From positions 1-55,822 of the forward strand of contig VGWX01000006.1 in NCBI GenBank assembly GCA_016873615.1: a stretch of DNA of 55,822 nt. The letters are read 5' to 3'. The notes under the pieces were generated by a model that was given only the letters and a program-made list of their open reading frames with translations, had not been told where the DNA came from and searched no databases. The DNA is from Nitrospira sp. Its GTDB lineage: Bacteria; Nitrospirota; Thermodesulfovibrionia; Thermodesulfovibrionales; SM23-35. Of the stretch, positions 1 to 55,822 are shown one piece after another. The first letter of the stretch is position 1. The number at the start of each line of letters is the position of its first letter. The position numbers were made by a program, and so were the translations under genes.

Positions 1-107
1 ATTCTCAATTCAATAATGAAAAATCGAATCCCGTGGCAAGCTGATTATTCAACTTGCCCAACACCACCAATCCCTTGACAAAAATCACAGTTGCTCAAGG
101 GAGAGGG

Positions 108-152
108 TAGCAAAATCGCCCCTCCCTTGAGGGGAGGGGTTGGGGAGGGTGT
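108..152. repeat. C/G-rich dispersed-repeat-like segment
   Basis: Intergenic stretch with a run of CCCCTCCC followed by its near inverse GAGGGGAGGGG and then GTTGGGGAGGGTG. It resembles the short C/G-rich repeats scattered in many bacterial genomes. A related C-rich tract has entered the coding sequence of the second pilW gene near 12361. The rest of 1-216 shows no gene. Confidence 0.35.
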
Positions 153-216
153 TAAAATATAGAGTATATACACAGACAATATTTAGTCTATTGCGGATTA
201 TTATTGGGAGGCACAG

Positions 217-612
217 ATGGTCAAGTACATAAATGTCAGGAGTAAAGCAAGGATCGAATTTATTGATATTACTGAAATGGTCCAGGAGGTTATAAAGGCT
301 GAAGGAGTTATGAAGGGCATCTGCTTTTTATATGTGCCTCATACAACAGCAGGGATCATCATCAACGAAGGCGCTGACCCGAGTGTTCAGCGTGATATCC
401 AGAACGCATTGAGCAGGCTCATACCGCATGAAATGAATTATTTCCATAGAGAAGGAAATGCAGACGCCCACATAAAATCAACTCTCGCCGGCACATCTCT
501 GAATGTGATTATCGATGAAGGCAAACTCCTCCTCGGCACATGGCAGTCTGTTTTCTTCTGTGAGTTCGATGGGCCGCGGCACAGGAGAATAGCAGTTAAG
601 TTTTTACATTAA
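217..612 (+). CDS. YjbQ/UPF0047 family protein (secondary thiamine-phosphate synthase)
   Basis: The 131-residue product matches the single-domain YjbQ (UPF0047) family in length and motifs: HTTAGIIINEGADP near residues 42-55, a GNADAHIKSTL stretch in the middle, and a C-terminal GTWQSVFFCEFDGPR signature. E. coli YjbQ has weak thiamine-phosphate synthase activity, but the physiological role of the family is unsettled. The protein has no signal peptide and should be cytosolic. A GGGAGG ribosome-binding site lies just before the ATG. It is a single gene, with a repeat element (627-708) separating it from the next one. Confidence 0.88.
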   Translation: MVKYINVRSKARIEFIDITEMVQEVIKAEGVMKGICFLYVPHTTAGIIINEGADPSVQRDIQNALSRLIPHEMNYFHREGNADAHIKSTLAGTSLNVIIDEGKLLLGTWQSVFFCEFDGPRHRRIAVKFLH

Positions 613-626
613 CCAGAATAATGCAA

Positions 627-708
627 TTAACCACAGAGAACCCGGAGAATTACCTGAAATTAAAATCCTTTTTAAAGTTTAAAATACCTCTGTGAACTCT
701 GTGGTTTT
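627..708. repeat. Cargo-free inverted-repeat element (ACCACAGAG type)
   Basis: About 80 bp bounded by AACCACAGAGAA on the left (around 629-640) and its near inverse, CTCTGTGAACTCTGTGGTT, on the right (688-706). The same ends flank the GxxExxY gene at 14024-14476. Here the inside is short, A/T-rich and non-coding, so it may be an internally deleted (MITE-like) relative. It fills the gap between the YjbQ gene and the nuclease-like gene. Confidence 0.55.
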
Positions 709-733
709 CATTCAAATGAATTTTTTAGGTTAA

Positions 734-1567
734 ATGTCTGACGAACCCTCTGATAATACCAGATCGCTCCATGAAGAAGTAAAGAGGCTGAGAAAATCAC
801 TTTCTGAACTTACTCCACCACTCGATGTACTGCTGAAACGGAGGGGTTTCAGAATCTACAAAAAAGAGCCATCAGAAGACCTCCTCCTCCCGGACAGCAG
901 GTTCATAGAAGGCTTTTATGAAATGATGAAGAAATATTCCTTCCGCCTTTTCCTGCGTGACGTCATCAAGCGCCAGAAATTTTTCAGACTCGCGGATGTA
1001 ACAAGATATGCGACCTCTGCAGTTACACATGATTATCTTGAATATATTACGGACATAGGTCTTGTTGAAAAGGTATCTGACGGCTACAAGCTCACACGTG
1101 CGCCGATAAAAAGTTTTGGCGAGACCCTCGAATGGTTTGTATCAGAGGTATTTCATAAAGAATTTGCAACAGAAGCCATATGGGGTATACGGTTTAAACG
1201 TCCGGGGGTGGGCGGCGACTACGACCTTATCTCCAGGGTAGACGGGATAATATTGTACATGGAGATTAAGTCTTCCCCGCCAAAACAGATATACCAGAAT
1301 GAGATTTCGGCTTTTTTTGACAGGGTGAATGACTTATTACCGGAAATAAGCATGTTTTTTGTTGATACAGAGCTCAGGATGAAGGATAAGATCGCGCTGA
1401 TGTTTGAGGAAGAGCTGAAGAAAAGATACCCTGATCCTCCAAAGGTGACAAGGATGGAAAAAGAACTCTTCCAGATATTGGACAAGATATTTATAATAAA
1501 TGCTAAAGACAGCATAACTGCAAATATCGAAAAGGTATTGAGCTGGTATTTCAGGAGGAACCAATGA
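734..1567 (+). CDS. Putative PD-(D/E)XK nuclease-like protein with winged-helix-like middle
   Basis: The product is a 277-residue soluble protein that I do not recognise as a named family. The N-terminus (about 1-40) is charged and helical. Residues 85-130 (LADVTRYATSA...YLEYITDIGLVEKV...YKLT) read like a winged-helix DNA-binding fold. Residues 155-190 contain GGDYDLISRVDG followed by YMEIKSS, which fits the D...ExK metal-binding pattern of PD-(D/E)XK nucleases. The stop overlaps the start of the next gene by 4 nt (ATGA), so the two are translationally coupled. A nuclease or DNA-repair role is an inference from the D...EIK motif; catalysis is unproven. Confidence 0.55.
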   Translation: MSDEPSDNTRSLHEEVKRLRKSLSELTPPLDVLLKRRGFRIYKKEPSEDLLLPDSRFIEGFYEMMKKYSFRLFLRDVIKRQKFFRLADVTRYATSAVTHDYLEYITDIGLVEKVSDGYKLTRAPIKSFGETLEWFVSEVFHKEFATEAIWGIRFKRPGVGGDYDLISRVDGIILYMEIKSSPPKQIYQNEISAFFDRVNDLLPEISMFFVDTELRMKDKIALMFEEELKKRYPDPPKVTRMEKELFQILDKIFIINAKDSITANIEKVLSWYFRRNQ

Positions 1568-1713
1568 GTTCAACAGTAATATGCGCCATATGCGCCTGGA
1601 GGGAAACCTGCCAGAAGAAATTTTCAGTGTCGGGCAAAGATGCACACTGTGCCGAGTTTGTGAAGGATGTCCTGATAAAGGAGGAGAAGGAAGAAGAAAC
1701 GGACAAAAAGTAG
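1564..1713 (+). CDS. Small four-cysteine protein (49 aa), coupled to the nuclease-like gene
   Basis: Short ORF starting in the ATGA overlap with the preceding stop. It contains CAICAWRETCQKKF near the N-terminus and HCAEFVKDV further on, giving four cysteines, and ends in an acidic/lysine-rich tail. The C-x2-C...C...C arrangement suggests a small metal-binding (zinc-ribbon-like) protein. Similar small Cys proteins occur in Nitrospirota and Desulfobacterota, but I know no assigned function. The coupling suggests it works with the upstream nuclease-like protein. Confidence 0.6.
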   Translation: MSSTVICAICAWRETCQKKFSVSGKDAHCAEFVKDVLIKEEKEEETDKK

Positions 1714-1723
1714 ACAGCAAAAT

Positions 1724-1778
1724 GTAGACTGTAGGTTGCATGTAGCAGGTTGGGAATTCTCTTCTTTTCCCAGTCTAC
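1724..1778. repeat. Short inverted-repeat insertion at the truncated HEPN gene
   Basis: GTAGACTG at 1724-1731 is matched by its inverse CAGTCTAC at 1771-1778, around a 39-bp interior. It lies exactly where the HEPN reading frame loses its N-terminal half, so it may mark the insertion or deletion event. Confidence 0.35.
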
Positions 1779-1962
1779 TATCTACTCCCTAACAGAAGAA
1801 CAGAAAGACTTTTTAGATGAAGTAACAACATTTAATATTAAAGCGCGCTATCCAGACTATAAAGGCAGGTTTTATAAGAAAGCTACAAAGAAGTTTACAG
1901 AGCATTATATCAAGGAAATAAAGGAATTTAGAAAATGTCTTATAAAGAACATAAAAAAATAA
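1750..1962 (+). pseudogene. HEPN-domain toxin remnant (C-terminal half)
   Basis: The open frame from about residue 13 onward (LTEEQKDFLDEVTTFNIKAR, then YPDYKGRFYKKATKKFTEHY) is the C-terminal half of a HEPN domain of the type paired with minimal nucleotidyltransferases. Full-length members are around 130 residues; here the N-terminal half is missing and the first residues are read from a short repeat. The next frame is a broken MNT gene overlapping its end, the usual HEPN-MNT toxin-antitoxin order. In active systems the HEPN protein is the RNase toxin and MNT neutralises it. This copy is very probably dead. Confidence 0.6.
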
Positions 1963-2259
1963 TTAATCAAAAGATTTAGAGAGTACTTAAAAATTTTAAA
2001 CCAAAATAATATTGATATTTGGAGGGTATATCTCTACGGGTCCTATGCAACAAACAGATTCACTGATAAAAGTGATATTGATCTTGCAATATTTCTGAAC
2101 AAGGATACTATTGACGGTTTTAAGGAAGATGCCCAATTAATGAAATTAAGGAGAAAAGTTGATCTGAGAATCGAACCTCATTCATTTGCCAGGGTAGATT
2201 TTCATGAACCAGATCCATTTATCAAGGAAATAATAGTTAAAGGCAAGAGAGTTGTTTGA
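1935..2259 (+). pseudogene. MNT nucleotidyltransferase antitoxin, frameshifted
   Basis: Translation from ATG 1935 gives MSYKEHKKIINQKI and then a stop at 1977-1979. Moving by one frame, the sequence continues RFREYLKILNQ...YLYGSYATNRF, then TDKSDIDLAIFL, to a TGA at 2257-2259. GSYA followed by DID is the signature of minimal nucleotidyltransferases (GSxA-x9-DxD). One indel near 1975-1980 separates the start from the catalytic motif. It overlaps the HEPN remnant by 28 nt, as in intact HEPN/MNT pairs. A sequencing indel could mimic the frameshift, but the truncated partner favours real decay. Confidence 0.65.
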
Positions 2260-2344
2260 AATGCATATCCTTTTTACTTGTGAATTTGATTACACAGTCT
2301 AAAGGATATATACGCTTATGAGAGATGAAGACCATCCTTGAACT

Positions 2345-2360
2345 ATGTAATTCATTACAT
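2345..2360. promoter_or_regulatory. Palindrome upstream of the sigma-54 promoter (possible activator site)
   Basis: Perfect inverted repeat ATGTAAT-TC-ATTACAT, about 65 bp upstream of the -24 element at 2424. A related TTACAT half-site lies at 2416-2421. The position fits a binding site for a PilR/NtrC-type enhancer-binding protein, which is an inference. Confidence 0.35.
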
Positions 2361-2423
2361 AAATTCATAGCAAGCTCCCCCCGCATTTCTAAATAAATTA
2401 AATATTATCAATAAGTTACATAA

Positions 2424-2439
2424 TGGCACAGGAATTGCT
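2424..2439 (+). promoter_or_regulatory. Sigma-54 (-24/-12) promoter of the first pilus cluster
   Basis: TGGCAC at 2424-2429, five bases, then TTGCT at 2435-2439 matches the RpoN consensus TGGCAC-N5-TTGCW. The expected start point is near 2451, about 70 nt before the first gene of the pilY1 cluster. Sigma-54 with the PilR activator is the classic control of type IV pilin genes. The remaining part of 2260-2519 shows no gene. Confidence 0.7.
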
Positions 2440-2519
2440 TCCGTTTTCATTTTAGTGAGAGAAAAAGCTCAGTAGTATTAGAGATAATAATTCTATCACA
2501 AAAAATTGCGAGGTGTATT

Positions 2520-2840
2520 ATGAATCTTATCAGTAAATCTATAAGATTAATTTTAATCTTATCAGTCTTTTTCGCGGTTCCATTGCAGGCAATTCTCAAC
2601 GCCAGTGAGATTAAGCACGCTCCGCACATGGTAATGGGAACCATCGAAGAAGTTACCTATTCTTCTCTCCGGATAGACGGGAAATATTACGATATTTCCC
2701 ATGCTGTTATACTGAGCGTTCGAGGGATACAGTTGACAAAAGACCAGTTAAGAGCGGGCGGCGAAGTGGAAATATGGTTCGACGGGAACGAAGCGACGTC
2801 CGTTATAGTCAAAAATAAACATCATAATATAAAGGAGTGA
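2520..2840 (+). CDS. Small exported protein preceding pilY1
   Basis: The 106-residue product has an N-terminal hydrophobic segment (about residues 8-27, IRLILILSVFFAVPLQAIL) that looks like a signal peptide, then a compact beta-rich domain (MGTIEEVTYSSLRIDGKYYD...LRAGGEVEIWFDG). I do not recognise a named family; the fold resembles small OB/SH3-like periplasmic domains. It is the first gene after the sigma-54 promoter and touches the pilY1 gene, so it probably belongs to the pilus operon. A GAGG sequence lies upstream of the ATG. Confidence 0.6.
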   Translation: MNLISKSIRLILILSVFFAVPLQAILNASEIKHAPHMVMGTIEEVTYSSLRIDGKYYDISHAVILSVRGIQLTKDQLRAGGEVEIWFDGNEATSVIVKNKHHNIKE

Positions 2841-2848
2841 GGGCAACT

Positions 2849-5800
2849 ATGAAACGATTTGTCTGTTTAATCTGCTTTGTGTTGTTATTATTAACCTTCT
2901 TCTCTTTAAACAATGCAAATGCTGCGATGACCGACTATTGCGTTGTACCGCCCTATGTTATCCAGGATGTGCCGCCAAATGTCATGATTATCCTTGATAA
3001 TTCGAACAGCATGTATAATCTTGCGTATGCATGCACAACAACAACTGTAACAACTGCAGGGACAAACACTACCGTAATCCCTGTTGACAATGTTACCGGT
3101 TTTAAGGTGAGGCAATGGATTGCCCTTGTACATGGGGCGACGACGTATCCGCTGCAGATAAGCGCTATCAATACGGTCAATAAAACCCTTACGGTAACTT
3201 TACCGGTGGCGAATTTTTCCGTAAACGATACGGTCTCGGACTGGGGTTGTTACGGCGAATGTAGTTCAACTGGTTACCCTCGTTTTTATGATAACTGTTA
3301 TACCTGTGCTTCGGCAACAACGAGTTTTTCCAGTCCCTATCCTAAAACTGTTACCACTATTCCTGTGAATAGCAGTGCTAACTTTTGGGTGGGAGAAATC
3401 ATTACTATTATAGGGAGCGGCGGTCCTTTTGAACGTATAGTTACTGCAAAGCCCACAGGCACGTCAATAACCGTAGACTCTTCGGTGACTTTTGCCAGTA
3501 ACAGTTATACAATCTATGATTACAACTGTTATTATTTAAAACACCCTTACCCTGAACAGAGCTTTGATTCGACCAAAGAGTATTATGGTTATTTCCTTCC
3601 CACATACTGGTACACGTATGACAGCTCGGGCGGCAGATTTGTAACAAGCCGCTTAAAAACAGCCGGGGCAAAGACTTCCACCGAATGGGACGGCAATTTT
3701 ATGAACTGGCTGACCATGAGAAGGGTTGATATTGTGAGAAAGGTGATGACCGGCGGAAAAACAACGACCAGTAACAGGCTCGTGACAACCAGTCCGGAAG
3801 AGAACAGACGGGGATTATACAAAGCCGTATTTAATGCAGAGAACTATATGGGATGCACAGGATGCACCGGAAATATCAATGTCACTTTTCCCACAGCATC
3901 TTCAGACCCTTCTTCTTTTACCGCATATTCAGGTCCGGGGAACCCGAGTTCAGGATGGACGAGCAGGGGGAGTTTTAATTTATATGTTGTAGTACCGACT
4001 GTATTAGTTCCGGTATCAGGAGTACTCCAGGATGTTGTCGGCACCCGGGCAAGGCTGGGGCTCACGTTTTATAAAACAAGTGAAGGCGGTTATGTGCAGG
4101 TGCCTATTGCTGCATCGAATCTGGCAAGCGCCGTAAACCAGATAAACAATACGAACCCGAGCGCCAATACTCCTATAGGAGAAACACTATGGACAGTGGG
4201 CGGATATTTTGCCCAGGAATCCTCTATCCCTCCTGTCGGCACCCCGGGACCGAGGTACGCTTCCGGCGACTATCAGATAAGCAATAATGTTGATCCTTTA
4301 AACTTTGGGACAGGCGGAAGTCCCCGCTGGCCTTCATGTGCAAAAAGCTATGTACTCCTTATTACAGATGGTGAGCCTTGTTCCGACGGAAATCTGCCGG
4401 GCAGTTTTGCAACATATGCCAGTACAAGGACTTCTTTTGACTGTTCCGGCAGCACCTGCCCGAAATACCCGTCTACCTGCACAGACGGCATTGATTGCCT
4501 GTTTAATTCATCAACTCTCCCTTCCTGTGGACCGGGCGGCAATACTTCCGGCTTAGAAGATGTTGCTTTATATCTGCATACAAATGACCTCAGAAATAAC
4601 GGAGGCACGCCGGACATCGGGAAGGATGCCTTAACAGGCATCCAGAATTTAACCCTTTATACTGTCTTTGCCTTTGGGAAGACTTCAACATTTCTCCAGT
4701 ATGCTTCCATAAACGGAGGGTTCGAAGATATCAACGGCAACAACCAGCCTGACCTTCAGTCAGAATGGGACGGCAATAATGACGGAGTGCCTGATAACTA
4801 CTATGAGGCTAATGAAGGTCATGAGCTCGAACAGGCGATCAGGAACGCTCTTTCTTCCATTCTCCGCAGGGCATCCTCCGGTACCGCGGCTTCGGTCCTT
4901 GCATCAGGCGAGGGAAGCGGAGCCAATCTTGTTCAGGCTGTTTTTTATCCGAGGCGGAGGTTCGGCAATGATATCATCAGCTGGACAGGAGAGAGCCAGA
5001 ATTTCTGGTATTATATTGACCCGTTTTTCAAGAACAGCAGCATAAGGGAAGATACGGTTTCCGACAGCGTTCTCAATCTTACCAATGATTATATCGTAAG
5101 CTTCTATTTTGATCAGACCGCTCAGCTGACAAAGGCGAGACGCTTTCAGGATACTGACGGTGACGGAGATGCTGATATTCAGGTAGTGCCGCCTGTTATC
5201 TTTGAAAACGTATCTGCCCTCTGGAAAGCAGGCCAGTCATTATGGAGCAGGGATCTGAGTTCGGACCCGAGAACAATATATACCACCACTAACGGAACCT
5301 CTTTTCTTGCAAACAACTTTTCTGTCGCCAACAGGACAACATTACAGCCGTACCTTGATGTGACTGACGATACACTGGCAGAAGATGTAATCAGGTACAT
5401 ACATGGAGAGGGTCTCACCACTCTGTTGGATGAAGACGGCAATGTGGTAACAGCAGGAATTGACAGAAACGGAGACAGCGTAGACGATTACAGACCACGC
5501 TATGCAAGGATCGGGACAGACACACATGTATGGAAACTGGGAGATGTATTAAATTCAACGCCGAGAATTGCCTCGTGGGTCCAGCTGAATAATTATGACA
5601 GCAGGTACAATGATGAAACATATAAGACTTTTATAAACTCCAGCGGTTATAAAAACAGGGGAATGGTCTTTGCAGGAGGAAACGACGGGATGCTCCATGC
5701 TTTCAAACTCGGGAATCTGGAGCTGAAATGGACAGGTCAGGGGCCATATGAAAGGGCACGACTGACAGGTTCAAACAAGGGCAGGGAGCAATGGGCGTTT

Positions 5801-7351
5801 ATTCCGAGGAATGCACTGCCTTATCTCAAATATGTTATGGACCCCCAATACTGTCATATCTTTACTGTCGACCTCAGCCCGTATATCTTTGACGCAAGCA
5901 CAGGCGCTCCGGGTACAGGTGACATTTCCGGCAATACCAGGCCGTCTGATGCTTCTACATGGAGAACGGTCCTTATCGGCGGAATGAGATACGGCGGAGC
6001 TTGTAGAGCAACTGCTGCTGCATGTGCTGATGTCAGCGGTGACGGAAGCAAAGACTGCGTTAATACCCCTCAGGATGTGAGCGGCAGCAGTATAGGGTAT
6101 TCTTCTTACTTTGCCCTTGATATTACAGACCAGAATAATCCGCAGCTTCTCTGGGAATTTTCGAATGACCAGCTCGGCTTTGCAACAACAGGCCCCGCAG
6201 TTGTGCGGATAGGCGGTACAGATAAAAACGGCAAATGGTTTGTTGTCTTCGCATCAGGTCCGACAGGACCGATAGACACTACGAACATGCAGTTCATGGG
6301 ACGATCCGATCAGAACCTGAGACTCTTTGTGGTTGATCTGAAGACCGGAGCCCTTCTTAGGACGATTGATACCGGAATACAATACGCCTTTGCAGGGTCC
6401 ATGATTAATGCAGCGCTTGATGTTGCTGATATAACCTCAAATAATATTACCGGTCTTTATAATGATGATGTGGTTTATATCGGATACGTGAAAAGGGCGG
6501 GTTCGAGCCCGAATTATACATGGACTGATGGAGGGGTCGGAAGGCTTGTAACGCTTGATTCGGTAACCGGTCTGGAGAGCGCAGATGTCACGAAATGGAC
6601 ATGGAGCAGGGTTATGGACGGGATCGGAGCTGTCACCTCATCGATCACCAAGCTTGAAAATGTGAAGACACATATCCTCTGGCTGTATTTTGGAACAGGC
6701 AGGTATTATTACGAGCTGGGCTCTACCACTGATGATGCGGACAGCCAGAGAAGGTTGTTCGGTATAAAAGATCCATGTTTTGGCACAGACAATAAACTGG
6801 ACAAAACGTGCACAACCACAGTGAGTTTCAGTGATTTAACCAATGTGACATCTCTCGGCAGTGTACCCTCTGAAACTACTGCCAATGGTTCAAGCTTTAA
6901 AGGCTGGTATATTAATCTTGATGCTTCCGGTACTTTTTCTTACTGTGAGATCTTCAATGTCGACGGCAGTTGTGCCCAGAGCCCTGTCCCTTCCAAAGGA
7001 TACAGAGCTGAGAGAGTCATTACTGACCCCCTTGCAACATCATCAGGTCTCGTATTTTTTACAACCTATAAACCATACAGCGATGAATGCGGTCTCGGGG
7101 GCAAGAGCTTTATATGGGGAACCAGATATAATACAGGAGGCGCTCCCCCTTCCGGGTTATTGAAAGGTGTGGCATTGCTGCAGGTCTCCACGGGAAGTAT
7201 TGAACAGAAAGAACTTTCAAAAGCCTTTCCTACTTCGGGCGAGACGAGAAAGACTGCTGCAATGGAAGGTGTCCCTCCAACTGCACAGGGGTTATCGCTT
7301 TTATCCGCACCACCGCCAGTTAAAAGGGTGATGCATATAAGGGAAAGATAA
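2849..7351 (+). CDS. pilY1: PilY1-like type IV pilus tip-associated protein (copy 1)
   Basis: The 1500-residue product has a signal peptide (residues 1-26, KRFVCLICFVLLLLTFF), an N-terminal von Willebrand A-like domain with a MIDAS motif DNSNSM at residue 50, and a C-terminal PilY1 beta-propeller region recognisable from FAGGNDGMLHAFKLG and SYFALDITDQNNPQLLWEF. PilY1 proteins sit at the pilus tip or outer surface and act in pilus biogenesis, adhesion and surface sensing. Several D-x-D-G-x-x-D stretches (DTDGDGDAD, DRNGDSVDD) may bind calcium. An unusual insert of about 170 residues, holding two similar beta-rich modules, follows the MIDAS motif. I chose ATG 2849, behind GAGGG, over GTG 2837. 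Confidence 0.92.
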   Translation: MKRFVCLICFVLLLLTFFSLNNANAAMTDYCVVPPYVIQDVPPNVMIILDNSNSMYNLAYACTTTTVTTAGTNTTVIPVDNVTGFKVRQWIALVHGATTYPLQISAINTVNKTLTVTLPVANFSVNDTVSDWGCYGECSSTGYPRFYDNCYTCASATTSFSSPYPKTVTTIPVNSSANFWVGEIITIIGSGGPFERIVTAKPTGTSITVDSSVTFASNSYTIYDYNCYYLKHPYPEQSFDSTKEYYGYFLPTYWYTYDSSGGRFVTSRLKTAGAKTSTEWDGNFMNWLTMRRVDIVRKVMTGGKTTTSNRLVTTSPEENRRGLYKAVFNAENYMGCTGCTGNINVTFPTASSDPSSFTAYSGPGNPSSGWTSRGSFNLYVVVPTVLVPVSGVLQDVVGTRARLGLTFYKTSEGGYVQVPIAASNLASAVNQINNTNPSANTPIGETLWTVGGYFAQESSIPPVGTPGPRYASGDYQISNNVDPLNFGTGGSPRWPSCAKSYVLLITDGEPCSDGNLPGSFATYASTRTSFDCSGSTCPKYPSTCTDGIDCLFNSSTLPSCGPGGNTSGLEDVALYLHTNDLRNNGGTPDIGKDALTGIQNLTLYTVFAFGKTSTFLQYASINGGFEDINGNNQPDLQSEWDGNNDGVPDNYYEANEGHELEQAIRNALSSILRRASSGTAASVLASGEGSGANLVQAVFYPRRRFGNDIISWTGESQNFWYYIDPFFKNSSIREDTVSDSVLNLTNDYIVSFYFDQTAQLTKARRFQDTDGDGDADIQVVPPVIFENVSALWKAGQSLWSRDLSSDPRTIYTTTNGTSFLANNFSVANRTTLQPYLDVTDDTLAEDVIRYIHGEGLTTLLDEDGNVVTAGIDRNGDSVDDYRPRYARIGTDTHVWKLGDVLNSTPRIASWVQLNNYDSRYNDETYKTFINSSGYKNRGMVFAGGNDGMLHAFKLGNLELKWTGQGPYERARLTGSNKGREQWAFIPRNALPYLKYVMDPQYCHIFTVDLSPYIFDASTGAPGTGDISGNTRPSDASTWRTVLIGGMRYGGACRATAAACADVSGDGSKDCVNTPQDVSGSSIGYSSYFALDITDQNNPQLLWEFSNDQLGFATTGPAVVRIGGTDKNGKWFVVFASGPTGPIDTTNMQFMGRSDQNLRLFVVDLKTGALLRTIDTGIQYAFAGSMINAALDVADITSNNITGLYNDDVVYIGYVKRAGSSPNYTWTDGGVGRLVTLDSVTGLESADVTKWTWSRVMDGIGAVTSSITKLENVKTHILWLYFGTGRYYYELGSTTDDADSQRRLFGIKDPCFGTDNKLDKTCTTTVSFSDLTNVTSLGSVPSETTANGSSFKGWYINLDASGTFSYCEIFNVDGSCAQSPVPSKGYRAERVITDPLATSSGLVFFTTYKPYSDECGLGGKSFIWGTRYNTGGAPPSGLLKGVALLQVSTGSIEQKELSKAFPTSGETRKTAAMEGVPPTAQGLSLLSAPPPVKRVMHIRER

Positions 7352-7373
7352 GATAAAGAAAATACTCACAGGA

Positions 7374-7922
7374 ATGAAAAACGAACAGGGGATAACGCTG
7401 GTTGAGCTGATAATTGCGGTTTCAGTTATTGGTATTCTTGTTACTGCCCTCGCCTTTTCCTTTCAGGGATGGATGGGTGCATACAGCGCAGAAAATCAGA
7501 TGAAAAACATATATGTTGATTTAATGAATACAAGGGCACGGGCGATGCAGAAGAACAGGATCCATTTTGTGAGTTTGTCAACAACACAGTATGCGATTTA
7601 TGAGGATACATATGATGCAACTGTTACAGCAAATCCTGATGGTGACGGCGTTCTTCAAACAGCTTCAGATTCCCGGTTTTTACTGAAAGGTTTAGACTCG
7701 CGGTATCCCATAACATGGGGCAATTTCGGGGACGCTCAGCCGCAGATACAATTCAGCAGAAAAGGCATTGCGAACGCCAAGAGGGTTATATGCAGCAATA
7801 CCACGGCAGACACGGATTATAATTGCATTGAGATAGAGGAATCGAAAATAAGCACCGGGAAACTGACAACAAAGATCCCGGGCGGGGGAGCGTGTAATGC
7901 AACGAATTGTGTTGCGAAATAA
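7374..7922 (+). CDS. fimT: Type IV pilus minor pilin, FimT/GspH type (copy 1)
   Basis: The 182-residue product begins MKNEQG-ITLVELIIAV, a prepilin leader with cleavage after Gly6, an N-methylated residue next and the conserved Glu at mature position 5, followed by the hydrophobic N-terminal helix. The rest is a GspH/FimT-like globular domain with cysteines near the C-terminus (CNATNC). Such minor pilins prime pilus assembly and form part of the tip complex with PilY1. It lies 22 nt after pilY1 and overlaps the next pilin gene by 26 nt. Confidence 0.85.
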   Translation: MKNEQGITLVELIIAVSVIGILVTALAFSFQGWMGAYSAENQMKNIYVDLMNTRARAMQKNRIHFVSLSTTQYAIYEDTYDATVTANPDGDGVLQTASDSRFLLKGLDSRYPITWGNFGDAQPQIQFSRKGIANAKRVICSNTTADTDYNCIEIEESKISTGKLTTKIPGGGACNATNCVAK

Positions 7923-8358
7923 TACAGGACTTACTCTTGTTGAGGTGATTATCGCCCTTGTAATAGCGCTGTTAGTCTTTCTTGCCCTTATGCAGACAGC
8001 TCTTGTAGGGATTGATTCGAACATGAGAAATATACTCAGAGACGAGGCTGTAGGCATAGCAGAGATAAGGCTGGAAGCAATGAGAAATATTCCCTATGCC
8101 AGTATAGTTTCAGATACGGGTTCCCTCAGCGCTTATGACTGTCCGACGGGATTCCCTTCGGCGGGTCTTCCCGTGGAAAGAAATATAAGGAATATAGAGG
8201 GTTTTGATTTCTGCACCAGCATGGTCTGTACAGAGTTTGGCGGAGACGGAAATTGTGTGACTTCTGATGCGGACAACAAGCAGGTGGCTGTCAGAGTAGG
8301 ATGGAAATGGAAAGGCGAAAATTACACTCACAGCGTAACAACAGTAAGAAAAAGATGA
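7897..8358 (+). CDS. pilV: Type IV pilus minor pilin, PilV type (copy 1)
   Basis: The 153-residue product has the leader MQRIVLRNNTG, then LTLVEVIIALVIALLVFLAL with Glu5 of the mature protein and a transmembrane helix. Residues after about 40 (RNILRDEAVGIAEIRLEAMRNIPY) match the PilV/PilE-like pattern of helix followed by a Cys-containing beta domain. GGGGGAG precedes the ATG, and the gene overlaps fimT by 26 nt and pilW by 4 nt, so it is co-translated with its neighbours. Confidence 0.83.
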   Translation: MQRIVLRNNTGLTLVEVIIALVIALLVFLALMQTALVGIDSNMRNILRDEAVGIAEIRLEAMRNIPYASIVSDTGSLSAYDCPTGFPSAGLPVERNIRNIEGFDFCTSMVCTEFGGDGNCVTSDADNKQVAVRVGWKWKGENYTHSVTTVRKR

Positions 8359-9533
8359 TAATGAAAAGACAGGATGGGTTTACTATTGTAGAATTGATGA
8401 TAAGCATGGTCATCTTTGTGCTTGTCATAGCTGCAGCTTCGAATGTGCTCACAGGACTGTTGACACAGTTCAAGCAGCAGAGCAAGATAACAGAGACCAA
8501 TGTGGGTGGTATCGTGGGCCTTGAAATCTTAAGACAGGATTTAGAGCATGCGGGATACGGACTGCCGTGGGATCTCAGCGGTGCAACGTATAATGAAGCT
8601 GCGGTTGAATCAGTTACTCCATGGGTAGATCGTGATTTCAATGACGGTCCGCCTGATAACCCTACAAGGGGAACCGATGCCGGAGGAATTGCACATCCGC
8701 CTGCAGGCATTCGCAGCGGAGACGGGTATGCATTAAACGGATCAGATGTGCTTGTAGTCAAGGCAACAAATGTTGCTCGAAATCCGGCATGCGAAAAATG
8801 GACTTTTCTCACTGCTATGTCGCCATATACAAGAACATGGACGCCTTCGGGTGAGAACTTAGCAAGTACCGATAAGGTTGTCATGTTTGCCCCGGGATCA
8901 TCTGATACAAATTCGAAGCGATTGATTCTGAGCGGCGGCAGTTTCTATACAACGTTCAACAATGTGACCACATCATCCTGGCTCCCGTCAGACGTGAATG
9001 ATACCTACATCGTATATGGTGTCGCCGACGCTTCTGTGGCCTCCCTGCGCATGCCTTTCAACAGGGCAGATTATTATATCAGGAGGCCCGGCACCCCCCC
9101 CATGCCGTCAAGATGCGCTCCAAATACCGGTATCCTTTACAAAGCTAATATCAACCAGGTTAACGGAAGGCTTAATGACAGTGAAATTGAGCTTCTCGAA
9201 TGCGCGGCGGACATGCAGGTTATCTTTGGAATAGACAATGACGCCGACGGCGACTTCGAACCGTTTGTTGCAGGGAGCACGGATGGTTATCTGGATGATA
9301 TTTCTAATTTGACGGCCCAACAGATAAGAAACACTGTAAAAGAGACTAGAATATATATTTTAGCCCATGAAGGACAGAGAGATCCCTCTTATACATATCC
9401 GAGCAGTACCAAAACCGTTGGCGAGTTCAGCCTGGGACGCACCTTTAACCTGGCGACGACTATCGGAACTGGATGGGAGCGCTACCGGTGGAAGCTGTAT
9501 ATACTGGTTGTGAAAATGAATAACCTGAGGTAA
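8355..9533 (+). CDS. pilW: Type IV pilus minor pilin/assembly protein, PilW type (copy 1)
   Basis: The product is about 392 residues from ATG 8355, which overlaps the pilV stop as ATGA; ATG 8361 is an alternative two codons on. The leader MIMKRQDG is followed by FTIVELMISMVIFVLVIAAA. The size and C-terminal region (TRIYILAHEGQRDPSYTYP ... YRWKLYILVVKMNNLR) fit PilW-like proteins and are clearly paralogous to the second PilW at 12338. It probably belongs to the PilVWX-FimT-PilY1 tip complex. Confidence 0.82.
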   Translation: MIMKRQDGFTIVELMISMVIFVLVIAAASNVLTGLLTQFKQQSKITETNVGGIVGLEILRQDLEHAGYGLPWDLSGATYNEAAVESVTPWVDRDFNDGPPDNPTRGTDAGGIAHPPAGIRSGDGYALNGSDVLVVKATNVARNPACEKWTFLTAMSPYTRTWTPSGENLASTDKVVMFAPGSSDTNSKRLILSGGSFYTTFNNVTTSSWLPSDVNDTYIVYGVADASVASLRMPFNRADYYIRRPGTPPMPSRCAPNTGILYKANINQVNGRLNDSEIELLECAADMQVIFGIDNDADGDFEPFVAGSTDGYLDDISNLTAQQIRNTVKETRIYILAHEGQRDPSYTYPSSTKTVGEFSLGRTFNLATTIGTGWERYRWKLYILVVKMNNLR

Positions 9534-9535
9534 AC

Positions 9536-10204
9536 ATGAAACAGTTAAGAAATGAAAGAGGCATTGCCCTTGTGATGATACTTGTGCTTTCAGCCATCTC
9601 ACTTGCCATAATGGCCGCTTTAATTTATATGATAACAGTGGGAACACAGCTCTCCGGTATGCAGAAAAGGTACAGAACCGCTCTTGACGCCGGAGTGGGC
9701 AGTGCAGATCTTGCCTATCAGTTCGTTGCGACAAGGGGAGACACCACTATTGTCAGCGGCCTCCTTACGCAACTTTCACTCATTAATCCTGCAGTTACAA
9801 CATCGGGTTCATGCACGGGCACAAGCTCGTTAGGCACATCGTTTGCCGGATTGGCTGCAAAACTGAACGCTCCAACATTCAATCCGGATGGAACTTCGAA
9901 CTGGTCATCAGCCTGCGCCGGAGATTCTGTGATGATCATCCCCGGCACTTCCACTTCTTACGATTTGCGGTATGATCTTGGATCAAGCCCCTATCCTGTC
10001 TACAGGGTATATACAAAAATAGTTGATACCATAGAAGGAAACTCCGGCGGGGACGAAGGCCTGCTTGGGAAAGGAGTGGTGAGTTCAGGTAGCGGTGAAA
10101 TATCAGTCATGAGCAGACCCTATCTTTATTCATTGGAAGTTAATGCTGAAAATCTGTCGAGTCCTTCAGAAAGGGCAAAGCTGTCTGTCCTTTACCAATA
10201 TTGA
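9536..10204 (+). CDS. pilX: Type IV pilus minor protein, PilX type (copy 1)
   Basis: The 222-residue product starts MKQLRNERGIALVMILVLSA. The leader resembles PilX-type prepilins, whose mature N-terminus lacks the canonical Glu5. A transmembrane helix at residues 9-33 is followed by LSGMQKRYRTALDAGVGSADLAYQF, typical of PilX N-terminal domains. GAGGT precedes the ATG, 2 nt after the pilW stop. It belongs to the same operon and is paralogous in position and sequence to the gene at 13459. Confidence 0.8.
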   Translation: MKQLRNERGIALVMILVLSAISLAIMAALIYMITVGTQLSGMQKRYRTALDAGVGSADLAYQFVATRGDTTIVSGLLTQLSLINPAVTTSGSCTGTSSLGTSFAGLAAKLNAPTFNPDGTSNWSSACAGDSVMIIPGTSTSYDLRYDLGSSPYPVYRVYTKIVDTIEGNSGGDEGLLGKGVVSSGSGEISVMSRPYLYSLEVNAENLSSPSERAKLSVLYQY

Positions 10205-11097
10205 TGATCATATCTTCTGTAAGGTTTTTATGCTGTATAGCCCTGTTTCTGCTTATTGCCTGCTCTAAAGAAAAACCTGCTGGAACAGGAGACCAAACGT
10301 CTCCCCAGAAAGGAGAGGTGTCATATTCAATAGAAATCACCCCTCTCAATGTAACCCGTAACTCGACGGTATATTTAGTTCCCAACGGCTTTGCCGTTTC
10401 AGATGCCAAAATAGACTGGCTGGTCAATGGGAAATCAGCATCTGCATCCATGCCTGACCAATTGAATACAAACGAAACAAGAAAACATGATACAGTTCAG
10501 GCAAGGGCAATAATTAATGGCAAAGAAATTTTATCAAATACCGTTCAGATAAAGAATTCCCCTCCTGATATAAGCAAAGTGAAAATTCTTCCGGAAGTTT
10601 TTAGGCCGGGGGATACGCTCAGCATTGAAGCCTCCGGCAGCGATACCGACGGCGATGGAGTAAGCGTCTCTTATGAATGGACAAGGAACGGTTCTCCTGC
10701 GGGAAACAGTCCGCACATAGAAGGTCTGGTGAAGAGAGGAGACAAGATATCAATTAAAATCATCCCATTTGACGGAGAGGATTATGGCCGAACAGTTGTT
10801 TTACATAGAGAAATAGTAAATATGCCGCCAATAATTATTGAAGACAAAAAGTATACATTTAACGGAAACGTTTATATATACCAGGTGAATGCCACTGATG
10901 CTGATGGAGACTCTCTGACCTATATTTTGAAGAACACGCCTCCGGGGATGACCATAAATCCGTCAACCGGACTGATAAAATGGAATGTACCCACTGATTT
11001 TACTGGGAGATCCCAGTTTACTGCCTCAGTCACCGACGGGCATGGCGGTGAAGCAACGCAGAGCTTTACTTTCGAAATAGGGCCTGAGAAAAAGTAA
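10204..11097 (+). CDS. Lipoprotein with Ig/cadherin-like domain, pilus cluster
   Basis: The product is about 297 residues. A signal peptide ends in the lipobox LIAC (Cys near residue 20), so it is probably a lipoprotein. Two beta-sandwich regions are visible: residues 110-200 (RPGDTLSIEASGSDTDGDGV, SYEWTRNG) and 205-297 (YQVNATDADGDSLTYILKN, PPGMTINPSTGLIKWNVPTD). The latter is typical of putative-Ig/cadherin-like modules with DADGD calcium-type motifs. ATG 10204 overlaps the pilX stop (ATGA style); TTG 10201 is the alternative. Position suggests an outer-membrane or adhesion role with the pilus. Confidence 0.75.
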   Translation: MIISSVRFLCCIALFLLIACSKEKPAGTGDQTSPQKGEVSYSIEITPLNVTRNSTVYLVPNGFAVSDAKIDWLVNGKSASASMPDQLNTNETRKHDTVQARAIINGKEILSNTVQIKNSPPDISKVKILPEVFRPGDTLSIEASGSDTDGDGVSVSYEWTRNGSPAGNSPHIEGLVKRGDKISIKIIPFDGEDYGRTVVLHREIVNMPPIIIEDKKYTFNGNVYIYQVNATDADGDSLTYILKNTPPGMTINPSTGLIKWNVPTDFTGRSQFTASVTDGHGGEATQSFTFEIGPEKK

Positions 11098-11270
11098 GGA
11101 CTTTCAGGTTCCCTGCCTCATTATACCTCAGAATCACATTTCCTGTTTATAATCAATAACTTTTCAGCATTTCAAGAGGGCTATTTTATAAAACTATAGC
11201 AAATGCTAATTATTATATGTTATAGTTATCACCTCAGTAATTCAGCATCAGGCTTTATGAGGAATTGAGA

Positions 11271-11876
11271 ATGAATAAATCAGGGTTTATTGTCCCCCTC
11301 GCAGGAAACAGCAAAGGAACAACTCTGGTTGAGCTGGCAATAGTCCTTGCGATAGTTGTCGTTGTGGGGGCCATTGTAGCAACAGGTTATGGATTTCTGA
11401 GCGCTGACCGTGTTAAAAGCGCTTCGAGAGAGCTATTTGGGGACCTGCAGCGGATAAAGCACTCCGCAGTTACGCAGGGGCCTGATGCAGCAGTTCCGCA
11501 ATTGAGGGGTTTTGGGATCAGATTAGAATCAGCCCGGACATACAGGCTTTTCCGGTTTAATGACGCAAATTCCAATTTTCAGTACGACGGCGCTGCAGAG
11601 GAGGCTTTTCTGCATGGAGAGACATCGGCAAGGCAGAAAGAAATCCCTGTGCCACTTGAGATGCGGATCAAGAGCGGCGGCAAGCTCGTCTCTCCACAGA
11701 ATACCGTATTGCTGTTTGATCATCTCGGAATACCGAGACAGGCCAATATGGGATTTCAGCAGAAGACTCTCGTCATAAATAACCCGGACAATGACATTTT
11801 GAAGAAGTGTATCAGCATAAGCTTCAACAGGATCAGGGAAGGGCAATGGGATGGGAGCAACTGTCGGGAACAATAA
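11271..11876 (+). CDS. fimT: Type IV pilus minor pilin, FimT/GspH type (copy 2)
   Basis: The product is about 201 residues from ATG 11271, with GAGG eight bases upstream; TTG 11265 is a weaker choice. The long leader MNKSGFIVPLAGNSKG is followed by TTLVELAIVLAIVVVVGAIV with Glu5, then ADRVKSASRELFGDLQRIKH, a FimT/GspH pattern. It is the first gene of the second minor-pilin cluster, after a 173-bp gap (11098-11270) without a visible sigma-54 site. It overlaps the next gene by 26 nt, the same overlap as in cluster 1. Confidence 0.83.
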   Translation: MNKSGFIVPLAGNSKGTTLVELAIVLAIVVVVGAIVATGYGFLSADRVKSASRELFGDLQRIKHSAVTQGPDAAVPQLRGFGIRLESARTYRLFRFNDANSNFQYDGAAEEAFLHGETSARQKEIPVPLEMRIKSGGKLVSPQNTVLLFDHLGIPRQANMGFQQKTLVINNPDNDILKKCISISFNRIREGQWDGSNCREQ

Positions 11877-12333
11877 GGGATTTTCATTGATAGAATTGAT
11901 GGTGGCAGTAGTGATTATAGCTGTTGCCATGCTTGCCCTTTCTTCTGTAATGATAAATGCAATTACTGTAAACCTCGGGAATGATCTCAGGAACACTGCC
12001 ATGAGGCTTACTCAACAGACAGCAGAAGCCCTTCTTGCCTTACCCATAGAAAGAATTAATTCATGCGGTTTAACCCCTGATAAAAACGCATCAAATTATA
12101 ACGCTGCTTATACATACGATAATGCCAATACATGCCTGGGAAATCCTGAAGAATATAAAAATTACCCTAACCCTGTTCAGTCAATAAAAGGCTTTCAGCA
12201 GCCTTTCAATATCGCCTGGAGTGTAACAGCCTTAAGCAGCGATCTCAGGCAGATCACCATTTCCGTTTCATACAGACACCGCGAAGAAGATCATGTTAAT
12301 AATGCCGTGGTCTATAAACACAGAACGCTATGA
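11851..12333 (+). CDS. pilV: Type IV pilus minor pilin, PilV type (copy 2)
   Basis: The 160-residue product has the leader MGATVGNNKG, then FSLIELMVAVVIIAVAMLAL with Glu5 and a hydrophobic helix, followed by NDLRNTAMRLTQQTAEALLA, as in PilV-like minor pilins. Two cysteines (NSCG, NTCLG) may form the usual pilin disulfide. It overlaps fimT upstream and is followed by pilW after 4 nt. Its order and overlaps mirror copy 1 at 7897. Confidence 0.82.
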   Translation: MGATVGNNKGFSLIELMVAVVIIAVAMLALSSVMINAITVNLGNDLRNTAMRLTQQTAEALLALPIERINSCGLTPDKNASNYNAAYTYDNANTCLGNPEEYKNYPNPVQSIKGFQQPFNIAWSVTALSSDLRQITISVSYRHREEDHVNNAVVYKHRTL

Positions 12334-12337
12334 AAAT

Positions 12338-13504
12338 ATGAAAAAAATAAACATTAGTAATCCCCCCTCACCCCCCTTTATTAAAGTGGGGATGGGAAGA
12401 TCTATCAACGATAAAGGTTTAACACTGGCAGAGCTTCTCGTAACGCTGGCAATATTTTCTGTAGTCATTGCAGGAGTTTATGCTGTTTATACAACACAGA
12501 TAAGGCATTCAACAAGAGAATATATCCTTGCTGAATCAGAGATGGAACTCGTGATAGCAAAGACTATTATCGAAAGGGACATCATGATGGCAGGTTATGG
12601 AATAGCTGACGACTATAATGGCCTCGTTTTCTTTCCTTCACCTGTGCCGGTCGGGGCCACTGACAATATTTCTCCCGGAGCCACACCAAATCCCCTTGGA
12701 GGCAGTTATCCGACTACAGGGCTTGCAGGCGCTGATTCCCTGTATATGGCGGGAACAGCCCTTGGAATATATTCGAGGGCTGCACAGAGATGGACATATA
12801 TAAAGGATGTAGCGCCTGTAAAATTCGAGATATGGGGCGATGCAAGAGAAGATATCGAGTCAGGGGACAGGGTGATCTGCATGGAACCGAATACCGGAAC
12901 AATCATCACGGACCCGGCAACATGGAGGTTCGAATATCCGTCAACCCCTGCTTTTCCGGCCGGTGAAGGAAAGGGCATGCTTGTTTACGGTCTCAGCAGG
13001 CCGCCTCAGTCAGGAGAGCCTGAAATGCCAAGGCCATATTATCTAGTCCAGTACAGATTGGGCGGTTCCCCTGCAGATATGCCCGGAATATGTTCGAAAG
13101 GTACACGAAGCCTCCAGAGACTTGAGATGTCAGATGGAGAATCGATAGAGCCCCTCCTCGCCTGTGTCAGGGATTTCCAGGTCTCATTCGGTCTTGATAC
13201 AGACGATGACGGAACCATAGACACATGGGATCCGATAAGCGCAGGTAATATTCAGACCGATGCGTATGACCTGAAAACACTCAGGAGACGGTTAAAACAG
13301 GTAAGGGTCTACATACTTGTCCAGGCCGGGAACAGGGACCCTGATTATATGTATTCGAATCCGGACAATCCCGCTAAACCGAATACGATCAGGGTTGGAG
13401 AGATTATCCTTGGAACCGGCAGGGACATTACCCTGACAGCAGACCAGAGGAGGTACAGGTGGAGAGTCATGACCATAAGTGTAACGCCGAGAAACCTGAG
13501 ATAA
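12338..13504 (+). CDS. pilW: Type IV pilus minor pilin/assembly protein, PilW type (copy 2), repeat in leader
   Basis: The product is about 388 residues from ATG 12338 (an upstream in-frame ATG at 12293 would overlap pilV by 41 nt). The prepilin leader is unusually long, with Pro-rich NPPSPPFIKVGMG encoded by a C-rich repeat-like tract at 12361-12399, and ends in NDKG before LTLAELLVTLAIFSVVIAGV. The C-terminal part (VRVYILVQAGNRDPDYMYS, YRWRVMTISVTPRNLR) aligns by eye with PilW copy 1. Leader cleavage by PilD would remove the odd segment, which may be why it is tolerated. Confidence 0.8.
   Translation: MKKINISNPPSPPFIKVGMGRSINDKGLTLAELLVTLAIFSVVIAGVYAVYTTQIRHSTREYILAESEMELVIAKTIIERDIMMAGYGIADDYNGLVFFPSPVPVGATDNISPGATPNPLGGSYPTTGLAGADSLYMAGTALGIYSRAAQRWTYIKDVAPVKFEIWGDAREDIESGDRVICMEPNTGTIITDPATWRFEYPSTPAFPAGEGKGMLVYGLSRPPQSGEPEMPRPYYLVQYRLGGSPADMPGICSKGTRSLQRLEMSDGESIEPLLACVRDFQVSFGLDTDDDGTIDTWDPISAGNIQTDAYDLKTLRRRLKQVRVYILVQAGNRDPDYMYSNPDNPAKPNTIRVGEIILGTGRDITLTADQRRYRWRVMTISVTPRNLR
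12361..12399. repeat. C-rich repeat-like tract inside pilW leader
   Basis: CCCCCCTCACCCCCC followed after a short A/T stretch by AAGTGGGGATGGG. This is a near-palindromic C/G tract of the kind usually found between genes, here read in frame within the prepilin leader of pilW copy 2. Confidence 0.4.
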
Positions 13505-14007
13505 AAGAGGAGCGAGGCGTAGCCCTTGTTGCGGCCCTTATGATAAGCCTTTCTGTGATGCTCCTTATCGTAAGCACGCTGTATTTTGTAGTCCATTCCA
13601 CAAGCATATCAGGGGCAGGGAAAAGATATGCAACCGCCTCTGAGGCTGCTGATGGCGCTGTCGAAGTAATGAAGGACACTATCCACCTTATTATAATGGG
13701 AGAACCTGTTTCTTCTCTCCCTATAGTAGATCCTTCGCCGCCGTGCCTTGTTGATTCTATTTTGAGTGAGCAAGTTAGCTGTATTACTACCTTAACTTTA
13801 CCGGGCAGCAGTTTGTTCAGCGATTATAACGCTCAGATAAGTGTAATGAGGTTATATACCTCATGGCTGCCAGGGAGCAGGCTCGAATTCCCACGTGCAG
13901 GTGGCGGCGCCCCGACCACTTCTGTTTATTTCAGGATAAATACAGTTATTAAAGGCCCCGGCGGCACAAGGGCAGAAACCTCTGCCCTTTACAGATATGT
14001 TTTATAG
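13459..14007 (+). CDS. pilX: Type IV pilus minor protein, PilX type (copy 2)
   Basis: The 182-residue product starts at GTG 13459, placed five bases after a strong AGGAGG inside the end of pilW, so the genes overlap by 46 nt. The leader (ESHDHKCNAEKPEIKEERG) is long, followed by VALVAALMISLSVMLLIVST and SISGAGKRYATASEAADGA, a PilX-like pattern closely parallel to copy 1. The C-terminal end is directly followed by the GxxExxY insertion, whose possible start codon lies within this gene. Confidence 0.78.
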   Translation: MESHDHKCNAEKPEIKEERGVALVAALMISLSVMLLIVSTLYFVVHSTSISGAGKRYATASEAADGAVEVMKDTIHLIIMGEPVSSLPIVDPSPPCLVDSILSEQVSCITTLTLPGSSLFSDYNAQISVMRLYTSWLPGSRLEFPRAGGGAPTTSVYFRINTVIKGPGGTRAETSALYRYVL

Positions 14008-14437
14008 AAAAGGAGAAAAATTTAAACCACAGAGAGCTCAGAGATTTCCTCTGTGTTCTCAAAATGAATACCCTTTAAAAGAAATAACGAGAGAGATAAT
14101 TTCTTGTGCTATAGAGGTACATTCAACATTGGGTCCAGGTTTATTAGAAATCGTGTATGAAGAAGCTCTATCACATGAGTTTACGCTAAGAGGATTAGCT
14201 TACGATAGGCAAAAGGAAATAAGTTTTAATTATAAAGGCAAACACATTGGAAGGCATAGAATAGATTTTCTTGTAGATAATGAAATTATTTTGGAATTGA
14301 AGGCAGTAGAGACCATGAACAAGATATTTGAAGCACAATTATTGACCTATTTAAAAGCAATAGACAAGAGAATCGGGTTATTGCTCAATTTCAATGTTGA
14401 GAGACTTACAGACGGCATTAAACGGTTGATAATTTAG
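13997..14437 (+). CDS. GxxExxY family protein between inverted repeats
   Basis: The 146-residue frame contains the family motif GPGLLEIVYEEAL (G-x-x-E-x-x-Y) near residue 55, preceded by EITREIISCAIEVHSTL, and ends with the conserved IDFLVDNEIILELKAVE and LNF regions. The family (PF13366) is related to PD-(D/E)XK nucleases by its D...ELK motif and has no proven function. The annotated start lies inside pilX, and the first 25 residues are read through the left inverted repeat, so the true start may be downstream at a non-ATG codon. The gene interrupts an otherwise continuous pilin operon and looks like mobile cargo. Confidence 0.82.
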   Translation: MFYRKGEKFKPQRAQRFPLCSQNEYPLKEITREIISCAIEVHSTLGPGLLEIVYEEALSHEFTLRGLAYDRQKEISFNYKGKHIGRHRIDFLVDNEIILELKAVETMNKIFEAQLLTYLKAIDKRIGLLLNFNVERLTDGIKRLII

Positions 14438-14476
14438 AGTAATAATTCTGTCTTTCTCTGTGTTCTCTGTGGTTTA
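14024..14476. mobile_element. GxxExxY element with terminal inverted repeats
   Basis: The left end AAACCACAGAGAGCTCAGAG (14024-14043) is the near inverse of the right end CTCTGTGTTCTCTGTGGTTT (14456-14475). The GxxExxY gene lies between them. The ends resemble those of the empty element at 627-708. No transposase is encoded, so movement would need an enzyme acting in trans. Confidence 0.55.
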
Positions 14477-14504
14477 TTTTTGATAAAAGGAAAAGAGTGA
14501 TAAA

Positions 14505-17500
14505 ATGAAGAAACTTATATTCCTTATTCTGACACTATCTATCGCATTACTACCTGCTTTGATCTATACCCAGACCATGTCTGATTTTTGCAGCGCCCCA
14601 CCGTATGTTACACGAACCGTGCCGCCTAATGTAACAATCATACTGGACAATTCAAGGGCTATGCTGAATCCTGCCTATACAGGAGAATATAATCCAGCCC
14701 GGCCTGATAATTATACAGGTTATTTTAAGGCCAACAAGACATACTGTGCCTCCGGCAGTAATTTCTATGAAGCAGCATCATGCCCTGGTTCAGACAGAGG
14801 ACCATATCCAGGCAGCCTGCTGAACTGGGCTGCAATGAGCAGGTATGATATCGTTATGCTTGTGTTAATAGGCGGCAAGGGAACACCAACTCCATCCAGC
14901 CGTGACAAGCTTAAAGGTGAAAATGCGGACTGGCAGCCAAGGACAACATCTGCCCATCCAGGATGCGTATTCGATGTAACCAGCCAGGGAGGCCTTGAAA
15001 TCACTTCAACCGGCTCATGTGCTCTCCCGCTCATTACAAACGCAGGAGGCGCTTCGATCGTGGTGGCTGTAAGCGATTATCTGCCCAATCTTTCTCCTGC
15101 AGGGATAATCCAGAAATTAATGGATAAGGACAGTGACGGCAACTGGGATGCAAACGCTCCGCGAATAGGCATAATGAGATTCCAGGCGTCACAGAATGAC
15201 ATAAAGATGGACTATTGTGCAGGGAATTCAGGCGCGATATCATCCTTTATCAACGGCATGGCCTCTGCCCAGTCAACGCCTGACAAAAATAATCCGAACG
15301 CCCCGCTCGGGCTATCAATGCTGAGGACGATCCAGTACTACAAAAATACATGCGGAACAGCCTGCAACCCGTGTACTGACCCGGTAGATTCTGTTCAGTG
15401 CAGGAAGAACTTTGTCCTGACTATAAGCAGTGGAGAGGCAACAGATGTCCCCTCTCAATATTCAGCAGACTTTCTCAATGAACAAATCAGGCAGGCGCAC
15501 ACCTCTGATATGAGGGCTGATCGCGACGGTCTTCAAACCATCAGTTACTATAATGTACATATCTTTGGAGATCAAACCGCTAAAGACAATTTACAGGGAT
15601 TTTCAAAATACGGAGGCTTTATTGATTTCAACGCAAATAAGCAACCAGACCTGAAGGGTGAATGGGACAGGAACGGAGATGGGATCCCTGATGCGTATTT
15701 TGAGGCTTCAGACGCTGCCGGCGTGCAGGCAGCGATCGAAAAAGCATTCCAGGATATCCTGTCACGGGCAGCTTCAGGCACTGCTGTAGCTGCTGTCACA
15801 ACTTCATCAAGGGGCGCCGCTTCTGTGCTTCAGGCTTACTTCCTGCCCTCAAAAATAGAATCAGGGCCGAGAGAGGTATCATGGACAGGTTACCTGCAAA
15901 ACATCTGGACAGACCCGGATGATAATCTCAGGGAGGACTCTGTGCATGATTACAAACTTATTCTTGATCAGGATAAGGTAATGAAACATTATTTTAACCC
16001 GAATACCAATGAAACTGAGGCAGCGCTCTTTACTACCCTGTCTGATGGAAAAGGCGGAACATTTTCCTCCTGTTCAAGTCCTGAGATTAAACGACTTGCA
16101 GATGTGAATGCCCTATGGGAAGCAGGGGAAAAGCTTGCCATTAAAAACCCTTCGGAAAGAATCATATTCACATCAAGAAAGGTGATCAGGGGCGCTTCTG
16201 TTACAACATTCACAGAGACGCCATATCCTGAGTTCAATACAATCATGAATGCAACTTTAAGGAATGCCCTCAATCCCCAGGGAGTATATAGCGCTGATAA
16301 CATCATCAAATACATAAGGGGCGAATGTCTGGAAACCGGTGTCACAGGCGATGCAGCTTGCGGCAATACAGTGAATCCAATATACAGGGACAGGCGGCTG
16401 ACAGTAGATAATCAGCTCCGTGTATGGAAGCTTGGAGATATGATAGGCTCAACCCCAAAGGTTTTTGCCGGCGCTCCGCTTAACACATATCATATCGATT
16501 ATGCTGACAGGTCATATTACGACTATCTGTCAGGCGATGGTTATAAGAAGAAATCCTCTGTGGCTTTTATAGGCGCCAATGATGGAATGCTCCATGCCTT
16601 CAGATCCGGATATCTGAAAAACACCGGGTTTATAGGAAATGTAAAGGCGCTCTACAGAAACTTCTTTGGATCAGGAGATGATGAATACGGCAGGCTCGGT
16701 GAAGAGGTATGGTCATATATACCTTATAATGCATTCCCTTATCTGAAATATCTTGCTGATCCGAACTATTGTCACCTCTATTACAGTGACCTTTCCGTGA
16801 AACTCTTCGATGCAAGTATCAATGGTAGTCCCGGATCAGTCAGGAACAAAAGCAGCTGGAAGACCATACTCATTGGTGGAATGGGGTTGGGAGGTGCATG
16901 CGGTTTAGGGGGATTGCCGGCAGATCCGCCGGCAGGGACACCTTCGAACGTTGGATTTTCATCGTATTTTGCCCTGGATGTTACAGACCCTGAAAATCCT
17001 ATACCGCTCTGGGAGTTTTCCGACATTGATATGGGACTTGCCACCACTTCCCCTGCAATAGTAAGGACAGGCGACAGAAGCCAGAATGGTAACTGGTATG
17101 CTGTATTCGGTTCCGGTTCGAAAGTGCTCCCAAAAGGCGGGGTGGATTTAGGGAGAACTGCAACCGGCTATATTTACATCCTGAATCTTGCAACAGGTGA
17201 GCTTATGAAAAAGATATCTCTCGACCATAGCGCCATAGTCGGAGACATTCTTGCCATAGATGCGAATAAGGACTATACAGCTGAAAAGATATACTTTGGA
17301 ACAGCATATAAGCCGGGCACAACGTGGATGGGAAAGCTCGTGAGCATAAATATTCCGTTGGTCTTAAATACCGGAGGCGTCAATATCTCATGGAATTCTT
17401 CTTTCGGAAACACTCTGTTTGCCGGAAATTACCCATTGACAGCCTCTCCTGATGCAGCCAAAGATACAAAAGGGGATATCTGGATTTATTCAGGATCCGG

Positions 17501-18149
17501 CAAGTATTACAGCGACATGGATGAGGCAGATACGTCACAACAGATATTTTTCGGGCTGAAAGACAAGGGAGCTACAATTGCAGAGTCAGACCTTTTCAAT
17601 ACAACAAATATCCAGACAACAGGTGAGGTGACCGGTACAGACAAAGTTTGTGCCTATGATTCCTCTTCCAACAGGTTTGCCCTGAAAGATATTGTCACTT
17701 CTATAAGACTTACATCTTCTGTTCCTGCAGTTGATGATGAGGGATGGAAGATATATCTGCCGATTGGAGAGCGTGTGATATCACGTCCGCTTGCAGTCGG
17801 AGGGATTGTGGATTTCCTGACATACAGACCTGAGGCTGACCCCTGCAAATATGGCGGAGATTCCTACCTCTATTCTGTGGGGTACACCACTGGATGTGCG
17901 CCCTTGGGAATAGCTATTCGTTCGCCTGAGATTACAAGTGGATTGAGCGGAACTGTTACAGTCTACAAAAATGTTCAGCTGGGACCCGGAGCGCCGCCAA
18001 GAGGCGATGCAATTGCAATATCACCTCCAAAAGAAGACACGGAACAACTGAAAAAGAAGATACAGATAGCTGCCGGTGTAATCGCAGAGGCGGAAAACAG
18101 GCCTGTATTTTCTCTCTCTTCCAGAATAATACACTGGCTGAAGAAGTAA
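14505..18149 (+). CDS. pilY1: PilY1-like type IV pilus tip-associated protein (copy 2)
   Basis: The 1214-residue product has a signal peptide (KKLIFLILTLSIALLPALIY), then SDFCSAPPYVTRTVPPNVTI leading to a vWA-like start. The MIDAS position reads DNSRAM (residue 48), where the third ligand serine of DxSxS is replaced by Ala. The C-terminal propeller is recognisable from FIGANDGMLHAFRSGY and SYFALDVTDPENPIPLWEF. It lacks the two-module insert seen in copy 1. It follows the minor-pilin genes, reversing the order of cluster 1. AAGG lies upstream of ATG 14505. Confidence 0.9.
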   Translation: MKKLIFLILTLSIALLPALIYTQTMSDFCSAPPYVTRTVPPNVTIILDNSRAMLNPAYTGEYNPARPDNYTGYFKANKTYCASGSNFYEAASCPGSDRGPYPGSLLNWAAMSRYDIVMLVLIGGKGTPTPSSRDKLKGENADWQPRTTSAHPGCVFDVTSQGGLEITSTGSCALPLITNAGGASIVVAVSDYLPNLSPAGIIQKLMDKDSDGNWDANAPRIGIMRFQASQNDIKMDYCAGNSGAISSFINGMASAQSTPDKNNPNAPLGLSMLRTIQYYKNTCGTACNPCTDPVDSVQCRKNFVLTISSGEATDVPSQYSADFLNEQIRQAHTSDMRADRDGLQTISYYNVHIFGDQTAKDNLQGFSKYGGFIDFNANKQPDLKGEWDRNGDGIPDAYFEASDAAGVQAAIEKAFQDILSRAASGTAVAAVTTSSRGAASVLQAYFLPSKIESGPREVSWTGYLQNIWTDPDDNLREDSVHDYKLILDQDKVMKHYFNPNTNETEAALFTTLSDGKGGTFSSCSSPEIKRLADVNALWEAGEKLAIKNPSERIIFTSRKVIRGASVTTFTETPYPEFNTIMNATLRNALNPQGVYSADNIIKYIRGECLETGVTGDAACGNTVNPIYRDRRLTVDNQLRVWKLGDMIGSTPKVFAGAPLNTYHIDYADRSYYDYLSGDGYKKKSSVAFIGANDGMLHAFRSGYLKNTGFIGNVKALYRNFFGSGDDEYGRLGEEVWSYIPYNAFPYLKYLADPNYCHLYYSDLSVKLFDASINGSPGSVRNKSSWKTILIGGMGLGGACGLGGLPADPPAGTPSNVGFSSYFALDVTDPENPIPLWEFSDIDMGLATTSPAIVRTGDRSQNGNWYAVFGSGSKVLPKGGVDLGRTATGYIYILNLATGELMKKISLDHSAIVGDILAIDANKDYTAEKIYFGTAYKPGTTWMGKLVSINIPLVLNTGGVNISWNSSFGNTLFAGNYPLTASPDAAKDTKGDIWIYSGSGKYYSDMDEADTSQQIFFGLKDKGATIAESDLFNTTNIQTTGEVTGTDKVCAYDSSSNRFALKDIVTSIRLTSSVPAVDDEGWKIYLPIGERVISRPLAVGGIVDFLTYRPEADPCKYGGDSYLYSVGYTTGCAPLGIAIRSPEITSGLSGTVTVYKNVQLGPGAPPRGDAIAISPPKEDTEQLKKKIQIAAGVIAEAENRPVFSLSSRIIHWLKK

Positions 18150-18187
18150 TCAGCAGCAGTACAGGTTATTTGGGCAATAGAAAATAT

Positions 18188-18316
18188 GAACCATAGGGAG
18201 AGTATATGAGCGGATTCTTTTGCCGATAGTCAAATATCTTTATGAATGAATATAGAGGCAAAAGCCTCGGAGGGAGGAACAACCGAGAATGAGCGAATAT
18301 ACTCTCCCTATGGTTC
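18188..18316 (+). repeat. Structured dispersed element, copy A (between convergent genes)
   Basis: The outer arms 18188-18207 and 18297-18316 are a perfect 20-bp inverted repeat. Inside is a core shared with copies at 23281 and 36014: TGAGCGGATTCTTTTG, then GATAGTCAAATA, a variable stretch, GAGGCAAAAGCCTCGG, and AGGGAGGAAC...CCGAGAATGAGC. CTTTTGCC (18217-18224) can pair with GGCAAAAG (18257-18264), and CTCGG with CCGAG (18283-18287). It fills the gap between pilY1 and the leftward thrC/metB gene, starting 39 nt after one stop and ending 14 nt from the other. It could be an RNA, a terminator-like element or a MITE; I do not recognise a known family. Confidence 0.75.
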
Positions 18317-18329
18317 TATCCAAAAATTC

Positions 18330-20885
18330 TTATATCTTGTCCAGAGCCTGCTTCAGGTCAGCGATCAGGTCGTCCACGTCTTCCAGCCCAAGCGCGATGC
18401 GTACAAGATTGTCCACCATGCCGATTGAACGGCGATGTTCTTCTGTATAGTCGAAGAATGACATCGTTGCCATCTGAGTTACAAGGCTTTCGGTGCCGCC
18501 GAGACTGGGCGTGATCAGGAACAACTCGAGCGAATCAATGAACTTGCGCGTTTCCTTGTCACCGCCTTTGACCAGGAAGGTTATCACGCTGCCGAAACCA
18601 CGCATCTGCTGGGTTGCGATTTTGTGATCAGGGTGAGACTCCAGTCCGGGATACCATATCTTCTCTATCTTCGGATGCGACTCCAGCATGCGGGCGATAG
18701 CCAGGGCAGCTTTGTTGTGGTGCTCCATGCGGAGTGCAAAGGTCTTTAGGCCGCGTTCGAGCAGAAAACAGGTGAACGGTCCGGGTGTAGCGCCAATCAT
18801 CCGCTGCATGCGGTTGAGGTCGTTCAGCAGGGCATGCTTGCCAAGGGTAACGCCGGCCAGGAGGTCGTTGTGACCACCGAGATACTTGGTGGCAGAGTGG
18901 ATAACGATATCCACGCCCATATCGAGAGGCTTAATATTGTAAGGTGTGGCCATCGTAGCATCTATCATGGTCATTATGTTATGTTTTCTGGCAACTTTCA
19001 CGATCGCAGGGAGGTCCAGTACGCGCAGATAGGGATTTGTCGGGGATTCGGTAAAGATGATGTTAGTATTTGGCTTTATTGCTTTAGCGATAGCCTCAGC
19101 TGTCGGATCAGCCAAAGAGACTTCAATGCCGAACTCGGCCAGCGTGCTTGTGGCAAAATCGCGCGTCTGGCGATAACAGTCGTTGGTGAAGATAATATGG
19201 CTGTTACGACGCATATATGCCATTATTGTTATTATCACCGCGCTCATACCGGTGGAGAACAATATCGCCCTCTCGGCTCCCTCGATAGCTGCAAGCTTGC
19301 GCTCACATTCCTGCTGGGTCGGGTTGCCATAGCGGCCGTATTCATGTTCACGAATAACCCGTCCCTCGCTCTTGGACTTCATGAAATTCAGGACCTCGGC
19401 AGTGGAATCGAAATAGTAGTTGGAAGTCTGAACGATCGGCGTGGAGACCGCATAGTGTGCTTTCGGGGTGCGGCCCAAACCGTGAATGGCAAGGGTAGCC
19501 GGCTTCCAGTTCTTTGTTTTTGAAGACTTTTTAGGCATCTGTGTTTTCCTCCTCTTCTGCAAAGCATGCTGGAGAGCCTCTTTAACAGCATCCAAACTGG
19601 GTGGAAGCTCGATTGGTTTATTGGCAAAGTGGCAGGGGAAGTCCAGCGTTTCCTCGTGGTAGCGAACTTTGAAATCAGTAAATTTCAGGCCGTGCGCTGT
19701 GGAGATAACCACAACCCGCTCGGACTTATCGATCTTGCCGGCTGTGAGCAGTTTGATCAGCACTGCCAGCGCAACGCCGGTATGCGGGCAGTTAAACATT
19801 CCTGTTTTGTCACCGAGTGCGGCTGCGTCAGCCAGTTCCTGCTCGGTGGCCTGCTCGACAATGCCGTTGAAATGTTTCAGCGTACGTATAGCCTTTTCTA
19901 TGCTCACAGGGTTGCCGATCTGGATTGCACTGGCAAGTGTTTTTTGGGCCTGTATCGGCTCGAATGCCTCGAAGTTTTTCATATAAGAACGGTAAAGCGG
20001 GTTGGCTCGTTCAGCCTGTGCAACAACAATGCGGGGGAACTTGGTAATCAGGCCAAGATCGCGCATCATAAGCAGGCCGCTGCCCAGTGCAGAAACGTTC
20101 CCGAGGTTGCCGCCGGGGATGATGATCACATCAGGGACCTGCCAGTCAAATTGCTGGACGATCTCGATCCCAACGGTTTTCTGACCCTCAATGCGCAAAG
20201 AGTTCATTGAATTGGCAAGGTACATTGTCTCGTCCCTGGTAATCTCCTTTACGATGCTCATGCAGCCGTCGAAGTCAGTGTCCAGCGACAACACCAGCGC
20301 ACCGTTGGAGATAGGCTGAATGAGCTGCGCAACCGAGATCTTACCCTTCGGCAGCAGGACAACAGCCTGGATGCCGGCAGCAGCGCAATAAACCGCCAGT
20401 GCAGCCGAGGTATCGCCGGTGGAGGCGCAGACGACCGCTTTGATCGGAGCGCCTTCGCTGATCATCTGCTTGACCTGGGACACGAGCACTGTCATGCCAA
20501 GGTCCTTGAAAGAACCGCTGTGGGAGTTGCCGCAGAGTTTGAGCCAGAGGTCTTCCAATCCAAGCATCTTTCCGAACCGTTCGGCCCAGAACAGGTTGGA
20601 ACCACCCTCATAGAGGGAGACGATGTTTTCATTGTCAATTTGCGGAAGGATCCATTCCTTCTTGCCCCACACTCCGGAACCGAAGGGCCACTCGTTGGAC
20701 TTATAGCGATCCTCGAACAGCTTCATCCAGGCCCTGGCATCGCTTTGAGCAAGGGCGTGGAGGTCGTGCTTAACTTCCAGCAGCGAACCGCATGTCTTGC
20801 AGCGATAAACGATCGAGCTGAGCGGATAATTCTCTTTGCACTGTTCGTTGATGCATTGAAACCATGCCCGATATGGCATAGACAC
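18330..20885 (-). CDS. Threonine synthase / cystathionine gamma-synthase fusion
   Basis: The 851-residue product joins two PLP enzymes. Residues 1-449 are threonine synthase, with a Cys4 ribbon (C11, C16, C29, C32) and the PLP lysine in SGSFKDLGM (K127). Residues 450-851 are a cystathionine gamma-synthase/lyase-type trans-sulfuration enzyme, with the PLP lysine in [12 protein letters not shown] (about K667) and full family length. The first makes threonine from O-phosphohomoserine; the second makes cystathionine or homocysteine from an activated homoserine. The junction holds an internal ATG (19538) nine bases after AGGAGG, so the second enzyme may also be made alone. Start is GTG 20885 or ATG 20879. 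It faces cysE-cysK, which supply cysteine. Confidence 0.85.
19536..19553 (-). promoter_or_regulatory. Internal ribosome-binding site and start for the metB domain
   Basis: On the minus strand AGGAGG (19553-19548) is followed after nine bases by ATG (19538-19536) and then [19 protein letters not shown], a typical N-terminus of a free-standing cystathionine gamma-synthase. This suggests that two genes were joined by loss of a stop codon, or that both a fusion and a separate enzyme are produced. Confidence 0.6.
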
Positions 20886-21091
20886 TATTTTCTGTTCTCT
20901 CCTGCTGACTGGTTATGTATAAGGGAATACACAATCATACTAATCCTTTTTAATGGTGATCTTTTCCCCATTTTCAGCATTGAGTATAACACAACATCCC
21001 TGACGGTTTAAAATGTTATGGAGGGAAAAATCTCGCAGAGACTGAAAAGGGATAATGTAAATGAAAACTTTAGAGGGTACGAAAATAAAAA

Positions 21092-21231
21092 AAGTGGCGC
21101 TTGCTTCCCCTCGTATCTCAGCAGATTGTACATCTTGAGACATACTGCTTAAGACTCTTACGTCAAAAACCTTACATCCTGCGACCTTACAACCTTTCAT
21201 GCTGAGTCTGAGAGAAGCAAGTCCACCACTT
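21092..21231 (-). repeat. Imperfect inverted repeat with T run in thrC/metB leader
   Basis: Three matched blocks: AAGTGG (21092-21097) with CCACTT (21226-21231), CTTGCTTC (21100-21107) with GAAGCAAG (21214-21221), and CTCAGC (21117-21122) with GCTGAG (21201-21206). Read leftward, the structure ends in CCACTTTTTTTATTTT, like an intrinsic terminator. It could be a leader attenuator or a MITE-like insertion; its interior resembles short dispersed repeats. Confidence 0.5.
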
Positions 21232-21257
21232 TTGTGAAACTCACTCTTCTTGATTCA

Positions 21258-21286
21258 TTTGTACCACCATTTAAGGCGCTTGTCAA
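21258..21286 (-). promoter_or_regulatory. Sigma-70 promoter for thrC/metB
   Basis: On the minus strand TTGACA (21286-21281), 17 bases, then TACAAA (21263-21258). This gives a leader of about 365 nt that includes the inverted repeat at 21092-21231. Confidence 0.55.
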
Positions 21287-21358
21287 GCTTTTTTTGTATT
21301 TTTTTAAATAGGATAAGCTAAAATAAAAAATATATATTTCATAAGAGGTAAGACTGCC

Positions 21359-22300
21359 ATGGACGAATACAAGCTTGAACAATGTAAGATCAAAACAGAA
21401 AAAGCAAAAGAGTTCCGTGAAGAAATACCGGGCATTGTCGAGAATCTTGTGCAGTCGTGTAGCATTGAGGATTGTTTCGATCATGTAGATCTTGAACCCA
21501 TGCCCTCCAAAGCAGCAGTCATAGATATTATTTATATGGCCTGCCGCATTCTATACCCGGGTTACTTTACAAACATGCGCATCGACAAAGTGAACCTGAT
21601 TTATTACTTTGGACAGGAAGTTACGGCATTTTTTGAGGCGCTGTCCGAACAGATAACACTCGCCATACGTCATGAATGCCGTCGTCATAATATGGCCTGT
21701 GTAAACTGCGACGAGCGGGGACAGGAAATTGCGATCAATTTTATGAATGAACTTGCCGGGCTGAGAAGGCTCCTTGCGAAGGATATCCGCGCTGCCTATG
21801 AGGGTGATCCGGCAGCAAAGAGCTATGATGAGATCATCTTCAGTTACCCCGGTCTTTTTGCCATTACTGTATACCGCATAGCTCATCAGCTTCACGAACA
21901 GGGCGTATCATTAATCCCGAGGATCATGTCGGAATACGCGCACAGCTTAACCGGGATCGATATACATCCCGGTGCCCGTATCGGCGAGAGCTTTTTCATA
22001 GACCACGGCACCGGGGTAGTGATCGGTGAAACAACAGATATCGGCAAGCGAGTGAGAATCTACCAGGGGGTTACTCTTGGCGCTTTATCCCTTCCAAAAG
22101 ATGCGGTTGAACAGCTCAGGAGCGAAAAACGTCATCCAACCATCGAAGATGACGTGGTGATCTATTCAGGGGTTACCATTTTGGGCGGCGAAACCGTGAT
22201 AGGCGCCAGATCAGTAATCGGAGGCAACGTATGGATCACAGCATCAGTGCCTCCGGACACCAAAGTGTTCATGAAAAAACCTGAGCTCGTATTTAAATAG
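21359..22300 (+). CDS. cysE: Serine O-acetyltransferase
   Basis: The 313-residue product catalyses L-serine + acetyl-CoA to O-acetylserine, the first step of cysteine synthesis. The N-terminal half is helical (about 1-190). The C-terminal half is a left-handed beta-helix with hexapeptide repeats and the active-site region ([40 protein letters not shown]), ending in [22 protein letters not shown]. It has the longer EpsC-like form. AGAGGT lies nine bases before the ATG. It is followed after 2 nt by cysK, with which it should form the cysteine synthase complex. Confidence 0.93.
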
Positions 22301-22302
22301 AT

Positions 22303-23232
22303 ATGGACCGAATCTACAATGATATTACAGGAACAATAGGCGCCACGCCTTTGGTAAGGCTGAACCGGATTACAACCGGACTTCATGCGACAATCCTGGC
22401 CAAACTTGAATTCAGGAATCCTTTGGGAAGCGTAAAAGACCGCATCGGTCTTGCCATGATAAAGGCAGCAGAAGAGCAGGGACTTATTAAAAGCAATACC
22501 ATGATAGTTGAGCCGACGAGCGGGAATACCGGGATTGCCCTTGCCTTTGTCTGTGCGACCAGAAAATACCGGTTGACTCTGACCATGCCTGAGACAATGA
22601 GTATCGAAAGAAGAAAACTCCTCAGGCACCTTGGAGCAGACATAGTCCTGACGCCGGGAAATGAAGGCATGAAAGGAGCCATAAACAAGGCAAGGGAAAT
22701 ACTCTCGGAGACCACTAACGCCTTTATGCCTGATCAATTCAGCAACCCGGCAAATCCTGAGAGCCACCGGAGGACAACTGCGGAAGAGATCTGGAGCGAT
22801 ACGGACGGAGGCATTGATATATTCATTTCAGGAGTAGGAACCGGCGGCACCATCACCGGAGTTGCAGAAGTAATAAAAAAGCGGAAACCATCTTTTAAGG
22901 CAGTTGCGGTTGAACCTGCCGATTCACCGGTACTGTCCGGCGGAAAACCCGGCCCTCATAAGATACAGGGAATCGGAGCAGGCTTCATTCCTAAAGTGCT
23001 TAACACCGGCATCATTGATGAGATCGTTACTGTTACAAACAATGATGCCTTTGAAACAGCCAGAGCTCTTGCAAAAACTGAAGGGATCTTATGTGGAATT
23101 TCTTCAGGCGCAGCTGTCTGGGCTGCAATTGAAACAGCCGGACGTCCTGAAAATGCGGGGAAACAGATCGTTGTAATTTTGCCGAGCACCGGCGAGCGCT
23201 ATCTGAGCACGGATTTATTCAAAGACTCATAA
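22303..23232 (+). CDS. cysK: Cysteine synthase (O-acetylserine sulfhydrylase)
   Basis: The 309-residue product converts O-acetylserine and sulfide to cysteine. The PLP lysine sits in GSVKDRIG (K45), the substrate loop is [12 protein letters not shown], and the phosphate-binding loop is [11 protein letters not shown]. Length is normal for CysK. The start is 2 nt after the cysE stop with no clear ribosome-binding site, suggesting coupled translation. With cysE and the divergent thrC/metB fusion it forms a small cysteine-to-methionine module. Confidence 0.95.
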
Positions 23233-23280
23233 TAAATTCATACAACTGCCTACGCATATTATTCATAAAATAAAGAATAT

Positions 23281-23406
23281 GAACCTGAGAAAGAGTATTT
23301 GAGCGGATTCTTTTGTTGATAGTCAAGTATATTCTGAACATAAAGAGACAAAAGCCTCGGAGGGAGGAACGACCGAGAATGAGCACGAATACTCTCTCTC
23401 AGGTTC
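23281..23406 (+). repeat. Structured dispersed element, copy B (between convergent genes)
   Basis: The outer arms 23281-23299 and 23388-23406 pair over 19 bp with one mismatch, using a sequence different from copy A. The core is nearly identical to copies A and C. The inner helix is CTTTTGTT (23310-23317) with GACAAAAG (23347-23354): relative to copy A one C-G pair has become T-A, a compensatory change. It lies between cysK (ending 23232) and the leftward gene ending at 23435, in the same orientation as the other copies. Confidence 0.75.
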
Positions 23407-23434
23407 ATTCAGAATAATTTATGGCTAAAACAGG

Positions 23435-23944
23435 TTAATAGAAATACATTAAAGATAATCCGCCGTTCAATTCAAGTCCATAGGGCTTTGCACTGTAGGC
23501 AGGGAGAAACTGATAGATGGGCGCAATCTCGAAACCTACCGAAAAGTCCTTATTTGAATAGAAGGTAAAACCAAAAGGAACCCGCACTGCTGCACATGCA
23601 TCATAATTATTATCGTCTTTCGGGTTGTCTTTTAAAAAAATTGCTATCCCTACGCCGACATAAGAAAAGAAAGGTATCTCTTTAATCGGTGAACTCCATG
23701 TGTAATCAACAGACAAATATGGGGTGTCATATTTAAGATCGTGCCAGAAACTCCATGCCCAGATCCCGCCATGTATATTAAGGAAATTATTTTCACTGAC
23801 AGGGATTGTTAAAGATAAAGCAATCGGATCACCCAGAAGCATCCCGATTGATCGCCTGTTTTCTGCCCCCGCATAAGACGTTCCCGAAAGCAAAAGAATA
23901 AAAATTATTGATATCAACAACAGGACATGCTTTGCGTGTTTCAT
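23435..23944 (-). CDS. Small outer-membrane beta-barrel protein
   Basis: The 169-residue product has a signal peptide (HVLLLISIIFILLLSGTSYA) followed by alternating beta-strand patterns rich in Tyr, Phe and Gly (LNIHGGIWAWSFW, FFSYVGVGIAIFL, VPFGFTFYSNKDFSVGFEIA) and ends in LSLMYFY, an aromatic C-terminus of the type recognised by the BAM machinery. The size fits an eight-stranded barrel. No specific family is recognised. It is probably a single-gene unit. Confidence 0.6.
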   Translation of the reverse strand: MKHAKHVLLLISIIFILLLSGTSYAGAENRRSIGMLLGDPIALSLTIPVSENNFLNIHGGIWAWSFWHDLKYDTPYLSVDYTWSSPIKEIPFFSYVGVGIAIFLKDNPKDDNNYDACAAVRVPFGFTFYSNKDFSVGFEIAPIYQFLPAYSAKPYGLELNGGLSLMYFY

Positions 23945-24032
23945 GCTTTATTTTTCAATCTTCCCATATACTACTCTGCCAGGGTTGATAATAATTAACC
24001 AGTCTTTCTCTGAAGATTTTGGAAAATAGACC

Positions 24033-24593
24033 CTATTCCTGATCAAGCCATTTTTTTAGTGTAGTTATATCTTTTTCACTCAATCCCAGGGGGGGCATTT
24101 TTTCTCCCTCGGACATCTGTGCCATAACCTTCCACATCTCGGTTTTTATAATTCCATAAGAATCAGCAAAGCCCTGAAAATTCTCCTCCATCTGTGGCAT
24201 CACAACCATCATATCCTGTGCTGATTCATCGAACTTATCCATTCTTGCATAGGAAACTGCCCGGGCAAACTTTGCCATTGCATAATCAGTCTTCAGTCCT
24301 AAAGCCTGCGTAAAGTCCGGAACCGCTTTCTCAAATTCTTCCTTCATCATGTGCGCCATTCCGCGAAAGAAATATGCCCTTGCACTTTTATTATTGGCGC
24401 TGACCGCCTTGCTGAAGTCCTCGAGCGCCATATCAACTTCCTTTATTTTTATATGCGCAACTCCGCGGCTTAAATGAGCAATATAGGGATCTGCTCCGGC
24501 TTCTATAGCTTTTGTAAAAGCTTCTATGCTCTCTTTTTCTTTGCCCTCGACGAAGAGTAATTGTGCTTTTCTCATGAGTTCCTGAGTATCCAT
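24033..24593 (-). CDS. TPR-repeat protein
   Basis: The 186-residue product has at least four tetratricopeptide repeats (A-x3-G-x6-A-x2-D-F pattern, e.g. ARAYFFRGMAHMMKEEFEKA and AMAKFARAVSYARMDKFDES) between about residues 5 and 145. No signal peptide is visible, so it is likely a cytosolic protein-interaction scaffold. AAAGGAGGTTCACC precedes the ATG, a strong ribosome-binding site. It lies downstream of atpZ-atpI on the same strand. Confidence 0.75.
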   Translation of the reverse strand: MDTQELMRKAQLLFVEGKEKESIEAFTKAIEAGADPYIAHLSRGVAHIKIKEVDMALEDFSKAVSANNKSARAYFFRGMAHMMKEEFEKAVPDFTQALGLKTDYAMAKFARAVSYARMDKFDESAQDMMVVMPQMEENFQGFADSYGIIKTEMWKVMAQMSEGEKMPPLGLSEKDITTLKKWLDQE

Positions 24594-24636
24594 GGTGAAC
24601 CTCCTTTAAAAAATCTGTGATAACTATATCTGATTT

Positions 24637-25020
24637 TCATTGTTTTGCATCATCAGTTACATTCTCAACTGATGACTCCTTGGCTGCCCGTAATCCCTCT
24701 TTTATCACAAGGATGAAAACAACAGTGAACCCGATAAGAACACCCACAAAGTTTATCAGCTTGAGTATTGCGAGAACGACAAGAATAAAGGCAATCATAA
24801 AAAACCTGAAGAAACTGAGGAAGACAACTTTCCCATTCGGTCTTGGTGATACAGCAAAATCTTTTAAACCCCAGGCAAGACCTTTAATGTTAGCGAGTCC
24901 GAGAGCGCCGCCAACGAGGATACTTAAAGGGAGTTTTTTCCATTCATAAAATGCTGAAACGGCTGCAAGACAAATGAGGATGATCGTTCCCTGTCTATGA
25001 ATTCTTTTTATCAGATTCAT
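24637..25020 (-). CDS. atpI: ATP synthase subunit I (AtpI-like) membrane protein
   Basis: The 127-residue product has about four hydrophobic segments (GTIILICLAAVSAFYEW, LSILVGGALGLANIKGLAW, VFLSFFRFFMIAFILVVLAI, LINFVGVLIGFTVVFILVI), the pattern of ATP synthase protein I. AtpI helps c-ring assembly and magnesium or proton handling. It overlaps the upstream atpZ-like gene by 26 nt. Normally atpB and the other F0 genes follow; here a TPR gene follows instead, so this is an isolated atpZ-atpI pair. Confidence 0.7.
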   Translation of the reverse strand: MNLIKRIHRQGTIILICLAAVSAFYEWKKLPLSILVGGALGLANIKGLAWGLKDFAVSPRPNGKVVFLSFFRFFMIAFILVVLAILKLINFVGVLIGFTVVFILVIKEGLRAAKESSVENVTDDAKQ

Positions 25021-25243
25021 CGCCGGATTTCTTTGCCATTCTTAATAAATCTCTGAAACCTGCTATGATGCCGAATATTGTGAAAACGAAGAGAAGCCAT
25101 GGAGAAGTTTTGGTGTTAAACCATTTTTCCATCGCATAATCGAGTCCGTATCCGATAAAGCCGCCAACGACAGTTGAAACTACCAGGTTAAGCCCTACCG
25201 TGCTTGCCTCAAGCATCTGTCTGAAAAAAGATTTCTCCGCCAT
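24995..25243 (-). CDS. atpZ: AtpZ/AtpQ-type F0F1-ATPase accessory protein
   Basis: The 82-residue product has two transmembrane segments (LNLVVSTVVGGFIGYGLDYA and PWLLFVFTIFGIIAGFRDLL), matching the small AtpZ (PF09527, ATPase gene 1) family with its G-x-x-x-D-x-x-x-x-T-x-P-W core and the FGIIAGFR motif. The family is proposed to assist ATP synthase or cation transport together with AtpI, which overlaps it here. Confidence 0.75.
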   Translation of the reverse strand: MAEKSFFRQMLEASTVGLNLVVSTVVGGFIGYGLDYAMEKWFNTKTSPWLLFVFTIFGIIAGFRDLLRMAKKSGDESDKKNS

Positions 25244-25314
25244 ATTTACCTCTCAGGTTCTAAATTTTAGCACAGATCAGGCAGAAAATTTTTGATTCGA
25301 CAGATGGAAGGTGT

Positions 25315-26601
25315 TTATTTTATTTCTACCAATGATTCGTACGCTGCCTTTACAGTCTTTTCTATATCCTTTTCGGTATGCGCAAGGGATATGAATCCTG
25401 CCTCAAACTGTGAGGGAGCTATATATATTCCCCTTTTTATTATGGCTGAAAAGAATCTGGAGAATCTTGCCGTATCAGATGTTTTTGCCGTTTTATAGTC
25501 AATTACATCGGTATCTGTAAAATACGTGCAGAACATTGTGCCTGCCCTGTAAAACCTTGTCTTAACTCCTGCTTTTCTCGCAGCGTCTGCAAGTCCTTCC
25601 TCTAATAGTGCCCCGGTGCTTTCGAGTTTTTTGTATATGTTTTTTCCTGAGAGTATCCTGAGGGTCTCAATGCCTGCTGTCATAGCAAGCGGATTGCCTG
25701 ACAAAGTTCCGGCCTGATATACCGGCCCTTCAGGCGATACCATAGACATTATCTCCTTTTTCCCTCCATAAGCGCCAACCGGCAGCCCACCGCCTATGAC
25801 CTTGCCAAGGCAGGTCATATCAGGCCTGATCCCATAATATGCCTGTGCCCCGCCAAAGGCTACCCTGAATCCTGTCATCACCTCATCAAAGATGAGAACA
25901 ATGCCGAACTTTTTTGTCAGCTTTCTCAGCGACTCCAGAAATCCCGGTTTGGGCAGGACACATCCGATGTTCCCGACAACCGGTTCTATTATTACACATG
26001 CAACAGACTTCCATTCGTTTTTGATGACCGAATGTAATGCAGCTGTATCATTGAACGGCAGTGTTATGGTATTTTTTGCATAAGACTTCGGCACACCCGG
26101 ACTGTCTGGAACTCCAAAGGTTGTAGCTCCTGAACCGGCCTTAACAAGCAGTCCGTCGGCATGGCCGTGATAACATCCCTCAAATTTGATGATCTTGTCC
26201 CTGCCTGTAAAACCTCGCGCAACCCTTATAGCGCTCATTGTTGCCTCTGTGCCCGAGTTCACCATCCTGATCTTATCCATTGATGGGTAGACTTTAAGAA
26301 CTAATTCTGCAAGTTCGATCTCAAGGGGTGTTGGTGCGCCGTAGCTTGTGCCTTTTTCAGCAGCCTTCTTAAGGCTATTCACAACTTTAGGATGAGAATG
26401 GCCAAGGATCAGGGGACCCCATGAAAGGACGTAGTCTATATATGCGTTTCCGTCAACATCATAAATCTTTGAGCCTTTAGCTCTGTCGATAAATACGGGA
26501 TTCCCGCCGACTGCCCTGAACGCGCGGACCGGGCTGTTAACCCCTCCGGGGATGAGTTCACATGCTCTTTTATACAACCTGTGTGATTTTTTCCATTCCA
26601 T
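25315..26601 (-). CDS. hemL: Glutamate-1-semialdehyde 2,1-aminomutase
   Basis: The 428-residue product moves the amino group of glutamate-1-semialdehyde to give 5-aminolevulinate in the C5 haem pathway. The PLP lysine lies in [17 protein letters not shown] (K267); [18 protein letters not shown] and FDEVMTGFR are the class-III aminotransferase motifs. N-terminus and length match the family. No ribosome-binding site is visible before the ATG. The region just upstream is a tandem 19-bp duplication that carries two TATAAC sequences. Confidence 0.95.
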
Positions 26602-26639
26602 AACAATATGTTATAACTTTAACAATATGTTATAACTTT
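26602..26639. repeat. Tandem 19-bp duplication upstream of hemL
   Basis: AACAATATGTTATAACTTT occurs twice head to tail (26602-26620 and 26621-26639), directly before the hemL start codon. On the hemL strand each unit has TATAAC, a possible -10 element, eight bases before either the next unit or the ATG. It may duplicate a promoter segment or an operator. Confidence 0.7.
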
Positions 26640-26722
26640 GTTACTCTATCATAAAAATTTTTATGTGTCAAAAAGGACGTCTCTTATGCTATAAAAATAG
26701 AATTATATTTCAGGAGGATTAC

Positions 26723-27655
26723 ATGAAAAAAATTGCCGTACTCACATTAATCGTCTCTTTGCTTATTGTATTTGTTGCATGTGCGAAAAAGGAAGATCAG
26801 AAAGGGGCATATCTTGCAACGGTTGGAAACTCAAAAATAACACAGACTGACCTTGAAAGAGAGATAAAAAGCCTCCCGGAGTTTGCACAGAAGCTTTTTG
26901 AGGGAAGCGCCGGGAAAGAAAAGTTTCTTGATGAGCTGATCAAAAAAGAGCTTCTTTATCAGGAGGCGTTAAAGAAGGGGCTTGACAAAAATCAAGACTA
27001 TCAGAAAAAGGTCGAGGACTTCAGAAAACTGACACTTATCAGCCAGTTGCTTGAAAAGGAGATAGAGGCCAAGTCGAAGGTTACTGATCAGGATGTAAAA
27101 GATTACTACGAAAAACATAAGGACGAGCTTACTTCTGTCAGCCAGATCAGGGCCAGTCATATACTGGTAAAAACAGAAAATGAGGCAAAAAAGATATTAG
27201 AGAGAATTAAGAAAGGTGAAGACTTTGGAACTCTTGCAAAGAAATTCTCGATTGACACCGGATCTGCAAAGAATGGCGGAGACCTTGGATTTTTCTCATC
27301 AGGCCAGATGGTGCCGGAGTTTGAGACAGCAGCAATCAAACTTAAAAAAGGAGAAATCAGCGAACCTGTCAGGACAAAATTCGGCTACCACATTATTAAG
27401 GTTGCTGACAAGAAAATGGGACAACCCCTTGAATTCGAAAAAATCAAGAACGCCATCTCCCAGAGAATTGCCGCTGAAAAACAGAAAGAGTTTTTTGATT
27501 CTTATATTGAAAATCTGAAGAAAACCTATAAAGTTGATATAAATAAGGACGCAGTATCCAAGCTTTCCGCCGGCGAAGAAAAGAAGGAAGAACCTGAGCA
27601 AACAGGAGAACCAAAAGCAGCGCCGGAACAGGGATCAAAAGATAAAAAGAATTAA
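26723..27655 (+). CDS. Peptidyl-prolyl isomerase lipoprotein, PpiC/SurA type
   Basis: The 310-residue product starts at ATG 26723, behind CAGGAGG; the longer frame from 26663 is unlikely. A signal peptide with lipobox VFVAC (Cys near residue 20) is followed by a SurA-N-like helical domain (30-140) and a parvulin domain (about 150-245: ASHILVKTENEAKKILERIK, FSIDTGSAKNGGDLGFFSSG, MVPEFETAA, TKFGYHIIKV). The C-terminal tail is Lys/Glu rich. It should act as a periplasmic folding helper for exported proteins. A terminator follows at 27682. Confidence 0.9.
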   Translation: MKKIAVLTLIVSLLIVFVACAKKEDQKGAYLATVGNSKITQTDLEREIKSLPEFAQKLFEGSAGKEKFLDELIKKELLYQEALKKGLDKNQDYQKKVEDFRKLTLISQLLEKEIEAKSKVTDQDVKDYYEKHKDELTSVSQIRASHILVKTENEAKKILERIKKGEDFGTLAKKFSIDTGSAKNGGDLGFFSSGQMVPEFETAAIKLKKGEISEPVRTKFGYHIIKVADKKMGQPLEFEKIKNAISQRIAAEKQKEFFDSYIENLKKTYKVDINKDAVSKLSAGEEKKEEPEQTGEPKAAPEQGSKDKKN

Positions 27656-27681
27656 GCTAATAAACTAATAAAATCTCAGCT

Positions 27682-27715
27682 CGCCCCTCTTTTCCAGAAG
27701 AGGGGCGTTCTTTTT
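27682..27715 (+). terminator. Rho-independent terminator after the PpiC gene
   Basis: CGCCCCTCTT (27682-27691), loop TTCCAG, AAGAGGGGCG (27698-27707), then TTCTTTTT. A perfect 10-bp stem with a T run. Confidence 0.9.
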
Positions 27716-27721
27716 CCCGGA

Positions 27722-27750
27722 TTGACTCTGCCTCCGGTCGATGATATGCT
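27722..27750 (+). promoter_or_regulatory. Promoter of archease-rtcB, possibly giving a leaderless mRNA
   Basis: TTGACT (27722-27727), 17 bases, TATGCT (27745-27750). The archease ATG begins at 27757, seven bases after the -10 box, where transcription would start. No ribosome-binding site is present between them. Confidence 0.55.
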
Positions 27751-27756
27751 TTTTTC

Positions 27757-28173
27757 ATGGAGAAATTTAGAGTCCTTGATATATCAGGAGATGTCGGATT
27801 AAGAGCTTTCGGAAAAAGCAAAAAAGAGGTTTTTATTAATGCTGCAATCGGCATGTACAGCCTCATTACAAACCTTACTTCAATAAATGAAAAAAAAACC
27901 ATGTCTGTTTCAGTCAAGAGTCATTCTTTTGATGGACTGCTTGTTTCATGGCTGAATGAGCTGATTTTCCATTTTGACGCCTACGGTTTCATCGGCAAAA
28001 AAATCGACATCAAAGAGTTCTCGGAAAAACAAATTTCAGCAACCGTGGCCGGCGAGGAATTTGATGCAGGACGTCATGAAGGGAAACTGCTCATTAAGGC
28101 AGCCACCTATCACAAGCTGAGGATAGAAAAGATGAATGATTCGTGGGAAATAGATGTCATTTTTGACATATAA
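27757..28173 (+). CDS. Archease
   Basis: The 138-residue product has archease features: DISGDVGLRAFGKSKKEVF at the N-terminus with the conserved Asp and metal-binding residues, DGLLVSWLNELIFHFDA in the middle, and the C-terminal IKAATYHKLRIEK with a final acidic WEIDVIFDI. Archease activates the RNA ligase RtcB by promoting its guanylylation. rtcB follows 14 nt downstream in the same operon, the usual arrangement. Confidence 0.92.
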   Translation: MEKFRVLDISGDVGLRAFGKSKKEVFINAAIGMYSLITNLTSINEKKTMSVSVKSHSFDGLLVSWLNELIFHFDAYGFIGKKIDIKEFSEKQISATVAGEEFDAGRHEGKLLIKAATYHKLRIEKMNDSWEIDVIFDI

Positions 28174-28187
28174 AAGAAAGGATCTGC

Positions 28188-29633
28188 ATGGATACAGAGA
28201 AGATCAGAAGGATTGATGAAACAAAGATAGAAATTCCTATTGATTACAAACAGGGGATGAGGGTTAAAGGGATTATCTATGTTGATGAAACCCTCCAAAA
28301 AGACCTTGAAGACCAGTCAATAGATCAGGTTGCAAATGTTGCAACTTTACCGGGGATTGTCGGATCTTCAATGGCTATGCCGGATGTGCATACCGGATAT
28401 GGATTTGCAATCGGTGGAGTTGCTGCCTTTGATTTAAAAGACGGCATTGTATCGCCAGGCGGGGTTGGTTACGATATAAACTGCGGAGTCCGTTTATTGA
28501 AAAGCAATCTTTTGAGAGAAGATGTCCTGACAAAGATGAAAGACCTTGTCGGCATTCTCTATAACGAAATTCCGTCAGGTGTTGGATCAAAGGGGAGGGT
28601 GCGTCTTGGTCCTGATGACGAAAAAAAGATATTGCTTAAAGGCGCCCGCTGGGCTGTTGAACAGGGTTTCGGGGATGCTTCAGACCTTGAAAAAATCGAG
28701 TCAGGCGGTTGTATCGATGGGGCAGACCCTTCACTGATCAGCAAAAAGGCATATGAGCGGGGCAGGGCCCAGCAGGGCACCCTTGGCTCAGGCAACCATT
28801 TCCTTGAAGTCCAGTATATTGATGAAATCTATGACGAAAAGGCTGCAAACAGCCTCGGATTTTTTTTAGGCCAGGTTACTGTGATGATACATACAGGCTC
28901 ACGCGGGTTTGGGCATCAGGTCTGCACCGATTTCCTTGAAGTAATGGAAAAGGCAGCAGCTAAATACAAGATAGAACTGTCTGATAAAGAGCTCGCATGC
29001 GCGCCGTTCAGCAGTCCTGAGGCAAGGGATTACCTTGCTGCAATGAGGGCTGCTGCAAATTATGCATGGGCAAACAGGCAGTGCATAATGCATTGGACAA
29101 GAGAGGCTTTCTTCAAGGTCTTTTCGATATCACCGAAAAAACTCGGCATGGAGCTTATTTACGATGTTGCGCATAATATCGCCAAGATTGAGGAGCATGA
29201 AGTCAATGGAAGAAAGATAAAACTGATAGTCCACAGAAAGGGCGCAACAAGGGCATTCCCTCCGGGTCACCCGGAATTGCCGGAGATATATAAGCCCCTC
29301 GGTCAGCCTGTCCTGATACCGGGTGATATGGGAAGGGCGTCATACGTGCTTCTTGGAACTGAGAAGGCGATGAAAGAGACATTTGGCTCAACGTGCCACG
29401 GGGCAGGCAGAATCATGTCAAGACATCAGGCAATAAAAAAAGCAAAGGGCCGGGCAATATGGAGAGAGATGGAGGATAAGGGAATCATTGTCAGGTCTGC
29501 AGGAAGAGAAACCCTTGCCGAGGAAATGTCTGAAGCATACAAGAATATCTCAGACGTTGTTGAAGTAGTTCATAAGGCTGGGATATCAAAGAAAGTTGCC
29601 CGTCTCAGGCCGATTGGAGTAATTAAGGGATAA
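28188..29633 (+). CDS. rtcB: RNA-splicing ligase RtcB
   Basis: The 481-residue product joins RNA 2',3'-cyclic phosphate or 3'-phosphate ends to 5'-OH ends using GTP and Mn2+. Metal-binding motifs are visible: GGVGYDINCGVR (D96, C99), GSGNHFLEVQY, HTGSRGFGHQV, and the guanylylated histidine region TCHGAGRIMSR. The length is normal for the inteinless bacterial enzyme. It is coupled with archease upstream; its role is RNA repair or tRNA healing. Confidence 0.96.
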   Translation: MDTEKIRRIDETKIEIPIDYKQGMRVKGIIYVDETLQKDLEDQSIDQVANVATLPGIVGSSMAMPDVHTGYGFAIGGVAAFDLKDGIVSPGGVGYDINCGVRLLKSNLLREDVLTKMKDLVGILYNEIPSGVGSKGRVRLGPDDEKKILLKGARWAVEQGFGDASDLEKIESGGCIDGADPSLISKKAYERGRAQQGTLGSGNHFLEVQYIDEIYDEKAANSLGFFLGQVTVMIHTGSRGFGHQVCTDFLEVMEKAAAKYKIELSDKELACAPFSSPEARDYLAAMRAAANYAWANRQCIMHWTREAFFKVFSISPKKLGMELIYDVAHNIAKIEEHEVNGRKIKLIVHRKGATRAFPPGHPELPEIYKPLGQPVLIPGDMGRASYVLLGTEKAMKETFGSTCHGAGRIMSRHQAIKKAKGRAIWREMEDKGIIVRSAGRETLAEEMSEAYKNISDVVEVVHKAGISKKVARLRPIGVIKG

Positions 29634-29714
29634 AATCGCTCTCCACGTTTAATATGGTGTTGACTATAATCCGAAATCTATGGTAATTTCTTGAAATTTC
29701 AAAAAGGAGGGTTT

Positions 29715-30629
29715 ATGAAAAAATCATTTGTAATCTGCATTGTATTAGTTTTTCTTAGTCTGTTCATTATGACGCAGAGAGAGGCGTCAGCTACTGAATT
29801 CGGCGGCGGAGCTTATCAAAACGGCGCTGAGTGTTTTATGGCAGGCGCAATACCGCCTCCAGGCACTTATTTTCTCAATTATTTTGTCTACTACACGGCT
29901 GATAAATTTAAGATCAAAGACGGTGAAGATTTCACGAAATTCGATCTGAAAGCCACTGCCGATGTATTGCGTTTGGTGCATGTGACCAAACACCAGATTT
30001 TTGGCGGTTTCTGGGGAGTACAGGTACTGGTTCCTGTTGTAAATGTAGACGTAACCATGCAACCGGTAAGCATGGCCCCAAAAATGAGTGATAACAAGTT
30101 CGGACTTGGTGATATTGTTATCGATCCTTTTCTGCTGTCATGGCATTCGAAAAACTGGCATTTTGCAACAGGATTGGACATTTATATACCGACAGGTGCA
30201 TATGATGACAAAGACCAGGCAAATCCCGGCAGGAACTATTGGACATTCGAGCCTATATTCGGTTTCACATATATTGCAGACAGCGGCTTTGAAGTATCGA
30301 GCAAGTTCATGTATGACTTCAATACTGAAAACGATGACACCAAATACAGATCAGGGCAGGAGTTCCACTTCGACTATCTGGTCGGCTATAACTTCAAACC
30401 ATGGGGTATAGGCCTAAGCGGATATTATTACAAGCAGGTAACCAAAGATGAACTTGACGGCAATGAGGTCCCCGGTGGTGGATTTAAAGGTGAAGCTTTT
30501 GCAATCGGCCCGTCGGTCAAATATGACTATAAAAATATGACGTTCAACCTTAAGTATCAGCATGAAATGAGCGTTGAGAACAAGCCGGAGGGTGATAAAT
30601 TCTGGTTTAAGTTTGTTTACGCTTTCTAA
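29715..30629 (+). CDS. Outer-membrane transporter-like protein (MetA/phenol-degradation family, PF13557-like)
   Basis: The 304-residue product starts at ATG 29715, behind AAGGAGG; TTG 29691 is too early. A signal peptide (SFVICIVLVFLSLFIMTQ...ASA) is followed by a beta-strand-rich body with alternating aromatics (FKPWGIGLSGYYYKQVTKDE, AIGPSVKYDYKNMTFNLKYQ), ending in FWFKFVYAF, an outer-membrane C-terminal signature. The pattern matches PF13557-type barrels; the substrate is unknown. A bidirectional terminator follows. Confidence 0.75.
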   Translation: MKKSFVICIVLVFLSLFIMTQREASATEFGGGAYQNGAECFMAGAIPPPGTYFLNYFVYYTADKFKIKDGEDFTKFDLKATADVLRLVHVTKHQIFGGFWGVQVLVPVVNVDVTMQPVSMAPKMSDNKFGLGDIVIDPFLLSWHSKNWHFATGLDIYIPTGAYDDKDQANPGRNYWTFEPIFGFTYIADSGFEVSSKFMYDFNTENDDTKYRSGQEFHFDYLVGYNFKPWGIGLSGYYYKQVTKDELDGNEVPGGGFKGEAFAIGPSVKYDYKNMTFNLKYQHEMSVENKPEGDKFWFKFVYAF

Positions 30630-30642
30630 TTGTCAGTTTACA

Positions 30643-30675
30643 AAAAAACCCTGCGGCAAACCCGCAGGGTTTTTT
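30643..30675. terminator. Bidirectional terminator
   Basis: AAAAAACCCTGCGG (30643-30656), a five-base loop, then CCGCAGGGTTTTTT (30662-30675). The A/T flanks make it work for both the upstream rightward gene and the leftward DUF401 gene. Confidence 0.92.
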
Positions 30676-30702
30676 ATGGCCTTATTGAATTTTTCAAGAA
30701 CG

Positions 30703-31893
30703 TTATCTTAATATCAGGTATTCGATAACGGCACCACAGAAAATAACAATGCTCCCCGGAATCATCATTTTGTACATTCCCCAGATATCAGCCTTGAAAT
30801 ATTCTCTTGTCAGAACGAGACATATGTGAACCGGGGACAGGAGCACCCCCAAAAATCCGGAGGCAAATGCAAATGAAATCGCACCGGGTGATGCATTGCC
30901 AGCAATACTGATTATCAGCGGAAATGTGCTGCCAACGAAGCCTACGGTAATCCCTGTGAGCATCCCTGTAATAAATGGAACCAGGAAGAGAATCGGACCA
31001 ACAGGAATCCCTTCCTTGAGAAAAAACTGGCTCAGGTTCTTCACTGCCCCTGAATTCTCCATAGCCTCCTTAAAAAACATGACGCCGAGTATCAGGATTA
31101 TCACATCAAGGGAAAATCCGTGCCGGACTGCCTTAAAAGAAGACTTCAGGGTATGCCTGTAAAAAAACAGGAGGAAGAGAACAACGGCAAGCAATGCATA
31201 ATGCAGATCCATACGGAATATGACCACAAGGAGAAGGACGGTCACTATCGGCATGAAACTCCAGAGGCCTTTTTTTGAAAGCCGGGCTTCTGTCTTTACA
31301 TCTCCCTTAAGACCGTGCATGGCAAAGATAAATCCCGCAATCAGCATCAGGAGAGCACATACGAGATTTATGGCAATAAGCCTGTAGAGCTCTATCTTTG
31401 CTATAGCAGATGCCAGGAGAATACCCGGATATAATGGCAGTATGTATTCCCAGGGATGTCTGAACCAGTAGTTAATAAACCCTTTTTCTTCCGGGCTCAT
31501 TTCTATGTCACGGGTTGTCTCAGCTACCATCGGCGCAGAAAAATAGGCGCCTCCAACAGAAGGCATAAGACCTATCAGCAATGGCATTGAGACCGTAACT
31601 ATCTTTCTGTTTTTGAATATTGCCTTTACTGTCTTCATCATTTCCGCAAGGACATCATGTTCTCTCAGAATCATTTCAAACATCCTGATAAAAGATAAGG
31701 CGAGTATAAGGTTGATGGTCACGCTATTCAGAAGAGCAGCCTTACAGGTCTTCACTATCAATTCTAAAGGCATACGATAAAGCACAAACAGCACAAAAGA
31801 GGCTGTCAGCATGACAAGGCCGATATTAAGCTTTTTTCTTAGGAGAATAAGTATAAGAGTAAAAATGAAAAAGATTTTCAGCAGATCGGCCAT
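30703..31893 (-). CDS. DUF401 family integral membrane protein
   Basis: The 396-residue product has about 10-12 hydrophobic segments across the whole length. The conserved region MPLLIGLMPSVGGAYFSAPMV and the following INYWFRHPWEYILPLYPGI identify the DUF401 family, a group in the citrate/ion-transporter-like superfamily with unknown substrate. The C-terminal half repeats the pattern (FITGMLTGITVGFVGSTFPL), as in transporters with inverted repeats. Convergent with the previous gene. Confidence 0.82.
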   Translation of the reverse strand: MADLLKIFFIFTLILILLRKKLNIGLVMLTASFVLFVLYRMPLELIVKTCKAALLNSVTINLILALSFIRMFEMILREHDVLAEMMKTVKAIFKNRKIVTVSMPLLIGLMPSVGGAYFSAPMVAETTRDIEMSPEEKGFINYWFRHPWEYILPLYPGILLASAIAKIELYRLIAINLVCALLMLIAGFIFAMHGLKGDVKTEARLSKKGLWSFMPIVTVLLLVVIFRMDLHYALLAVVLFLLFFYRHTLKSSFKAVRHGFSLDVIILILGVMFFKEAMENSGAVKNLSQFFLKEGIPVGPILFLVPFITGMLTGITVGFVGSTFPLIISIAGNASPGAISFAFASGFLGVLLSPVHICLVLTREYFKADIWGMYKMMIPGSIVIFCGAVIEYLILR

Positions 31894-32140
31894 TCACCAT
31901 TTTAGCACATTTACCGGTTATGAACGGAAATGTCTCCGAATTCTCTTAAAAGACATATAATCAACACATCTGTTGTAAAAAATATACAGGTTCAAGTAAA
32001 TAATACATGAACAGGGTATCAGAATAATTTTTATGTGGATGTCATTTTAGCAATGATTTCAAAGGCTTTTGCATATAATCATCATGAAACTTAATTTTTT
32101 TGAAACTGGCCTCATTTTTGCTTTTATACAGACCAAAAGC

Positions 32141-32169
32141 TTGACAAATTTACAAGAAGGTGATATAAA
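32141..32169 (+). promoter_or_regulatory. Porin promoter P1
   Basis: TTGACA (32141-32146), 17 bases, TATAAA (32164-32169): close to the sigma-70 consensus. Confidence 0.7.
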
Positions 32170-32187
32170 TTTCTTAACAAAAATTTC

Positions 32188-32217
32188 TTGACAAATATGT
32201 CTGAGTAATGATATAAC
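32188..32217 (+). promoter_or_regulatory. Porin promoter P2
   Basis: TTGACA (32188-32193), 18 bases, TATAAC (32212-32217), 47 bp downstream of P1 and in the same direction. Confidence 0.65.
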
Positions 32218-32437
32218 TTTGGAATATTTGTTTAGGAAACTGAAAGAAAATTAGGGTGCTGAAAATAGCATTCAAATGGTAAAAGGCCTCTGTGGGAGGT
32301 CTATCATTATTGAAGGGGAGGTGATACTAAAGAAGCTGAAAGAAAATAAGTTTTAAATAAAGCGCAGTGAAGCCGCCGTTGGCGGATAGAACAAAGAGTA
32401 TTGTGAACTCTGAAATTTTAAAAAGGAGGGTTAGCAA

Positions 32438-33802
32438 ATGAAAAAATATTTTGCAGTACTTTTAGCTGTTATCTTTATCTTAAGTTTTGCAGTTGCTGCC
32501 TTTGCCCAGGATAAGCCTGAGATAACAATCGGCGGGGAGTTAAGGGCAAGAGGCTGGTATGCTGATAATGTTGATGCTGCATATCTTCCGGTAAAGACTG
32601 ATTCACAGGCATGGTATGACTACAGGGTAAGGCTCAATGTTGCGGCGAAAGTAACTGATAATACATCAGCCTTTGTGCAGCTTGAGACCGCCACAGAGTC
32701 CGCAGGTGTTACAAGCAGGGTAAGTGATTGGTATCAATGGGAAGCATGGAACCAGAAACCATCTTCTAATTTGACACTTCGCCAGGCATACATTTCGCAT
32801 AAAGGATCAGGACTTCTCGGAGTACCGGTAGGGATTAAGGTCGGCCATATGCTATTTGCAATCGGCGAAAAACAGTTTCTCGACCACACAAAGTATGGCG
32901 ATGATGCAATCTTAGTATGGACTGAGCCGACAAAGGAGCTCCATATAGGACTTGCTATTGCAAAGGCTATCGAGGTATCTCCCGCTAACCACAGTGACGA
33001 CATTGATGCATATGTCCTCCTCGGCACTTACAAGCTCGACAAAGACAATACGATTGGTTTGAATTACACATGGATAAAGAGCGATAATAGTGCGCCAGTA
33101 GCTATAACTAATTTATCCGGCCTTTCCTTCCAGAACCTTGGACTCCATGCAAATGGCAACATTTCCGGACTTGCCTATGCACTTGAGGGTGACATGCAGT
33201 TTGGAAAGATTGACAGGACTGATCAAGATACAAAGTTCGGGGGCTATGGCGTCATGGCAAAGCTTGGTTACAAGCTTGACCCGGTAAATCTCAGGGGATC
33301 CTTTGCAATGGGTAGCGGCGACAATAATGCTACAGACGACAAGAACAAGGAATTCCAGACCACTTTGGGAAGGGATGTTCACTACACATTTAACTATGAG
33401 TACACAGTAAGGACAGCAGTCCCGGCATTGGCAGCAAATGGTTCCCAGGGCCAGGTAATTTCAGGAAACTTAGCAACAAAGGCGAACAGGAACACAGGCA
33501 TTGCCAATACAACTTACTACAATCTTGGCGTTGACTTCAACCCTGTGAAGGACCTTACCCTCATGCTCGATGGCTTTATCATCAGGGCAACAAAAGCCCT
33601 TACAACCAACCAGTCAAAGAGTGTAGGCTCAGAAGTCGACCTCGGTATCGCATACAAGATCGACAAGAACCTCACATACTCAGTAACCGCTGGTGCATTC
33701 TGGCCGGGCAAGTTTTACACAACTGGTACGGCGCCCTTAGTTCCAGCTAATGCTAAGAAGACTGTTACACAGGCTGTGCACTGCCTCACACTCAGCTTCT
33801 AA
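32438..33802 (+). CDS. Outer-membrane porin
   Basis: The 454-residue product has a signal peptide (FAVLLAVIFILSFAVAAFA cleaved before QDKPE), then ITIGGELRARGWYADN, the first strand of a porin-like barrel. Many alternating strands follow, with conserved VRLNVAAKVTDNTSAFVQLE, and the protein ends in CLTLSF with the terminal Phe expected for a barrel. Size fits a 16-18-stranded general porin. Two strong promoters and a good ribosome-binding site suggest abundant expression. Two hairpins follow the gene. Confidence 0.85.
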   Translation: MKKYFAVLLAVIFILSFAVAAFAQDKPEITIGGELRARGWYADNVDAAYLPVKTDSQAWYDYRVRLNVAAKVTDNTSAFVQLETATESAGVTSRVSDWYQWEAWNQKPSSNLTLRQAYISHKGSGLLGVPVGIKVGHMLFAIGEKQFLDHTKYGDDAILVWTEPTKELHIGLAIAKAIEVSPANHSDDIDAYVLLGTYKLDKDNTIGLNYTWIKSDNSAPVAITNLSGLSFQNLGLHANGNISGLAYALEGDMQFGKIDRTDQDTKFGGYGVMAKLGYKLDPVNLRGSFAMGSGDNNATDDKNKEFQTTLGRDVHYTFNYEYTVRTAVPALAANGSQGQVISGNLATKANRNTGIANTTYYNLGVDFNPVKDLTLMLDGFIIRATKALTTNQSKSVGSEVDLGIAYKIDKNLTYSVTAGAFWPGKFYTTGTAPLVPANAKKTVTQAVHCLTLSF

Positions 33803-33816
33803 ATTTTGTAATAAAT

Positions 33817-33839
33817 GCATCATGCCTGAGGCATGATGC
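33817..33839. repeat. Perfect hairpin after the porin gene
   Basis: GCATCATGCC-TGA-GGCATGATGC: a 10-bp perfect stem, without a T run. It precedes the real terminator and may stabilise the 3' end of the mRNA. Confidence 0.6.
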
Positions 33840-33850
33840 GGAATAGATTA

Positions 33851-33879
33851 AGGCGGCTCAAATGAGCCGCCTTTTTTTT
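33851..33879 (+). terminator. Rho-independent terminator of the porin gene
   Basis: AGGCGGCTCA-AA-TGAGCCGCCT followed by a run of eight T. Perfect 10-bp stem. Confidence 0.95.
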
Positions 33880-33939
33880 GCAATCCGGAGCATTCTCTGT
33901 TAAGATTATAAGAACGGCAGACAGGAATTTTACTATATA

Positions 33940-34938
33940 ATGACTTACAGAAACATCCTGAGTGAATTTAAAAAGAAAAAGATACTCGTTGTCGGAGACC
34001 TGATACTCGACCGCTATATATGGGGGAAAGTAAGCAGGATATCTCCGGAAGCGCCTGTGCCGATTGTTGAGGTAACAGATGAAAATTTTCTTCTTGGAGG
34101 CGCTTCAAATGTAGCGAACAACATTGTTGCACTCGACGGACAAGTAACAATAGTTGGGGTTGCCGGTCATGACAGAAGCGGTGAAATTCTCAGAAAGATG
34201 CTTGAAGAAAGAGGCATAAAATGCGAAGGTGTCTTGTGGAGTGCAAGACCAACGACAGTGAAGGCCCGTGTAATAGCCCATAGTCAGCAGGTGGTAAGAT
34301 TTGACAGGGAAGACAAAGAGAAAGTTGAAGGAAAGGTTCTCAGGAAGCTTCTCAATTATATATCCGGCGCATTACCGGACCATGATGCTGTGATCATATC
34401 TGATTATAAAAAGGGTGTTGTATCATCCGAACTTGTGAGAGAGATCCTGAAACAATCAAGGCCAAAGAATATCTTTGTATCTGTTGATCCAAAGGTAGGT
34501 CATTTTCATTGTTATAAAAATGTTTCCTTGATCACACCGAATGTTATCGAGGCGTCTGCTGCATCAGGCATAGAAATTAAGGATGAAAAATCTCTTATAA
34601 ATGCAGGGAAGACACTTTTAAGAAAAATACCATGTGAGGCAGTTCTGATAACCCGCGGAGAACACGGCATGAGCCTTTTCAATAAGTATAAAGTAGTGCA
34701 CATCCCTACAGCAGCAAAAAATGTATACGATGTAACCGGAGCAGGAGATACTGTAATAGCGACCTTTACTCTTGCACACGCAACAGGAGCAAGTTTGGAA
34801 GAGTCTGCGGTTATTGCAAATCATGCAGCAGGTATTGTTGTCGGCGAAATCGGCACAGCAGTGGTCACTGCAGACGCACTGCGTAAGTCTTTAAACAATA
34901 ATCGCGGATTAAAGATAACAGAATCCTCTTACGCTTAA
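33940..34938 (+). CDS. rfaE1: D-glycero-beta-D-manno-heptose-7-phosphate kinase (RfaE1/HldE kinase domain)
   Basis: The 332-residue PfkB-family sugar kinase has N-terminal KKILVVGDLILDRYIWGKVS, SPEAPVPIVEV and GGASNVANNIVALG-like motifs specific to RfaE1, and the C-terminal DVTGAGDTVIATF with the catalytic Asp. It phosphorylates heptose-7-phosphate on the way to ADP-heptose for the LPS core. The adenylyltransferase half (RfaE2) is not fused and is not in the window. It fits the LPS gene block downstream. Confidence 0.92.
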   Translation: MTYRNILSEFKKKKILVVGDLILDRYIWGKVSRISPEAPVPIVEVTDENFLLGGASNVANNIVALDGQVTIVGVAGHDRSGEILRKMLEERGIKCEGVLWSARPTTVKARVIAHSQQVVRFDREDKEKVEGKVLRKLLNYISGALPDHDAVIISDYKKGVVSSELVREILKQSRPKNIFVSVDPKVGHFHCYKNVSLITPNVIEASAASGIEIKDEKSLINAGKTLLRKIPCEAVLITRGEHGMSLFNKYKVVHIPTAAKNVYDVTGAGDTVIATFTLAHATGASLEESAVIANHAAGIVVGEIGTAVVTADALRKSLNNNRGLKITESSYA

Positions 34939-34983
34939 GATTTCATCTCTGAAAATTAATCCAAATATCTATGGCAAAGGTCT

Positions 34984-35994
34984 ATGACTCGTAGAGCAAT
35001 AGCATTATTATCAGGCGGTCTTGACAGCACACTTGCAATCCTTACTGTGCTCAAACAGGGGATTGAGGTTAAGGCAATAAAATTTCAGATGCCCTTCGAT
35101 TGTGATGCATCTTCTCTAAACGATTTATTATCTGTTGGCCGGAGATTCGGCTTCGACGCAGAGATATGCAACCCTGGTGAAAAATTCCTTACTATTGTCA
35201 AAAACCCGCCGCATGGTTATGGAAAGAATATGAACCCATGCATCGATTGCAGAATCCTGATGCTGAAAGAAGCTAAATTGCGCATGGGCATGACAGGCGC
35301 GGAGTTTATCGTGACAGGTGAGGTTCTTGGCCAGAGGCCCATGAGCCAGAGAAAAGACATGCTCTACCATATAGACAAAGAGGCAGGCGTTGCCGGGCGG
35401 GTTTTAAGACCACTCAGTGCAAAGTTCCTGAAAATCACCTCGCCTGAAGCTGAGGGGATTATTGACAGGGAAAGGCTTTATGGATTCAGTGGACGCTCAA
35501 GAAAACCACAGATGGCGTTGGCAAGAGAATTCGGTCTCGATGCTTATCCTGCGCCTGCCGGCGGTTGTCTTCTTACTGAACCCAATTATGCACACAGGCT
35601 TAAAGACTTATTGACTTTTACTCCCTCTCCATCAGCAAGAGACATTGAGTTATTAAGGATAGGCAGGCACTTCAGATTATCACCGGTATGCAAGGTTATC
35701 GTGGGCAGGGATGAGGCTGAAAATGATGCAATAGAGTCGCTGTCAGCAGAGAAGGATTCTCTGCTAAGAGTCGAGGGATTTGGAAGCCCGGTTACATTAG
35801 TGACCGGAACGCTTACCGATGAAGCCTTGAAAATCGCAGCCTCTCTCTGTGCAAGGTATTCTGATGCAAAGGGTATTGCTGAGACAGAAGTCACTGTCCG
35901 TCAGGCTAACGATACATTCAAAATCATGGTTTCACCTGCAGGTAGCAAAACCATAGAGGCTATTAGGATAGAGAAAACAAAGAAAAACAAATAG
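34984..35994 (+). CDS. PP-loop ATPase related to tRNA-thiolation enzymes (MnmA/ThiI-like)
   Basis: The 336-residue product has the PP-loop SGGLDSTLAIL at the N-terminus, then MNPCIDCRILMLKEAK with a CxxC-type pair, and GEVLGQRPMSQRK, a pattern of the COG0482-related proteins often annotated as tRNA 4-thiouridine synthase or thiouridylase. The C-terminal part (220-336) resembles the NFACT-R/DUF814-type extension seen in these proteins. It lacks the ThiI THUMP domain. AAAGG lies before the ATG. The substrate is unknown; tRNA sulfuration is plausible. Confidence 0.7.
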   Translation: MTRRAIALLSGGLDSTLAILTVLKQGIEVKAIKFQMPFDCDASSLNDLLSVGRRFGFDAEICNPGEKFLTIVKNPPHGYGKNMNPCIDCRILMLKEAKLRMGMTGAEFIVTGEVLGQRPMSQRKDMLYHIDKEAGVAGRVLRPLSAKFLKITSPEAEGIIDRERLYGFSGRSRKPQMALAREFGLDAYPAPAGGCLLTEPNYAHRLKDLLTFTPSPSARDIELLRIGRHFRLSPVCKVIVGRDEAENDAIESLSAEKDSLLRVEGFGSPVTLVTGTLTDEALKIAASLCARYSDAKGIAETEVTVRQANDTFKIMVSPAGSKTIEAIRIEKTKKNK

Positions 35995-36013
35995 AAATAA
36001 TTTGTGATAATGG

Positions 36014-36135
36014 CTGAGGATAAAGTATTTGAGCGGATTTTTTTGCAGATAGTCAAATACAGAATGTGAAAATAAAGAGGCAAAAACCTCGCAGGGAGGA
36101 ACGACCGAGAATGAGCGCAAATACTTTATCTTCAG
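36014..36135 (+). repeat. Structured dispersed element, copy C (between convergent genes)
   Basis: Arms 36014-36031 and 36118-36135 pair over 18 bp with one G-T wobble. The core matches copies A and B. The inner helix is TTTTTGCA (36040-36047) with GGCAAAAA (36079-36086): the first C-G pair of the other copies is T-A here, a second compensatory change; the last pair is lost. It lies between the PP-loop ATPase gene (ending 35994) and the leftward hisF (ending 36162). Confidence 0.72.
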
Positions 36136-36161
36136 TTTATTCAGAAATATTTTTGTGATGT

Positions 36162-37001
36162 CTAAAGCCTGACAATAATACCCCTGGACTTCAGATATTC
36201 CTTTGCTTCCCTTATTGTATATTCCCTGTAATGGAATATAGATGCTGCAAGGGCTGCATCTGCCTTTCCCTCTGACAGGCCTTCATAGATATGCTCAAGT
36301 GTGCCAACCCCTCCTGAGGCTATTACAGGGATACCGACAGCCTCTGATATGGCACGGGTCAATTCAATATCATATCCGTCCTTGGTGCCGTCATTATCCA
36401 TACTTGTCAGCATGATCTCACCTGCCCCAAGTTCCTCCATCTTTTTTGCCCATTGCACAGCGTCTATAAGTTTCATTTTTCTGCCGCCATGAGTTGATAT
36501 AGCCCATGTCAATTCATCAGTTGGAAATTTCAAACAGACATCTTTTAACGCCGGATCATCAAACCAGGCTTCACCATCAGCATCAGACATACCATCTCTT
36601 ACCCTCTTTGCGTCGACAGCAATAACTATGCACTGACTGCCGAATTTTTCAGCGGCCCTGCTTATAAAATACGGGTCTTTTACAGCAGTCGTGTTTACCG
36701 AAACCTTATCGCATCCTGCGTTCAAAAGATCCCTGATATCCTCGAGTGTCTTGATGCCTCCACCGACTGTAAGAGGCATAAAAACATCCTCTGCGGTTTT
36801 CATAACAACATCCAGAATAATCTGTCTCTTTTCATGGGAGGCAGTAATATCAAGGAATACAAGCTCATCAGCCCCCTGCTCGTCGTAAAACTTCGCATTC
36901 TCAACAGGATCGCCTGCATCACGGAGGTTTATGAAGCTGACCCCTTTGACGACCCGGCCGTCTTTGACATCGAGACAGGGTATGATCCTTTTAGCTAACA
37001 T
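36162..37001 (-). CDS. hisF: Imidazole glycerol phosphate synthase subunit HisF
   Basis: The 279-residue product is the cyclase subunit that makes imidazole-glycerol phosphate and AICAR in histidine synthesis. [20 protein letters not shown] with the catalytic Asp11 and the second catalytic Asp in LLTSM-type [16 protein letters not shown] are present. The usual length is 250-260; an insert of about 20-25 residues (around 146-172, [17 protein letters not shown]...) precedes ISTHGGRK. It overlaps hisA by 11 nt. The glutaminase partner HisH is not in the window. Confidence 0.94.
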
Positions 37002-37722
37002 CCTTCCCCTCAGTAATTCTCATCGCTTCTTTTAAGTCTAATGCGCCTGAATAGATTGCTTTCCCTGTTATTGCTCCCCAGAGATTTTTTATCCTCATAA
37101 GATTCTTTATATCTTCAAGGCATGAGACGCCACCCGAGGCAATGACAGGGATTTTCACGCTTTCCACCATTTCCCCTGTTGCCTCGATATTCGGACCGCT
37201 AAGCATACCATCCCTGCTTATGTCCGTGTAGATAATTCCGGAGACACCCACCATCTCCAGGCGCTTTGCCAATTCTTTTGCCTTAACCGATGTAACTTCC
37301 TCCCAGCCCTTAATAGCCACCTTTCCATCCATTGCATCAATGCCTATGAGAACTTTTCCGGGATATTTATTGCACGCATAGGTCAGGAATTCCGGATCTT
37401 CTATTGCTGCAGTCCCGATTATTATTCTGTCTATGCCTGCAGAAAAAAGGTTCATGACATTCCCGATATTTCGTATCCCGCCTCCCACCTGCAGCGCTAT
37501 CTTCACTGACTGTCTGATCTTCATTATCGCCTGGATATTTTTCTGGCTGCCGGTAAAAGCGCCGTCGAGGTCGACGATGTGAAGGAGCCTGGCGCCGTAA
37601 GACTCCCATCTTTTCGCAGTATTTGCGGGATCATTCGAATATGTTGTTACAGCCTCTTTTTTACCCTGAAGGAGCCTGACACACTGGCCGTCTTTTAAAT
37701 CTATTGCTGGAATAACAAGCAT
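36991..37722 (-). CDS. hisA: Phosphoribosylformimino-5-aminoimidazole carboxamide ribotide isomerase
   Basis: The 243-residue (beta/alpha)8 isomerase of histidine synthesis begins [19 protein letters not shown] with catalytic Asp8; VGGGIRNI and the second catalytic Asp region [16 protein letters not shown] are present. The length is normal. It is co-transcribed with hisF and overlaps it by 11 nt. Confidence 0.95.
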
Positions 37723-37749
37723 GAATTAATATACCATAAAGAAAAGCAT

Positions 37750-38520
37750 ATGCAAACGACCTCCGATAACAAAATGAAAAAGATACGGATGAAAATACTT
37801 TATTTTTTTCTCTGGTTTCTTATATCAGCCACTTCTATTGCCTATGCTGATCCATTTACAATACCTGAAAAGTTTGTCTATGACTTAACATGGACAGGTA
37901 TAAAGGCCGGCACAGCATCCCTCGAACTGATAAACGATGGAGATAAGCTCAAAATCATTTCCACTGCGCAATCCGCAAAATGGGTGTCTGTTTTTTATAC
38001 TGTTGACGATAGAATAGAAAGCATCCTTTCCAAGACCTCTTCCCCATTTCTTATTGGACAGCCAATAAGTTATAGAATGAAGATTAGAGAAGGAAGACAC
38101 AGGAGGGATAAGGAAGTTATTTTCGACCATACAAACGGCAGCGCTAAATATATAGACTATCTTAACAATGAAAAGAAGGAATTTGTTATTCCTCCTGTTG
38201 TTTATGACCCGATATCAAGTTTCTATTATCTGAGAACACTCAAACTTATCACAGGTAAATCTGTTTATGTGACTATTTTTGACAGCAAGAAAGTCTGGAA
38301 TGTCGAAGTACAGGTGTTGAGAAAAGAACAAGTAATCCTGCCGATTGGCACATTCGATACGCTTGTCGTGAAGCCATTAATGAAATCAGAAGGTATATTT
38401 TATCGGAAAGGCGAAATACTCATATGGCTCACAGATGATATTAAACATATCCCTGTTAAGTTACAGACAAAGGTAGCAGTCGGAAGTATCACAGCGACAC
38501 TCGTCCAGGGCTATTATTAG
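37750..38520 (+). CDS. DUF3108 periplasmic protein
   Basis: The 256-residue product has a signal peptide around residues 14-33 (ILYFFLWFLISATSIAYA); ATG 37774 would shorten the N-terminus to MKKIRMK. The body EKFVYDLTWTGIKAGTASLE, then VDDRIESIL, YDPISSFYYLRTL and the final LQTKVAVGSITATLVQ match DUF3108, a periplasmic beta-rich family often near LPS or polysaccharide genes. Function is unknown. It starts the glycosyltransferase block. Confidence 0.8.
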   Translation: MQTTSDNKMKKIRMKILYFFLWFLISATSIAYADPFTIPEKFVYDLTWTGIKAGTASLELINDGDKLKIISTAQSAKWVSVFYTVDDRIESILSKTSSPFLIGQPISYRMKIREGRHRRDKEVIFDHTNGSAKYIDYLNNEKKEFVIPPVVYDPISSFYYLRTLKLITGKSVYVTIFDSKKVWNVEVQVLRKEQVILPIGTFDTLVVKPLMKSEGIFYRKGEILIWLTDDIKHIPVKLQTKVAVGSITATLVQGYY

Positions 38521-38590
38521 AGTTCCTATGTGACCCGTCCGCTTTTTTATAATCTTATAATTGTTTATACTATGAAAAATAGGACTATCA

Positions 38591-39382
38591 TTGAAAGTAT
38601 CTCTTATAATAACAACCTTTAACAATCCCATCGCCCTTAAAAAGGCGTTGAATAGCATTTTGAGCCAGACGAGGCTGCCTGATGAAGTATTTATAGCAGA
38701 CGATGGTTCAGATAAAGATACCTTTCATACAGTAGAAAATTTTTCTGAGATTTCTCCCTTTCCTGTAGTTCATGTATGGCATGAGCATAAAGGGTTCAGA
38801 GCTGCAAAAATTCGTAATGAGGCAATAAAAAAATCATCAGGGGAGTATATTATACTTTTAGATGGCGATTGTATTGTAAATCGATATTTTATATCAGACC
38901 ACTTATTGTTAGCAGAAAAGGGGTGCTTTATACAGGGGAAAAGGGTGCTTGTCGGTAAAGGGGACGAAGCAGTCTTTAATCATGAACATGCTAATTCATT
39001 CATGACATTGATTAAGATGGCTTTAACAGGAAAGATTTCTAATGTCCATCATTTAATTCGCCTTCCCAATATGTTTGTGATTAAGAATAGAAGACTTAAG
39101 GGAATAAAATCATGTAATATGAGCTTTTTAAAGAAAGATATAATAATCGTCAATGGATTTAATGAAGATTTTGAGGGCTGGGGGAATGAGGATTCTGAAC
39201 TTGCATGTAGATTTTTTAAATATGGAACCAAAAAAAAAGTATCTCCCTTCATGGCAATATGTTTTCATTTATGGCATCCAACTAACAGAGTCATACCCGA
39301 CAGGAATAAACAACTTTTTTTAGAGGCTATTGCGTCAAAAGAATATTATTGTAGAAATGGACTTGTTAAAAGGTCAGAATAA
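38591..39382 (+). CDS. Glycosyltransferase family 2 (with galactosyltransferase-like C-terminus)
   Basis: The 263-residue product is a GT-A fold enzyme: KVSLIITTFNNPIALKKALN, the acidic DDGSD, LLDGDCIVN (DxD-type) and a C-terminal FEGWGNEDSELACRFF motif like the GT27/Glyco_transf_7C region of chondroitin or LPS glycosyltransferases. The likely start is TTG 38591, six bases after AGGA. It should add a sugar in LPS core or O-antigen synthesis on the cytosolic side. It overlaps the ligase gene by 26 nt. Confidence 0.82.
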   Translation: MKVSLIITTFNNPIALKKALNSILSQTRLPDEVFIADDGSDKDTFHTVENFSEISPFPVVHVWHEHKGFRAAKIRNEAIKKSSGEYIILLDGDCIVNRYFISDHLLLAEKGCFIQGKRVLVGKGDEAVFNHEHANSFMTLIKMALTGKISNVHHLIRLPNMFVIKNRRLKGIKSCNMSFLKKDIIIVNGFNEDFEGWGNEDSELACRFFKYGTKKKVSPFMAICFHLWHPTNRVIPDRNKQLFLEAIASKEYYCRNGLVKRSE

Positions 39383-40655
39383 CAAACTCCTGGAGATCTT
39401 TCTCATGCTCTACGTTCTTTTTCTTCTTACCTCGAAGAGCGCGCTTTATTTTCCTATGGCCGGCCTGGCTATCCTCGCATTCAGTCGTTTGCTGAAGAAC
39501 CCCAAGTCACTTTACTATCCGGCCTTCCTCAAGCAGTTAATCCTTTTTGGAGCGGTTCTCTTGTGCTGGCAGACAATCACTCTGGTGATAAACGGCACTC
39601 CTGTCGAAACACTGGGGGACCCATCTCGGAGGATGCTGTATCTTTTTCCCCTCTTCGTCCTCCCTGTCATTCCTATCAATGAAGAAAAAGATTTTGCGCT
39701 TGTGAGAAGGACAGTGAGCCTTCTTCTCATGGCCGTTGCACTTATCATTCTTCTCGGTGTGCTTCAGAATGCCCTGGAGATCAAGTATCCCTTCCCTAAA
39801 CAGCCTTATAACGGGAAAGCCCTGGTTGGGTTTTTCGGGCATCACATCGATGCGGGAGGGTTCTTCAGTATGCTGGCGATTCTTTCGCTATGTCTTGTCC
39901 TCTTCTGGCGGAAATCGAGAGGGATCAATATCCTCCTCCTGCTCCTCTCATTCATCTTCTTGACGGGGGTATTCCTGAGCCTCGCGAGGACATACTACAT
40001 ATCGCTGCTTTTCATAGTTCCGGCTGTCTTCGCGAGAGGGAACAGGAGGATAGCCATCATAGGCCTTTCCGCCGTAATTGTATTTGTGTTGGCGGTCTTC
40101 ATCCTCATACCCAATATAAGGGAGAGGGCCTTCAGTGTCGCCGATCTGGAGAGGAATCCGAGCAATCTGGAGAGGCTCTATATCTGGAAGACGGCAGGGG
40201 ATATAATAAAAGAGCATCCCGTATTGGGCATAGGCTTTAGGCAGTGGAGGGAAAGGTTCAGCGATTACTCGGGGAAATATGCAAGTTCCTGGGAGTTTAC
40301 TGAGGCAGCCCTTCACCATGCTCATAACCTCTATCTCACGGTAGCAGCGGAGACAGGGATCGTGGGACTTTTTCTGTTTATGGTTTTCTGGGCGTATCTC
40401 CTGATGGCGATATGGAGGTGCACCCGTAGTTCACCCGGAGGGAGTTTTGAGAACGCCCTCGCTTTGGGCATATTCTTTGGCCTTCTGAATTTCTTGATCG
40501 GCGGCCTATTTGAGGACAATCTTGAAAAGTCTGTGAATATTTCCCTGATTTCATTTCTCTCCGGTCTCGTGTTCTTTCTGCACGCAGGAAAAACAGAGAG
40601 GCCGGTTCAGGGTGAGTGCCGTGATGGAAAGAGGTTCCATGCAGACCGGGAATGA
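39357..40655 (+). CDS. O-antigen ligase / Wzy-type membrane protein (WaaL-like)
   Basis: The product is about 432 residues from ATG 39357 (TTG 39330 is possible). Some 10-12 transmembrane segments and the Wzy_C signature region RLYIWKTAGDIIKEHPVLGI, then ALHHAHNLYLTVAAETGIVG with the conserved His pair, identify an O-antigen ligase/polymerase-family protein. It acts in the inner membrane, transferring O-polysaccharide to the lipid A core. By eye the gene is richer in G and C than the flanking glycosyltransferases, which may point to separate origin. Confidence 0.85.
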   Translation: MDLLKGQNNKLLEIFLMLYVLFLLTSKSALYFPMAGLAILAFSRLLKNPKSLYYPAFLKQLILFGAVLLCWQTITLVINGTPVETLGDPSRRMLYLFPLFVLPVIPINEEKDFALVRRTVSLLLMAVALIILLGVLQNALEIKYPFPKQPYNGKALVGFFGHHIDAGGFFSMLAILSLCLVLFWRKSRGINILLLLLSFIFLTGVFLSLARTYYISLLFIVPAVFARGNRRIAIIGLSAVIVFVLAVFILIPNIRERAFSVADLERNPSNLERLYIWKTAGDIIKEHPVLGIGFRQWRERFSDYSGKYASSWEFTEAALHHAHNLYLTVAAETGIVGLFLFMVFWAYLLMAIWRCTRSSPGGSFENALALGIFFGLLNFLIGGLFEDNLEKSVNISLISFLSGLVFFLHAGKTERPVQGECRDGKRFHADRE

Positions 40656-40674
40656 AACAAGGAATGTTTCTCTG

Positions 40675-41427
40675 ATGAAACTCTCGGTAGCCATTATCAC
40701 AAAAAATGAGGAGAAAAATCTCCCTGACTGTCTGAAAAGTGTCTCCTTTGCAGATGATATTATCGTAGTAGTTGATTCAAGGAGCACGGATAGAACTGCA
40801 GAGATCGCTGAAAAGTTTGGATGCAGAGTTTTTGTTGAAGATTGGAAAGGTGACGGTCCTCAGAAAAACAGTGCTATAGACAAATGTAAATATGAGTGGG
40901 CGCTTATCCTTGATGCTGATGAAAGAATCCCAGATGAAACAAAGCACGAGATTATACGTGTAATAAATAATTCTGATGCTGCTGATGCATATAATTTTCC
41001 GAGGAAAAATTATTTTCACGGCAAATGGATAAAACATTGCGGCTGGTGGCCGGATACGATCATCAGGCTCGCAAAGAAGAGCAGGGGCACGTTTAAATCA
41101 ATTACACATGGAAAGTGGGCAACCGATGGAAGAGTGGTGACGTTAAATAGTCCTATAGAACACTTCAGCTTTAAGACCTATTCAGACATGGTTAGAGTGA
41201 TGGAGGGAAGATCAAGTGAAATGGCTAAGGAGATGCATGCAGCAGGCCGTCGTGCCACCATCATAACTCCCTTTATACATGGGATCGCTATGTTTGTTAA
41301 GATTTACCTGATTCGGCTGGGTTTCCTCGAAGGACTTGACGGTTTTATGATTTCTCTTACAAGAGCAGGCGGAACATTTTTGAAATATGCAAAACTCCTT
41401 GAACTCCAGCGTGAAGAAAAAAAATAA
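40675..41427 (+). CDS. WaaE/KdtX-type LPS core glycosyltransferase (GT2)
   Basis: The product is about 250 residues from ATG 40675; the longer frame from 40612 overlaps the ligase. KLSVAIITKNEEKNLPDCLK, VVVDSRSTDRTAEIA, ALILDADERIP and YNFPRKNYFHGKWIKHCGWW are typical of the WaaE (beta-1,4-glucosyltransferase) group of GT2 enzymes. It would add glucose or a related sugar to the heptose region of the core, consistent with rfaE1 upstream. Confidence 0.85.
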   Translation: MKLSVAIITKNEEKNLPDCLKSVSFADDIIVVVDSRSTDRTAEIAEKFGCRVFVEDWKGDGPQKNSAIDKCKYEWALILDADERIPDETKHEIIRVINNSDAADAYNFPRKNYFHGKWIKHCGWWPDTIIRLAKKSRGTFKSITHGKWATDGRVVTLNSPIEHFSFKTYSDMVRVMEGRSSEMAKEMHAAGRRATIITPFIHGIAMFVKIYLIRLGFLEGLDGFMISLTRAGGTFLKYAKLLELQREEKK

Positions 41428-41578
41428 AGAACAAAGGTATAACTTTCTTTTTATCTTCGGCACAAGACCTCAGGCAATTAAACTGGCTCCTCTCATAGTG
41501 AAGCTTAAAGATTTTGGCAATGTTCGAATCTATGTGACAGGGCGGCATAGAGGAAGATTTGCATGGACGTTGGCATAG
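41387..41578 (+). pseudogene. UDP-GlcNAc 2-epimerase (WecB) N-terminal remnant
   Basis: The frame contains YNFLFIFGTRPQAIKLAPLI followed by VKLKDFGNVRIYVTGRHRGRF, the first 40-45 residues of WecB-type epimerases (family pattern FGTRPEAIKMAP ... VTGQHR). It then runs into the start of the next glycosyltransferase at 41563 and ends. The remaining about 320 residues of the epimerase are absent, so it is a deletion scar. It overlaps the end of the WaaE-like gene by 41 nt. Confidence 0.7.
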
Positions 41579-42378
41579 TAATTCCAGTCTTCAACCAGCT
41601 TCACTTCACAAAAATTTGTTTGGAGAGTCTGCGCGAAACGGTTGCATCGACTGTACAAATCGTGGTCATTGACAACGGTTCGACTGATGGAACTGCAGAA
41701 TATCTGGCAGCATACCCAAAAATAAGAGTGATTACAAATAAGGACAATCAGGGATGTGCAGTTGCATGGAACCAGGGGGTTAGGGCATCTCATGCGTCAT
41801 GGATCGCTATTCTGAACAATGATGTTATCCTTCCAAATAATTGGCTTGATGGTCTTCTTGATTTTGCAAGCGAGAAAGATGCGGACATCGTCAGCCCTGC
41901 TTTTAGGGAAGGGGAGTATAACTATGACATTGCAGAATACTCAGAAGACTATGTCCGATGTATGCACTCTGTTGCACGTATGGGGATTGCGCAGGGGATA
42001 TGCTTCATGGTGAAACGGCGCGTTTTCGAGCGGATCGGCATGTTCGACGAAACCTTTAAGATAGGCCAATTCGAGGATGCTGACTTTTTCCGCCGGGCAA
42101 AAATTGCAGGACTTATTTTAGGGACAACCGGACGGTCTTTCATACACCATTTTGCCTCTATCACTCAAAATTCGATTCGTAAGGAAGCAAACGTGAAGCC
42201 ATACGAAGCGGAAAATCGCGCTTATTTCCGCAGAAAATGGAGACTGACATGGTGGAAAAGGTTTCCTGTGAGAAGATACGTTAAGCTACGGGATTTCTGG
42301 TGGCGGGTATCAGAGAAAACCATATACGGCCATACCTTGATAGAAAAGTGGATTGATGGACGGTTACGTTATTTCTAA
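41563..42378 (+). CDS. Glycosyltransferase family 2
   Basis: The 271-residue product starts MDVGIVIPVFNQLHFTKICL, with VVIDNGSTDGTAEYLA, NQGCAVAWNQGV and AILNNDVILPNNW, the GT-A nucleotide-sugar and metal motifs of rhamnosyl-type GT2 enzymes. FDETFKIGQFEDADFFRRAK is the catalytic E-D region. It is probably an O-antigen enzyme. The start lies inside the epimerase remnant, so the original promoter and 5' region have been rearranged. Confidence 0.85.
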   Translation: MDVGIVIPVFNQLHFTKICLESLRETVASTVQIVVIDNGSTDGTAEYLAAYPKIRVITNKDNQGCAVAWNQGVRASHASWIAILNNDVILPNNWLDGLLDFASEKDADIVSPAFREGEYNYDIAEYSEDYVRCMHSVARMGIAQGICFMVKRRVFERIGMFDETFKIGQFEDADFFRRAKIAGLILGTTGRSFIHHFASITQNSIRKEANVKPYEAENRAYFRRKWRLTWWKRFPVRRYVKLRDFWWRVSEKTIYGHTLIEKWIDGRLRYF

Positions 42379-42489
42379 TTACTGTACTAATTTATTTATA
42401 AGCCATATAATTTATGTAGTTTTTGATAATTTGGAGGTTCAGAGGCAAAGGCAAAAATCACATTCGGTTCTTTTATGGCTATATAAAAC

Positions 42490-43431
42490 ATGAGCAGACC
42501 AAAGGTAAGTGTTTGCATTCCAGCTTACAACTATGCCAGGTTCATGCCAGAGGCTATCGACTCCGTCCTGAAACAGACTTTTACTGATTACGAAATACTG
42601 ATTATTGATGATTGCTCTCATGACAATACGAAGGAAGTAGTCAGCGAATACGCAAAAAAGGACAAAAGGATAAGGTTCAAGATTAATCTGATCAACATCG
42701 GCATGGTCAATAACTGGAATGCGTGTCTGGCGGAAGCAAAGGGGACTTATATTAAGTTTCTTTTTTGTGACGATTTTCTATCCTCTATCTCAGCCTTGGA
42801 GGAAATGGTTACGATCCTCGACGGAAATCCGTCCATATCACTTGTAGCTTCATCCCGTAATATCGTTGATGGGACTTCGAGGACAATAAAAACGCTCGGT
42901 CATTTTAGAGGCACCACTGTATTGTCCGGTGAAAAGGTTATCGTTGGCTGTATTTCCAGGCGGAAGAACCTGATAGGAGAGCCGACGGTTGTCATGTTCA
43001 GGAAGAAGAATGCTGAAAGAGGCTTTCTGCCTTATTACAGACAGATTGTTGACCTTGAGATGTGGTTTCATCTTTTGGAACAAGGCTGTTTCGCGTATTT
43101 AGACAGGCCGCTTTCAGCCTTCAGGATACATCCCGACCAGCAGACGTTGAAAAATGCCTTTCATTTCGCTACGATTGAAGATAACTTCCATATTTGGGAC
43201 GACTATATGAGCAAGCCGTATATAAACATCGGCTCTTTCAAAAAAAGGTACATTCAGTATGACAATATTTATAAGATATGGAAGATGCATTTAAAGGGGA
43301 TCATCCCCAGAGATAGAGCGGTCCGAGAGATAGATGTCAGATACGGATTCAGCCATTTCATCGCTTACTATCCCCTGTATAAGATTTACAAACCGCTGCT
43401 CAAACTCTACGATAAATTCAGATATAAATAA
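42490..43431 (+). CDS. Glycosyltransferase family 2
   Basis: The 313-residue product begins RPKVSVCIPAYNYARFMPEA, then ILIIDDCSHDNTKEVV, NIGMVNNWNACLAEAKGTYI and FLFCDDFLSS, a standard GT2 fold; the C-terminal part (Trp/Tyr-rich) is less conserved. A 110-bp gap separates it from the previous gene. The acceptor and sugar are unknown. It is 2 nt from the methyltransferase gene and probably co-transcribed with it. Confidence 0.85.
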   Translation: MSRPKVSVCIPAYNYARFMPEAIDSVLKQTFTDYEILIIDDCSHDNTKEVVSEYAKKDKRIRFKINLINIGMVNNWNACLAEAKGTYIKFLFCDDFLSSISALEEMVTILDGNPSISLVASSRNIVDGTSRTIKTLGHFRGTTVLSGEKVIVGCISRRKNLIGEPTVVMFRKKNAERGFLPYYRQIVDLEMWFHLLEQGCFAYLDRPLSAFRIHPDQQTLKNAFHFATIEDNFHIWDDYMSKPYINIGSFKKRYIQYDNIYKIWKMHLKGIIPRDRAVREIDVRYGFSHFIAYYPLYKIYKPLLKLYDKFRYK

Positions 43432-43433
43432 AA

Positions 43434-44501
43434 ATGAACAACCAGAGCGCGACTAAAGTCGCAACACCGTCTGAAGGCATTATCCGCTCTCGCATGAGAG
43501 GGTCATGTTTTATCTGCGGTTCCTCAGGCGAAACGCTCTATGAAGGACTGATGGATTTTATTTTCAATGCTCCCGGCGAATGGAATCTGAAAAAATGTGT
43601 TTCCCCAGATTGCGGTCTGATATGGCTGGATCCGATGCCGCTTGAGGAAGACATAATATTAGCTTACAATAACTACTATACACACTTTGATGCAGGCGAG
43701 AAAAAAAACATTTCATTCAAAAGGCGGGTGTCACGTTTTATCGACAAATGTTATCTCAATAATAAATATGGCAGCATTGAAGGCATGTCTGGTTATATGC
43801 GGCACATAGGCATTTGCCGTTTTTTTAAGCCTCTACGGAGCGCAGCCCTCGATTTCCGAGCCATGTATCTTCCGGTAATGCCCGGGAAGCTTATCGAAAT
43901 AGGGTGCGGAAGCGGCGACAACCTCAAGTTTTTGCAGGAATTGGGATGGTCTGTTGAAGGCATTGATTTTGATTCTAAGGCAGTTGCCAACGCTATTGGA
44001 AAGGGACTTAAAGTAAAAACAGGGATGCTCGAAGCGCAGGGGTATCCGGACTGTTACTTCGATGTTATAATCATGAGCCATCTTATAGAGCATGTACATG
44101 AACCGATGAGTCTGCTCGCAGAGTGCTGGAGGATACTTAGATGCGGCGGCAGGTTAGTTGTTGTTACTCCGAATAGTATTTCTTTGTTGCATAGACTTTT
44201 TGGTGCATCTTGGCTTCCATTAGACCCCCCCCGGCATCTCTATCTCTTTTCACCGCAAGCACTCTCTTCTCTGGCGATGAAGGCTAACTTTCAAAACATG
44301 CGGGTATTTACCACAGTGCGAGAAGCAGATAACATGTTTTTGGCCAGCAGAGATGTCCGGCTGACGGGAAGGCATGTCTGGGGAAGGAAACAGCCGCAAT
44401 TTATGAAAAAAGTGGCAAAGGTCATAGCAGTGATAGAGTGGACATGCCTTGCGTTCTTTCCACATGTCGGTGAAGAGATTGTTCTAATAGGAGAGAAGTA
44501 G
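43434..44501 (+). CDS. Class I SAM-dependent methyltransferase with N-terminal Cys motif
   Basis: The 355-residue product has an N-terminal Cys region (CFICGSS at about 25-31 and CVSPDCGLIWLDPMP at about 58-72), probably zinc binding, as in many sugar- or polyketide-modifying methyltransferases. SAM motif I is LIEIGCGSGDNLKFLQELGW at about 152-171, and post-motif IIMSHLIEHVHEPMSLL is typical. It lies in the O-antigen block and probably methylates a sugar. Confidence 0.85.
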   Translation: MNNQSATKVATPSEGIIRSRMRGSCFICGSSGETLYEGLMDFIFNAPGEWNLKKCVSPDCGLIWLDPMPLEEDIILAYNNYYTHFDAGEKKNISFKRRVSRFIDKCYLNNKYGSIEGMSGYMRHIGICRFFKPLRSAALDFRAMYLPVMPGKLIEIGCGSGDNLKFLQELGWSVEGIDFDSKAVANAIGKGLKVKTGMLEAQGYPDCYFDVIIMSHLIEHVHEPMSLLAECWRILRCGGRLVVVTPNSISLLHRLFGASWLPLDPPRHLYLFSPQALSSLAMKANFQNMRVFTTVREADNMFLASRDVRLTGRHVWGRKQPQFMKKVAKVIAVIEWTCLAFFPHVGEEIVLIGEK

Positions 44502-44555
44502 AGTATATCTGCTCAGTTTTTTTATAATTTCTTTATACAGAAGAAAAGAAAGTTT

Positions 44556-44774
44556 ATGAACTTTTCTCTTAGGAAAAGAGGGGCGAATCGTTCCATAAAT
44601 ATTGTCCCTCGTGAACCTTTTTTCAAGGCATATCTGTTTTTTGAAGAGTATGAGCACGACAGAAGAACGGGGATTATGTACAAGATATTGAGTAAATTGT
44701 ATTATGGTATTGTATATCAATCGAATTGGCATCCAAAGCACCTAAAGTTTATAAAAACCATGCATGTTATTTAA
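44556..44774 (+). CDS. Hypothetical 72-residue protein, possibly a gene remnant
   Basis: The frame MNFSLRKRGANRSINIVPRE ... FFEEYEHDRRTGIMYKILSK ... SNWHPKHLKFIKTMHVI is not recognised. After the stop, a shifted frame continues KKIFKEINEIIIQPSVYSDT to a TGA near 44858, so the gene may be a frameshifted or decayed remnant. AAAGAAAG upstream is a weak ribosome-binding site. The gap 44775-44963 otherwise shows no clear gene. Confidence 0.35.
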   Translation: MNFSLRKRGANRSINIVPREPFFKAYLFFEEYEHDRRTGIMYKILSKLYYGIVYQSNWHPKHLKFIKTMHVI

Positions 44775-44963
44775 AAAAATCTTTAAAGAAATTAATGAAA
44801 TAATTATTCAACCATCAGTATATTCCGATACTGTTGAAAATCTCTATCAATACTGATACATTTAATAAGCTGATTCTAAGGAGTTCATAGCTAAAATAAC
44901 ATTTTAGTCATTATCGCAAAAGCGGTAATCTACAAAGGAACACAGGAGTGAAACGATCTTATT

Positions 44964-46730
44964 GTGCCGGAAATAGACGAAATCTTTAAAAAAAGCGAGC
45001 TGAAAACCTTTAAGAATGATGTAATTGTTTTATGGAAGCTTTCAAAACCTTATATAGGCAGATTAGTCGCTGCTGTTATATGCAGCCTGTTTCTTTCAGG
45101 TATTAATGGTGCAATAGCATGGCTTATTAAGCCCGCTCTCGATTCTGTTTTTATCCAGAAGTCAACAGCAGTCTTATTCCTATTGCCTGTTGGTGTAATG
45201 CTCCTCTTTCTTATGCGAGGCGTTTTCAATTTTCTGGCCAACTATCTGATGAGTTCCATCGGCGCTAAAATTGCAAGGTCGTTACGCCAGAAGATTTATA
45301 ATAAATTGCTGACATTGCCCATTTCTTTTTATAACAACACATCAAGCGGTTCTATAATATCGAAAGTGCTAAACGATATCGAAATTCTAAATCTTACCGT
45401 GGCGCACACAATAAAGGGTTTCTTTGTTGAAGGGGGCACGGTAATCGTTCTGATTGCAGTTGCCGTTATAAGAAAATGGGATCTAGCGCTCCTGTCCTTT
45501 GTTGTAATACCACTTATTGTTTTCAATATCGGCTGGCTCAGTGGCATAATGAAACGAATAAGTTCAAGAACAAGAAAACTCATATCTGAGGTAACGACCC
45601 TTCTCCACGAAAGCCTTCAGGGCATGAAGATTATAAAAGCATTCACAATGGAAAAGGCAATGTCTGAGCGTTATGACAGATCACTATATGAACATTACAG
45701 GAATGTTATGCGAGAGGTAAGAACCGATGAGTTTTCACGGTTAATGGCAGAGGTCTTGGGCGGGATAGGGATAGCATTAATCGTTTATTATGGAGGACAT
45801 CTTGTCATATCAGGAAAGATGTCTGCCGGCTCTTTTTTCTCTTTTGTTGCAGCAATCCTCTTAATCTATACTCCCCTTAAAAGACTGACAAAGGTGGTAA
45901 ATAATTTTCAACAGACCAGAGCTATTATTGAACGCATACAAGAGATTACCTGGGTAGAGGCAGAGAGACAAGAAGGGATAAAGAAAGTGATCACCGGTCG
46001 TATTGTGTTTGAAAATGTTTCATTTTGCTATCCATCAGCGTCGTCTTATGCTTTAAAAGATATAAATCTTTCAATTGCCGATGGTGAAGTTATAGCGTTG
46101 GTAGGCCACAGCGGCGCGGGTAAAAGCACCCTTGCGGATCTTGTTGCAGGCTTTTGGTATCCAACCGAAGGGAATATCTATATCGATGGTATCTCTACAA
46201 GAGAGTTATTGCTTTCATCTCTTAGAGAACATATAGGGATTGTTTCACAGGACATAATATTATTTGACGATACGGTAAAAACAAACATACTCTTTGGATG
46301 TCCGGATGCAACCGACAAAGAAATCGTGGAAGCAGCTAAAGCAGCTTATGCACATGAATTTATCATGGAACTGCCGGACGGCTATGATACAAAAATAGGC
46401 GAACGTGGAGTAAAACTTTCCGGCGGACAAAAGCAGAGGATTACCATCGCACGCGCAATCCTCAGAAACCCTGCAATTCTTCTTCTTGACGAAGCAACAT
46501 CATCTTTGGACACGGACTCCGAACAAAAGATTCAGAAGGCTATGGAAAAATTAATGACAAAAAGAACAACCATTGTTATCGCACATAGACTTTCAACGAT
46601 AAAAAGCGCGTCACGGATCGTCGTAATGAATAAGGGGATAGCGGTACAGCAAGGTACCCACGAAGAACTTCTTTTACAGGGCGGACTTTATCAGGAATTA
46701 TATAATATGCAGTTTATGACTTCTGCTTGA
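44964..46730 (+). CDS. msbA: Lipid A export ABC transporter, MsbA-like
   Basis: The 588-residue half-transporter has an N-terminal six-helix membrane domain (about 20-330) and a C-terminal ATPase: Walker A GHSGAGKST, signature LSGGQKQRI, Walker B ILLLDEATSSLD, H-loop IVIAHRLSTI. The size and organisation match MsbA, which flips lipid A-core across the inner membrane before O-antigen ligation. The start is GTG 44964; the ribosome-binding site is poor (GGAG lies 16 bases upstream). Related lipid exporters cannot be excluded, but context favours MsbA. Confidence 0.88.
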   Translation: MPEIDEIFKKSELKTFKNDVIVLWKLSKPYIGRLVAAVICSLFLSGINGAIAWLIKPALDSVFIQKSTAVLFLLPVGVMLLFLMRGVFNFLANYLMSSIGAKIARSLRQKIYNKLLTLPISFYNNTSSGSIISKVLNDIEILNLTVAHTIKGFFVEGGTVIVLIAVAVIRKWDLALLSFVVIPLIVFNIGWLSGIMKRISSRTRKLISEVTTLLHESLQGMKIIKAFTMEKAMSERYDRSLYEHYRNVMREVRTDEFSRLMAEVLGGIGIALIVYYGGHLVISGKMSAGSFFSFVAAILLIYTPLKRLTKVVNNFQQTRAIIERIQEITWVEAERQEGIKKVITGRIVFENVSFCYPSASSYALKDINLSIADGEVIALVGHSGAGKSTLADLVAGFWYPTEGNIYIDGISTRELLLSSLREHIGIVSQDIILFDDTVKTNILFGCPDATDKEIVEAAKAAYAHEFIMELPDGYDTKIGERGVKLSGGQKQRITIARAILRNPAILLLDEATSSLDTDSEQKIQKAMEKLMTKRTTIVIAHRLSTIKSASRIVVMNKGIAVQQGTHEELLLQGGLYQELYNMQFMTSA

Positions 46731-46802
46731 CAATGCAGGAGGTGTCAAGATTAAAGGGATCCGCTATCTATTAGTATTGACTGAAAAAAGAACCTAACAA
46801 AA

Positions 46803-46835
46803 GAGGGAATCCAGTCTTTTCAACCGGATTCCCTC
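46803..46835. terminator. Bidirectional terminator hairpin
   Basis: GAGGGAATCC (46803-46812), 13-base loop, GGATTCCCTC (46826-46835). Rightward it is followed by A/T-rich sequence with a T run; leftward it ends in CTCTTTTGTT. It separates msbA from the convergent lipoprotein gene. Confidence 0.75.
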
Positions 46836-46871
46836 CTGGAAAATTTTTAAAGAAACTAATTCTTAAAGAAA

Positions 46872-47897
46872 CTAACCTTCACAGAGACCGGCAATATCAT
46901 TACAACTATCATATGGCTTCCCTCCCACCAGTGTATTGTTGTAATAAATGTATATCTTGGAATCTGCTGCAATAACTATTTTAACACTATTTGCGCCGGA
47001 TGTTAAAATTACTTCACCTGCCGTTGGGCAATCTGCTCCGGTTTCTGTAAATATAGGTTTATGGGTATTTACAGTTACCCATCCTCCAAGGCACGTTGGT
47101 TTTATCTCTCCTGATAGAGAGACCGTTTCTTCATCTATAAATTCAATCTTAAAGTTTTTACATTCAACATTAATTGGTTCACCATCCACTTGTCCTGATA
47201 TAGTCCCTGTTAATGTAATTGCCTCAGTTTCTCCAAATTCAGAAAGATCAATGACTGTGGTAAGGTTGGTCATGGTAATTGTTTCATTAATATCTGTATT
47301 AGTAGAGGTGAAAGTCGGCTTAGAAACTGTTGTAATTTTTGTAGGTTCATATGATGAACCTACAAGCGCTATACTCATTGAACCATTCCACAGGTATGGA
47401 TCCTCTTTGCAATTAGCAGCGGTTATGGTAGCACTCAAATTTATAAGATTGAAATCATCCTCTGGATCGTCTGTCCATTTTGCATTACTTATGGTAATAG
47501 TTCCACTGTCAAAACACTCCACTGTAGTGGTGGGCATGCTTCCTGCTGTATGTATCTCTGATTTATGTCTCTGGATTTTCGAAATCGACATAGTTTTATT
47601 GAGGATGTTTTTCAGCAGTGATTTTGAAAAAGACTTGGAAGTCTTAGAAGATATACTTTCGGGGCCTACATTTCCAGATAAATCAAAGGTGGATACAAAA
47701 TTGGTTGACTGTACAAATGCAACGCTCTGACCTGCAGCACTAGCAGCCTGCGGAGCATTAGCATTAGTTAGTGATGCGCCTCCGTTACTTCCTCCTCCAC
47801 CTCCTGCTCCACCTCCTCCGCCGCAACTTGTTAGGACGAAGGCAAGAGCACTTAAAATAACAATAGTGAAGCAGATGTAAGTCTTCAAACCTTTCAT
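46872..47897 (-). CDS. Gly-rich lipoprotein of unknown function
   Basis: The 341-residue product has the signal peptide TYICFTIVILSALAFVL and lipobox LTSC (Cys at about 25), directly followed by a Gly-rich linker GGGGGAGGGGG. The body is beta-rich and Thr/Ser-rich, with Cys residues at intervals (VECFDS, AANCKED, NVECKNF, PTCLGG, ADCPTAG) and a final DSCNDIAGLCEG, so several disulfides are possible. The family is not recognised. A good promoter lies at 48040-48069. Confidence 0.65.
   Translation of the reverse strand: MKGLKTYICFTIVILSALAFVLTSCGGGGGAGGGGGSNGGASLTNANAPQAASAAGQSVAFVQSTNFVSTFDLSGNVGPESISSKTSKSFSKSLLKNILNKTMSISKIQRHKSEIHTAGSMPTTTVECFDSGTITISNAKWTDDPEDDFNLINLSATITAANCKEDPYLWNGSMSIALVGSSYEPTKITTVSKPTFTSTNTDINETITMTNLTTVIDLSEFGETEAITLTGTISGQVDGEPINVECKNFKIEFIDEETVSLSGEIKPTCLGGWVTVNTHKPIFTETGADCPTAGEVILTSGANSVKIVIAADSKIYIYYNNTLVGGKPYDSCNDIAGLCEG
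47337..47363. repeat. Perfect 12-bp inverted repeat inside the lipoprotein gene
   Basis: TTGTAGGTTCAT and its exact inverse ATGAACCTACAA are separated by three bases, within the lipoprotein coding sequence. Unusual inside a gene, but may be chance or a small insertion. Confidence 0.5.
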
Positions 47898-48039
47898 GAC
47901 ACTCCTCCTCTTTTTAATTGTTTTGAGTTAAGTTATATTGGATGGTGTGATTTGTCTTTGTGTAAACCCACTATCCTAATGTCCAATGATTGCAGTTGCT
48001 CCATATAAACTACACTGTGTGAAAATATGTATTGTTTTT

Positions 48040-48069
48040 ACTATAGTTCTTTATATTATTTATTGTCAA
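48040..48069 (-). promoter_or_regulatory. Promoter of the Gly-rich lipoprotein gene
   Basis: On the minus strand TTGACA (48069-48064), 18 bases, TATAGT (48045-48040). The predicted leader is about 135 nt. Confidence 0.6.
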
Positions 48070-48344
48070 GATTGCTGAGCTACCGTGCCAGGAATTCCGC
48101 AATGGTAACAAAGAAGCTAATATAGATGAAGATGGGGAAGGCATATTAGGGCAGTGAAAATATGAAGCAATTTAGAGTTTTGGGAGCACAGTTTATGCTG
48201 AAAAAGAAAAAGCCAGCCTATCGTTGTATTTGTTCCAAACATATAGGGCCAGCCAACTTCACAAAAAGATATAATCCCTTGATAATAAAGAATTAATCCT
48301 TAAGATAAAGGGCTTGGGAAAAACAGCCAAAATGACTGTTTACT

Positions 48345-48401
48345 GACTCAAAATCCGGTGAGGGCAACTTCGTGTGGGTTCAAATCCCACCACCGGCACC
48401 A
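48345..48401 (+). tRNA. tRNA-Leu(CAA) 3'-half fragment (not a functional tRNA)
   Basis: From the anticodon loop CTCAAAA onward the sequence reads as tRNA-Leu: 3' anticodon stem TCCGG, long variable arm, perfect T arm GTGGG-TTCAAAT-CCCAC, acceptor strand CACCGGC, discriminator A and CCA. The 5' half (acceptor GCCGGTG, D arm, 5' anticodon stem) is absent upstream. Such 3' halves are typical attachment-site scars left by tRNA-targeting integrases. Confidence 0.7.
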
Positions 48402-48465
48402 CCAATTAAAGTGCACTCGTACGTGAGGCATTTCCGACTGATTCGACTTGAATCGAAGAGGTTCG

Positions 48466-48948
48466 TTATTCAATAACCCAGATTGAACAGTCTTTGGCAG
48501 TATGCAGGATTTTGCTTGAAGTGCTGCCGAATATGAACTCCTCTTTCTTTGATATTCCCCGGCGTCCGATGACTACAGTTCCACAGGCGAGGTTATCCTT
48601 TTCATTCAGAATGCATTCTGCTATAGATGCGCACTTTTTCATCACTGCATGAGACTTTACATCTTCTTCCCTGAATCCTGCTTCTGAAAAAATTTTATGA
48701 TACCCTTCTATGATGCGCCGGGCTGAAACATTCTTGTCCTTAACCCATTCAGTTTTCTCGCTTTCAGACATAAAATAGTCTTCCGGCGGCTCAGGTATGA
48801 TGGTTATGAGCGTGATATGAAAGCCTGAAAGACCGGCAAGAAGATCCTTAACATACAAAACTGCGCGTTTTGCATTCTCGGATTCGTCGACTGCGATAAG
48901 GATATTACGGTTATTTGCTATTTTTGAATCCATATATCCACCCTTCAT
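48466..48948 (-). CDS. Universal stress protein (UspA family)
   Basis: The 160-residue product begins with NRNILIAVDESENAKRAVLY and ends with the ATP-binding motif GRRGISKKEEFIFGSTSSKI (G-x2-G-x9-G-S), so it belongs to the ATP-binding Usp class. It lies 8 nt after the protein kinase gene on the same strand; the pair is probably one operon, and the Usp could be a target or partner of the kinase. Confidence 0.9.
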   Translation of the reverse strand: MKGGYMDSKIANNRNILIAVDESENAKRAVLYVKDLLAGLSGFHITLITIIPEPPEDYFMSESEKTEWVKDKNVSARRIIEGYHKIFSEAGFREEDVKSHAVMKKCASIAECILNEKDNLACGTVVIGRRGISKKEEFIFGSTSSKILHTAKDCSIWVIE

Positions 48949-48956
48949 TTATATTG

Positions 48957-49955
48957 TTATGGTTTGTTAAGCTTAACCCTTGCCTCATTCAGATCATTAA
49001 GAAGCTGTCCTGTATTGTCATAGAATACATTGGCAGCCATCGAAAAATGGAGAAGTATATTATTGAGTTCAGCAGGCACGTAGGGATAAACTTTCTTCAG
49101 GTTGACTACCCTGTTATTAAAAATAATATTCATATCATGTTCCGTTAAGTGGCTGATCAAAGGTGAACTTGCCTGCTGAAGCAGTTGGCTCGTAACATCA
49201 CCACGTCCGGTAAGGTAAGTGAGAATATTGCCCAAACCGAAGAGGTCATAACCGAAGACATTTTCCTTATGCAGATAATCAAAATCAAAATCAATCCAGC
49301 GGCTGTTTCCTGTCCCCTCCTCCCTGATGATATGGTCACGCCTGATATCACCATGTTTGTCGTCATGTTCATGGAGAAACCGTATAGCCTCAACTAATTC
49401 CATGTATTCATCAAATATGGACGGAAAATAATTATAAAAATAATCTTCATGATCCTGACCATATTTAAGGACTGCATCAGCTAAGGTCTTGCCCCTGATA
49501 TAGTCAATAATTCTGATGACGTTGTTGGAAGAGTCTTTGAGTGCAAACCCCTGCATAAAGCGAGGATGACCTTTCGTGAGATCGAGAATCCTTGCCTCTT
49601 TTTGAGGACTCCTGAAACAGTCGAATGTAATCCCTCCGACTTTGGACTGAAAGCGCTCATGAAAAACGAGCTTGATAATCTTGACGCTGCCGTCTGAAAG
49701 GTCCCGGGCGCGCTTGACCCAGTACTTCTGCTGATCATCGATTCCGAAACGGCCTTCCCTTTCGTTGTTGCGGATCAGATAAGGTATTTCGCCGAGTATG
49801 ACAACGTCGTCGTAATCAACCCTGTAGAAATCGGTTGTATCTGTAATAATGCTGAACTTTTTCGGGACACGTTCCGGCCCCATCCAATGCGCTATCCGCT
49901 CCCTGAGTTCTTCACGGCTAAACTGTTTTTGATCTGTCTGGGTTATCTCCTGCAT
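48957..49955 (-). CDS. Atypical serine/threonine protein kinase
   Basis: The 332-residue product has an N-terminal region (1-75, YLIRNNEREGRFGIDDQQKY) before a kinase fold: the beta-3 lysine is likely in SVKIIKLVF, then QKEARILDL (helix C Glu), the catalytic loop HGDIRRDHI in place of HRDLKPEN, and IDFDFDY in place of DFG. The lobe ends near 320. No membrane segment is visible. It is upstream of usp. The divergent loops leave true kinase activity to be shown, but catalytic Asp and metal-binding Asp are in place. Confidence 0.8.
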   Translation of the reverse strand: MQEITQTDQKQFSREELRERIAHWMGPERVPKKFSIITDTTDFYRVDYDDVVILGEIPYLIRNNEREGRFGIDDQQKYWVKRARDLSDGSVKIIKLVFHERFQSKVGGITFDCFRSPQKEARILDLTKGHPRFMQGFALKDSSNNVIRIIDYIRGKTLADAVLKYGQDHEDYFYNYFPSIFDEYMELVEAIRFLHEHDDKHGDIRRDHIIREEGTGNSRWIDFDFDYLHKENVFGYDLFGLGNILTYLTGRGDVTSQLLQQASSPLISHLTEHDMNIIFNNRVVNLKKVYPYVPAELNNILLHFSMAANVFYDNTGQLLNDLNEARVKLNKP

Positions 49956-50047
49956 ATCTTAATTTATCATATTTTGTTTTGCGTTTCCTGGCAATTGTTT
50001 TTTTATCTGATTGACTTTCAACCAAATATGATTAAAATTATTAGTAT

Positions 50048-50464
50048 ATGGAAAATCAGAAGGTAATTTTAAGGTTTATAAACGGGAGGATCATCAAAGG
50101 CTATATAGGTGATTTTTCACCTGTAGATAATCATATCTCCGTAATAGATGAGACATCGAATAAACAGGATATTCAGCTCAATGAGTTAAAGGCTGTTTTT
50201 TATGTTAAATCATTTGAGGGTAATAAACACTACTTTGAGAAAAAGTCTTTTACAAAAACAAGTCAAAAAGGCAAGAAGATACTTGTACGATTTAAAGATG
50301 GAGAGAGATTGGTTGGATATTTAGAAGGTGATGTTCCCTGGCAAAGAGGTTTTTTCCTGGAATCTAAAAAAGGCGGGTTTTTCATTATCCCTTCTGATGA
50401 TCAAACAAATAATATAAAAGTTTTTGTTGTATCAACATCTGTTACGAATGTTACCTGCTTCTGA
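50048..50464 (+). CDS. DUF6982-like two-domain hypothetical protein
   Basis: The 138-residue product consists of two similar halves: KVILRFINGRIIKGYIGDFS (about 4-23) and KILVRFKDGERLVGYLEGDV (about 76-95). The second is followed by GFFLESKKGGFFIIPSDDQT and NNIKVFVV, which resembles the DUF6982-type family. Each half looks like a small beta-barrel. It has no signal peptide. Function unknown. It precedes the phosphoglycerate kinase-like gene by 61 nt. Confidence 0.6.
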   Translation: MENQKVILRFINGRIIKGYIGDFSPVDNHISVIDETSNKQDIQLNELKAVFYVKSFEGNKHYFEKKSFTKTSQKGKKILVRFKDGERLVGYLEGDVPWQRGFFLESKKGGFFIIPSDDQTNNIKVFVVSTSVTNVTCF

Positions 50465-50525
50465 TTTTTTGTAATGTATAATTTCTTAATCAAGCTTGGG
50501 AGATGAATCAAGTGAGAGGTAAAAT

Positions 50526-51833
50526 ATGAACATTGACTGTCAGAGATTAGACCCGAGACTGTCCCTAATTCAAAACGCGGACTTGAACGGCAAGATCGTT
50601 CTTGTTAGGTTCGACCATAACGTCGTGAAGGACGGGGAAATCAAAGACCCTTACAGAATCGACCGTTCTTTGGGTACGCTTTACAACATCGTGGAACGGG
50701 GTGGAAGACCGATCCTCATGACCCATGTGGGCAGGCCGAAAGACAAGAAGACAGGTGAAATCAAATGCAGGCCGGGCGAATCGGTCGGGCCAATCGCAGG
50801 ATATCTCGAACATAAGCTGCACATACGGTTTCATATCCCTCAATTCAATCCAGACCCGAAACTGGGAATTCCCGGCATTGATACATCAATCAATCTTGCC
50901 ATTCGCGATCTCAGGGAGAGGAAGATAGGCGGCATATATCTTCCCAATACCCGCTGGTTTCAGGGTGAAGAAGCTGAGGGAGAGATCAGGGATAAATTTG
51001 CCCTTCAGCTTGCAGGGCTTGCGGATATTTATATAAACGATGCCTTCGGTTCATGGCAGCCCCATGCTTCGACATACGACATTACAAAATACCTACCCTC
51101 TTATGCAGGCTTTCTAATGCAGCAGGAGATCATCAATCTGAATTCCGTCATCAACCCTCAAAGGCCTTTTTTATCTGTAGTTGCCGGTGCAAAATACGAC
51201 ACTAAGATAAAGCCGCTTTATGCAATCTACGAGAAGGTTGATCACCTGATCCTGGGTGGCGTGATCTATAATACCTTTCTTTGTGCAAAGTACGGGGTAA
51301 CCATAGAGGGTGTTCTGGAAAAAGACATCGTCCTGGCGAAGGACCTCGTTGAGAAGGATAAAGAAAAGAAAAAGATTATCGAGCTGCCCCTTATCGTTGA
51401 ATCCGATACTATGGAAGGCAGAATGGAGGGGAAATACAGGACTATATCGATAAAGGATTTTAAAGAAGGCAAAAAATACGGCCATATCCTTGATATATGC
51501 CCTGAATCCTTTAATGATCCTTCCGTAGCGGAGAGCATTTTGAACGCCCGGACCATCTTTGTCAATGCCGTTATGGGATATACACCGCATTTTTCAGCGG
51601 GCTCGGCTGCGCTGGACAGCACCATTGACAGGAACAGAATCGCCATAAAGATGTACGGTGGAGGTGATACACTTCAGGAGTTTAAAAACCTCTGCCCCGG
51701 TCTCTACCTCTCTGTTCTGGACAATACACAATATTATTTTTTTACCGGAGGGGGTACCGTCCTCACGGCCATAGAAGAGGGAAGCCCGTATGGGCTTAAG
51801 CCGGTCCAGGCCTTAATGAAAACAGAGGGATAA
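50526..51833 (+). CDS. Divergent phosphoglycerate kinase
   Basis: The 435-residue product has the two-lobed phosphoglycerate kinase layout. N-lobe motifs are altered but readable: VLVRFDHNVV for the usual VRVDFNVP, DPYRIDRSLGTL for TRIRAALPTI, THVGRP for SHLGRP. C-lobe: VVAGAKYDTKIKPL for GGAKVSDKI, FVNAVMGYTPHFSAGS for WNGPMGVFE, and YGGGDT for GGGDT. The main substrate Arg and Lys and the Gly loops are present, so it may be active in glycolysis or gluconeogenesis, but it is clearly a separate branch from the canonical enzyme. Confidence 0.82.
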   Translation: MNIDCQRLDPRLSLIQNADLNGKIVLVRFDHNVVKDGEIKDPYRIDRSLGTLYNIVERGGRPILMTHVGRPKDKKTGEIKCRPGESVGPIAGYLEHKLHIRFHIPQFNPDPKLGIPGIDTSINLAIRDLRERKIGGIYLPNTRWFQGEEAEGEIRDKFALQLAGLADIYINDAFGSWQPHASTYDITKYLPSYAGFLMQQEIINLNSVINPQRPFLSVVAGAKYDTKIKPLYAIYEKVDHLILGGVIYNTFLCAKYGVTIEGVLEKDIVLAKDLVEKDKEKKKIIELPLIVESDTMEGRMEGKYRTISIKDFKEGKKYGHILDICPESFNDPSVAESILNARTIFVNAVMGYTPHFSAGSAALDSTIDRNRIAIKMYGGGDTLQEFKNLCPGLYLSVLDNTQYYFFTGGGTVLTAIEEGSPYGLKPVQALMKTEG

Positions 51834-51902
51834 TTGTGTCAACCTCATTGGCTCCTACTGAAATACCATCCCGGTACCTTTTCGATATGAGACGTTATAC
51901 TA

Positions 51903-52022
51903 TCATTTGGGGCGCTGCGAGAGTCTTCTTTCAAGCTTCATTTTAATCTCGACCATAAACTCCTCACTATCAAAAGGCCTTCCTGTTTCACTTTCGGCGC
52001 GAATAGCGACGTAAAGTGCAAG
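51903..52022 (-). pseudogene. REP-associated (IS200-like) transposase C-terminal remnant
   Basis: The minus strand frame LALYVAIRAESETGRPFDSE, then EFMVEIKMKLERRLSQRPK, ends at a TGA. TGRPF-x-SEEF followed by L-x-RRL and RPK resembles the C-terminal tail of REP-associated tyrosine transposases. The catalytic HUH and Tyr regions are missing. The rest of 51834-52059 shows nothing else. Confidence 0.4.
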
Positions 52023-52059
52023 GCATGGTTCGAATCCTCTACTTGTACATCTGAACATA

Positions 52060-53070
52060 TCACGGCTTGTAGCCGTGGGTCCGATAGAAACCCAGAGGAG
52101 TCGAGGGGTCAGGTCTCAACTGCCCGGTATTTATGAGATATTTCATAACAACGAGCACCGAGACAAGTTCTTCGAGCCTTGGATCGGTGAAGGTGCGGTA
52201 GTGCGCATGGAGGTTCTCGATGATCTGCCTGGCCTCATGGGGATGCTTTATATAGTGCTCGATCTTTTCAGGCAGGTCCGCGTAGTCCTCGCGCAGTTCG
52301 ACGTAGTGTTCGAAGGGGACCAGCCGCCCCTCCATAAACCAGGTTTCGAACTTCGGTCTGGTCATGAAGCAAAGTGAGTTTGATTGGGCAATCCATTTCA
52401 GGTTGGTGGCAACATCGTTGCCTTCAATGGATAAAATGAACTTGTAGCACAATTGATCCGAAATCGACATGCGCGGCTTGACCCAATCCGCCGGGGCATT
52501 GGCCGACGGGGGATTGACCTGCCCCACATCGCATAGCGGGTGGTTCCAGTATTGTCGGAGAAGCTCCATGCGGCGCGTCTGCCAGGCAGCGCCGCGCCAT
52601 ACCATTTGGCTCTGCTTCTCCTCGTAGGGGATTCGGTCACGCATGGGAAAGAAATGCCGGACCCTTTCCATTTTCAACAGGATATTGTTGCTGTTGTCCC
52701 GGCCCACCGGACGGCTTTTCACGAAGGTTGGCCGGTCAAGGACCCAGTTTATGTCGCCAAACTTGTATTCCGCCCGGACATCCGGAGGGAAATGGCGCAT
52801 GACAGACCGGTAGTCGTAGTAATACATGGTCTTGTCCCAGAACGGGATTGCCCGGAGGGGAAGCGCCTGTTCAGACAAACCAGATGCCTCGTGCAGCTTG
52901 TTGTAGTAGTTCACGCGGTCGAGAACCGACTCGCGATCGTAGTTGGAAATCCAGGCCAGCTTTTTTTCCAACCGGGCGCGAAACCAGCTGTTCGGCACAA
53001 GAAACTGCTGCAAAATCGCTTTTAAATAGTAGCGGACCCGACGAATCCTCTGCCTGGTTATGATTTTCAT
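52060..53070 (-). CDS. Glycosyltransferase family 90 (LpsA/CAP10-like)
   Basis: The 336-residue product carries the GT90 hallmark region: VWRGAAWQTRRMELLRQYWN, then CYKFILSIEGNDVATNLKWI, the acceptor region LVPFEHYVELREDYADLPEK, and IEHYIKHPHEARQI. This matches Pasteurella LpsA-type LPS glycosyltransferases. It should add a sugar to the LPS core. By eye the gene is richer in G and C than its surroundings, which suggests transfer. It overlaps a 39-codon ORF at its start (ATGA). Confidence 0.85.
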   Translation of the reverse strand: MKIITRQRIRRVRYYLKAILQQFLVPNSWFRARLEKKLAWISNYDRESVLDRVNYYNKLHEASGLSEQALPLRAIPFWDKTMYYYDYRSVMRHFPPDVRAEYKFGDINWVLDRPTFVKSRPVGRDNSNNILLKMERVRHFFPMRDRIPYEEKQSQMVWRGAAWQTRRMELLRQYWNHPLCDVGQVNPPSANAPADWVKPRMSISDQLCYKFILSIEGNDVATNLKWIAQSNSLCFMTRPKFETWFMEGRLVPFEHYVELREDYADLPEKIEHYIKHPHEARQIIENLHAHYRTFTDPRLEELVSVLVVMKYLINTGQLRPDPSTPLGFYRTHGYKP

Positions 53071-53186
53071 TTCTGGCCCAAACCCCTGATTCTCATAATA
53101 CCCGGCGCCGCTTTAAAGAGCATGTTCTCGAGTCGTAATGTCAATTTCTCTGATTTATTTAATGTTTTTTTTGATGCTTTTCTCAT
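53067..53186 (-). CDS. Possible 39-residue ORF overlapping the GT90 start
   Basis: The minus strand frame begins MRKASKKTLNKSEKLTLRLE and ends MRIRGLGQK, with a TGA that overlaps the GT90 ATG by four bases. It is highly basic. A longer frame from GTG 53207 is also open. It may be the tail of a lost upstream gene rather than a real small protein. Confidence 0.3.
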   Translation of the reverse strand: MRKASKKTLNKSEKLTLRLENMLFKAAPGIMRIRGLGQK

Positions 53187-53726
53187 CCTCTTTTTTATCT
53201 TAGGTAACACAAAAAAATAATAATTATTACTGCACCGATGATCAATATTTCCGAATCTTTTTGTTCCTCCAGTTATTTCCTAAATATCAGATATACGTAT
53301 CTGCTAATTATGCTTAATAATCTACAGTATTTTTTCTTTTTATGAAACTGAGAACTTCAAGGAAGCAACAATAAGTCTGATTTTCTTTAAATAAACGCCT
53401 GAATTGTAGAGAACTATTACTTTTCTGTCTTGTTTGTTTTTGTAAATTAATGGTACCCCCTGCAGGAATTGAATCCCGAACGCCTTCGGGATTTAGGAAA
53501 CCGATTTGGCCGGGACCAAGAAGGCTTGAAAATACTTAATTTATTACATAATATCAATAAGTTAACATGCTTTTGCACTACGTTAAGATTTGTCGTATTT
53601 TGCCTTGTTTTGAGCTATTTTTATCACACTTTTATCACACCCCTTTGCACCTCTAAATGATCTTTAAATAAGTGTAAATTTGAGGAGTTGGCGGGGTTCA
53701 AATGCACACGAAGCTGCTCCACCGGA
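53071..53726. other. 656-bp A/T-rich region with tRNA scar, no clear gene
   Basis: Apart from the 39-codon ORF and the tRNA-Arg fragment, this region is A/T-rich and I see no gene with family features. The 63-codon frame at 53469-53660 has no ribosome-binding site and no recognisable motif. Confidence 0.4.
53451..53504 (-). tRNA. tRNA-Arg(CCU)-like 3'-half fragment (not functional)
   Basis: On the minus strand the anticodon loop TTCCTAA (53499-53493; anticodon CCU) follows CGGT, and the end reads TTCAATT (T loop), CCTGC, AGGGGGT, A, CCA. The T-stem 5' strand is mismatched and no 5' half is present. It resembles bacterial tRNA-Arg(CCU) 3' ends, a frequent integration target. The accessory genes lie on the side expected for an integrated element. 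Confidence 0.5.
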
Positions 53727-54419
53727 TTATATATTTCTACCATATATCAGCAAATCTCCAGTTTCAGGATTCTGCGCGATTGTATCTATTCTCTTCCTCC
53801 CTCCGGGATATGGAGAATCGTCCAGTGAATGAACAACGATAGGTCTTAACCCTCTTCCTGCATATTCAAGTGTTTTGAATAAGTAACCCATGAACGAGCC
53901 CGAATAGCGATAGCGTCGTATGCAGTCCTCAATACTCTTTTGAAGCAAATACTCATATCCCTCCCAACGGGAAATTCTGGGATTATATTCGATCCACTCA
54001 TCAATAGTGAACCTTACCAACTTAATAATTTCCTGTCTGGCTGTCACATTTCCTTTCTGAGCAATTCTCACTAACGCAATACTGATAATGTCCCGTATAG
54101 AATCATTATCTTTGTCAGCTGGAGTCAGAAAGCTGTAGAGTTTGTCATCATATTTATGAAGAATAATGTTGACCTCAGTTTCACTTCGATAAAGTTTGGT
54201 TCCGTTATGCCGGGATGTAATCCATTGTCTTTGAAATTTACGATCCAAAGCACGGGTAATTCTGTCCCAATCTATGCCACCGTTTTCTCTTCTTATGTTT
54301 TTCTGAAAAAAACGATATATATGGGGAGCATATCTTTGTATCCAGGAACTATTGAATGCATGAGGTTGTATCTCTGCCAGTAGTTTATTTATAGCTTTAA
54401 CAGCAGAATCAAAATCCAT
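53727..54419 (-). CDS. Hypothetical protein with sigma-70 region 2-like segment
   Basis: The 230-residue product is not a named family I recognise. Residues 125-195 (ARQEIIKLVRFTIDEWIEYN ... YLLQKSIEDCIRRYRYSGSF, MGYLFKTLEYAGRG) resemble region 2 of sigma factors in the spacing of helix, W/Y-rich turn, G-S-F and Y-x2-K-T-L. There is no region 4 HTH. The C-terminus is DSPYPGGRKRIDTIAQNPET. A four-half-site operator lies 45 nt upstream, matching the one before the divergent AbiEi-like gene, so both should be under the same regulator. Confidence 0.5.
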   Translation of the reverse strand: MDFDSAVKAINKLLAEIQPHAFNSSWIQRYAPHIYRFFQKNIRRENGGIDWDRITRALDRKFQRQWITSRHNGTKLYRSETEVNIILHKYDDKLYSFLTPADKDNDSIRDIISIALVRIAQKGNVTARQEIIKLVRFTIDEWIEYNPRISRWEGYEYLLQKSIEDCIRRYRYSGSFMGYLFKTLEYAGRGLRPIVVHSLDDSPYPGGRKRIDTIAQNPETGDLLIYGRNI

Positions 54420-54463
54420 CGCCTTAACTTATACCAAAACACCCAGTCATTGGAGAAGGATCG

Positions 54464-54516
54464 TGTTCACTTATTTTATTTGTTCATTTTCATTGAACAT
54501 TAAATATTGCTGAACA
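54464..54516 (-). promoter_or_regulatory. Four-half-site operator, array 1 (before the sigma-like gene)
   Basis: TGTTCA at 54464 and 54481, TGAACA at 54494 and 54511: spacing N11, N7, N11, a symmetric array. On the minus strand the last spacer before the gene (AATAAAATAAG) resembles the matching spacer of array 2 (GTATAAATAAG), so the promoter parts are related as well. Confidence 0.85.
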
Positions 54517-54620
54517 TGCTAACCTACAATATCAATTGTTTTTTTTGAATGGTACAAATATACCTATTAGATTGAAAAATAATTCTTATATATAAGATTG
54601 TTGCTTCAGAACTTGACTTT

Positions 54621-54673
54621 TGTTCATTTTTTTTGTATGTTCATATTAACTGAACAGTATAAATAAGTGAACA
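54621..54673 (+). promoter_or_regulatory. Four-half-site operator, array 2 (before the AbiEi-like gene)
   Basis: TGTTCA at 54621 and 54638, TGAACA at 54651 and 54668, with the identical N11-N7-N11 spacing of array 1. The last half-site touches the ATG at 54674. TTGACT at 54613-54618 and TATGTT 17 bases on could be the promoter, which the operator would cover. Confidence 0.85.
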
Positions 54674-55732
54674 ATGACTATGGACAGAAGAACGAATAGA
54701 GACACACAAGAAGAAATCTTTCGCCTTGCTATCGAGGCTTTCCGAAAGAACATCCAGGCGCAAGCCGAGATTGAGATTTTGGCCGAGGAACCTGCCTTTG
54801 CAATGGGGTTTCGGCCAGACCGTCGAGTAAGGATGATGATACAAGGGAAGGCAATGGTTTACTATGCCGAAATAAAAACAACCATTACGAAACCATACAA
54901 GCTCTTATTGCTGATGCACAAAGAGAAACTCAACTACCCTCTTTTATTGGTCGCAAAATATGTAAATGCACAGATGGCGGAGCAGCTGAGGCTTGATGGC
55001 ATCGAATTTATCGACACAGCCGGCAACGCCTTTATAAACCAGCCGCCAACATATATATTTTTGAAGGGTAACAAACCGACAGAGGATGTCAGAACAGCTC
55101 CGCTCAAAAGAGCATTCAAGCCCGCAGGCCTCAGAATCATTTATGCTTTCTTGTGTAATCCCGGTTTTGAGAATAAGACCTACCGTGAGATAGCTGGAGG
55201 AACAGACGTAGCCCTCGGTACAGTCGGCTGGATCATGAAAGAACTAAAGGACCTTGGCTTTCTTTTGGATATGGGGAAACGAGGGAATAAACTGACAGAA
55301 AGAGAAAATCTGTTTCAAAGATGGGTTACAGCTTATCCGGAAAAATTGAGACCAAAGCTAATTCTCGGTCGATATAGAGGCGAATACGGATGGTGGCAAC
55401 TGAAGAAACTCGACCCGCTGGAAGCACAGTGGGGTGGAGAGGTTGCTGCTGAAAAGTTCACACATTACCTCAAACCCGAGGTCATCACGATATATACAAC
55501 GACTCAGCAACTCAATCAGCTGTTACTCGGGAACAGACTCAGGAAAGATCCTGAAGGAGATGTTGAAATCCTCGAAAGGTTCTGGAAGCCAGTTGGTAAA
55601 TTGGAATATGAAGACCTTGTGCATCCGATCCTTGTTTATGCAGATCTCCTGGCAACCGGGAATCAGAGGAATATTGAAACAGCGAAGATGATCTATGAGC
55701 AACATATCATTCGACTTATCAGGGAAGATTGA
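54674..55732 (+). CDS. AbiEi-type transcriptional regulator/antitoxin (COG4861/AbiEi_2-like)
   Basis: The 352-residue product has residues 1-115 that include MMIQGKAMVYYAEIKTTITK, a D/E...EIK pattern like restriction-endonuclease folds, and EFIDTAGNAFINQPPTYIFL, both typical of the AbiEi_2 antitoxin group. Residues 150-215 form a winged helix (KPAGLRIIYAFLCNPGFENK, then YREIAGGTDVALGTVGWIMK). In type IV AbiE systems this protein represses its own operon and counters a nucleotidyltransferase toxin, which begins 38 nt before its stop. It is the likely ligand of the TGTTCA/TGAACA operators. Confidence 0.75.
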   Translation: MTMDRRTNRDTQEEIFRLAIEAFRKNIQAQAEIEILAEEPAFAMGFRPDRRVRMMIQGKAMVYYAEIKTTITKPYKLLLLMHKEKLNYPLLLVAKYVNAQMAEQLRLDGIEFIDTAGNAFINQPPTYIFLKGNKPTEDVRTAPLKRAFKPAGLRIIYAFLCNPGFENKTYREIAGGTDVALGTVGWIMKELKDLGFLLDMGKRGNKLTERENLFQRWVTAYPEKLRPKLILGRYRGEYGWWQLKKLDPLEAQWGGEVAAEKFTHYLKPEVITIYTTTQQLNQLLLGNRLRKDPEGDVEILERFWKPVGKLEYEDLVHPILVYADLLATGNQRNIETAKMIYEQHIIRLIRED

Positions 55733-55822
55733 TCAACAGACCGTAGAAGCCCTTGCTATGGTAAAGAGGATTGCTGATTCTTTGAGCATTCCGTTTTTTG
55801 TAGTTGGCGCTTCCGCAAGGGA
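55695..55822 (+). CDS. AbiEii-like nucleotidyltransferase (partial, runs off the window)
   Basis: Only the first 42 residues are visible: MSNISFDLSGKIDQQTVEAL followed by IPFFVVGASAR, the start of the nucleotidyltransferase core (VVGAxAR) found in toxins partnered with AbiEi_2 antitoxins. It overlaps the antitoxin gene by 38 nt, as expected for a coupled toxin-antitoxin operon. Confidence 0.65.
   Translation, partial: MSNISFDLSGKIDQQTVEALAMVKRIADSLSIPFFVVGASAR

Follow-up and report, generated by a model that had tools for sequence, protein, structure and literature searches.

Genes at the locus

Near the right end of the analysed Nitrospira sp. DNA (contig VGWX01000006.1; the window, i.e., the whole stretch of 55,822 nucleotides), two divergently oriented genes are separated by two copies of a 53-bp array. 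The right gene (54674..55732, forward strand) encodes a protein of 352 aa that matches the AbiEi_2 family (PF09952) with 143.9 bits against a cut-off of 21 (E 5.4e-42), and the AbiEi-type label that it carried in the original prediction therefore holds. The NCBI annotation name of this family is type IV toxin-antitoxin system AbiEi family antitoxin. Within the end of the antitoxin gene, at 55695, starts an open reading frame for an AbiEii-type nucleotidyltransferase, the predicted toxin partner, whose 5' end (55695..55822, forward strand) is present in the window, the rest lying beyond the contig end. This assignment was made from sequence and from an orthologue: the intact copy in the relative G008 (L021:7244-8110) matches AbiEii (PF08843) with 28.7 bits against a cut-off of 22.5, which bears out the nucleotidyltransferase partner that had been proposed. 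An antitoxin gene overlapping an AbiEii/DUF1814 nucleotidyltransferase gene is the arrangement of a type IV toxin-antitoxin (AbiE-like) operon. In G008, the nucleotidyltransferase gene is followed by an ORF of 360 aa (L021:8218-9300) with a sub-threshold match to Prok-E2_B; the window contig ends before the corresponding position. Furthermore, a second AbiEi_2 paralogue of 363 aa, belonging to another subfamily, is found in G000 (C70; L030) and in G008 (C56; L021:13041-14123). The members of this ~363-aa subfamily are devoid of the array.

The AlphaFold2 model of the window antitoxin (mean pLDDT 90.7, alignment of 45 sequences) predicts a PDDEXK-like N-terminal domain (residues ~1-135), a winged helix (residues ~150-207), which in the model and in a fold search resembles the winged helices of MarR and DtxR, and an AbiEi_2 C-terminal domain (residues 206-345). 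The two-domain fold of classic AbiEi (COG5340) was considered as well, and three domains are predicted instead. The domains were called on the order of secondary structure elements and on weak fold matches to restriction enzymes; the search of the PDB returned no match at E<=0.001 and no full-length match, and AbiEi and Rv2827c were absent from its top 50. A nuclease-like motif (E66-x-K68 together with D49) can be recognised in the N-terminal domain. As these residues are present in only part of the 45 proteins (D49 in 36, E66 in 24, K68 in 34), nuclease activity of this domain is uncertain. The same domain (encoded at 54674-55078 in the window) also contains a near-invariant D-x-A-G-N motif.

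The left gene (53727..54419, reverse strand, divergent from the AbiEi gene) encodes a 230-aa protein of no recognisable family, with homologues in eight other Nitrospirota genomes. It had been described as sigma-like, a label for which no support was found. The protein has no match in Pfam (Sigma70_r2 included), NCBIfam or the PDB and no profile-profile match, and it is not among the five Sigma70_r2 matches of its genome. Seven of its homologues gave no match to sigma-family Pfam models even at E<=10, and a profile comparison with four sigma factors of the genome returned a probability of 0.2%. Its AlphaFold2 model, built from two sequences, reached a pLDDT of only 40.6 and was uninformative. 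No homologues were found in viral contigs. In four Nitrospirota genomes the gene is linked to the AbiEi_2 pair; elsewhere its neighbours are a type I restriction gene, an integrase gene, a gene for an AAA/DUF4143 ATPase or a HigBA-like pair, and because of these neighbours it looks like a mobile, defence-associated gene. Broken extra copies of it in the window's genome (L029:6230-6388, L028:1-111) and in G008 (L021:9255-9356) point to a mobile or duplicated gene as well. Note also that a stretch next to the locus, shared by both genomes (53450-53520 in the window; L021:3343-3594), reads like a 3' tRNA remnant, although ARAGORN called no tRNA at 53450-53520, and that an intact tRNA-Leu gene is located beside the locus in the relative G009 (L022). 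Together, the remnant and this tRNA gene suggest tRNA-targeted integration at the locus.

Two arrays of identical geometry and a predicted promoter

Each 53-bp array consists of two inverted 23-bp repeats, TGTTCA-N11-TGTTCA and TGAACA-N11-TGAACA, with 7 bp between them. The proximal array, a predicted operator (54621..54673, forward strand; half-sites at 54621-54626, 54638-54643, 54651-54656 and 54668-54673), directly abuts the ATG of the AbiEi gene at 54674. The distal array, a predicted auxiliary operator of the same geometry (54464..54516, forward strand; half-sites at 54464-54469, 54481-54486, 54494-54499 and 54511-54516), lies upstream of the left gene, its start 97 bp and its end 45 bp away from the ATG. 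Both are exact, with no mismatch in the 24 fixed bases and with identical 11-7-11 spacing, so that the hexamers and spacing originally predicted were confirmed letter for letter. The distance of 157 bp given for the two arrays is correct from start to start, whereas the gap between them is 104 bp. Chance had been called very unlikely; accordingly, 100 dinucleotide-preserving shuffles of the window contained no array even with up to 3 mismatches allowed, and none is expected by chance. In the whole 2.9-Mb genome these two arrays are the only copies at <=3 mismatches.

The proximal array overlaps a predicted promoter of the sequence TTGACT-N17-TATGTT, whose -35 element (54613..54618, forward strand) lies 2 bp before the array and whose -10 element (54636..54641, forward strand), 17 bp further on, overlaps the second half-site. 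Two inverted 23-bp repeats with 7 bp between them thus lie over the promoter, as judged from the sequence. In the related loci L271, L273, L274 and L276 the -35 element is kept in the same place as TTGACT or TTGACA, and the -10 arrangement is kept likewise; across phyla, the -35 element is much less well kept than among these relatives.

The array is coupled to AbiEi_2 genes across phyla

A scan of 84,980 species genomes revealed at least 118 loci with the exact array, and the matches listed come, by their record titles, from Bacteroidota, Pseudomonadota, Actinomycetota, Nitrospirota, Desulfobacterota, Acidobacteriota and others. Of these 118 listed loci, 79 have the array at the start of an AbiEi_2 gene, and all 45 array-adjacent proteins that were scanned match PF09952. 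At the other 39 listed loci no AbiEi_2 gene was present in the fetched stretch.

The coupling is also seen when the search starts from the protein. A Pfam search of the window's phylum (396 genomes) gave ten strong AbiEi_2 matches (>110 bits, the window's own included). Seven of them have the array at the gene start with 0-2 mismatches of 24, two show an array with 5-6 mismatches there, and one is a truncated ORF without an array; in shuffled control loci the best matches had 6-9 mismatches. The array is present, with 1-4 mismatches, in a more distant AbiEi_2 subfamily of the phylum as well (L279-L282, L290, L297). Twelve plasmid loci were picked by their AbiEi_2 protein, and seven of them have an array with <=4 mismatches at the gene start (<=1 in five of these), whereas shuffles of the plasmid loci never gave fewer than 7 mismatches. 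In two Vibrio plasmid loci, by our reading, other half-sites (TTTACA/TGTAAA and ATTTCA/TGAAAT) are present while the spacing stays in register; two further plasmid loci have a weaker array and one is without an annotated start. Such drift of the letters with the branch of the protein, under constant spacing, is to be expected if the protein itself binds the site.

Conservation of the arrays at AbiEi_2 gene starts across phyla, whether the search begins with the array or with the protein, thus supports the proposal that the AbiEi-like winged-helix protein uses them as its operators. In the open-licence papers searched, no operator description was found for the AbiEi_2 branch; both the 53-bp operator shared across phyla and the solo arrays of phages (see below) appear to be undescribed.

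Putative autorepression of the AbiEi_2 operon

Two characterised systems provide a model for the arrays. In Streptococcus agalactiae AbiE, a gene for a winged-helix antitoxin is likewise followed by that for a DUF1814/AbiEii nucleotidyltransferase, and the promoter is overlapped by two inverted 23-bp repeats to which the antitoxin binds, repressing its own operon (PMC3985639); one AbiEi monomer binds each repeat (PMC3985639, PMC7319586). Rv2827c of the Rv2827c-Rv2826c system of Mycobacterium tuberculosis also represses its own expression, binding upstream of the antitoxin gene to inverted 23-bp repeats arranged in two pairs (PMC7319586). The window protein is a clear member of PF09952 with an AbiEii-type partner, and the differences from both systems are considerable. 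The S. agalactiae antitoxin belongs to COG5340/DUF4095, is much shorter (23 kDa) and has two domains, and its single operator consists of the repeats TGTTGCTTTTA... placed 3 bp apart compared with 7 bp here (PMC3985639). The Rv2827c repeats have another sequence, with 13 bp within the pairs and 4 bp between the pairs, and Rv2827c is a two-domain protein that binds with negative cooperativity (PMC7319586).

The arrays are very probably autorepression operators of a type IV (AbiE-like) toxin-antitoxin operon with an antitoxin of the AbiEi_2 branch (PF09952). This conclusion draws on the sequence and position of the arrays, their conservation across phyla, their coupling to AbiEi_2 genes and the overlap with the predicted promoter; that AbiEi_2 represses its own promoter is inferred from the conservation of the operator. 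For the binding and its stoichiometry, the repression and the auxiliary role of the distal array we propose the following model. One AbiEi_2 monomer would bind each 23-bp repeat via its winged helix, by analogy with AbiEi and Rv2827c, and one array would hold two molecules. Cooperative binding as a tetramer or as two dimers had been suggested for the arrays, which is not the likeliest stoichiometry in view of the single monomer per 23-bp repeat in characterised AbiEi (PMC7319586). Because of the additional PDDEXK-like domain and the lack of a full-length PDB match, this analogy spans a large distance. As the proximal array extends from just after the -35 element to the start codon, its occupancy would block RNA polymerase, so that neither antitoxin nor toxin would be transcribed. 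The distal array would be an auxiliary operator of the same AbiEi promoter, as is probably the case at about one fifth of the AbiEi_2 loci listed; it may also affect the divergent gene, which is probably not its main role.

The arrays might instead be read by a different, widespread regulator, AbiEi_2 operons being merely part of its regulon. Arrays are found without AbiEi_2 in phages and in about one third of the listed genome matches, as would suit such a regulator. However, no other gene family was seen to recur beside the solo arrays outside related phage groups, and the position at the AbiEi_2 start, half-sites that drift along with the branch of AbiEi_2, and a 23-bp unit shared with known AbiEi operators make this explanation highly improbable. 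What the solo arrays do hold against autorepression by AbiEi_2 is that either operators outlive their genes, or they are decoys, or another protein reads them.

What are the two arrays for?

The position of one array before each divergent gene had led to the idea of a three-gene regulon, in which AbiEi_2 would use one array each to repress its own operon and the gene for the 230-aa protein, the latter being a functional third component. Part of it stands: four genomes, with two layouts between them, have the left gene and the AbiEi_2 pair linked, and three of these (the window's, G008 and G009) share the divergent layout with its two arrays. Co-regulation through the two arrays is not supported. 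Among the matches listed, 17 of the 79 AbiEi_2 loci have twin arrays, most loci having a single one, and at 12 of these 17 the divergent ORF is absent. In the fourth genome, G330, the left-gene homologue (51% identical) is located downstream of the pair in convergent orientation and without an array, whereas two arrays 163 bp apart stay before AbiEi. The twin arrays without a divergent ORF and the G330 layout imply that the two arrays are a property of the AbiEi_2 promoter. Furthermore, two of the three genomes show decay of the array next to the left gene (3 mismatches in G008, 1 in G009), while the AbiEi-proximal one is perfect in both, and no clear promoter is visible beside the array next to the left gene. 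Five further left-gene homologues, which have no AbiEi_2 gene beside them, are without an array. On the other side, a truncated second left-gene copy in G008 (L244/L021) retains an array with 1 mismatch upstream of its start, and for this reason the left gene may still be subject to a regulatory effect. On balance, we consider the three-gene regulon unlikely.

A refinement of autorepression would be DNA looping, with AbiEi_2 bridging both arrays and thereby tightening the repression of its own promoter. The recurrence of a second array in a minority of the listed AbiEi_2 loci, the similar distances in the window and in G330, and the two operator pairs of Rv2827c (PMC7319586) are compatible with it. 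However, the twin arrays are spaced by anything between 59 and 187 bp, without following whole helical turns, and most loci have a single array. Looping is therefore a fair guess, though we would sooner bet against it than on it.

Solo arrays in phages

Viral genomes contain the array as well. In IMG/VR, at least 120 viral contigs possess the exact 24-base array (L031-L150, L299-L370), and the 18-base core pattern gave at least 120 matches compared with 2 for the same core reversed. The 120 exact loci listed represent 68 distinct array sequences; 107 of the 120 overlap no long ORF. An AbiEi_2 gene is nearby in one of these loci and absent from the fetched stretch in the other 119. The median distance from array to gene start is 376 bp in the listed viral loci, compared with 8 bp in the bacterial set. 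In 36 whole viral records (<=304 kb), which were selected for having an array, exactly one array each is present at <=3 mismatches, and one of these records has an AbiEi_2 gene. Some of the contigs clearly belong to phages: in L071 the array (4379-4431) is located between the genes for the small and large terminase subunits, with the portal gene after them, and in L043 (9594-9646) it is found beside tRNA, terminase and endolysin genes. In two unrelated phages (L039:2450-2502 and L043:9594-9646) the solo array lies within a dense cluster of tRNA genes or at its margin; a search for known RNA families in the surroundings of the arrays yielded nothing but tRNAs, in eight loci. None of five related records of named phages that were checked has the array.

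Selection seems to keep the arrays in phages without an AbiEi_2 gene, as judged from a comparison within one related phage group, where the half-sites are conserved to 0.96, the spacers to 0.76 and the bases flanking the array hardly at all; the contrast between half-sites and spacers is smaller in other groups. Several functions were considered for these arrays and rejected. Hairpins would require pairing of the spacers: the inner 7-bp spacer pairs above expectation (0.76 vs 0.40 at one position), but its centre is odd and it reads like an extension of the half-sites, and excess pairing is almost absent from the outer spacers. As promoters, the arrays have weaker -35/-10 matches than those at AbiEi_2 genes and are far from gene starts. 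Palindrome-rich "decoy islands" around them are not apparent either, other gaps of the same contigs being at least as palindromic.

The solo arrays could be left over from AbiE operons that phages formerly carried. An AbiEi_2 gene together with its array can sit on a viral contig, as in L108. However, the 119 listed exact arrays that have no such gene belong to a set of many different sequences, the half-sites of the related phage group are conserved above their spacers and far above their flanks, and no AbiEi_2 was found at E 1e-5 in 50,697 annotated phage records, so that we regard this origin as improbable. The simplest idea is a decoy for the host antitoxin: many unrelated phages would each carry one solo array that soaks up host AbiEi_2 as the phage replicates and thereby disturbs or disarms an AbiE-type defence. 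We put this forward tentatively, as a conjecture that may well prove wrong. Alternatively, a phage protein possibly reads the same site, or host AbiEi_2 is possibly used to regulate phage genes. No relevant literature on phage operator decoys against toxin-antitoxin repressors was found among the open-licence papers searched.

Implications

Two operators between divergent genes need not mean that both genes are co-regulated; this natural inference is not supported at the locus studied here. The array represents one exact putative recognition element for a toxin-antitoxin branch that is spread over many phyla, and with it members of the AbiEi_2 branch can be found on the basis of DNA only. As for phages, their solo copies raise the question of whether operators of host repressors serve as decoys against abortive-infection systems. 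If the decoy reading is true, phages would have a counter-defence that consists of operator DNA instead of protein or RNA.
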